This document shows positions 1-37,782 of a stretch of DNA of 37,782 nt, piece after piece. A program made the translations under genes and the position numbers. The notes under the pieces are model-generated. The model searched no databases. It saw only the letters and a program-made list of their open reading frames with translations, and had not been told where the DNA came from. Source of the DNA: Deltaproteobacteria bacterium (GTDB lineage: Bacteria > Myxococcota_A > UBA796 > UBA9615); NCBI GenBank assembly GCA_023954745.1, contig JAGSHC010000029.1, positions 1 to 37,782 of the forward strand, written 5' to 3'. Position 1 is the first letter of the stretch, and each line of letters opens with the position of its first letter.

Positions 1-418
1 CGGCCAGGGCCGCCACCAGCTCCACGACGCTGCGCTCGCCGTCGCCCCAGACGCCGTGATCGGCCTCGACGTAGGCCACGACGGGCCCCGGCGCGACGGC
101 CACCGCTGGACCTCCCACGATCACGGGAACGCCGGCCGCCTTGGCCGTGCGCACGTACTCCCGCGCGTCGTCGAGGTACCAGACGTTGTTCATCCAAGAG
201 GTGTTGTCGAGGTTGCGAACCGAGAGCCCGATCAGCTCGGGCTTGATGCGATCGATGGACTTCGCCAGCGCCTTGCCTGGCTTCTTCTCCCACATCAGAT
301 CGAGGAACTGCACGTCGTGCCCAGCATCTGCCAAGACGGTGGCGATGTTGCAGGCACCGATGGGGGCCACCGGCAGCGGCGCCTTCTCGCGGTTCGTGGC
401 GACAATCAAGATGCGCAC
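1..418 (-). CDS. B12-binding domain protein, probable radical SAM enzyme (N-terminal part)
   Basis: This gene runs off the left edge, so only about 139 N-terminal residues are seen, starting from a GTG preceded by GGAGG. The visible part is a Rossmann-like cobalamin-binding domain: it opens with RILIVATN, continues with PIGACNIATVLADAGHDV (the usual B12-radical-SAM N-terminal helix) and then LIGLSVRN and VPVIVGGPAV. Radical SAM enzymes with this N-terminal domain carry out methylations or other radical reactions. The CxxxCxxC cluster motif would lie beyond the edge and cannot be checked. The domain call is firm; the radical SAM call is inferred from the usual partner domain. It is divergent from the kinase that starts near 540. 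Confidence 0.72.
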   Translation of the reverse strand, partial: MRILIVATNREKAPLPVAPIGACNIATVLADAGHDVQFLDLMWEKKPGKALAKSIDRIKPELIGLSVRNLDNTSWMNNVWYLDDAREYVRTAKAAGVPVIVGGPAVAVAPGPVVAYVEADHGVWGDGERSVVELVAALA

Positions 419-525
419 AGCAGCCTCCGACTCGCCCGCCGGCCTCCAGGCCCCGAGCGCCGCGCAGCGTACCCGCGGCACACGCGGGCGCAAGGACCGA
501 AGCGAAGCGGTGGCGACCTCCTTGC

Positions 526-531
526 TACCGT
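526..531 (+). promoter_or_regulatory. -10-like box TACCGT before the kinase
   Basis: TACCGT lies 8 nt ahead of the GTG start at 540, which would put the transcription start almost at the start codon. It fits the TAnnnT pattern seen before other genes in this window. No -35 box is evident. Confidence 0.3.
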
Positions 532-539
532 GGTCGGCG

Positions 540-2021
540 GTGAGTACCGACGACCTCAGCGCCCCCCGCCTCGGGGACGCCCTCGACCACGACGACGAAG
601 CCACCCTGCTGGTGCGGTACGAGACCCTCGGTCTCGAGCGTTCGACGCTGACGAGGGCGGCCGATGTCTTCGAGGATGTCGAGGTCTCCCGCATTGACGG
701 CAACGAGGACTCGGTCTCGGACGAGCCCACTCGGGTGGAGGCTGACCTCTCGCATCTGTCGGTGGCCATGGACGTGCACGACGCGCTGGGGCGAGGCGGT
801 ACGGCGGAGGTCCACGCGGCCACCCAGCGCACCTTGAGACGGCAGGTAGCGGTCAAAGCGCTGCGAGCAGACCACCGAACCCCGGCGTACTCCCGCCAGC
901 TATTGAGCGAGGCCCGGATCCTGGCGGCCCTCGAGCACCCCGCCATCGTGCCCGTCTACATGCTCGCCACCGATGCGGACGGCGACCCCGTCATCGTCAT
1001 GCGCCACGTCGATGGTGAACTCTGGCGCCACTTCATCGACCGGGAGGGCCGGCTCACGACGCCGGCGAGCGTGCCCGGAGACCCGCTGCGATGGCACGTG
1101 CGCGTGCTGGCCACCATCTGCGACGCAGTCCACCACGCCCACGGGATTGGGGTCCTGCACCGGGACCTCAAGCTGCGCAACGTGGTCATCACCGAGGGCG
1201 GGGACCCATACCTCCTCGATTGGGGTCTCGCCGCGGTTCTCAGCCCAGACTCCGACCTCGACCTCCCCTTCGCGGGCGACGAACAGAAGCTCCGCGGCAC
1301 CCCCGGCTACCTGGCGCCCGAGATGGCGGCGGTGGACGGCGCCGCCTTTGGACCCTGGACGGACGTCTACCTCCTGGGGGGCTGCCTGCACGCAGTGCTC
1401 ACGGGCTGGCCGCGCCATCGAGGGCGCACCGTCATCGAGCAGCTGGCCTGCGCGTACTCCTCGCGTCCCGCGTCCTACCCGCCGAGCGTCCCCCCGCCCC
1501 TGGGAATGATCGCCAACCGAGCGTGTGCTCGCGAGCCGAGCGAGCGCTACCCCTCGGCGGCCGCCATGCGCAGAGACTTGCTGGCCTGGCTCGACGGCGA
1601 GCGGGTCGCGCTTGCGGTGGCCAGCCAGCGGCAAGCTCTGGCCGGAGAGCAGGCGTCGGTGCGGATCGTCCAGCAGGAGTTGGCTGCCGAACAAGCGACG
1701 ATGAGCGCGAGCCGCACCCGGCTCGACAGCGAGCGCCAGCGTCTGCGCCGCGACCAGGATCAGCTCAAGGCAGAGCGTGACCGCCTGGCGCGCGCACGCG
1801 ACGCTGTTCCCGGGCCGGACGCACGCTCAGCGGCTCGGAGGCGGGTCGCTCGGCAGCGGCGTAGCCGGCTCATCGCCGTCCTCGCCCTCGCCGTCCTCCT
1901 TCTGGGCACTGTCGTCGTCGCCGTCGCCGCTCTGGACCTCAGCCGAGGGAGCTTGCTCCTCCTGCTCGCTGGCGAGCTGCTCGGTGGGCTCATCGCCACC
2001 GCTGCCCTCGTCCGCAGTTGA
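540..2021 (+). CDS. Ser/Thr protein kinase with coiled coil and C-terminal membrane helices
   Basis: A 493-residue eukaryotic-like kinase from a GTG start; longer in-frame starts would overlap the divergent gene at 1-418. Residues 1-75 are an acidic leader. The glycine loop is GRGGTAEV near 84-91 and the ATP-binding lysine is K106 in VAVK. The catalytic loop is HRDLKLRN at H207, with Leu replacing the usual Pro, the magnesium motif is DWG at D227 instead of DFG, and YLAPEM follows. A Gln/Glu/Arg-rich coiled coil covers about 355-425, followed by two hydrophobic segments at about 444-466 and 471-490, so the kinase is probably anchored in the inner membrane by its C-terminus. The last 195 bp overlap the antisense SpmA-SpmB gene. 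DWG is tolerated in bacterial kinases, so activity is plausible. Confidence 0.88.
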   Translation: MSTDDLSAPRLGDALDHDDEATLLVRYETLGLERSTLTRAADVFEDVEVSRIDGNEDSVSDEPTRVEADLSHLSVAMDVHDALGRGGTAEVHAATQRTLRRQVAVKALRADHRTPAYSRQLLSEARILAALEHPAIVPVYMLATDADGDPVIVMRHVDGELWRHFIDREGRLTTPASVPGDPLRWHVRVLATICDAVHHAHGIGVLHRDLKLRNVVITEGGDPYLLDWGLAAVLSPDSDLDLPFAGDEQKLRGTPGYLAPEMAAVDGAAFGPWTDVYLLGGCLHAVLTGWPRHRGRTVIEQLACAYSSRPASYPPSVPPPLGMIANRACAREPSERYPSAAAMRRDLLAWLDGERVALAVASQRQALAGEQASVRIVQQELAAEQATMSASRTRLDSERQRLRRDQDQLKAERDRLARARDAVPGPDARSAARRRVARQRRSRLIAVLALAVLLLGTVVVAVAALDLSRGSLLLLLAGELLGGLIATAALVRS

Positions 2022-3272
2022 CGCCAGGGAGAGCGGCAGTCCCGGAAGCAGGAGACGCACCGCGAGGATGGCTGCAAGCGCTCCGGTGAGGTCCGCCGCC
2101 AACCCAGCCGGGACAGCGTGGCGAATCTTGCTCACCCCCACCGAGCCGAAGTACACGGCCAGGACATAGAACGTGGTGTCCGTCGAACCGTTCATCGTCG
2201 TGGCCAGCGTCCCGATCATCGAGTCGGCGCCGTGGGTCTCCACCAGGCTCGACGTGATCCCAAACGCCCCGCTGCCCGAGAGCGGCCGCATGAGCGCCAG
2301 GGGAAGCACCTCGCCGGGCATCCCGACGAACGAGGTGATGGGCGAGAGGAGCTTGACGAGGGCGTCGAGGCCGCCGCTCTTCTTGAACATCCCCACCGCC
2401 GCCAGGATGGCGACCAGGTAGGGGATGATCATGATCGCGAGGTCGAAGCCCTCCTTCGCCCCCTTGACGAAGACCTCGTACACCTTGACGCCCCGGACGA
2501 TGCCGACCGTGAGCATTCCCAGGATGAGGGCGGGGAGGATCCAGGCGCTGGCTGCCTCTCCGTACACGTAGACACCGAAGACCATGCCCACGACGGCGGC
2601 CCCGAAGAGGACCAGGGGCACCAGGTCGGCCAGGGACTCCTTCTCCCGCTGCGCGGCCAGGCGCGCGTCCGCTTCCCGCTGGGCCTCGGGCGAGGCGAAC
2701 ATCGGCAGACGGGACAAGAACTTCGCCACGGAGATTCCCACCACGGTGGAGCAGGCGGTGGCGAACAGCGTCGTGGGGAAGATGGCCGCGGGGTCGAGGG
2801 ACCCGAAGTGGTTGCGCAGACCGATCATCCCCGTCGGCAGCAGCGCCAGACCCGAGGTGTTGATCGCCAGAAACAGAACCATCGCGTTCGTGGCGGTGCC
2901 CTGCTCCTTGTTGAGCTCGTTGAGCTCCTTCATCGCCTTGAGCCCGAAGGGGGTGGCGGCGTTGCCCAGCCCCAGGGCGTTGGCGGCGATGTTCATGACC
3001 ATCGCGCCCATGGCGGGGTGGTCGGGCGGCACATCGGGGAAGAGACGAATCAGGACGGGTCGGATGAGGCGGGCCATCCACTTGAGGCCCCCGGCCTCCT
3101 CGACCACCTTCATCAACCCGAGGAACAGAGCGATGTAGCCCACCAGGCCGATGGCGAGCTCGACGGCACCCTTGCTGGAGTCGAGAGCGGCCTTTCCTAC
3201 CTCGGCGGGCGTCCCGGTGAGGGCGGCGAACACCACCGCGAGCAATACGATGGCGTAGAAGACGATGTTCAT
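1827..3272 (-). CDS. SpmA-SpmB fusion, nucleoside-recognition (Gate) domain membrane protein
   Basis: A 481-residue protein from the ATG at 3272, which overlaps the upstream stop as ATGA. The N-terminal half is SpmA-like (hydrophobic MNIVFYAIVLLAVVF start, then NIAANALGLGNAATPFGLKA). The C-terminal half is SpmB-like (LMRPLSGSGAFG, NGSTDTTFYVLAVYFG, then VSKIRHA). In Bacillus these are separate spore maturation proteins; fused forms occur in many non-sporulating Gram-negatives as multi-pass membrane proteins of unclear transport role. About 65 residues at the end are a low-complexity acidic tail (many E and D) that extends the normal family length and lies antisense to the kinase membrane helices. 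It is the last gene of the YjbR-sigma-anti-sigma operon, so it may be made under control of that sigma factor. Confidence 0.85.
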   Translation of the reverse strand: MNIVFYAIVLLAVVFAALTGTPAEVGKAALDSSKGAVELAIGLVGYIALFLGLMKVVEEAGGLKWMARLIRPVLIRLFPDVPPDHPAMGAMVMNIAANALGLGNAATPFGLKAMKELNELNKEQGTATNAMVLFLAINTSGLALLPTGMIGLRNHFGSLDPAAIFPTTLFATACSTVVGISVAKFLSRLPMFASPEAQREADARLAAQREKESLADLVPLVLFGAAVVGMVFGVYVYGEAASAWILPALILGMLTVGIVRGVKVYEVFVKGAKEGFDLAIMIIPYLVAILAAVGMFKKSGGLDALVKLLSPITSFVGMPGEVLPLALMRPLSGSGAFGITSSLVETHGADSMIGTLATTMNGSTDTTFYVLAVYFGSVGVSKIRHAVPAGLAADLTGALAAILAVRLLLPGLPLSLASTADEGSGGDEPTEQLASEQEEQAPSAEVQSGDGDDDSAQKEDGEGEDGDEPATPLPSDPPPSR

Positions 3273-4009
3273 CTGGGCTTGCCTCCGAAGGCACGACGGA
3301 CGAGCAGGATGACGAGCATCGCCGCCAGGGGGACGGTGGCGTGACCGATCAGCAGATGATCCCGCAAGGCAATGGGACAGTGCATCTGCAAGGCGAGCAC
3401 GCCCCCGAGCCCTGCTCCGGCAGCCGCCAACGCCGAGACCCGGGCGCGGGTCGGAGGCAATCGCTGCAGCACCGCCAGCGTGCCGAGGATCGGCAGAGCT
3501 GCGGCGCTCCCGTAGAGGAAACACGCCATCACGTCTTTGACGAAGGTCCCCTCCCCTCCCTTCGCTCCCGGGAGCATCAAATTCTCTGGGGGGACGAGGG
3601 CGAGGGCCGCTGGAAGGGCCACTGCGGCAATGGCGAGCCCCCAGGTGACCCCGGAACTCGCGGCGGCTTTGTGGGGACCTCGGAGCGCGACCGACGTGAG
3701 GATCAGGGCGAGGGCCGCCGAGCTGGCTCCCTCCATCGCGAGACGGAGCGCGGGATACTCCCCGAGGTCGGCCCGGGCGTTCACGAGCAGCACGATGGTC
3801 GCGAGCGCTGCCATGGCCACGGCCGCGATGGCGAGCCGCGCGGGGGTGGGCAGCTGCCGGACCGTCGTGACGAAGCCCGTCTCCGACGCCACCGCTTGCT
3901 TCGTGGCCCCCAGACGCGCCTCGGCACCCTCCACCTCTGCCGACGCCTCTGGGGGTCGAGCCAGAGCCTGCAGCGCCGCGTCCAGGCGGGGATCGCGTTC
4001 GTCGGTCAC
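3269..4009 (-). CDS. six-helix membrane anti-sigma factor, NrsF/DUF1109-like
   Basis: A 246-residue protein with a soluble N-terminal region of about 55 residues and then six hydrophobic segments, beginning TPARLAIAAVAMAALATIVL. The last loop and helix carry QMHCPIALRDHLLIGHATVP, which resembles the conserved Cys-Pro and His near the end of NrsF/DUF1109 proteins. In that family the membrane protein binds and inhibits the ECF sigma factor encoded just upstream. Here the start overlaps the sigma gene stop by four bases (ATGA), as expected for a stoichiometric pair. The family call rests on topology, the CP/H motif and context rather than strong sequence identity. Confidence 0.68.
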   Translation of the reverse strand: MTDERDPRLDAALQALARPPEASAEVEGAEARLGATKQAVASETGFVTTVRQLPTPARLAIAAVAMAALATIVLLVNARADLGEYPALRLAMEGASSAALALILTSVALRGPHKAAASSGVTWGLAIAAVALPAALALVPPENLMLPGAKGGEGTFVKDVMACFLYGSAAALPILGTLAVLQRLPPTRARVSALAAAGAGLGGVLALQMHCPIALRDHLLIGHATVPLAAMLVILLVRRAFGGKPR

Positions 4010-4584
4010 GCTGCCTCCTCCTGCAGAGCCACGCGCAGGCGCTTGTAGCCGCGGTGGGCGCGCACCTTCACCGCCGACAGCCCCGCTCCGACGACCTCGG
4101 CCACCTCCTTCATGCCCAGCCCATGCAGCCAGTGCAGCTCGATGACGATGCGCTCATGCTCCGGCAGCTCGGCCAACGCCGCCCGGACCCGCCGCGCATC
4201 CTCGTCAGCCACGATGTCGTGAGCTGCCACGGACGGCGTGTTGGCGTCGTGCAGCTCGGTCGAGATCCCCCGCCGCGAGCGCTTGCGGAGGTGGTGGCGA
4301 CAGACGTTGAGGCAGATCGTGTAGAGCCAGGGCCGCAGAGGAAGCCCCTGCTTGAAATCCTTGCGGGACCGATGCAGGTGCAGGAAGGTCTGCTGAACCA
4401 GCTCGTCGACCTCGTCGGTGCTGCCCACGCGACGCCGCGCATACCGCCGCAGCGGCGCCTCGTAGCGGCGCCAGAGTTCATCGAACGCCGCCGCCTGCCC
4501 GTCCCGGTAGGCAGCGAACAGCTCTTCGTCGGTGCGCGCCGGGGGACTGGTCGCGGCGAGGAGGATCCGCAGCAGCAGGCTCAC
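4006..4584 (-). CDS. ECF-type RNA polymerase sigma factor
   Basis: A 192-residue sigma factor from the GTG at 4584, which overlaps the stop of the upstream gene as GTGA. Region 2 is clear: DEELFAAYRDGQAAAFDELWRRYEAPL, then DEVDELVQQTFLHLHRSRKDF and PWLYTICLNVCRHHLRKRSRR. Region 4 is a helix-turn-helix: ALAELPEHERIVIELHWLHG, then MKEVAEVVGAGLSAVKVRAHRGYKRLR. It would direct RNA polymerase to its own promoter set and is probably held inactive by the membrane protein encoded immediately downstream. The signal is not apparent from the sequence. Longer in-frame starts exist but run inside the upstream gene and add only Arg/Gly-rich residues. Confidence 0.93.
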   Translation of the reverse strand: MSLLLRILLAATSPPARTDEELFAAYRDGQAAAFDELWRRYEAPLRRYARRRVGSTDEVDELVQQTFLHLHRSRKDFKQGLPLRPWLYTICLNVCRHHLRKRSRRGISTELHDANTPSVAAHDIVADEDARRVRAALAELPEHERIVIELHWLHGLGMKEVAEVVGAGLSAVKVRAHRGYKRLRVALQEEAA

Positions 4585-4991
4585 GTTCCGAGGGCCTCCA
4601 GGGCGGCGACGGCGGCCTCCGGGGGCTCCTCGGGGGGAAGCTGCTTCTTCACCACGGTCTTCGGCGCCACAGCCCGGAAGCTCTCGTCGATCCACTCGAT
4701 GAGCGCATCGATGGGCAGGTCATCCTCGGCGGGGATCGTCACACTCACCCAGCCGTAGCGACCGAGGCCGTAGCCCGTGGGCTTGCACCAGGGCAGCTGC
4801 AGCGCCGCCTCACTCGACTCCGGCAGCTTCAGGCTGATCGAGAGCTTGTCGTCGTGCTCACCCATGAACACGAAGGCCTTCTTGCGGACCTTGAACGCGG
4901 GGTGATCCCAGGGGCGGTCTTCGTGCGACTCGGGATAGGCGAGGGCGGCAGCCCGCACGGCGTCCTGGACTCTGGCGGGGTCGAAGGGCAT
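4581..4991 (-). CDS. MmcQ/YjbR family protein
   Basis: A 136-residue protein of the MmcQ/YjbR (DUF419) family, small CyaY-like-fold proteins described as DNA-binding or stress related. Recognisable family features are ALAYPESHEDRPWDHPAFKVRKKAFVF near the start, the KLSISLKLP strand and the WVSVTIPAEDDLPIDALIEWIDESFRAV end. A Pro/Ala-rich tail of about 25 residues follows. It is the first gene of a four-gene overlapped operon with an ECF sigma factor, an anti-sigma factor and a SpmA-SpmB fusion. A TAnnnT box (5002-5007) sits 10 nt upstream of the ATG. Why this family heads a sigma operon is not evident. Confidence 0.85.
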   Translation of the reverse strand: MPFDPARVQDAVRAAALAYPESHEDRPWDHPAFKVRKKAFVFMGEHDDKLSISLKLPESSEAALQLPWCKPTGYGLGRYGWVSVTIPAEDDLPIDALIEWIDESFRAVAPKTVVKKQLPPEEPPEAAVAALEALGT

Positions 4992-5001
4992 GGCGGCGCC
5001 G

Positions 5002-5007
5002 AGGCTA
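5002..5007 (-). promoter_or_regulatory. -10-like box TAGCCT before the YjbR-sigma operon
   Basis: Read on the minus strand, TAGCCT ends 10 nt before the ATG at 4991. It matches the TAnnnT pattern found at other starts here and would give a leader of only a few bases. No -35 box is evident. Confidence 0.28.
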
Positions 5008-5050
5008 CCACGCAGTCGAAGAGCCCCCGGAGCGTGCCGGGAATGCGGTG

Positions 5051-5056
5051 TAGGCT
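5051..5056 (+). promoter_or_regulatory. -10-like box TAGGCT, predicted leaderless start
   Basis: TAGGCT is followed by exactly six bases and then the ATG at 5063, so transcription starting seven bases after the box would begin at the start codon. There is no purine-rich ribosome binding site in the six bases, which fits a leaderless mRNA. The same spacing recurs before tesB. Confidence 0.35.
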
Positions 5057-5062
5057 GCTGCC

Positions 5063-6154
5063 ATGCGTAGACTCGTGTCCTCGGCGCTCCTGTACCTCCT
5101 GGCCCTGCCGGGAGGTGCGAGCGCCATCACCTCGGTCGTCGGCGACCCCGACGGATTCGGCATCGACCCCACGGGCCTCATGCGCGCGTCCGCGAGTCAC
5201 ACCGATCCGGCGGACACCGACGGCGACGGCATCATCGAGGCTGGCGAGTTCCTGCCCGACTGGAACCTGAGCGGCAGCGTCGCCGTCAACAACGGCGACA
5301 CCTTCGACTTCCGAGACAGCGCCGAGCAAGCGGCCACCGACGGCGCCCAATACACCGATCGCTCCATGGAGCCCAACGGCGCATCCAACGGGATCGAGTT
5401 CTCCTTCGTCTTCACGCCACCCGGAGCGGGAGACCCGGGCTTCGAGACGGGGCACTTCGTCAACTTCGTCTTCGGCGACTACGACGTGAATCCGGCGGAG
5501 ATCCAGATCGACGGGCAGACGGTGGCGCTCATCATCCAGGGAGGCGGGAACGACGGGCTCGTGCAGTCGGCCTTTGCCACGGTGCCCTGGGAAGACATGA
5601 CCGACGGCGAGGTGGTGATTAGCGTGATCGCCCCCAACGAGCCGTACCTGACCTTCGATTACTGCCTGCTCGACCTCTCGCGCGTCACCGACGGTGATGG
5701 CGACGGTATCCCCGACTCGCTGGACGTGTGCCCGGGGGTCCACGACCTCAACCAGTGGGACACAGACAGCGACGGCGTCGGCGACGCCTGCGACAACTGC
5801 ATCGACGACCCCAACCCCGGACAGGAGGACGCGGACGTGGACGGGATCGGCGACGTCTGCGACCCCACTCCAGACCCGCCGGGGGACGACGACGACGACG
5901 CCGATGACGACGACTCGTCCGACGACGACGACGCAGCCAACGACGACGACGCGGCCGACGACGACGATGCGGCCGACGACGACGACTCCGGCGATGACGA
6001 CGACTCGGCCAGCATCCTCGAGAGCCGCGACGACGACTGGGGAGGGGTGGTGCAGAACTGTGGATGCTCCTCCACCGGCGGGACCGCCCTCGGTTGGGTC
6101 GCGCTGCTCGGCTTCGCAGCGCTCCTTCGACGCAAGGCGCCGTGGCCGGACTGA
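5063..6154 (+). CDS. secreted surface protein with thrombospondin-3-like repeats, acidic linker and MYXO-CTERM-like tail
   Basis: A 363-residue exported protein. Residues 1-21 form a signal peptide ending GGASA. A beta-rich domain of unknown family covers about 25-210. From about 212 come calcium-binding thrombospondin type 3 repeats ([41 protein letters not shown]). An Asp4-rich linker with roughly seven-residue spacing fills about 273-315. The end is a MYXO-CTERM-like sorting signal: a Cys-Gly-Cys motif (NCGCSSTGG), one hydrophobic helix and an Arg/Lys cluster. Such tails direct processing and surface attachment by a myxosortase-type system. The protein is probably displayed on the outer surface and binds calcium; its ligand is unknown. 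It overlaps the epmC start by 13 bp. Confidence 0.85.
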
Positions 6155-6642
6155 CCAGCGCGGAGATCGAGGGGGTCTTCGACGGACTCTTCGAACGCAG
6201 TCATCGCACGAGACTCGTGGGCGGTGGCGACGAGCCTCTGTATGTCCCACCCACGGGGGATCGCCTCGGTCGCATCGTGTACCGGGCGGACTACCCTGCC
6301 TCCGCCCTGCACGAGGTCGCGCACTGGTGTGTCGCTGGTGCCGCCCGTCGCGATCTCGAGGACTACGGATACTGGTATGCGCCGGACGGACGCACCGAGC
6401 AACAGCAAGGGGAGTTCGAACGCGTGGAGGTGGCGCCGCAAGCGCTGGAGTCCGTGCTGGCTGACGCCGCAGGCGTCCGGTTCGTGCCCAGCGCGGACAA
6501 CGTCGAGGCGGGGGTGGGTCCGAGCGTCGGGTTCCTCTCGGCCCTCGCGCAGCGCAAGGAAGACCTCCTGGCCGGCGCCCTGCGCGGCCGCGCCCTGCGC
6601 ATGCAGATCGCGCTGGCCCTGGAGCGGGCGAAGAAGGGCTAG
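6142..6642 (+). CDS. epmC: elongation factor P hydroxylase (EpmC/YfcM family)
   Basis: A 166-residue protein from the GTG at 6142. It follows the E. coli EpmC pattern from end to end: [22 protein letters not shown], then [20 protein letters not shown] with the metal-binding HExxH-like HEVAHW motif, [16 protein letters not shown], and [13 protein letters not shown] followed by DNVEAG. EpmC hydroxylates the beta-lysylated lysine of elongation factor P in the cytoplasm, the last step after EpmB and EpmA. Neither efp, epmA nor epmB is in this window. The start overlaps the upstream gene by 13 bp, and its stop lies in a hairpin shared with the convergent diguanylate cyclase. The family call is strong; the substrate in this organism is inferred. 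Confidence 0.9.
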
Positions 6643-6650
6643 CCCGCTCC
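6621..6650. terminator. bidirectional terminator hairpin between epmC and the diguanylate cyclase gene
   Basis: GGAGCGGGC at 6621-6629 and its exact complement GCCCGCTCC at 6642-6650 form a 9-bp GC-rich stem. The 12-nt loop contains CTAG, which supplies the TAG stop for both convergent genes (their reading frames overlap by four bases at 6639-6642). There is no U tract, as is common in high-GC genomes. Confidence 0.6.
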
Positions 6651-7796
6651 GCCGATGTGACGCTTCGTCGACGCTTCCATCTCGGACATCATCGCCCGTG
6701 ACGCGCACGTGCGGTTCCGGCCGCCGGCCTTGGCGCGATATAGCGCCTCGTCGGCAGCGTCGATGACCTCACTGACCGTCTCGCCAGGGCCGAGCTCGGC
6801 CACCCCAAAGCTCGCGGTCAGGCTCCCCACCACGGGAAACACCTGGTCTTCCACCGAGCGACGCAATCGGTCGGCCATGAAGAGGGCCTCACCCGTCGTG
6901 GGACGACGCATCAAGACCACGAACTCCTCGCCACCCCAGCGCCCGACGACATCCGAGGTGCGGACCAGCTTCGTCAGGAGATCGGCGAAGGCCGCGAGGA
7001 CACGATCTCCTGCCGGGTGTCCCCACCTGTCGTTGACGCGCTTGAAGTGATCCAGGTCCACGAAGATCAAGGCCAGACGGCAGTCGCGGTCCGTGCTCCG
7101 CTCCGCCTCGATCCACAACTGCTCCACCAGACCGCGCCGGTTGAGGGCCCCCGTCAGGGCGTCCGTCCGCACGAGCAAACCGAGTTCGTCGATGGTCGCT
7201 CGCGCCGCAGTGACCTGACGGCGGTGCCGCGCGAAGAGGAGGATGAGTCCGATGAGCAAGGAGTGGGTGAGGGAGTAGCCCAGGAAGAAGACGAGCAGGG
7301 GCTGCGCGTCCAATGGCGGCATCACCCCCAGCGCGATGAGCACCACGGGCAGGACCGTCGACGCAGCGAGGAACAGTCCCGACGTCACGAGCGCAATCTC
7401 TGCCTCCCAGGCATGAAACGCGAGGACGTAGACGAAGGGGGCGAGGGCGGGCACGAAGAAGAGGGCGTCGACGACCCCCGACGGGGCGGGCTGCGCCAGC
7501 AGGGTGCTCGCCTGGATCAACAAGAGCCCCGTCGCGAGGGCGACCGCAAGTCCACGAAACGCGCTGCGGTTTTCGAGGCTTCCGCGCGCGGTGGCGAAGC
7601 TGACCAGCACCAACAGAACAGAGACGACACCCAAGAGCGTCCACAGGCCTGGGCCACCGACCTTGAAGGTGTACAGAAGGGCCATCGCGGCCACGACGCC
7701 CAAACCGCCGGTCATCAGTAGGGTCGCAAGAACACGACGCTCCGACCGCTCCTCGGTCGCCGTCACCGCGCTCTTCGGCTGTTCGGTCTCACCCAC
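6639..7796 (-). CDS. membrane diguanylate cyclase (GGDEF domain)
   Basis: About 385 residues from the GTG at 7796, which has AGGAG 10 nt upstream; a GTG at 7823 would add nine residues. Six to seven hydrophobic segments fill about residues 20-200, beginning VLATLLMTGGLGVVAAMALLY, with no recognised sensor motif. A GGDEF domain follows: the signature GGEEF is at about 288-292, with LALIFVDLDHFKRVND for metal and substrate. The inhibitory-site motif RxxD (RTSD at 279-282) lies five residues before GGEEF, so product feedback is expected. The enzyme makes cyclic di-GMP from two GTP at the inner membrane and so affects attachment or motility. It diverges from the glycosyltransferase gene across a palindrome. 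Confidence 0.93.
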   Translation of the reverse strand: MGETEQPKSAVTATEERSERRVLATLLMTGGLGVVAAMALLYTFKVGGPGLWTLLGVVSVLLVLVSFATARGSLENRSAFRGLAVALATGLLLIQASTLLAQPAPSGVVDALFFVPALAPFVYVLAFHAWEAEIALVTSGLFLAASTVLPVVLIALGVMPPLDAQPLLVFFLGYSLTHSLLIGLILLFARHRRQVTAARATIDELGLLVRTDALTGALNRRGLVEQLWIEAERSTDRDCRLALIFVDLDHFKRVNDRWGHPAGDRVLAAFADLLTKLVRTSDVVGRWGGEEFVVLMRRPTTGEALFMADRLRRSVEDQVFPVVGSLTASFGVAELGPGETVSEVIDAADEALYRAKAGGRNRTCASRAMMSEMEASTKRHIGGAG

Positions 7797-7892
7797 CAGA
7801 ACACCGCTCCTCGCCTCATACACATCATGCCTTGGGGCACGACCCAGTGTGTCCTCTCTCGTCTGTCTCTCGTCTCAGGCTTCGGGACATTC

Positions 7893-7909
7893 GTCTCCGG
7901 TCCGGAGAC
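7893..7909. promoter_or_regulatory. 17-bp perfect palindrome, probable operator
   Basis: GTCTCCGGTCCGGAGAC is an exact inverted repeat with 8-bp arms around a single central T. It lies in the intergenic region between the divergent diguanylate cyclase and glycosyltransferase genes and ends 10 nt before the preferred GTG of the latter. Its size and symmetry suit a dimeric helix-turn-helix regulator. Whether it acts on one or both genes cannot be read from sequence. Confidence 0.5.
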
Positions 7910-7919
7910 AATAGGTCCC

Positions 7920-9617
7920 GTGTTGCGGTCTACACCCAGGGCGCTCGTCGTCTCCCTCGCCGTTCTGAGCGGGCTGATCCAGGTCGGATTCTTCCTGGCG
8001 ACGGATCGTGCGGAGCTCCTTACGGAGTGGCTCCCGGACGACGCCTTCTACTACCTGCTGCCTTCCTGGAACGCGGGGAACGGAGCCGGCTTCAGCTTCG
8101 ATGGCACCACCCCGACCTATGGCTTCCAGCCGCTGTGGGGCGTTCTGCTGGCAGCCCTGTCGGTCCTGTTGCCCACCAAGAGCGCGCTGCTCGTCGGCGC
8201 GCTGCTCGTCGGCGCGGCCCTGCACGTCGCGACAGGAGTCTTGCTCTTTCGTTGCCTGGAGCGGTGGGGCCAACCGATTCCCGGCGCGATCGCCGCGGCA
8301 TGCTGGCTGCTGAACCCCGATCTGATCCGCGTGCAGGCATCAGGCATGGAGAGCGGTCTGGTGGGAGTCCTCCTGCTGGCCCTCCTCCTTCGGCTGCCGA
8401 CGCGCGACGAAGAGTCGGACACCGCCGTCCTCGCCTGGGTCGGGCTTCTCGCCGGGCTGCTGTTTCTCACGCGGGTGAGTCTGCTGCCGGCCGCGTTGTT
8501 CAGCGGCTTCCTGGCGGGACAGCGCGGAGGGCGGCGGGGGCTGGCCGCCTTCGGCCTCGCCTTCGCCCTCGTGACCCTGCCCTGGCTCGTCTGGGCCACC
8601 GTGAGCTTCGGGCAACCGCTGCCCCTCTCCGGAGACCGGAAGATGGTCGGCGGCCTCGCCGGCCTCGCGCGCTTCATCGCCGCGCTCCCGGGTGTACCCG
8701 ACGACACAGTGCGCGCGCTGCTCCCTGCCCGTGAGCAGCTGCTCTTCGGATCGAAGTGGCTCGCATGGCCGAGTTGGGACCGGCTCTGGGCCCTGGGCCC
8801 TCGCGCGACCCTGGGGTGGTCGTTGGGCCACTGGCTCCCCACGAAGAGCACACTCCTGGATGGGGTACGCGCCCTGACGCTGGTGGCGCTCATCGTCCCT
8901 GCCGTCCACGGCTGGCGGGGGCGCCGCCTCACGATCCCTCCGGGGTTCTGGCTCCTCGCCGCGGTGGCGCTCGTGCACGGGGGCGCGCACCACCTGCTCC
9001 TCAATGGGTACGTGCACTACTCGTACTGGTACCGGGTCCCCGAACTGCTCCTCGCCGTGATGGCCGTGGGCATGGTCGTCGCGCCAGCCTTCGAGACGAC
9101 CATCGCGCGTCGGTGGGTCGCCGGACCTGCGCTGCTTGCGCTTGCCCTGGGGTTCGCGGGTCTGCTCGCGGAGCTTGCGCCCCGAGGGTTCGACTCCACC
9201 GCAGACCGCTTCTCCATCAGCGTGCTCAGCGTCGCCGACGGAATGAACGAGGAGTTGCGACGCGGCACGCGCGTCGGCTCGTGGAACGCTGGACTGCTGG
9301 GATGGCTTGCGGACGGGCCCGTCGTCGTGAACCTCGATGGACTCGCCAACAGTCGAGAGTTCCTGCCGGTCGCCGAAGCCGAGGTGCTCTATCGGCACGG
9401 CCACGGCGCGGTGAACCCGACGCTCAAGTGGCTCGACGAGCAAGGAATTCACTACCTGGTCGACCTGCATCCCATCGCGGGCCTGGGGGTCACGCCGTTC
9501 TATGACCTCATCCCGGTGAGCCGCTACACCCCCGAGCTCCGCGGCCCGGCCATCTCGCACTGGTCTCGGCCCGGCCGGGACCACGCGGCGGCGATGGTCA
9601 GGCTCACCCAGCCCTGA
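7920..9617 (+). CDS. multi-pass membrane glycosyltransferase (GT-C fold, PMT/GT87-like)
   Basis: A 565-residue integral membrane protein from the GTG at 7920; an upstream in-frame ATG at 7827 would add 31 residues but leave almost no promoter space and cover the palindrome. It has about ten hydrophobic helices. The first periplasmic loop carries an acidic pair after helix 1 (EWLPDDAFYYLLPS), where GT-C enzymes keep their catalytic Asp, then GFSFDGTTPTYGFQPLWG. The last 130 residues form a soluble periplasmic domain (GSWNAGLLGWLADGPVVVNLDGL). Enzymes of this class transfer sugars from polyprenyl-phosphate donors to lipids, glycans or proteins on the periplasmic side. The acceptor is unknown. 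The fold call is good; the exact family is uncertain. Confidence 0.75.
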   Translation: MLRSTPRALVVSLAVLSGLIQVGFFLATDRAELLTEWLPDDAFYYLLPSWNAGNGAGFSFDGTTPTYGFQPLWGVLLAALSVLLPTKSALLVGALLVGAALHVATGVLLFRCLERWGQPIPGAIAAACWLLNPDLIRVQASGMESGLVGVLLLALLLRLPTRDEESDTAVLAWVGLLAGLLFLTRVSLLPAALFSGFLAGQRGGRRGLAAFGLAFALVTLPWLVWATVSFGQPLPLSGDRKMVGGLAGLARFIAALPGVPDDTVRALLPAREQLLFGSKWLAWPSWDRLWALGPRATLGWSLGHWLPTKSTLLDGVRALTLVALIVPAVHGWRGRRLTIPPGFWLLAAVALVHGGAHHLLLNGYVHYSYWYRVPELLLAVMAVGMVVAPAFETTIARRWVAGPALLALALGFAGLLAELAPRGFDSTADRFSISVLSVADGMNEELRRGTRVGSWNAGLLGWLADGPVVVNLDGLANSREFLPVAEAEVLYRHGHGAVNPTLKWLDEQGIHYLVDLHPIAGLGVTPFYDLIPVSRYTPELRGPAISHWSRPGRDHAAAMVRLTQP

Positions 9618-9643
9618 GGCTTCCCGTCGAGGGCGTTCAGGGC
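9611..9643. terminator. inverted repeat holding both stop codons of a convergent pair
   Basis: GCCCTGA at 9611-9617 and TCAGGGC at 9637-9643 are exact complements. The TGA of the left arm stops the glycosyltransferase, and the complement of TCA in the right arm is the TGA of the NlpC-like gene. A further CCC/GGG pairing is possible inside the 19-nt spacer. Confidence 0.45.
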
Positions 9644-10395
9644 GCCAGGGGAATGCGTCTCCCCGCCAGCCATGCATCCACGGTCTCGTCGGTGAGCAGC
9701 GGCCCCCACACGTGCACGCGACTGCGCATCGACGGGCTCGCCAATGCGTCCTCGCACACCACGGCACGGGGCCAGCTGCCGGTGGAGTGGCACAGGTCCA
9801 CCGCCCGGCCACGCACCCGGAGCATCCCCACGTGGGTGTCGAGCCCCAGGAGATACAAGCCCGTCCCCTCCCGCCGCACTTCCTCGACCACCCGCTGCAC
9901 CCCCTGGTCGGTGCGCCAGCGCGTGCGGCTCTTGCCCGCGAAGGTCCTCACGATGCGCGCCGAGGCCAAGGCACCGACCTCCGAGCTCACCTGCAGACCC
10001 GCTCCCCGCAACACCGCACCGATGTAGTGCCCACAGGCCACCGTGCCGCCGTAGGGCCGGGTGGCCCGCCCCGAGAACGTCCACTTCGTGCCGACCCACG
10101 CAGGGGCCAGCTCATCGCCGATGGCGAGGTCGAGCGCTTTCCGGGCCTCGTCCCGCGCTCCGGTCCGACCTGCCAGCCGCTTCCGGGTGGTCTCGAGCTC
10201 CCTGCTCTGCTCCATCCACCGAGCGCGGGCGCTCCGTTGACTCGCCGGGCCGGCCTCCCGGGCGGCGTGGGCCGCGACGCGATCGGCGTTGACCGGTTTG
10301 GAGCCACCTCTCCCTCGTAAGGCGCATGCCCCTCCGCCTACTCCCAGACAAAGCAGAAGCAACACCCAACCCGAGAGCCGGAAGGTCCGGTGCAT
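9637..10395 (-). CDS. putative NlpC/P60-fold secreted protein or lipoprotein
   Basis: A 252-residue protein whose hydrophobic N-terminal segment (8-22) is followed by GGGAC, so C24 may be a lipidation site, although the lipobox is weak. Residues 50-95 are Arg/Glu-rich and probably helical. The rest suggests a cysteine amidase of the NlpC/P60 superfamily: ACGHYIGAVLRGAGL places C121 at the head of a helix as in catalytic C-G/S-F-V motifs, and HVGMLRVRG supplies H188. If active it would cut or trim peptidoglycan peptides or amidate bonds in the periplasm. The family assignment rests on these two motifs and their order and is tentative. It faces the glycosyltransferase gene and diverges from tesB. 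Confidence 0.5.
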   Translation of the reverse strand: MHRTFRLSGWVLLLLCLGVGGGACALRGRGGSKPVNADRVAAHAAREAGPASQRSARARWMEQSRELETTRKRLAGRTGARDEARKALDLAIGDELAPAWVGTKWTFSGRATRPYGGTVACGHYIGAVLRGAGLQVSSEVGALASARIVRTFAGKSRTRWRTDQGVQRVVEEVRREGTGLYLLGLDTHVGMLRVRGRAVDLCHSTGSWPRAVVCEDALASPSMRSRVHVWGPLLTDETVDAWLAGRRIPLAP

Positions 10396-10397
10396 GC

Positions 10398-10406
10398 GGG
10401 GGGGGG
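10398..10406. repeat. G9 homopolymer just upstream of the NlpC-like start codon
   Basis: Nine consecutive G on the plus strand, read as C9 on the coding strand, end 2 nt before the ATG at 10395. This is the longest GC homopolymer I noticed in an intergenic region here. It occupies the place of a ribosome binding site, which is otherwise absent. Confidence 0.8.
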
Positions 10407-10420
10407 CGCGGCGGATCGCA

Positions 10421-10426
10421 AAGCTA
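10421..10426 (-). promoter_or_regulatory. -10-like box TAGCTT before the NlpC-like gene
   Basis: On the minus strand TAGCTT lies 25 nt before the ATG at 10395 and matches the TAnnnT pattern shared by other genes of the window. It diverges from the tesB promoter box at 10501. No -35 box is evident. Confidence 0.25.
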
Positions 10427-10500
10427 CGGATGGGGGCCATGGAAGCTCCCGTGGGGCGTGAGCAGGACCCCGGGGACGCGCCGTCTGTTCCCCACGTCGC

Positions 10501-10506
10501 TAAGGT
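10501..10506 (+). promoter_or_regulatory. -10-like box TAAGGT, predicted leaderless tesB start
   Basis: TAAGGT is followed by exactly six bases and then the GTG start at 10513, the same geometry as at 5051-5063. A transcript starting seven bases after the box would begin at the start codon. Confidence 0.33.
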
Positions 10507-10512
10507 CGCGGC

Positions 10513-11382
10513 GTGCACACCGTCCTCACAGAGCTCCTCGACCTCCTCCGCCTCGAAACCATCGAACAGACCGTCTTCCGCGGGCGCAGCCAGGACCTCG
10601 GCTGGGGACGCGTCTTCGGCGGCCAGGTGCTGGGCCAGGCCCTCTCCGCCGCCGCCCAGACGGTGCCCGACGCCCGCCCCGTGCACTCGTTGCACGCGTA
10701 CTTCCTGCGCCCCGGCGACGCGAAGAAGCCCATCGTCTACATGGTGGACCCCATCCGAGATGGTCGCTCGTTCACGACCCGGCGGGTCGTGGCGCTCCAG
10801 AGCGGCAAGGCAATCTTCAATCTCTCCGCCTCGTTTCAAGTGGAACAGGAGGGCTTCGAGCACGCCGACGCCTGCCCCGAGGGCCTTCCCGGCCCCGAAG
10901 GCCTGCTCTCCCAGAGCGAGCTCTCCGAGGAATGGACGCGCGGCATGCCCGAGGCCATTCGGGAGCGGGCCATGGCGACCAGGCCCATTGAGATTCGGCC
11001 CATCGACCCGAACAACCCCAGGTCTCCGCGCACTGGGCTGCCGCAGCGGCGCGCGTGGTTCCGGGCCATCGCCGCGCTCCCCGACGACCCGCAGATCCAC
11101 CGCTCCCTGCTCGCCTATGCCTCTGACTTCCACTTCCTCACGGCGTCCCTCCTCCCCCATGGGGTGAGTTGGCTGACTCCGGGGATTCGCATGGCTAGCC
11201 TCGATCACGCCATGTACTTCCACCGCCCGTTCCGGCTCGACGACTGGCTGCTCTACGACGTGGAGAGCCCATCGGCGTCCGCAGCCCGCACGCTGGTGCG
11301 GGGCCGGTTCTTCGACCGCGACGGGCGGCTGGTGGCCTCGACGGTGCAAGAAGGCATGGTGCGAGACCGGCGAGACCCGTGA
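10513..11382 (+). CDS. tesB: acyl-CoA thioesterase II
   Basis: A 289-residue TesB-type double hot-dog thioesterase, matching the usual length. Diagnostic stretches are FRGRSQDLGWGRVFGGQVLGQAL, then VHSLHAYFLRPGD, the RDGRSFTTRRVVALQ segment and, in the second domain, SLDHAMYFHRPFRLDDWLLYD, which carries the catalytic Asp, and GRFFDRDGRLVASTVQEG. The enzyme hydrolyses medium- and long-chain acyl-CoA to free acid and CoA in the cytoplasm. The GTG start is close behind a TAAGGT box with no ribosome binding site. The stop overlaps the next start (GTGA), so tesB, the HAD phosphatase and the DUF1295 gene form one operon. Confidence 0.95.
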   Translation: MHTVLTELLDLLRLETIEQTVFRGRSQDLGWGRVFGGQVLGQALSAAAQTVPDARPVHSLHAYFLRPGDAKKPIVYMVDPIRDGRSFTTRRVVALQSGKAIFNLSASFQVEQEGFEHADACPEGLPGPEGLLSQSELSEEWTRGMPEAIRERAMATRPIEIRPIDPNNPRSPRTGLPQRRAWFRAIAALPDDPQIHRSLLAYASDFHFLTASLLPHGVSWLTPGIRMASLDHAMYFHRPFRLDDWLLYDVESPSASAARTLVRGRFFDRDGRLVASTVQEGMVRDRRDP

Positions 11383-12056
11383 GCGAGCTCGCGTTCTTCG
11401 ACTTCGACAAGACCCTGGTGCGCAAGGAGTCAGGCGAACTCATCGCCGTTCCTGTCGGGCTGAGGGGCCTCGTGCACCCGTGGCAGGGCGCGCGGTTCAT
11501 CGGACTGGGCCTGCTCTACAAGATGGGGCGCGTCTCCCGCGAAGAGATGCAGTACGTCGGCTACGCCACCTACCGAGGTGGACGCCTCGACCGCCTCATC
11601 GAGACCCTGGATGCCATCTGGGAGCGCTGGATTGAGCCCGGCCTGTCGCCGGCGGTGCTCGCCCGGCTGCGCCTCCACCAGTCAAACAATGACGGCACCT
11701 ACGTTCTCACGGCCTCTCCGACGTATGTGGCGGCCCCGGCGAAGCGCGTGCTCGGCGTGGACGGCGTCATCGGCACCCGCATGGAGGTCCGAGACGATGG
11801 GCGGCTGAGCGGGGTCCCGATCGAGCCGCTGATGCAGGGCGAAGAAAAGGCGCGCGTCGTGCGTGAGATCGCAAACGCCCACGGGGTCGACCTGGCGGAT
11901 TGTTGGGGCTATTCCGACTCCATGGCCGACATGGAGATGCTGGACGTCGTGGGTCACCCCGTGGCGGTGGACCCCGACCCTGAGCTCCGTGAGCTCGCAC
12001 GATCACGCGGATGGGAGGTGCTCGGCCACGACGACATCCCCGCGGGGGCGAAGTGA
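11379..12056 (+). CDS. HAD-IB family phosphatase (SerB-like)
   Basis: A 225-residue haloacid dehalogenase-type hydrolase. Motif I is FFDFDKTLV, which gives the nucleophile and acid/base Asp pair. Motif II is VLTASPTYVA, the motif III Lys is in GEEKARVV, and motif IV is GYSDSMADMEML. This set is typical of subfamily IB proteins that resemble phosphoserine phosphatase and lysophosphatidic or lipid phosphatases. The substrate cannot be read from the motifs. Its place between tesB and a DUF1295 membrane enzyme, with overlapping starts on both sides, hints at a lipid phosphate. A dedicated serine pathway role is less likely since no serC or serA is adjacent. Confidence 0.88.
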   Translation: MSELAFFDFDKTLVRKESGELIAVPVGLRGLVHPWQGARFIGLGLLYKMGRVSREEMQYVGYATYRGGRLDRLIETLDAIWERWIEPGLSPAVLARLRLHQSNNDGTYVLTASPTYVAAPAKRVLGVDGVIGTRMEVRDDGRLSGVPIEPLMQGEEKARVVREIANAHGVDLADCWGYSDSMADMEMLDVVGHPVAVDPDPELRELARSRGWEVLGHDDIPAGAK

Positions 12057-12844
12057 TGTTGGAGTTGGTCCCCCCCCTCGCCGTGGTGATTGGACTCGCG
12101 TTCGCCATCAACTGGGTCGCGTTCGTCCCGGCGTACCTCGCTCGAACGGAGCGCTTCTACGATCTCGCAGGGGGCTTCACCTACCTCACCGTCGTGGGGG
12201 TCGCGCTGCTGCTGGCCCCGGACCGCGGACCGCGTGAGTGGGTGCTGGCTACGCTGGTGGCGCTGTGGGCGGCGCGGCTCTCGAGCTTTCTCTTTGGCCG
12301 TATCAAGAGAGACGGCAAGGATGGTCGCTTCGACGAGATCAAGCAGTCGGCGCCTCGGTTCCTGATCGCATGGACCCTGCAAGCCCTGTGGGTGTCGCTC
12401 ACGGCTCTTGCGATGCTCATCGTGCTCACGCAGCCGAGTAGTCACGCACTCACGCTGACGGACTTCATCGGCTGGGGGGTGTGGCTCACGGGGTTTGTCA
12501 TCGAGGTGGTCGCAGACCGTCAAAAGTCCGCGTTTCGCGCTCGCCCCGATACTCACGGAACTTGGATCGACGAGGGACTGTGGGCGTGGTCACGCCACCC
12601 GAACTACTTCGGCGAGATCGTGCTGTGGACGGGCATCTGCATCAGCGCAGCGACGACCTTTGCCGGCTGGCAGTGGATCGGGCTGGTCTCCCCGTTGTTC
12701 GTGGCCTACCTGCTCCTGAAGGGCAGCGGGGTCCCCCTGCTCGAGGTCCGCGCCGACAAGAAGTGGGGAGGCGATGCAGCCTACGAGGCGTACAAACAGC
12801 GCGTCCCCGTGCTCATTCCCAGGCCTCCACGCCGGGGGGACTAA
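12056..12844 (+). CDS. DUF1295 membrane protein, steroid 5-alpha-reductase-like
   Basis: A 262-residue multi-pass membrane protein. The ATG at 12056 shares its A with the stop of the HAD gene (TGATG); a GTG at 12053 is an equally good alternative. The N-terminal half has several helices, then RLSSFLFGRIKRDGKDGRFDEIK. The C-terminal half has the family signature: VIEVVADRQKSAFRA, GLWAWSRHPNYFGEIVLWTGI and PLLEVRADKKWGGDAAYEAYKQRVP. These residues bind NADPH in steroid reductases and related isoprenylcysteine methyltransferase-like folds. DUF1295 proteins are thought to reduce double bonds of lipids, but the substrate is unknown. The operon with tesB and a phosphatase supports lipid work. Confidence 0.85.
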   Translation: MLELVPPLAVVIGLAFAINWVAFVPAYLARTERFYDLAGGFTYLTVVGVALLLAPDRGPREWVLATLVALWAARLSSFLFGRIKRDGKDGRFDEIKQSAPRFLIAWTLQALWVSLTALAMLIVLTQPSSHALTLTDFIGWGVWLTGFVIEVVADRQKSAFRARPDTHGTWIDEGLWAWSRHPNYFGEIVLWTGICISAATTFAGWQWIGLVSPLFVAYLLLKGSGVPLLEVRADKKWGGDAAYEAYKQRVPVLIPRPPRRGD

Positions 12845-12891
12845 ACGGCTTCTCATGCAACTGAGGCAGGCCTCATCTTCATGGGAAGCGT

Positions 12892-12894
<3 letters not shown>
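12842..12894. terminator. long bidirectional terminator hairpin with both TAA stops at its ends
   Basis: The arms 12842-12867 and 12870-12894 pair over about 25 bp with one bulge, one G-U pair and a short mismatched patch; the inner 6 bp (TGAGGC/GCCTCA) and the outer 6 bp (TAAACG/CGTTTA) are perfect. The left end is the TAA of the DUF1295 gene and the right end is the TAA of the aldehyde dehydrogenase gene. Each strand gains UUU near the foot of the stem. Confidence 0.7.
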
Positions 12895-17505
<4,611 letters not shown>

Positions 17506-17509
<4 letters not shown>

Positions 17510-18834
17510 GTGACCTGTCCCGCGAAGAGATCATTGCCCTGTGCAAGAAGCACACGATGTACACCTGGACCAAGAACCGAACGGTCCAGCCGAAGGACAT
17601 CGCCCGCGCTGAGGGCATCTACATGTGGACGCACGATGGGCGCCGCATCATCGACTGGAACAGCCAGCTGATGAGCGTGAACATCGGACACGGACACCCC
17701 AAGGTGAAGGCGGCCATGAAGAAGCAGATCGACGATCTGCTGTTCGTCTGGCCCGGGACGGCCACCGAGCCTCGCGCCAAGCTCGGCAAGAAGCTCGCAG
17801 AGATCGTTCCCGGCGACCTGAACACGTTCTTCTTCTGCCTCGGCGGCGCCGAAGCCAACGAGAACGCCATGAAGGCGGCGCGGCTCTACACCGGCAAGAA
17901 CAAGATCCTGTCGCGCTACCGCAGCTACCACGGTGCCACGAAGGAATGCATGCAGCTGACCGGTGACCCCCGTCGGTGGCACAACGAGCCCGGCAGCTCC
18001 GGCTTCGTCAAGGTCATGGACCCCTGGCCCTACAGCTTCTCCTGGGGCGAGACCGAGGAGGAGATCACCGAGCGCAACCTCGTGTACCTCGAAGAGGTCA
18101 TCCAGATGGAGGGGCCCGAGACCATCGCGGCCATGTGGATCGAGACGGTGACCGGCACCAACGGCATCCTCCCACCACCAAAGGGCTACCTCAAGGGCTT
18201 GCGCCAACTACTCGATAAGTATGGGATTCTTCTCGTATGCGACGAGGTAATGGCGGGGTGGGGCCGCACCGGAAAGCTGTTCGCCTTCGAGCACGGCGAC
18301 ATCGTCCCCGACATCGTCACCATGGCGAAGGGCATCACGTCGTCCTACGCCCCCCTCGGCGTGATGGCCGTCAGCGACGCCATCGCTGAGCACTTCCAGG
18401 ACAACGTGTTCTGGGGTGGGCTGACCTACAACTCACACAGCCTGGGCCTCGCCACGGCCCTGGCCTGCATCGAGGTCATGGAGGAGGAGGGCATCGTCGA
18501 GAACGCCGCGCGCCTCGGCGCCGTGATGCGGTCGGAGATGGACCGGCTGACGGCAAAGCATCCGTCCTGCAAGGTAGGCCGCTGCATCGGGCTCTTCGGC
18601 ATGATCGACGTGCAGAAGAACAGCGCCGGTGAGCCCATGGCTCCGTTCAACGGCACGAGCCCTGCCATGGCAGAACTTTCTCAATACTTCTGGGATGCTG
18701 GACTCTTCACCTTCGTGCGATGGGGGAGCTTCATGTGCAACCCGCCCCTTTCTATTACGGAAGAGGAGCTGCTCGAAGGGTTCAAGATCATCGACGCGGG
18801 TTTGGACATCACCGACAAGTACTTCGAGGGGTAG
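17506..18834 (+). CDS. class III aminotransferase, probable beta-alanine:pyruvate type
   Basis: A 442-residue PLP-dependent enzyme of subgroup II (omega-aminotransferase) length. Seen are YMWTHDGRRIIDWNSQLMSVNIGHGHP, the cofactor-ring region FFFCLGGAEANENAMKAARL, YRSYHGATKECMQLTGDPR, LVCDEVMAGWGRTGKLFAFEH with the PLP-nitrogen Asp, the Schiff-base Lys in TMAKGITSSYAPLG and GLTYNSHSLG. The enzyme probably moves the amino group of beta-alanine (from uracil) or beta-aminoisobutyrate (from thymine) to pyruvate, giving the semialdehyde for the aldehyde dehydrogenase. The amino donor is inferred from the cluster. Taurine-pyruvate aminotransferases look similar and remain possible. Confidence 0.88.
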
Positions 18835-19031
18835 CGAGTTCCCGTCCGGGAATGCCCGATCCGCCCGATCTCTTCGTCGAACTTCGGCCCAGCTTGTGCG
18901 GCGTACCTGAGTACGCCTCCGCGCCGTCCCTCGTTCTCCTCGACCTCGGGCGCCTCGGACATCCCCGCACCTGGGAACTCCCGCTACAGGACCTCGCCCG
19001 CGAACTCCCAAGGAACCCGCAGGGTCCCGGC
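18835..19031. other. 197-bp spacer between convergent aminotransferase and permease genes
   Basis: No convincing gene is present. Just after the aminotransferase stop is a small perfect inverted repeat (TTCCCG at 18839-18844 against CGGGAA at 18847-18852). Near the permease end is the repeated 3-prime element at 19000-19028. The rest is unremarkable GC-rich sequence. Confidence 0.5.
19000..19028 (-). terminator. hairpin plus TTGGGAGTTCGC element downstream of the SO_0444-type permease gene
   Basis: On the minus strand, a small stem (GG-ACCC against GGGT-CC with one mismatch and a 3-nt loop, 19012-19028) lies three bases beyond the TGA of the permease gene. It is followed by CTTGGGAGTTCGC. 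The 20-mer at 19000-19019 recurs with one mismatch at 35269-35288, also just after a minus-strand stop. Confidence 0.35.
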
Positions 19032-20255
19032 TCAGGTGGCTCCGACCTCGAAGCCGGCGGCCATCACGATCTCGCCTACCTGGGCGGCATCGAGGGTCCC
19101 GTAGACTTCGGCGCTCTTGCCCTCGAGGTCGACGGTGGCGGCATCGACGCCCTCCGCCGCCCTCAGGGTCCGTTCCAGGCGGGACGAGCAGCCGTTGCAC
19201 GTCATGCCCTCCACGGGAATGACCAGCGGCCCAGCGACGCTCTGTGGCGCCGGCTGACGCGACACCAGCCAGCTCCGAGCGTCCTGCCACGCGAACCAGG
19301 CGATGGCGCCCACGAGCCCCACGGCGGCGGCCTGCGCCCACCAGGCAGGCGCGTGGGCGTGCGCGTGCACGGCTCCCAGAGTCAGGGCCCCGAAGAGCGC
19401 CTCGTAAGCGAGGCCGAAGACCACGCTCCCCCCGACGAGGGAGCCCAGGTAGATCCCCAGGGTCCGATTGCCGAAGGCCCGCTTCACCGCGCCGAGGGTG
19501 GCCACGTTGGTCGCCGGGCCCGCCATCAGGAAGACCATGGCCGCGCCGGTGGGCATCCCCGCCCCCACCAACGCCGCCGCGATGGGCACCGAAGCAGTGG
19601 CGCACACGTACAGCGGGATGCTGAACAGGAGCACTCCGCCAAACGCCAGCAGATTGCCCGCGCCGGTGAGGCCCGCGAAGAGCTCAGGCGGCAGCCAGGT
19701 AGTCAACGCCGCCGAGGCGAGCACGCCGAAGAGAAGCCAGCCCCAGATCATCTGCACCATCTCGAGACCGTGGTCCACCATCTGCCGAACCGTTGGGCGC
19801 TCGCCGGAGACCTCGGGGGGAGGCTCGTCAGAGGCAACGCTCCCTGTGGCGGCATCGGTCAACCAGCCGCTGGTGACTCCGGTGACCAGCGCCGCGAGCA
19901 CCTTCCACAGCGCAAAGGGCCAACCGAGGAAGCTTGCGCTCACCAGGATGCTGTCCACCCCCGTCTGGGGGGTCGCGGTGACGAAGCCCACCGCTGCGCC
20001 GTCGCTCGCGCCGTCTTCCTTGAGGCCGAGGCCTGCCGGGATCACCCCGCAAGAACAAAGCGGCAGCGGCACTCCCAGGCCCACCGCCTTCAAGACGCCC
20101 GATCGACCGGACAGCTGCTTTCGCACGAAGCCGCGCGGCAAGAGACCGTGCATCAGGCCAGCGATGGCGGCCCCTAGGAGCAGCCAGGGCGCCAGCTCCG
20201 TCAGGACCATCCAGACATTGTGCAGATAGAGGTTCACGCCGCCCAATGTGGCCAC
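19032..20255 (-). CDS. SO_0444-type metal efflux permease with HMA domain
   Basis: A 407-residue protein with a DUF318-type permease of about eight helices and a C-terminal heavy-metal-associated domain. The permease has the signature GVPLPLCSCGVIPAGLGL and a second conserved block, SIPLYVCATASVPIAAALVGAGMP, then FLMAGPATNVATLG. A His-rich loop (HAHAHAP) comes before the last helix. The HMA domain carries EGMTCNGCSSRLERTLRAA with the metal-binding CxxC. The SO_0444 family is linked to export of copper or zinc. It is downstream of preT-preA on the same strand after an 86-bp gap and may be read through from them. A functional tie to pyrimidine catabolism is not obvious. Confidence 0.9.
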   Translation of the reverse strand: MATLGGVNLYLHNVWMVLTELAPWLLLGAAIAGLMHGLLPRGFVRKQLSGRSGVLKAVGLGVPLPLCSCGVIPAGLGLKEDGASDGAAVGFVTATPQTGVDSILVSASFLGWPFALWKVLAALVTGVTSGWLTDAATGSVASDEPPPEVSGERPTVRQMVDHGLEMVQMIWGWLLFGVLASAALTTWLPPELFAGLTGAGNLLAFGGVLLFSIPLYVCATASVPIAAALVGAGMPTGAAMVFLMAGPATNVATLGAVKRAFGNRTLGIYLGSLVGGSVVFGLAYEALFGALTLGAVHAHAHAPAWWAQAAAVGLVGAIAWFAWQDARSWLVSRQPAPQSVAGPLVIPVEGMTCNGCSSRLERTLRAAEGVDAATVDLEGKSAEVYGTLDAAQVGEIVMAAGFEVGAT

Positions 20256-20341
20256 GGCTCAACCAAAGGGCAATGGCCCGTTCGGCGAGGTCCGAGGGCT
20301 CGCGCCCTGGTGGAGCGAAGGAGCCAGGAGCGCATCGGCCC

Positions 20342-21616
20342 CTAGTGGTGGATCCCCGTCTTGGGCCGAATCACCGCGCCGTCGTTGATGTGGTCGTTCC
20401 AGCTCGCCGGCTCGTAGCCGTTGGCGATCTCGACCATGGAGATGCAGTCCGGCACCGGACACACGATCTGGCAGAGGTTGCACCCGACGCACTCGGACTC
20501 ATCGACCACCGGAACCCGGCTGCCGTCGGTTGCGGGGTCGATGCACTGGTGCGCGCCGTCGTGGCAAGCCACCACGCACTTGTAACAACCGATGCAGCTC
20601 TCGGCGTCGATGACCGCCTTTGTCTCGTAGTTGAGGTCGAGGTTGCCCCACTCGCTGTAGCCCGGCAGCGCGCGGCCCACGGCGTCGTGGACCGAGGCGA
20701 AGCCCTTCTCGTCGAGGTAGGTGTTCAAGCCCTCGATCATGTCTTCGACGATGCGGTAGCCACGCAGCATCACCTCGGTGCAGACCTGCACCGACGTCGC
20801 GCCGAGGAGGATGAACTCCACGGCATCCCGCCAGTCCGTCACTCCGCCGATGCCAGAGATGGGGATGTTGAAGCTCGGGTCACGCCCCAGCTGACCCGTC
20901 ATGTGCAGGGCGATGGGCTTCACGGCCGCGCCGCAGTACCCACCGTTGGTCGACTGGTCGCCCACGCGCGGGTTCGGCACGAAACGGTCGATGTCCACAC
21001 CGATGATCGACTTGATGGTGTTGATGAGGGACACACCGTCGGCGCCTCCCCGCTGCGCCGCGTGTCCGTGGGGGAGGATGTCGCCCACGTTGGGGGTCAG
21101 CTTCACCAGCACGGGGACGGTGGAGTACTCCTTGGCCCAGGACGTGATCTCCTCGTTCACCCGAGGCTCCTGCCCCACCGCGCTGCCCATGCCGCGCTCG
21201 CACATGCCGTGGGGGCACCCGAAGTTCAGCTCGAGGCCATCGGCGCCGGCGTCGATGGACCGCTTGATGATGTCCTTCCACTCCTGACGAGTCTCCACCA
21301 TCAGCGAGGCGATGACCGCGTGATTGGGGTAGTGCTTCTTCACGTCCGCGATCTCGGCGAAGTTCTTCTCCAGCGAGCGGTCGGTGATGAGTTCGATGTT
21401 GTTGAAGCCGATGGCCGCCGTGCCCCGGTAGTTCGTGGCCGCAAACCGCGAGCTCACGTTCTGGATGGGCTGGCCCAGGGTCTTCCAGACCGCGCCGCCC
21501 CAGCCGGCGTCGAAGGCACGCTTGATCTGGTCCCCGCTGTTCGCCGGAGGAGCCGATGCGAGCCAGAAGGGGTTGGGGGAGACGATGCCTGCACAGTTGG
21601 TGGTGAGGTCTGCCAT
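20342..21616 (-). CDS. preA: dihydropyrimidine dehydrogenase subunit PreA
   Basis: A 424-residue protein with a dihydroorotate-dehydrogenase-like FMN barrel followed by two [4Fe-4S] clusters. The barrel has LELNFGCPHGM, VKLTPNVGDI, PIALHMTG, ISGIGGVTDWRDAVEFILLGA and GYRIVEDMIEGL. The ferredoxin part has CIGCYKCVVACHDGAHQC and CVGCNLCQIVCPVPDC. With PreT it reduces uracil and thymine to their dihydro forms with NADH, the first step of the reductive pathway. The start A is also the last A of the preT stop (TGATG), so the two are coupled. In the active-site loop the position of Cys671 of mammalian enzyme (LACGQDP) reads SAVGQEP here, a Val; a Cys occurs earlier in GMCERG. Confidence 0.94.
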   Translation of the reverse strand: MADLTTNCAGIVSPNPFWLASAPPANSGDQIKRAFDAGWGGAVWKTLGQPIQNVSSRFAATNYRGTAAIGFNNIELITDRSLEKNFAEIADVKKHYPNHAVIASLMVETRQEWKDIIKRSIDAGADGLELNFGCPHGMCERGMGSAVGQEPRVNEEITSWAKEYSTVPVLVKLTPNVGDILPHGHAAQRGGADGVSLINTIKSIIGVDIDRFVPNPRVGDQSTNGGYCGAAVKPIALHMTGQLGRDPSFNIPISGIGGVTDWRDAVEFILLGATSVQVCTEVMLRGYRIVEDMIEGLNTYLDEKGFASVHDAVGRALPGYSEWGNLDLNYETKAVIDAESCIGCYKCVVACHDGAHQCIDPATDGSRVPVVDESECVGCNLCQIVCPVPDCISMVEIANGYEPASWNDHINDGAVIRPKTGIHH

Positions 21617-22920
21617 CAGTTCTGCCCTCCGAGGTAGATATCCATGGCCTGCGCGGCGCGCTTGCCTTCGGCCGCGGCGTTGACGACCTCCTTGCCGCCG
21701 TTCGCGGCGTCGCCACCGCAGAACCAACCCGCCCGTCCGGTGGCGCCGTCGTCGTTCGTCACGACCCGCCCCCACTGAACCTCGATGCCGTCGAGCCCGG
21801 AGAGCATGTCTCCCAGCTTGCCCTGGCCGATGGCCATCAGGACCAGCTGCGCGCCGAGCAGGACCTCTTCTCCCTCGACGGGCTTCTTGTCCTCGTCGAG
21901 CACCGCGCAACGGACGCGGGCGACTGCTCCGTCACCCTCGAATGCCACTGGCTGAGCCCGCCAGGCAGCACGGGCGCCCTCACGCTTCGCCTCGTCCCAC
22001 TCGTGGTGGTAGCCGCTCATGCCGGCTTCGCCTCCCCGGTAGACCATCGTCACGTTGGGGACTCCGAGGCCGAGAAGCTCGCGCACGCAATCCAGAGCGG
22101 TGTTGCCGCCGCCGATGACCGCCGCGCTGGTCACCGAGGAGAGGTCGAGTTCCTGCAGCTTCATGCGCTCGATCCACTCGACCGCACCGTGAACTCCGTC
22201 CAGGTCCTCACCCGGCACCTTGAGGAATCGGTCCACTCCGAGACCCGCCCCAAAGAAGACCGCATCGTGGTTCGCCTCGAGGTCCTCCAGGCTGAGGTCA
22301 CCCCCGACCTCCACGCCCGTCTTCACCTCGATGCCGCCGATGCCAAGCACCCACTCGACCTCTTCGAGAGCCCGGTCCGCCTTCATCTTGTATGGGGCCA
22401 CCCCGGTGCTGTTCAGCCCGCCGAGGACCTCACGCTTCTCATAGATGGTGCAGCTGTGGCCGAGGCGACGTAGCTCGTGCGCGGCGGCGAGGGATGCAGG
22501 CCCTGCCCCCACGAGGCCCACGGACTTGCCGGTGTCGGGGCCCGCCTCGAAGAAGCTCCACTCCGCGTCGAACGCAGCATCGGTGGCATACCGCTGGAGC
22601 TTGCCGATCTGGATCGGCGGCGCGTCCATGTGGTTGAAGACGCAGTCGCCCACGCAGAGTGTCTCTACCGGGCAGACCCGAGCGCAGCTCATCCCCAGGA
22701 TGTTGGACTCGAAGATCGTGCGAGCCGACCCCTTGAGGTTGTCCGTCGAGATCTTCCGGATGAACTCCGGGATGTCGATGCTCGTGGGACACGCGGTGAT
22801 GCAGGGCGCGTCTTCGCAATACAGGCAGCGGTTGGCCTCGGCGATGGCCTGGGGCTTCCCGTAGGCGTGCTTGAAGTCCGTGAACACGGCTTCGGACCGC
22901 GTGGCGGCAGGTCGGGTCAT
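21616..22920 (-). CDS. preT: dihydropyrimidine dehydrogenase subunit PreT (FAD/NAD(P)-binding)
   Basis: A 434-residue electron-input subunit from the ATG at 22920, with GGAG five bases upstream. The N-terminal domain holds cysteine-rich Fe-S motifs (CLYCEDAPCITACPTSIDIP, then CARVCPVETLCVGDC). The FAD fingerprint is VGLVGAGPASLAAAHELRRLG, and the NAD(P)H-binding fold is AAVIGGGNTALDCVREL. The C-terminal GRAGWFCGGDAANGGKEVVNAAAEGKRAA closes the flavin site. It takes electrons from NADH and passes them to PreA, matching the N-terminal half of the mammalian enzyme and glutamate synthase small subunit. A TACCAT box lies about 54 bp upstream of the start. Confidence 0.94.
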   Translation of the reverse strand: MTRPAATRSEAVFTDFKHAYGKPQAIAEANRCLYCEDAPCITACPTSIDIPEFIRKISTDNLKGSARTIFESNILGMSCARVCPVETLCVGDCVFNHMDAPPIQIGKLQRYATDAAFDAEWSFFEAGPDTGKSVGLVGAGPASLAAAHELRRLGHSCTIYEKREVLGGLNSTGVAPYKMKADRALEEVEWVLGIGGIEVKTGVEVGGDLSLEDLEANHDAVFFGAGLGVDRFLKVPGEDLDGVHGAVEWIERMKLQELDLSSVTSAAVIGGGNTALDCVRELLGLGVPNVTMVYRGGEAGMSGYHHEWDEAKREGARAAWRAQPVAFEGDGAVARVRCAVLDEDKKPVEGEEVLLGAQLVLMAIGQGKLGDMLSGLDGIEVQWGRVVTNDDGATGRAGWFCGGDAANGGKEVVNAAAEGKRAAQAMDIYLGGQN

Positions 22921-22973
22921 GCGATCTCCAGAATGGATGCGAGGGAGACACACACGGCCCCTGCGCAACGGGA

Positions 22974-22979
22974 ATGGTA
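22974..22979 (-). promoter_or_regulatory. -10-like box TACCAT before preT-preA
   Basis: On the minus strand TACCAT ends 53 nt before the ATG of preT and matches the TAnnnT pattern. It would give a leader of about 47 nt that includes the GGAG site. Confidence 0.25.
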
Positions 22980-23028
22980 CGGCAGGGCTCGCGATCCCGT
23001 CCAACGGCGAAACCAGCCTGGGCCCCGC

Positions 23029-23034
23029 TACGCT
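23029..23034 (+). promoter_or_regulatory. -10-like box TACGCT before the lectin lipoprotein gene
   Basis: TACGCT lies 27 nt before the ATG at 23062 and would give a leader of about 21 nt that includes GGAG. The same hexamer precedes the kinase gene at 30221. No -35 box is evident. Confidence 0.3.
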
Positions 23035-23061
23035 CTTGGACCGTCCCCCTTGGAGATCCTC

Positions 23062-24279
23062 ATGCCCCGCTGCTCCCTTGCCGCTCCCCTCCTCACGTCC
23101 TTGTTGTGGCTGCTACCTGCGTGTGGGGCCACCGGCTCGCTCTCCTTCGAAGGCCTCGACGACCTCGTAGGGGACGACGACGACGTGGTGGGCGACGACG
23201 ACGACGTGGTGGGAGATGACGACGACGCCACCGGCGACGACGACGACGTGGTGGGCGACGACGACGACGCCACCGGTGACGACGACGATGTGGTGGGCGA
23301 CGACGACGACGCCACCACCACCCCCTGCCCTGCCTACACCATCACCTGTGGGCAGACCGTGTCGGCCAACAACGCCACTGCGGGTGTGAGCCTGCTGGAC
23401 GAGAATTCTTGCGTGGGCTCGGGCATGACCGGCCCCGAGGTCACCTACGAGTTCGTAGCCCCGGGGCCCACGGCGTTGTCCGTGGACTTGGCAAACATCA
23501 GTCAGGACCTCGACCTGTACGTCCTCGCCGGAGCCACCTGCAATCCCCAGGACTGCGTGGACGGATCGTGGAACAGCGGGAGCGACGACGAAGACCTCGA
23601 GATCGAGCTCGATCCCGGCGATGTCGTCACCATCATGGTCGACGGCTGGGACGGTGCGGTCTCGGATTACGACCTGACCGTCTCCTGCAACGCCGGCGGA
23701 GACGACGACGACGATGACGACGACGACGGAGCAGGTCCCGATGTGGACGGCGACGGATACGACGCATCGGTGGACTGCGACGACAACGACCCCAGCATCA
23801 ACCCTGGCGCGACCGAGGTCTGCGACACCATCGACAACGACTGCTCAGGCGGAATCGACGACAACGGCGGATGCACTGGGTGCAGCCAGGGCTCCTATGG
23901 AGGCCACACCTACCAGGCGTGCTCCGGCTTCGGCGCGGACTTCAACAGCGCCGCGGCGGCCTGCTCCCAATTCGGCTACTACCTCGTCACCATCGACGAC
24001 GCAGGCGAGGACTCCTTCGTCTCCGGACTGGCGCAGTCCAACAGCACGGGCCAGGTGACCGAGTGGTGGATCGGCTACACCGACCAGGGCTGGAACAACG
24101 AGGGCAACTGGGACTGGGTGGGCGCAGCGTCCTCCACGGGGTACGAGAACTGGAACAGCGGCGAGCCCAACAACTCCGGCAACGAGGACTGCGCCGAGAT
24201 GACCCCCTGGAGCAGCTGGGCGTGGAACGACATCGGCTGCATTGGCTCCAAGGCGTTCCTCTGCGAAGGCGACTTCTAG
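23062..24279 (+). CDS. surface lipoprotein with Asp-rich heptad repeats, PPC-like domain, MopE motif and C-type lectin domain
   Basis: A 405-residue exported lipoprotein: signal peptide ending LLPAC, with the lipidated Cys at about 20. Residues 37-85 are seven 7-residue units (GDDDDVV or GDDDDAT). A beta-sandwich resembling pre-peptidase C-terminal domains follows (about 88-212), then a second Asp run and one MopE-type metal motif (DCDDNDPSINPGATEVCDTIDNDC). The C-terminal 130 residues are a C-type lectin-like domain: YGGHTYQAC, WWIGYTDQGWNNEG, the sugar and calcium motif EPN at 368-370 and WND at 388-390, ending FLCEGDF. EPN is the mannose-type signature. The protein probably binds glycans at the cell surface. 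It precedes the giant MopE repeat gene by 111 bp. Confidence 0.86.
   Translation: MPRCSLAAPLLTSLLWLLPACGATGSLSFEGLDDLVGDDDDVVGDDDDVVGDDDDATGDDDDVVGDDDDATGDDDDVVGDDDDATTTPCPAYTITCGQTVSANNATAGVSLLDENSCVGSGMTGPEVTYEFVAPGPTALSVDLANISQDLDLYVLAGATCNPQDCVDGSWNSGSDDEDLEIELDPGDVVTIMVDGWDGAVSDYDLTVSCNAGGDDDDDDDDDGAGPDVDGDGYDASVDCDDNDPSINPGATEVCDTIDNDCSGGIDDNGGCTGCSQGSYGGHTYQACSGFGADFNSAAAACSQFGYYLVTIDDAGEDSFVSGLAQSNSTGQVTEWWIGYTDQGWNNEGNWDWVGAASSTGYENWNSGEPNNSGNEDCAEMTPWSSWAWNDIGCIGSKAFLCEGDF
23170..23316 (+). repeat. seven tandem 21-bp units encoding GDDDDVV/GDDDDAT
   Basis: Seven in-frame 21-bp units follow one another without gaps. Their order is VV, VV, AT, VV, AT, VV, AT, so the last part is an alternating 42-bp higher-order repeat. 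The units are close copies at DNA level, which favours slippage or recombination between them. Confidence 0.9.
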
Positions 24280-24353
24280 CGACGCCTCGCGGAATGGGAG
24301 GCCCAACTCGAGACGAGGCGGTGCCTTCCCGGCGGGGGCTACGCCCGATCCTC

Positions 24354-24359
24354 TAGAAT
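24354..24359 (+). promoter_or_regulatory. -10-like box TAGAAT before the MopE repeat gene
   Basis: TAGAAT matches four of six bases of the sigma-70 -10 consensus and lies 31 nt before the ATG at 24391. It would give a leader of about 25 nt containing AAGGAG (24379-24384). Confidence 0.35.
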
Positions 24360-24390
24360 GAGCGCATTGAGAGGCACCAAGGAGCCGTTG

Positions 24391-27300
24391 ATGAACCGCC
24401 ACTTCTGGGGCCGTATGCCCAGCTTGGCCGTCCTGATGGTGCTGTGCGCCGCCGGTACGGCCTCCGCCGCGACCTATGTCGTCAACAGCGTCGCCGATCC
24501 CGGGAACGGCACCTGCGACGCATCCGAGTGCACGCTACGAGAAGCAGTCGATGCCCTCTCGGCGAACAACGACGCGATCCGTTTCGACTTCACCGGGACA
24601 GGTCTGTCCGCACCCTTCGAGATCGAGCTCGGCTCGTATCTGAACGTCGACCAGAACGAGGTGACCATCGACGCTCTGGACTGCACGGGGTGCGGGACCG
24701 TCGCTGGCACGACGACCAACGCGACGGACGGCTTCGACTCGACGCTGGCGGTGCGTGTAATCGCGGCCGTGGGGTTCTCCGACGACCAGCTGTTCTACAT
24801 CGACTCCAACGACGTGGTGCTCAAGGGCTTCAACCTCGACGGGTCTCCCGAGTTCGGCGTCGAGGTGGAGGGCGACCGCTTCACGATGGAGGACTGTTAC
24901 GTGGGCACCTCCATCAACGGAGGATTGGGCCTCGGCAACGGCGATGACGGCATCAACTTCGCCAACAGCAACAACAGCGTGCTGGGCCCGGGCTTGCTGG
25001 TCTCCGGGAACGGCGACAACGGCATCAGCGTCTACGACAAGGACAGCGACTCCCTCACCATCAAGGACAGCATCATCGGGCTGGACGTCACGGCCACCGC
25101 CCTGCTGGGGAACGCCGACTACGGGATCGTGGTCAACGGCAACGACGGGAACCTGGGGACCCTGACCATCGGCGGCGCCTCGAGCACCGACGGCAACGTC
25201 ATCTCGGGGAACGGAGAGTCGGGGATCCTGCTCTACAACGACGTCGACGGGAACAGCGCCGACATCGCCAACAACCTCATCGGCACCAATGGGGCCGGGA
25301 CCGTAGACCTCGGGAACGACGGCTACGGGCTGCTGATGTCCGCAGAGTTCTTCACGGCCGATCGCCCCCGTGAGTTCGACATCTACGACAACGTGATCTC
25401 TGGGAACACCGATGGGGGGGTCTTCCTGCATCGCGCGGCGACCCTGACGTTCTCGAGCAACGCCATCGGCACGGATGTCGGCGGAACCCTCGATCTCGGC
25501 AACGGCGGGGAGGGCATCTACCTCTACTCGAACTCTGGCGGCGCGGACACGACGTCGGTCACCATCGGCGGCGCGGGGAACGAGAACCTGATCGCCTACA
25601 ACGGGGGCGACGGCGTCCGCATGAACGACGCGGGATCGCTCGAGGTGGAGTTCATCACCATCAGCGTGAACCAGTTCTGGGACAACGCGGGCCTCGCCAT
25701 CGACATCGAGAACGCCAACGCCACCAACACCGGCGACGGACCGTCCCTCCCCCCCGCGAACAACTGCTCCAACGATGAAGGCTGGGGGAACAGGGAGGCG
25801 AGTCGCCCTCTCATCTCCAGCGCCGAAGTGCTCGGGGGCACGCTCACGGTGGTGGGGACGTCCTGCGCGTCAGCCATCGTGGACCTCTACCTCGCTGACC
25901 CCGACGGCACCGGCTACGGAGAGCCCTTTCTCTTCCTGGGCACGGACACGGCCACTGGCGGCGGGGGCGGTGCTTGGACCGTCACGGTGCCGAACAGCGG
26001 AGCGACGTCCTCGGACGTGGTCACGGCGCTCCAGACCGACACCGACGGCGAGACGGGGGAGGCCGCGCTCAACGTAGCGGTGTCGGCTCCTTGCGATGCC
26101 GACGGAGACGGCCAGGACCGCAATGACGGGACCCTCCTGTGCGTAGGCCCCGACTGCGACGACACCGACGCCACCATCTACGACGGCGCCCCCGAGGTCT
26201 GCAACAACGTCGACGACGACTGCGACGGGGTGGTTCCCACCAACGAGATCGACGGGGACAGCGACGGCCAGGCCACCTGCGAGGGGGACTGCGACGACAG
26301 CGACGACACCATCTACGACGGCGCCACCGAGATCTGCGACGGCCTCGACAACGACTGCGACCTCGCCATCCCCGCGGACGAGGCGGACTCCGACGCCGAT
26401 GGGCAGCGGGTGTGCGAAGGCGACTGCAACGACGGCGTCGCGACCATCTACGACGGCGCCATCGAGCTCTGCGACGGCCTCGACAACGACTGCGACACCC
26501 TCCTCCCGGCGAACGAAGCCGACAACGACGGGGACGGGTTCCTCGTCTGCGAGAACGACTGCGACGACACCAGCGCCAGCGTGTTCCCGGGCGCCACGGA
26601 AGCCTGCAATGGCGTCGATGACGACTGCGACGGCTCCATCCCCGCCAACGAGTTGGACGGGGACAGCGACGGGCAGAGCGCCTGTGCTGGCGACTGCGAT
26701 GACGCAGACGCCACCACCTTCAACGGCGCGACCGAGTTGTGCGACGGCGTCGACAACGACTGCAACGGCGCCGTGCCCACCGACGAGACCGACGACGACG
26801 GCGACTCCTTCAACGAGTGCTCCGGAAACGACTGCAACGACGCAGACGCCACGGTGTTCCCCGGGGCGACGGAGACGTGCAACGGCATCGACGACGACTG
26901 CGACGGCTCCATCCCCGTGGACGGGGCTGACGGGGACAGCGATGGGCAAGCCACCTGCGCCGGCGACTGCAACGACGCGGACGCGACCATCTACGACGGC
27001 GCCCCCGAGCTGTGCGACGGCCTCGACAACAACTGCGACAGCTCGCTCCCCGTGGACGAGTCGGACGCCGACAGCGACGGCCAGAGCGCGTGCGCGGGCG
27101 ACTGCGACGACGCGGACGCCACCGTCAACGGGTCGGCCACCGAGATCTGCGACGGCCTCGACAACAACTGCGATGGAACGGTGCCCGCGGACGAGACCGA
27201 CGACGACGGCGACACCTTCAGCGAATGCGCCGGCTTCGACTGCGACGACACGAACAGCCTCGTCTTCCCCGGGGCCACGGAGTTGTGCAACGGCACCGAC

Positions 27301-29157
27301 GACGACTGCAACGGTGCGGTGCCTGCCGACGAGCTCGACGTGGATGGTGACGGCACGTCGACCTGCGACGGCGACTGCGACGACACCGATGCGACGGTCG
27401 CCCCCGGCCTCCCCGAGATCTGCGACGGCGCCGACAACGACTGCAACGGTTCGGTGCCCTCGGACGAGATCGACGATGACGGCGACGGCGAGACCGAGTG
27501 CGAAGGCGACTGCGACGACTTCTCCGCCACGGTGAACACCCTGGCGGCGGAGGTCTGCAATGGCCTCGATGACAACTGCGACGGCGCCGTACCGGCAGAC
27601 GAGACCGACGACGACGGCGACGGGTTCGACGAGTGCGCCGACGGAGACTGCGACGACACCGAGCCCACCACGTTCCCCGGCGCCACCGAGGTGTGCGATG
27701 CCATCGACAACAACTGCGCCGCGGGCATCGACGAGCCCTTCGATCTGGACTCCGATGGTTTCACGGACGGTGCGGTGACGGACTGTGTGAACGCCTGGGG
27801 CGCCGCCAACGTCGACTGCGACGACACCGACGCCGCCGTGAACCCCAACGCCGTGGAGCAGTGCGACGGCATCGACAACAACTGCGACGGGACGATCGAC
27901 GAAGACGCCGACCTCGACGGCGACGGATTCACAAACTGCGCCGGGGACTGCGACGACAGCGACGCCACCATCTTCCCCGGAGCCACCGAGGTCTGTGACC
28001 TCGCGGACACGGACTGCGACGGGACGCTGCCCGCCGACGAATCGGACGGGGACGCCGATGGGGTGGCCGCCTGCGTCGGAGACTGCGACGACGCGGACGC
28101 CACCGTGTACCCCGCCGCTCCCGAGCTGTGCGACGAGCTGGACAACGACTGCGACGGGACCGTGCCGCCTGACGAAGTCGACGACGACCTGGACGGGTTC
28201 TTCGAGTGCGACGGAGGCGACTGCGATGACACCTCTCCCCTGACCTTCACGGGGGCTGCCGAGCAGTGTGACGGCATCGACAACGACTGCGATGGCGCCG
28301 TGCCCGGCGACGAGACGGACGACGACCTCGATGGGTACGACGAGTGTGCCCAGGGCGACTGCGACGACACCGACTTCACCATCAACCCCGGCGCGGAGGA
28401 GGTCTGCGACGCGGTGGACCAGGACTGCGACGGGGTCATCGACAATGGGTTCGACCTGGACGAGGACGGCGTCACCACCTGCGGTGACGACGGAGTGCTG
28501 GCCACCGAGGATGACGACTGCGACGACGAGAACGCCGACGTCTCTCCCGACGTCCAGGAGGTGTGCGACGGCATCGACAACGACTGCGATGGCGACATCG
28601 ACGAGGTGGAGGACCTCGACGGAGACGGCTTCACCAACTGCGATGGCGACTGCGACGACGAGAACGCCGACGTCTACCCGGGAGCCGACGAGATCTGCGA
28701 TGGGCTGGACAGCGACTGTGACGGCGACGTGCCCGCCGATGAGTCAGACGATGACGGAGACGGCTTCAACGAGTGCGGCGACGACGACTGCGACGACGAC
28801 GACCCGACGGTCTACCCCGGCGCGGAAGAGACCTGCGAGGACGGCATCGACCAGGACTGCGACGGCGAGGACCTCGTCTGTGGCGAGGACTGCGTCGACC
28901 TGGACGAAGACGGCATCACCGACTGCGACGGCGACTGCGACGACAACGACGCCCTGGTCTCCCCCGTCGCCACAGAGACTTGCGAAGACGGCATCGACCA
29001 GGACTGCGACGGCACCGACGTCGACTGCATCGAGCTCACCCTCGAGGAGGCCGCCGGGTGCGACTGCGGCGACAGTTCTCCCAGTGGGAGCACCGCACTG
29101 GCGATGTTGGGACTTCTCAGCCTGACCGGGCTGCGCAGGCGGCGCCTGGTGGCCTAA
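24391..29157 (+). CDS. giant surface protein: beta-helix domain, 21 MopE-type metal-binding repeats, MYXO-CTERM-like tail
   Basis: A 1588-residue exported protein. The ATG at 24391 is preferred because AAGGAG stands six bases upstream; an in-frame start at 24358 lacks this. A signal peptide ends GTASA. A CSLREA-like motif follows (CDASECTLREAVDA), then a right-handed beta-helix with repeated NVISGN/GIYLY-type rungs to about residue 470 and a beta-sandwich to about 567. Residues 568-1546 hold about 21 repeats of some 45 residues: DGDxDGxxxC, GDCDD, PGAxExCDGxDNDCDG. These match the putative metal-binding motif of MopE, a copper-binding surface protein of Methylococcus. The end is GCDCGDSSPSGS, one hydrophobic helix and RRRR, a MYXO-CTERM-like tail. 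It is probably a calcium- or copper-loaded surface filament or adhesin. Confidence 0.92.
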   Translation: MNRHFWGRMPSLAVLMVLCAAGTASAATYVVNSVADPGNGTCDASECTLREAVDALSANNDAIRFDFTGTGLSAPFEIELGSYLNVDQNEVTIDALDCTGCGTVAGTTTNATDGFDSTLAVRVIAAVGFSDDQLFYIDSNDVVLKGFNLDGSPEFGVEVEGDRFTMEDCYVGTSINGGLGLGNGDDGINFANSNNSVLGPGLLVSGNGDNGISVYDKDSDSLTIKDSIIGLDVTATALLGNADYGIVVNGNDGNLGTLTIGGASSTDGNVISGNGESGILLYNDVDGNSADIANNLIGTNGAGTVDLGNDGYGLLMSAEFFTADRPREFDIYDNVISGNTDGGVFLHRAATLTFSSNAIGTDVGGTLDLGNGGEGIYLYSNSGGADTTSVTIGGAGNENLIAYNGGDGVRMNDAGSLEVEFITISVNQFWDNAGLAIDIENANATNTGDGPSLPPANNCSNDEGWGNREASRPLISSAEVLGGTLTVVGTSCASAIVDLYLADPDGTGYGEPFLFLGTDTATGGGGGAWTVTVPNSGATSSDVVTALQTDTDGETGEAALNVAVSAPCDADGDGQDRNDGTLLCVGPDCDDTDATIYDGAPEVCNNVDDDCDGVVPTNEIDGDSDGQATCEGDCDDSDDTIYDGATEICDGLDNDCDLAIPADEADSDADGQRVCEGDCNDGVATIYDGAIELCDGLDNDCDTLLPANEADNDGDGFLVCENDCDDTSASVFPGATEACNGVDDDCDGSIPANELDGDSDGQSACAGDCDDADATTFNGATELCDGVDNDCNGAVPTDETDDDGDSFNECSGNDCNDADATVFPGATETCNGIDDDCDGSIPVDGADGDSDGQATCAGDCNDADATIYDGAPELCDGLDNNCDSSLPVDESDADSDGQSACAGDCDDADATVNGSATEICDGLDNNCDGTVPADETDDDGDTFSECAGFDCDDTNSLVFPGATELCNGTDDDCNGAVPADELDVDGDGTSTCDGDCDDTDATVAPGLPEICDGADNDCNGSVPSDEIDDDGDGETECEGDCDDFSATVNTLAAEVCNGLDDNCDGAVPADETDDDGDGFDECADGDCDDTEPTTFPGATEVCDAIDNNCAAGIDEPFDLDSDGFTDGAVTDCVNAWGAANVDCDDTDAAVNPNAVEQCDGIDNNCDGTIDEDADLDGDGFTNCAGDCDDSDATIFPGATEVCDLADTDCDGTLPADESDGDADGVAACVGDCDDADATVYPAAPELCDELDNDCDGTVPPDEVDDDLDGFFECDGGDCDDTSPLTFTGAAEQCDGIDNDCDGAVPGDETDDDLDGYDECAQGDCDDTDFTINPGAEEVCDAVDQDCDGVIDNGFDLDEDGVTTCGDDGVLATEDDDCDDENADVSPDVQEVCDGIDNDCDGDIDEVEDLDGDGFTNCDGDCDDENADVYPGADEICDGLDSDCDGDVPADESDDDGDGFNECGDDDCDDDDPTVYPGAEETCEDGIDQDCDGEDLVCGEDCVDLDEDGITDCDGDCDDNDALVSPVATETCEDGIDQDCDGTDVDCIELTLEEAAGCDCGDSSPSGSTALAMLGLLSLTGLRRRRLVA
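26092..29028 (+). repeat. tandem array of about 21 MopE-type repeats (roughly 135 bp each)
   Basis: The units share DCDD, a PGA/DGA turn, E-x-C-x-G and DxDCDG at fixed spacing; most end in P-x-D/N-E. Two units near 27730 and 28450 carry insertions before DCDD. Some units are close copies at DNA level, others clearly diverged, so the array is old but still partly homogenised. Confidence 0.9.
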
Positions 29158-29161
29158 ACGA

Positions 29162-29180
29162 GGCGGGAGCTACCCGAGCC
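29162..29180. terminator. hairpin between the convergent MopE repeat and sigma-fusion genes
   Basis: GGCGGG at 29162-29167 can pair with CCC at 29173-29175 and GCC at 29178-29180, with a 5-nt loop that contains the stop of the minus-strand gene and a 2-nt bulge. The genes are separated by only 12 bp, so any terminator must sit here. The stem is modest. Confidence 0.3.
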
Positions 29181-30063
29181 AGCCGAGAGCCCAGGCGGCG
29201 CCCCCCGCGAGAGCGGCCCCAGAAACGGCGAGCAGCACCCGCATACGAAGCCGCGCGCGCTTCCTCTCGAAGGCGCGCCCCACGAGCAGCGCCGCGACCT
29301 CGCGGGACTGGGACGCGCTGGGCTGCCTGGCGGCGCGATCTTCGGCGGCGCTCTTCAGCTCCCGGTGCAGCCGCCACCACTCCAGGGTCGCGGGACCGCA
29401 GTGATCACAGTCGCTGGAGTGCGACTGGAATGCTGCAACGTCCCCGCCCTTGAGGTCCCCGTCGATGAACACCGGCCAGGACTTGCACTCCTTGGAGCTG
29501 GGGGCAGGAATCTGTTTGGTCGAACGGGTAGACCAGAGCGCGTCCCGCGAGCCACGCAAGACGCGGCGCACGGAGCCCTTGGACCTCCCCAGCGCCCGGG
29601 CCATGGCGTTCACCGACATCCCCTCCACGACGTGCAAGATCAGGATCTCGCGCCGAGAGCGGGAGAGTCCCTCGAAGACGACCGCGAGGCGGGTGCTGCT
29701 GTCCGGCGGCGGCGGCGGGCGGACGTCCTCGTCGTCCTGCTCCGTCGGAGTCCGCGGCGTCAGCGTCGCCTCAACCACCCCAGGGAGCCACTGGCGCATG
29801 CGCCAATTGCGGGTCTCCACCACTGCGAGACCGCGGAGCTGGTCGTGAATGGGGCCGCGCTTGCCGCGCTTCCGGGCGGTCTCGAGCAACCGAAGGAAGA
29901 CCTCCCGCGTCAGTTCGTCGGCCACATCGGGGCTCAGCTCCGGCTCCATCCTGAGCAGCAGAGTCGAGATCATGTGACCGAAACGCTGGAGCAAGCCGGC
30001 AAGGGAGCGTGCGTCCCCAGCGGCGAGTCGGTTGGCTAGTGCGAGCTCGGACGCATCGCGCAC
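29170..30063 (-). CDS. ECF-like sigma factor fused to a zinc-finger anti-sigma domain and membrane anchor
   Basis: A 297-residue protein from the GTG at 30063; longer in-frame extensions look non-coding and cover the promoter region. Residues 1-100 resemble sigma region 2 (LANRLAAGDARSLAGLLQRFG, then DVADELTREVFLRLLETARKRG), though divergent. An acidic Pro-rich linker (about 107-122) leads to region 4: VFEGLSRSRREILILHVVEGMSVNAMARALGRSKGSVRRVLRGSRDAL. Then comes a ZAS-like zinc motif, H215-x3-C219-x2-C222 (HSSDCDHC), normally found in separate anti-sigma factors, and a C-terminal hydrophobic helix at about 273-295. The protein would carry its own inhibitor and be held at the membrane. It diverges from a Ser/Thr kinase. 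Confidence 0.72.
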   Translation of the reverse strand: MRDASELALANRLAAGDARSLAGLLQRFGHMISTLLLRMEPELSPDVADELTREVFLRLLETARKRGKRGPIHDQLRGLAVVETRNWRMRQWLPGVVEATLTPRTPTEQDDEDVRPPPPPDSSTRLAVVFEGLSRSRREILILHVVEGMSVNAMARALGRSKGSVRRVLRGSRDALWSTRSTKQIPAPSSKECKSWPVFIDGDLKGGDVAAFQSHSSDCDHCGPATLEWWRLHRELKSAAEDRAARQPSASQSREVAALLVGRAFERKRARLRMRVLLAVSGAALAGGAAWALGWLG

Positions 30064-30195
30064 ATCAGTCAGGGCGAGGCCGATAGCGAGTCCTCCTCGT
30101 CCGCAGCATGCACCAGGGTTGGGCGCAGACCAACCCGCCACGAGAATCCCCTCCGGGAGCCAGACAGGGCACGACGGAGCGCCTGTCACGAGTGT

Positions 30196-30201
30196 TACGC
30201 T
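30196..30201 (+). promoter_or_regulatory. -10-like box TACGCT before the second kinase
   Basis: TACGCT lies 19 nt before the TTG start at 30221, with AGGAGGT between (30207-30213). The hexamer equals the one at 23029. Transcription start would fall at the edge of the ribosome binding site, giving a leader of about 13 nt. Confidence 0.3.
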
Positions 30202-30220
30202 TTCACAGGAGGTCCAGGCC

Positions 30221-31507
30221 TTGGGTGTGAAGCTCGGCATATTGATTGACGAGTACAAGCTGCTGGCGCCTCTGGGCACCGGGGGGATGGCCGACGTCTA
30301 CCTCGCCAAGGACACGCGGCTCGAGCGCGCTGTCGCCCTCAAGATGGTCAAGGGAGACCGGCTCGGAGACCCCGCCGTCGAAGAGGGGCTGCGACGCGAA
30401 GCCCAATTCGCTGCCCGCATCACGCACCCGCACGTGGCGTCCATCTTCCGCTCGGGCGAGTGGGAGACGCAGCCGTACTACGTCATGGAGCTCCTCACGG
30501 GCGGCTCCCTGGCCGAGATCATCGAGCACAAGTCCTCGTTCACCATTCATCAGTACCTGGCCATGTTTGCCCAGGCGTGTGCGGCGCTCCAATCCGCGGT
30601 GGACGTGGGGGTGATTCACCGGGACGTGAAGCCTGGAAACCTGATGCTCGACCCCGCGGGGCGGCTCAAGCTCACGGACTTCGGACTGGCACGCGTCAAG
30701 GGCGAGCAGGGTCGCCGCACCAGCTGGCTGATGGGTACGCCGCTGTACATCGCCCCCGAGATCGTCCAAGGCGAACAAGGCGACATGCTCTCGGACGTGT
30801 ACTCACTCGCGGGCACCTTCTTCCACCTCTTCTGCGGGCGCCCCCCGTACGTGTCCGACGGACGTCCCTTCGGCGTCATTGAGCAGCACCGCCACGCGGC
30901 GGTTCCGAGCCTCAAGGACGTGAACAAGAAGACGCCGTCCCCTCTGCGCGACCTCCTGATGGAGATGATGTCCAAGGACCCGCGGGATCGGCCCCACTCG
31001 TTCACCAAGGTGGGTCAGCGGGTCCGCTCCATCGCAGAAGGCATGCGGGCCGCTCGGCTCGACGAGCGGATGCGGTGGTGCTCCGTGGACCTGTGCATGA
31101 CCCCCGCCAACGGGGACCGGTGCGGACTCTGCAAGAAACGCTACGCCGCGTCAGTGATTGAGAGGCAGCTGTTCGACGTGGACATCGTGGGTTGGGTCGC
31201 GCCAGCGGCCATCGACCGCGTCGCCGACTACATGGCGACCGCGGCCGAGCAAAAGGCCGACGCAGTGCGCTGGCAGTTGAGCCGTCTCCCCTTCCGCCTC
31301 GCGGATCGCGTCACCGCCGAGCTGGCGGGAAGGATGCAATCGACCTTCACCCGCCTGGGCGCCGAGGTCGAGACCCGCGCCGCCAGTGGGAAGAGCGGCG
31401 GGGATGGTCCCGGGAGCCGACGCCTCGACTTCACACCGCTGTGGCCTCCTTCGGGCACCCTCAGCAGTCAGAGGCGCGGCTCCGGCCTGCTGCGGGGCTT
31501 CGGCTGA
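30221..31507 (+). CDS. Ser/Thr protein kinase with C-terminal Cys4 motif
   Basis: A 428-residue kinase. The TTG at 30221 is chosen because AGGAGGT ends seven bases before it; a GTG two codons later is the alternative. The kinase domain begins at once: YKLLAPLGTGGMADVYLAKD, lysine K41 in VALK, catalytic HRDVKPGN at H133, DFG at D153 and YIAPEI. All key residues are present. After the kinase, four cysteines (C287, C292, C301, C304) are spaced like a small zinc ribbon (WCSVDLC, then RCGLC), and a helical region follows to the end. There is no membrane helix, so it is cytoplasmic. It is divergent from the sigma-anti-sigma fusion, which it might phosphorylate; that link is inference. Confidence 0.92.
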   Translation: MGVKLGILIDEYKLLAPLGTGGMADVYLAKDTRLERAVALKMVKGDRLGDPAVEEGLRREAQFAARITHPHVASIFRSGEWETQPYYVMELLTGGSLAEIIEHKSSFTIHQYLAMFAQACAALQSAVDVGVIHRDVKPGNLMLDPAGRLKLTDFGLARVKGEQGRRTSWLMGTPLYIAPEIVQGEQGDMLSDVYSLAGTFFHLFCGRPPYVSDGRPFGVIEQHRHAAVPSLKDVNKKTPSPLRDLLMEMMSKDPRDRPHSFTKVGQRVRSIAEGMRAARLDERMRWCSVDLCMTPANGDRCGLCKKRYAASVIERQLFDVDIVGWVAPAAIDRVADYMATAAEQKADAVRWQLSRLPFRLADRVTAELAGRMQSTFTRLGAEVETRAASGKSGGDGPGSRRLDFTPLWPPSGTLSSQRRGSGLLRGFG

Positions 31508-31592
31508 CCCACGCATCCTGACGAGTCGTTGAGACTCGGGAATCCCCGGCCCTCTCTCCGGGTTGCTGACCCGGCTGGCGAGAGGGTGCATC

Positions 31593-32819
31593 GTGAGACA
31601 ACTGACTCCCCTGATGGCGCTGAGCGTCTGCGTCGCGCTGTGCCTCCCATCCGTGGCCCAGAGCCAGACACCTCCCCCCGGGAACCCGCTGCCGGCCGTC
31701 TTCGCTCTCGCAGAGCCGGCCGTGGTCCGAGTCCACACCCGGGAGGGCCGAGGCAGTGGCTTCCTCGTGGACGCCAATCACGTCGTGACGGCCTGGCATG
31801 TCGTGCAAGGTCGGCAGGACCTCGTGGTCGAGACCGCCGATGGTCAGCTGCTCCCGGCGACTCTGGAGACTCGGAGCGTCCAGGACGACCTCGCAGTCCT
31901 CAGGCTGGAGGGGCCGGTGTCGAACCTGGCGGCTGCCGTCCAGCCTCTGGTGCTCGCTCCCACCACCCCCGCAGTCGGGACGCGCGTGGCTCATCTCGGC
32001 CACCCCCTCGCCCCGGCAAGGGAACCGAAGCGCGAACTCAGCATGGGCCCCCACCCGTGGTCCCTTACGGAGGGCATCGTAAGCCAGGTCGGTCAGTCGA
32101 CCCTCCAGAGCAACGCGGCGGTGGACTGCGGTAGCTCCGGGGGGCCCTTGCTCGACATGGAGGGCCGGGTGGTCGGAGTGGTGACGCTGCGCCTGGGCAC
32201 CCTGGGAGGCGCCACCCGGGTAGAGCGACTCGCCGCCCTGCTCGCCGACGAGCCCATGCTGCCCAAGGGACCCTCGCTGGATCTGGCTGGGCGCTACGGC
32301 CTCGGCGGAGCGCGCATCGTGGCGGGGAGCGCTGACTCGTCCAACTTCTTGACGCTGTCCTCGGGGCTCGACCTGATCATCGACCGTCGCTTCGCGATCG
32401 GGCTGGATGTACAGGCCGACCTTCTCGTGGGCAAGGCCCGCAAGGAAGCCGGCCTTCGCTCGACACGCTTCATGATCGGAACGCGCCTGGGCCCGAGGAT
32501 TGAGGCTCCGTTCCGCGCGAAGCGGCACCTGCCGTTCGCGATCCAGCCCTACTTCGCGGCGGGGCTCAGCATCTCTCGTCAGGGCACTCACACGAAGTCG
32601 CTTCAGTTCACCGATCCCCAGTGCGACGCGAGTCTGGAGGAGTGCGCCTACCGCACGACGGATGCGACCGTCTGGGACCCGATCCGGATGGCTCCCTACG
32701 TGGGGGGTGGGCTTCAGATCGACTTCGGGGCCGCCTACCTCGATGTGGGCATCACGACGAACCCCACGGCGCCCGTCAGGGACACTCGGCTCCAGTTCGG
32801 CGTCGGCGTCCGCTTCTGA
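31593..32819 (+). CDS. trypsin-like (HtrA-type) serine protease fused to a C-terminal beta-barrel
   Basis: A 408-residue exported protein from the GTG at 31593. Signal peptide MRQLTPLMALSVCVALCLPSVAQS. The protease domain (about 30-215) has all three catalytic residues: H69 in VTAWHVV, D99 in DDLAVLRL and S182 in CGSSGGPL. No PDZ domain follows. Residues about 230-408 show alternating amphipathic strands (GLDLIIDRRFAIGLDVQADL, PYFAAGLSIS, APYVGGGLQIDFGAAYLDVGI) and end FGVGVRF, with the terminal Phe typical of outer membrane barrel proteins. The protein is probably inserted in the outer membrane with the protease in the periplasm or on the surface. It follows the kinase gene by 85 bp and may share its transcript. 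Confidence 0.82.
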   Translation: MRQLTPLMALSVCVALCLPSVAQSQTPPPGNPLPAVFALAEPAVVRVHTREGRGSGFLVDANHVVTAWHVVQGRQDLVVETADGQLLPATLETRSVQDDLAVLRLEGPVSNLAAAVQPLVLAPTTPAVGTRVAHLGHPLAPAREPKRELSMGPHPWSLTEGIVSQVGQSTLQSNAAVDCGSSGGPLLDMEGRVVGVVTLRLGTLGGATRVERLAALLADEPMLPKGPSLDLAGRYGLGGARIVAGSADSSNFLTLSSGLDLIIDRRFAIGLDVQADLLVGKARKEAGLRSTRFMIGTRLGPRIEAPFRAKRHLPFAIQPYFAAGLSISRQGTHTKSLQFTDPQCDASLEECAYRTTDATVWDPIRMAPYVGGGLQIDFGAAYLDVGITTNPTAPVRDTRLQFGVGVRF

Positions 32820-32839
32820 TGGAGGCAGGTCGTCTGGCT

Positions 32840-32851
32840 GTGACGGGTCAC
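32840..32851. promoter_or_regulatory. small inverted repeat GTGACGGGTCAC
   Basis: GTGAC and GTCAC flank two bases, 26 nt before the start of the metallo-beta-lactamase-fold gene. It could be half an operator or a chance palindrome. Confidence 0.2.
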
Positions 32852-32877
32852 GCTGGGTCCTGTGGCAAGCTGCCCCC

Positions 32878-33588
32878 ATGACGGATCTCCCCCCCCTGAT
32901 GCCCCATGGCTCCCTCCAAGCGTTCGCCGACGATGTCTGGATCCTCACGGGCAGCGTCCAGATGGCGCCCGGAATGCGGATCCCCCGGAACATGGTGGTC
33001 CTCCGTCACGAGGGTGAGCTGACTCTGATCTCTGCAGTACGAGTGGACGATGCCGGTCGCGGCGAGCTCGATGCCCTGGGATCGGTGCGGAACCTGATGA
33101 AGATCGGCGTGCACGGGATGGACGACGCCTGGTACCTCAAGAACTACCCCGACGCCCGGGCATGGGCCCTTCCGGGAACCGACCACCAGCCAGGAGGCAA
33201 GCAAGCCGGTCTCCTCACCCCGGACTCACTGCCCATTCCCTGGATGAGCCTCTTCCAGTTCGAGCACACCAACAAGCCGGAGTCCGCCCTGGTGCTCGAG
33301 CGCGGAGGCGGCATCCTCGTCACCTGCGACTGCGTCCAGCACTGGCCCGACTCCGAGGGGTGCTCCTTCCTCGCCAAGGGGCTCACCAAGCTCATGGGCT
33401 TCCAGAAGCGCCTTCCCGTCGTGGGCCCGCCATGGCTGAAGGCCATGACGCCAGCGGGAGGCTCTCTCTCGTCGGACTTCGCCCGACTCGCGGATCTCGA
33501 GTACACCCACCTCATCTCTGGACATGGGAAGCCCATGCGCAACGCCAACGCCGCCCTGAGGGCGACGGTGGAAGCGACGTTTGCCTGA
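32878..33588 (+). CDS. metallo-beta-lactamase-fold protein lacking the HxHxDH motif (DUF4336-like)
   Basis: A 236-residue protein with the strand order of a metallo-beta-lactamase fold. VWILTGSVQM, RNMVVLRHEGELTLISAVRV, then HGMDDAWYLKNYPDARAWALPG stand where the HxHxDH metal loop belongs, but only H-x2-DD remains. Later LVTCDCVQHW and LISGHGKPMRNA take the places of the bridging Asp and last His motifs. This resembles DUF4336-type proteins, in which the metal site is reduced. Substrate is unknown. There is no signal peptide, so it is cytoplasmic. It starts 58 bp after the protease gene and is convergent with the tRNA genes. Confidence 0.6.
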   Translation: MTDLPPLMPHGSLQAFADDVWILTGSVQMAPGMRIPRNMVVLRHEGELTLISAVRVDDAGRGELDALGSVRNLMKIGVHGMDDAWYLKNYPDARAWALPGTDHQPGGKQAGLLTPDSLPIPWMSLFQFEHTNKPESALVLERGGGILVTCDCVQHWPDSEGCSFLAKGLTKLMGFQKRLPVVGPPWLKAMTPAGGSLSSDFARLADLEYTHLISGHGKPMRNANAALRATVEATFA

Positions 33589-33619
33589 GGGGGGCGCGCG
33601 GGCGCAATGAAGAGTGAAG

Positions 33620-33694
33620 TGGTAACCCCAACGGGAATCGAACCCGTGTTGCCAGGATGAAAACCTGGTGTCCTAACCACTAGACGATGGGGTC
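33620..33694 (-). tRNA. trnE: tRNA-Glu (anticodon TTC)
   Basis: A 75-nt tRNA including an encoded CCA. The anticodon arm is CCAGG-TTTTCAT-CCTGG with TTC at positions 34-36, the D arm contains GTCTAGTGGTTAGGAC, and the T arm is ACGGG-TTCGAAT-CCCGT. The acceptor stem pairs GACCCCA with TGGGGTT, which leaves a G1-U72 wobble at the end and A as discriminator base. It is 36 nt downstream of tRNA-Lys and probably cotranscribed. Confidence 0.95.
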
Positions 33695-33730
33695 GTCTCT
33701 TCCACTTTCTCGTCGCCGACCGGCCGTGGC

Positions 33731-33806
33731 TGGTGAGCCGCCCGGGGCTCGAACCCGGGACCAACGGATTAAAAGTCCGGTGCTCTTCCTGCTGAGCTAG
33801 CGGCCC
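33731..33806 (-). tRNA. trnK: tRNA-Lys (anticodon TTT)
   Basis: A 76-nt tRNA with encoded CCA. The anticodon arm is CCGGA-CTTTTAA-TCCGT with TTT at positions 34-36. The D arm is GCTCAGCAGGAAGAGC and the T arm CCGGG-TTCGAGC-CCCGG. The acceptor stem pairs GGGCCGC with GCGGCTC. It is the first gene after the promoter at 33840-33868. Confidence 0.96.
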
Positions 33807-33839
33807 ACGGCCAAGGCCAGCAGGCTGGCGACGCGCAAA

Positions 33840-33868
33840 GTGATAAACCGCAGCCCAGACGGTGTCAA
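33840..33868 (-). promoter_or_regulatory. sigma-70 promoter of the tRNA-Lys/tRNA-Glu operon
   Basis: On the minus strand a perfect TTGACA (33868-33863) is followed after 17 bp by TATCAC (33845-33840), so transcription would start near 33833, 27 nt before the tRNA. The bases after the -10 box are GC-rich (TTTGCGCG), as in stable RNA promoters under stringent control. It is the only full consensus -35 box I found in the window. TGACACCGT is repeated about 23 nt upstream. Confidence 0.72.
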
Positions 33869-33914
33869 CACGTAGGCCCTCTACGGTGTCACGTGAGTCC
33901 GTCTCTAAGCCGGC

Positions 33915-36286
<2,372 letters not shown>

Positions 36287-36293
36287 GGGGCGC

Positions 36294-36299
36294 TCTATA
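36294..36299 (-). promoter_or_regulatory. -10-like box TATAGA, predicted leaderless start
   Basis: On the minus strand TATAGA is followed by seven bases and the GTG at 36286, so the transcript of the SerA-like gene would start at or next to the start codon. No ribosome binding site is present in the seven bases. Confidence 0.35.
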
Positions 36300-36340
36300 T
36301 CACGCCGAGGCTGGGCCCCGTGGGGCGATCGAGCCCGCTG

Positions 36341-37114
36341 CTATCGAAGCTCGATAATCCCCGACTTCAAGAAGAAGTGGAGAGATCCAAGCACCCTGAA
36401 CTCATCGAACGTACCCAGGATGGTGAGCAGCTCTTCGATGGTGATCTCTCCATCGATCTGGCTGATGAGAAAGCCGCCGATGGGGTCGAGGCTCAGCTCG
36501 AGGATCGAGGCATCCGTCGCCCGCAAGACCGGGACACGCTCCAAGGGGTGCAGCTCCTCGAGATACACCTCACGCAGCCGCCCCTTGAGAGAGGCGACGA
36601 GGACCTGGGTCTCTTCACGCTCGGGATCGCGCTTGAGGGCGTCTTCGGCGCTGGTGAGGGCTTCTTCGAGGCGCCCCTCGCCCTCGGACTTCCGGGCGTC
36701 CCGAAGCATGATCTCGACATCGGGGACCACCGGCTCGACGGCCAGGTCGTCGGTGCGGACTGCGTCGTCGTCGAAGGTCACTTCCCGGCCAAAGGGCGGC
36801 ACGAGCGAGTCCGACCCCGGGTCGCTGTCCTCGGACGCGGCGCCTCCGACGGCTGCGAGGTTCTCCTCGGAGATGGCTGTCATGGCCTCGGTGGCCTGAT
36901 CGTCGCGGAACCCGCTGCCGTTGCCCGCCCCGCCGTCGGCCACAGTGCGCAGGTAGTCATGGGCACGCTCATTGCCCGGATCGAGCTCCAGAGCTTCCTG
37001 CCAGCGAGAGTGCGCTGCGTCGTGATTGCCGAGGGCGAACTGCACGACTCCCTTGTCCAGGAGCACGTCCACCTTCTGGCTCTCCGAGCTGCTCTCTTCT
37101 TGCACGGCAGCCAT
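36341..37114 (-). CDS. TPR protein with C-terminal winged-helix-like domain, paired with Hsp70
   Basis: A 257-residue cytoplasmic protein. The N-terminal TPR unit is LLDKGVVQFALGNHDAAHSRWQEALELDPGNERAHDYL (about 18-55). An acidic, probably disordered stretch follows (60-130), then a second TPR-like unit, MLRDARKSEGEGRLEEALTSAEDALKRDP. The last 55 residues (LSLDPIGGFLISQIDGEITIEELLTILG, then FRVLGSLHFFLKSGIIEL) resemble the small winged-helix domain with DG-x-t-ieel seen in many myxobacterial regulatory proteins. Its ATG directly abuts the stop of the Hsp70 gene, so the two are probably made together and may interact. Function is unknown. Confidence 0.7.
   Translation of the reverse strand: MAAVQEESSSESQKVDVLLDKGVVQFALGNHDAAHSRWQEALELDPGNERAHDYLRTVADGGAGNGSGFRDDQATEAMTAISEENLAAVGGAASEDSDPGSDSLVPPFGREVTFDDDAVRTDDLAVEPVVPDVEIMLRDARKSEGEGRLEEALTSAEDALKRDPEREETQVLVASLKGRLREVYLEELHPLERVPVLRATDASILELSLDPIGGFLISQIDGEITIEELLTILGTFDEFRVLGSLHFFLKSGIIELR
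36342..36356 (-). terminator. inverted repeat at the TPR gene stop
   Basis: TATCGA and TCGATA are exact complements around three bases. The last codons and the TAG of the TPR gene lie in this repeat. A second short pairing, GGGC against GCCC, is found just downstream (minus sense) at about 36322-36335. It would separate the TPR message from the SerA-like gene. Confidence 0.35.
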
Positions 37115-37782
37115 CTAGATACCCTCGACGGCGCTGAGAGACTGTGCCGCGTCCTCGAGGCGTGCATGACACGCTCGGAGATCGTCGGTGTCGCGGGAGT
37201 TCATCGCCCCCTTCGCCTCGGACAGAGCGTCCATGATTGCGTGAAGCTGCTCACCAGTGATCATCGCTTCCGCCGCTGGGAGCAAGTCCAGGACCCGCTG
37301 GTGAAGCGTCTCGACCTTGTAGACGAGCTCCTGCAAGGACTCTTCTTCGCGTTGCTGGACTTGATAGTCGTCCCGCTCGTCGATCATGCGTTTCAGATCG
37401 GTGTCGGAGAGCCCTCCGCTCATGGCGACGGTGATGGACTGTTCCTTGCCCGTGTCGCGATCCTTCGCAGTCACGCTGACGATGCCGTCGGCGTCGATCG
37501 AGAAGGTCACCTCGATGTCGGGGACTCCCTTGCGGGCTGGCCGGATCCCGGAGAGCAAGAACTCGCCGAGCAGTTGGTTGTCCCCCGCCCGCTCCGACTC
37601 CCCCTGCAACACGACGATCTTCACCGCGTTCTGGTTGTCGTGCACCGTGGTGAAGGAGTGGCTCTTCTGGGTGGGGATGGTGGAGTTCTTGGGAATGAGC
37701 GTGCTCATCCCGCCGCCGACCGTCGCAATGCCCAGAGAGAGGGGCGTCACGTCGAGGAGCAGCATCTCCATGTTCTCATCGA
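37115..37782 (-). CDS. dnaK: Hsp70/DnaK-like chaperone, C-terminal part
   Basis: The gene enters from the right edge; about 221 C-terminal residues are seen. They include the linker [27 protein letters not shown], the substrate-binding beta-sandwich ([59 protein letters not shown]) and a helical lid. From the linker to the end it is some 30 residues shorter than E. coli DnaK and it lacks the disordered acidic EEVKDKK-type tail. This points to a secondary, possibly specialised Hsp70 rather than the main DnaK. No grpE or dnaJ is visible. Its stop TAG is directly followed by the ATG of the TPR gene. The nucleotide-binding domain lies outside the window. Confidence 0.93.

Follow-up and report, generated by a model that had tools for sequence, protein, structure and literature searches.

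A single open reading frame joining an ECF sigma fold, a zinc anti-sigma domain and a membrane helix in a deltaproteobacterial genome

Does the gene at 29170..30063 (minus strand) of the 37,782-nt stretch of Deltaproteobacteria bacterium DNA analysed here (the window) encode a sigma factor that carries its own anti-sigma domain and membrane anchor and, if so, how did such a chain arise and what might it do? The gene begins with GTG and encodes 297 aa followed by a stop codon. Sigma region 2, sigma region 4, a zinc anti-sigma domain, an Arg-rich helix and one membrane helix lie in a single open frame, and the chain that a sequence-only reading of this DNA had proposed (regions 2 and 4, then H215-C219-C222 and a C-terminal hydrophobic helix) was thereby borne out by profiles, fold matches and hydropathy. 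Over nearly its whole length, the sigma/anti-sigma junction included, this frame was supported both by codon-position GC and by a codon-usage score for which nine neighbouring genes served as the training set; the codon score was lower than that of the neighbours (0.07-0.16 vs 0.21-0.42). The start codon is uncertain; inspection of the sequence before GTG 30063 revealed no good Shine-Dalgarno motif at normal spacing.

The sigma half comprises region 2 (aa ~1-101; 29761..30063, minus strand) and region 4 (aa ~122-182; 29518..29700, minus strand). Of the domains that the earlier reading had expected profile searches to return, sigma region 4 was found by Pfam (Sigma70_r4_2 above cut-off at aa 130-167, 6.9e-7), while the same scan yielded neither Sigma70_r2 nor zf-HC2 at E <= 10; NCBIfam ECF models matched aa 4-170 (4.9e-10). 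In the AlphaFold2 model, which was run on an alignment of 13 sequences, pLDDT was mostly 92-96 for sigma-2 and mostly 85-96 for sigma-2 and sigma-4 together, and Foldseek searches of the PDB with this model returned ECF sigma factors. The predicted sigma-2 superposed on region 2 of sigmaE with rmsd values of 1.9-2.1 (for E. coli 4lup_C, 1.9 over 93 columns, TM 0.85), and the predicted sigma-4, which is also supported by alignment, matched region 4 of SigD (3vfz_A, rmsd 1.2, TM 0.85) as well as 3vep. The possibility that the protein has no sigma region 2 was ruled out by this fold comparison, despite the Pfam miss. With sigma-2 and sigma-4 present and sigma-3 absent, the domain composition is that of an ECF (group 4) sigma factor.

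For each half we counted how many of the residues conserved in relatives each protein retains. The sigma half kept 26/45 family-conserved positions (0.58) as compared with 0.79-0.95 in the relatives, and at a stricter threshold 15/27 (0.56) as compared with 0.89-1.00. Among the 19 lost positions are Q53, W75, R89 and R94 in region 2 and R123, E153, R168 and R171, several of which are assigned by homology to promoter or core contact; the substitutions within promoter-reading segments are W75Q, R89M, R94P, R168V and R171G, and the last sigma-4 helix carries VLRGSR in place of an RLHRAR-type motif. Core-binding residues of region 2.2 are partly retained (D49, E50, E54, V55 and F56). The core- and promoter-contact residues of an ECF sigma factor are therefore incompletely kept, and because 19 of the 45 conserved positions are gone we describe the product as a sigma-fold protein with sigma activity unproven.

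The class I zinc anti-sigma domain (ASD/ZAS) occupies aa 193-245 (29329..29487, minus strand). Its ligands are C193 (29485-29487), which the earlier reading had missed, H215 (29419-29421), C219 (29407-29409) and C222 (29398-29400), all on the minus strand and spaced C193-x21-H215-x3-C219-x2-C222; all four align with those of soluble sigma-ZAS fusions and of separate anti-sigmas. A profile built from ten separate zinc anti-sigma proteins only and searched in a database of 449 sequences matched the fusion protein with E 6.6e-15 (6.7e-16 when only the C-terminal part was compared), whereas among 200 shuffled versions of these residues the best score was 0.006; thus, the zinc motif is not a chance occurrence. 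The match extends from the four ligands through L-x-x-R-A, in the helix that precedes the membrane, to the membrane helix itself, and the Hx3Cx2C motif, the upstream Cys and the profile match together identify a class I zinc anti-sigma domain that falls short of the Pfam zf-HC2 threshold. This half retained 14/20 conserved residues, all four zinc ligands included (0.70; relatives 0.50-0.89). By these counts the sigma half is unusually altered and the anti-sigma half is not.

An Arg-rich helix with an LVxRA motif (aa 250-275; 29239..29316, minus strand), recognised by alignment to separate anti-sigmas, follows the zinc domain and is probably ASD helix 4. It runs into the only membrane helix detected by hydropathy (aa 276-296; 29176..29238, minus strand; score 1.73), the two forming one helix (250-296) in the model, and G297 alone lies beyond it. 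The stop codon of the convergent neighbour gene is just 12 bp past that of the fusion gene, which leaves no room for a hidden periplasmic domain downstream. In known complexes of class I ASDs, helix 1 of the ASD makes contact with sigma-4 and helix 4 with sigma-2 (PMC7406223). In the fusion protein P197 falls in ASD helix 1, and the AlphaFold2 model has no helix there; confidence in the zinc domain was about 50-72, and the 13-row model (pTM 0.43) gave no signal for packing of the ZAS domain on the sigma domains.

Most likely, a protein built in this way is a tethered, self-inhibited sigma factor that site-2 proteolysis, zinc loss or both would set free. The steps beyond the architecture are ones that we infer, and both auto-inhibition and release are plausible. 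The anti-sigma domain would fold back onto sigma-2 and sigma-4 and hold the protein inactive at the inner membrane. Since essentially no periplasmic tail is left, the usual site-1 signal could not be received, and the chain would be a direct substrate of a site-2 (RseP-type) protease. This is favoured by the presence of an RseP-like M50 protease in the source genome and by the resemblance of the layout to short truncations of IutY, a sigma/anti-sigma hybrid, which end just past the membrane helix and are constitutively processed and active in an RseP-dependent, Prc-independent manner (PMC5411451). Release would take intramembrane cleavage, and the zinc domain, acting as a second lock, would also have to be removed or unfolded (by Clp-type degradation, thiol oxidation or zinc loss), so that sensing, if any, would be cytoplasmic or intramembrane. 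Because the sigma surface is strongly altered, the promoter preference, if there is one, would have to differ from that of the relatives. Against this mechanism stand the low conservation of the sigma half (0.58) with its Arg and Trp losses in promoter-reading segments, the proline in ASD helix 1, the pTM of 0.43, the lack of a match in the same-genus genome that could serve to gauge selection on the fusion, and the outcome of one topology test (see below).

The same sigma-half losses give rise to a serious rival, although we regard it as doubtful, namely that the sigma half no longer works and that the protein serves instead as a membrane-bound decoy or scaffold for an anti-sigma factor or RNA polymerase, or simply as a zinc/redox protein whose sigma fold is vestigial. 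Retention of 0.58 against 0.79-0.95 next to a normal anti-sigma half, the five promoter-reading substitutions, a terminal branch of 1.8 changes per site in the sigma tree and the missing Pfam Sigma70_r2 match all agree with such a repurposing; yet sigma-2 and sigma-4 are predicted with high confidence, the region 2.2 core-binding residues are partly kept, and the divergence may equally reflect a changed promoter specificity. It is also conceivable, though unlikely, that this sensor-less single chain would act as a membrane-tethered mimic of a sigma factor, titrating away RNA polymerase or some other regulator and not starting transcription, the anti-sigma half being its conserved working part. 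Quite unlikely, in turn, is that the gene is a decaying, lineage-specific relic of a fused sigma/anti-sigma operon that has lost its sensor and is heading for loss. No match was found in a genome of the same genus, and the long branch, the lost conserved residues and the weaker codon signal would fit a relic; however, for all the very large divergence the frame stays open over its 297 codons and shows in-frame codon preference, every zinc ligand is retained along with the RA motif, and unconstrained drift over such a length should yield stops or frameshifts, which argues against simple decay.

As to where the tethered chain came from, the fusion protein looks like a FecR-TPR-type sigma/anti-sigma pair that has been fused and has lost its FecR-TPR part. 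Most of the sigma relatives within the phylum are followed by a separate anti-sigma gene. A contig scan with the fusion protein alone found no relative, and a scan with a 3-sequence alignment recovered 27 sigma relatives (those beyond L118 being used solely for the structure alignment), most of which had no recognisable zinc anti-sigma next door. Of three separate anti-sigmas scanned, all had FecR and TPR after the membrane helix and two matched Pfam zf-HC2; the fusion protein ends at its membrane helix and lacks the periplasmic FecR-TPR part. The ancestral operon would have held a sigma gene and then an anti-sigma gene with ZAS, membrane helix, FecR and TPR, and the ECF sigma gene would have been joined in frame to the adjacent class I zinc anti-sigma gene with loss of the periplasmic FecR-TPR part. 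In a tree of 79 sigma domains the fusion sigma lay among split FecR-type sigmas (SH-aLRT 89-94). Independently of the tree, a split-pair origin is supported by identity (35-38% to split FecR-type sigmas vs ~27% to soluble sigma-ZAS fusions), by the LVxRA-membrane segment common to the fusion protein and FecR-type anti-sigmas, and by the locus of the closest split sigma gene in genome G020: there the window gene at 32878..33588 has a relative (58% identity) directly divergent to that sigma gene, and a kinase gene comes after the anti-sigma gene. The closest split relatives (L005, L052, L053 and L054) have FecR-TPR anti-sigmas without the zinc motif in which the LVxRA pre-membrane helix is kept, so zinc loss and fusion would have occurred in different branches of the family.

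A very unlikely alternative is descent from soluble sigma-ZAS fusions of the same phylum, with a membrane helix gained later. Five such single chains (L061, L062, L064, L146 and L147; ~270 aa) carry sigma-2, sigma-4 and a zinc finger in the same order, and in L146 and L064 Pfam recognised sigma region 2, region 4 and zf-HC2. A survey of 71 genomes of the class with a sigma-ZAS model found, among the matches listed, uninterrupted fusions in the source genome and in two others (G022:C128 and G026:C249), and among those matches there was no second sigma-ZAS-membrane fusion; the latter two, like L061, L062 and L064, are without a membrane helix. All four zinc ligands were common to an alignment with three soluble fusions, and an AU test did not reject grouping with them (p 0.137). 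The higher identity to split FecR-type sigmas, the position in the best tree, the LVxRA motif and membrane helix, and the neighbour gene held in common with the G020 locus all point the other way. Taken as a whole, the explanation that we prefer (an operon-derived in-frame fusion that lost FecR-TPR and became a tethered, self-inhibited sigma factor and direct site-2 substrate) seems to us about as probable as all else together.

The sequence-only reading had held that homologues split in two would indicate a sequencing artefact. The relatives are indeed split, but as ordinary operons in other species, and the split therefore marks the ancestral state. A single-frameshift artefact was ruled out: both alternative frames are free of stops from aa 152 to 218, the first alternative-frame stops beyond aa 176 fall no earlier than aa 219, within the zinc domain, and the segment between aa 169 and 198 offers no in-frame start codon, while the sigma proteins of split relatives end soon past region 4, so one indel cannot recreate a normal split pair. 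That an assembly or sequencing error joined two genes that are separate in the living organism is thus highly improbable, for although the source assembly is a draft (7.1 Mb, 481 contigs) without a close orthologue and relatives carry the two parts as separate genes, the FecR-TPR part is absent too and several errors would have been needed.

That the ZAS domain and anchor belong to a separate protein in known systems, the premise on which novelty had first been argued, is wrong as a general rule, since ECF48, ECF52 and ECF53 are C-terminal zinc-finger and membrane-helix fusions (PMC8999054; PMC5826349) and IutY is likewise fused. Like the fusion protein, ECF52/SCO4117 (and also ECF48 and ECF53) combines an ECF sigma factor with a zinc finger and a membrane helix in a single chain; these groups are reported from Actinobacteria only, and membership in ECF52 was rejected since its long proline-rich extension and carbohydrate-binding domain past the membrane are absent here and the closest relatives are not actinobacterial. 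IutY (ECF243) of Pseudomonas putida joins a sigma factor to a membrane-anchored anti-sigma in one chain, but its anti-sigma domain is periplasmic and it works together with a siderophore receptor, neither of which was seen for the fusion protein, whose single residue past the membrane helix speaks against membership; its layout is that of the short IutY truncations with a zinc domain added between sigma and membrane. CorE-type factors (ECF238, formerly ECF44; Myxococcus xanthus) share a C-terminal Cys-containing regulatory extension but have a CXC in the sigma2-sigma4 linker, a Cys-rich domain and no membrane helix, and the linker here (aa 102-121) contains no Cys. The soluble sigma-ZAS fusions share the order sigma-2, sigma-4, ZAS with C...Hx3Cx2C but lack the membrane helix, belong to a different sigma clade in the best tree and matched no named ECF group here. 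Closest are the split ECF sigma and FecR/TPR pairs of the same phylum (in G020:C112, SBGP01000021.1 of Deltaproteobacteria bacterium M1803, which shares the neighbour gene, and in G061:C75), with homologous sigma factors of up to 38% identity and, in zinc-bearing pairs, homologous ZAS, LVxRA helix and membrane helix; they differ in being two genes, in an anti-sigma that runs into periplasmic FecR and TPR, and in conserved sigma residues. The open-access literature, to which our search was confined, yielded no report of the same arrangement in myxobacteria.

Across a divergent intergenic region (30064..30220) lies a Ser/Thr protein kinase gene (30221..31507, plus strand; Pkinase 1.3e-44) with a likely TTG start at 30221 and AGGAGGT at 30207-30213. 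Its product of ~425 aa has a Cys-rich C-terminal part (CSVDLC...CGLCKK); a paralogue in the source genome (C370) is 40% identical, and the frames of this paralogue and of other family members are much longer (730-895 aa). Proposed earlier as a partner together with the protease gene beyond it, the kinase gained weak backing, as a kinase gene also follows the anti-sigma gene of the closest relative in G020; adjacency counts for little because kinases are abundant in these genomes. A phosphorylation switch by the divergent kinase was rejected on that ground and because the acidic residues of region 2.2 are kept (V-A-D-E, as opposed to kinase-activated ECF43, in which the DAED of region 2.2 is missing). 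The trypsin-like serine protease gene (31563..32819, plus strand; Trypsin_2 3.8e-27) encodes an HtrA-like domain and then a ~200-aa C-terminal region resembling an outer-membrane barrel; nothing links it to the fusion protein, no counterpart turned up in the loci of the relatives, and it was dropped as a partner. The next gene (32878..33588, plus strand) has no Pfam match and is the one related to the gene beside the closest split sigma in G020 (L081/L105). On the other side, 24358-29157 (plus strand) encodes a ~1600-aa repeat protein that contains 21 Cu-binding_MopE-type motifs (PF11617, 1.4e-192) and carries at its C-terminus a hydrophobic/Arg tail reminiscent of a MYXO-CTERM sorting signal; a large protein with such metal-binding motifs would fit a source akin to myxobacteria. 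The window also holds a normal split pair, in which the stop of an ordinary second ECF sigma gene (4006-4695, minus strand) overlaps the start of a gene with several membrane helices (3269-4009, minus strand) that is weakly similar to NrsF anti-sigma (PF06532, 6.3e-4, below cut-off).

Single-chain sigma-ZAS-membrane proteins are thus already known, and what is particular to this one is its origin from another family, the loss of the sensor and the altered sigma half. The gene suggests that, outside Actinobacteria and siderophore systems, one-component membrane-tethered sigma factors can arise by a second route, through fusion of a FecR-TPR pair and loss of its sensor. With next to nothing exposed in the periplasm, the protein is nature's equivalent of the short IutY truncations made by engineering, and it could be used to test whether a site-2 protease alone sets output. 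It also provides a case in which the two halves of a sigma/anti-sigma pair, joined in one chain, evolve at strongly unequal rates.
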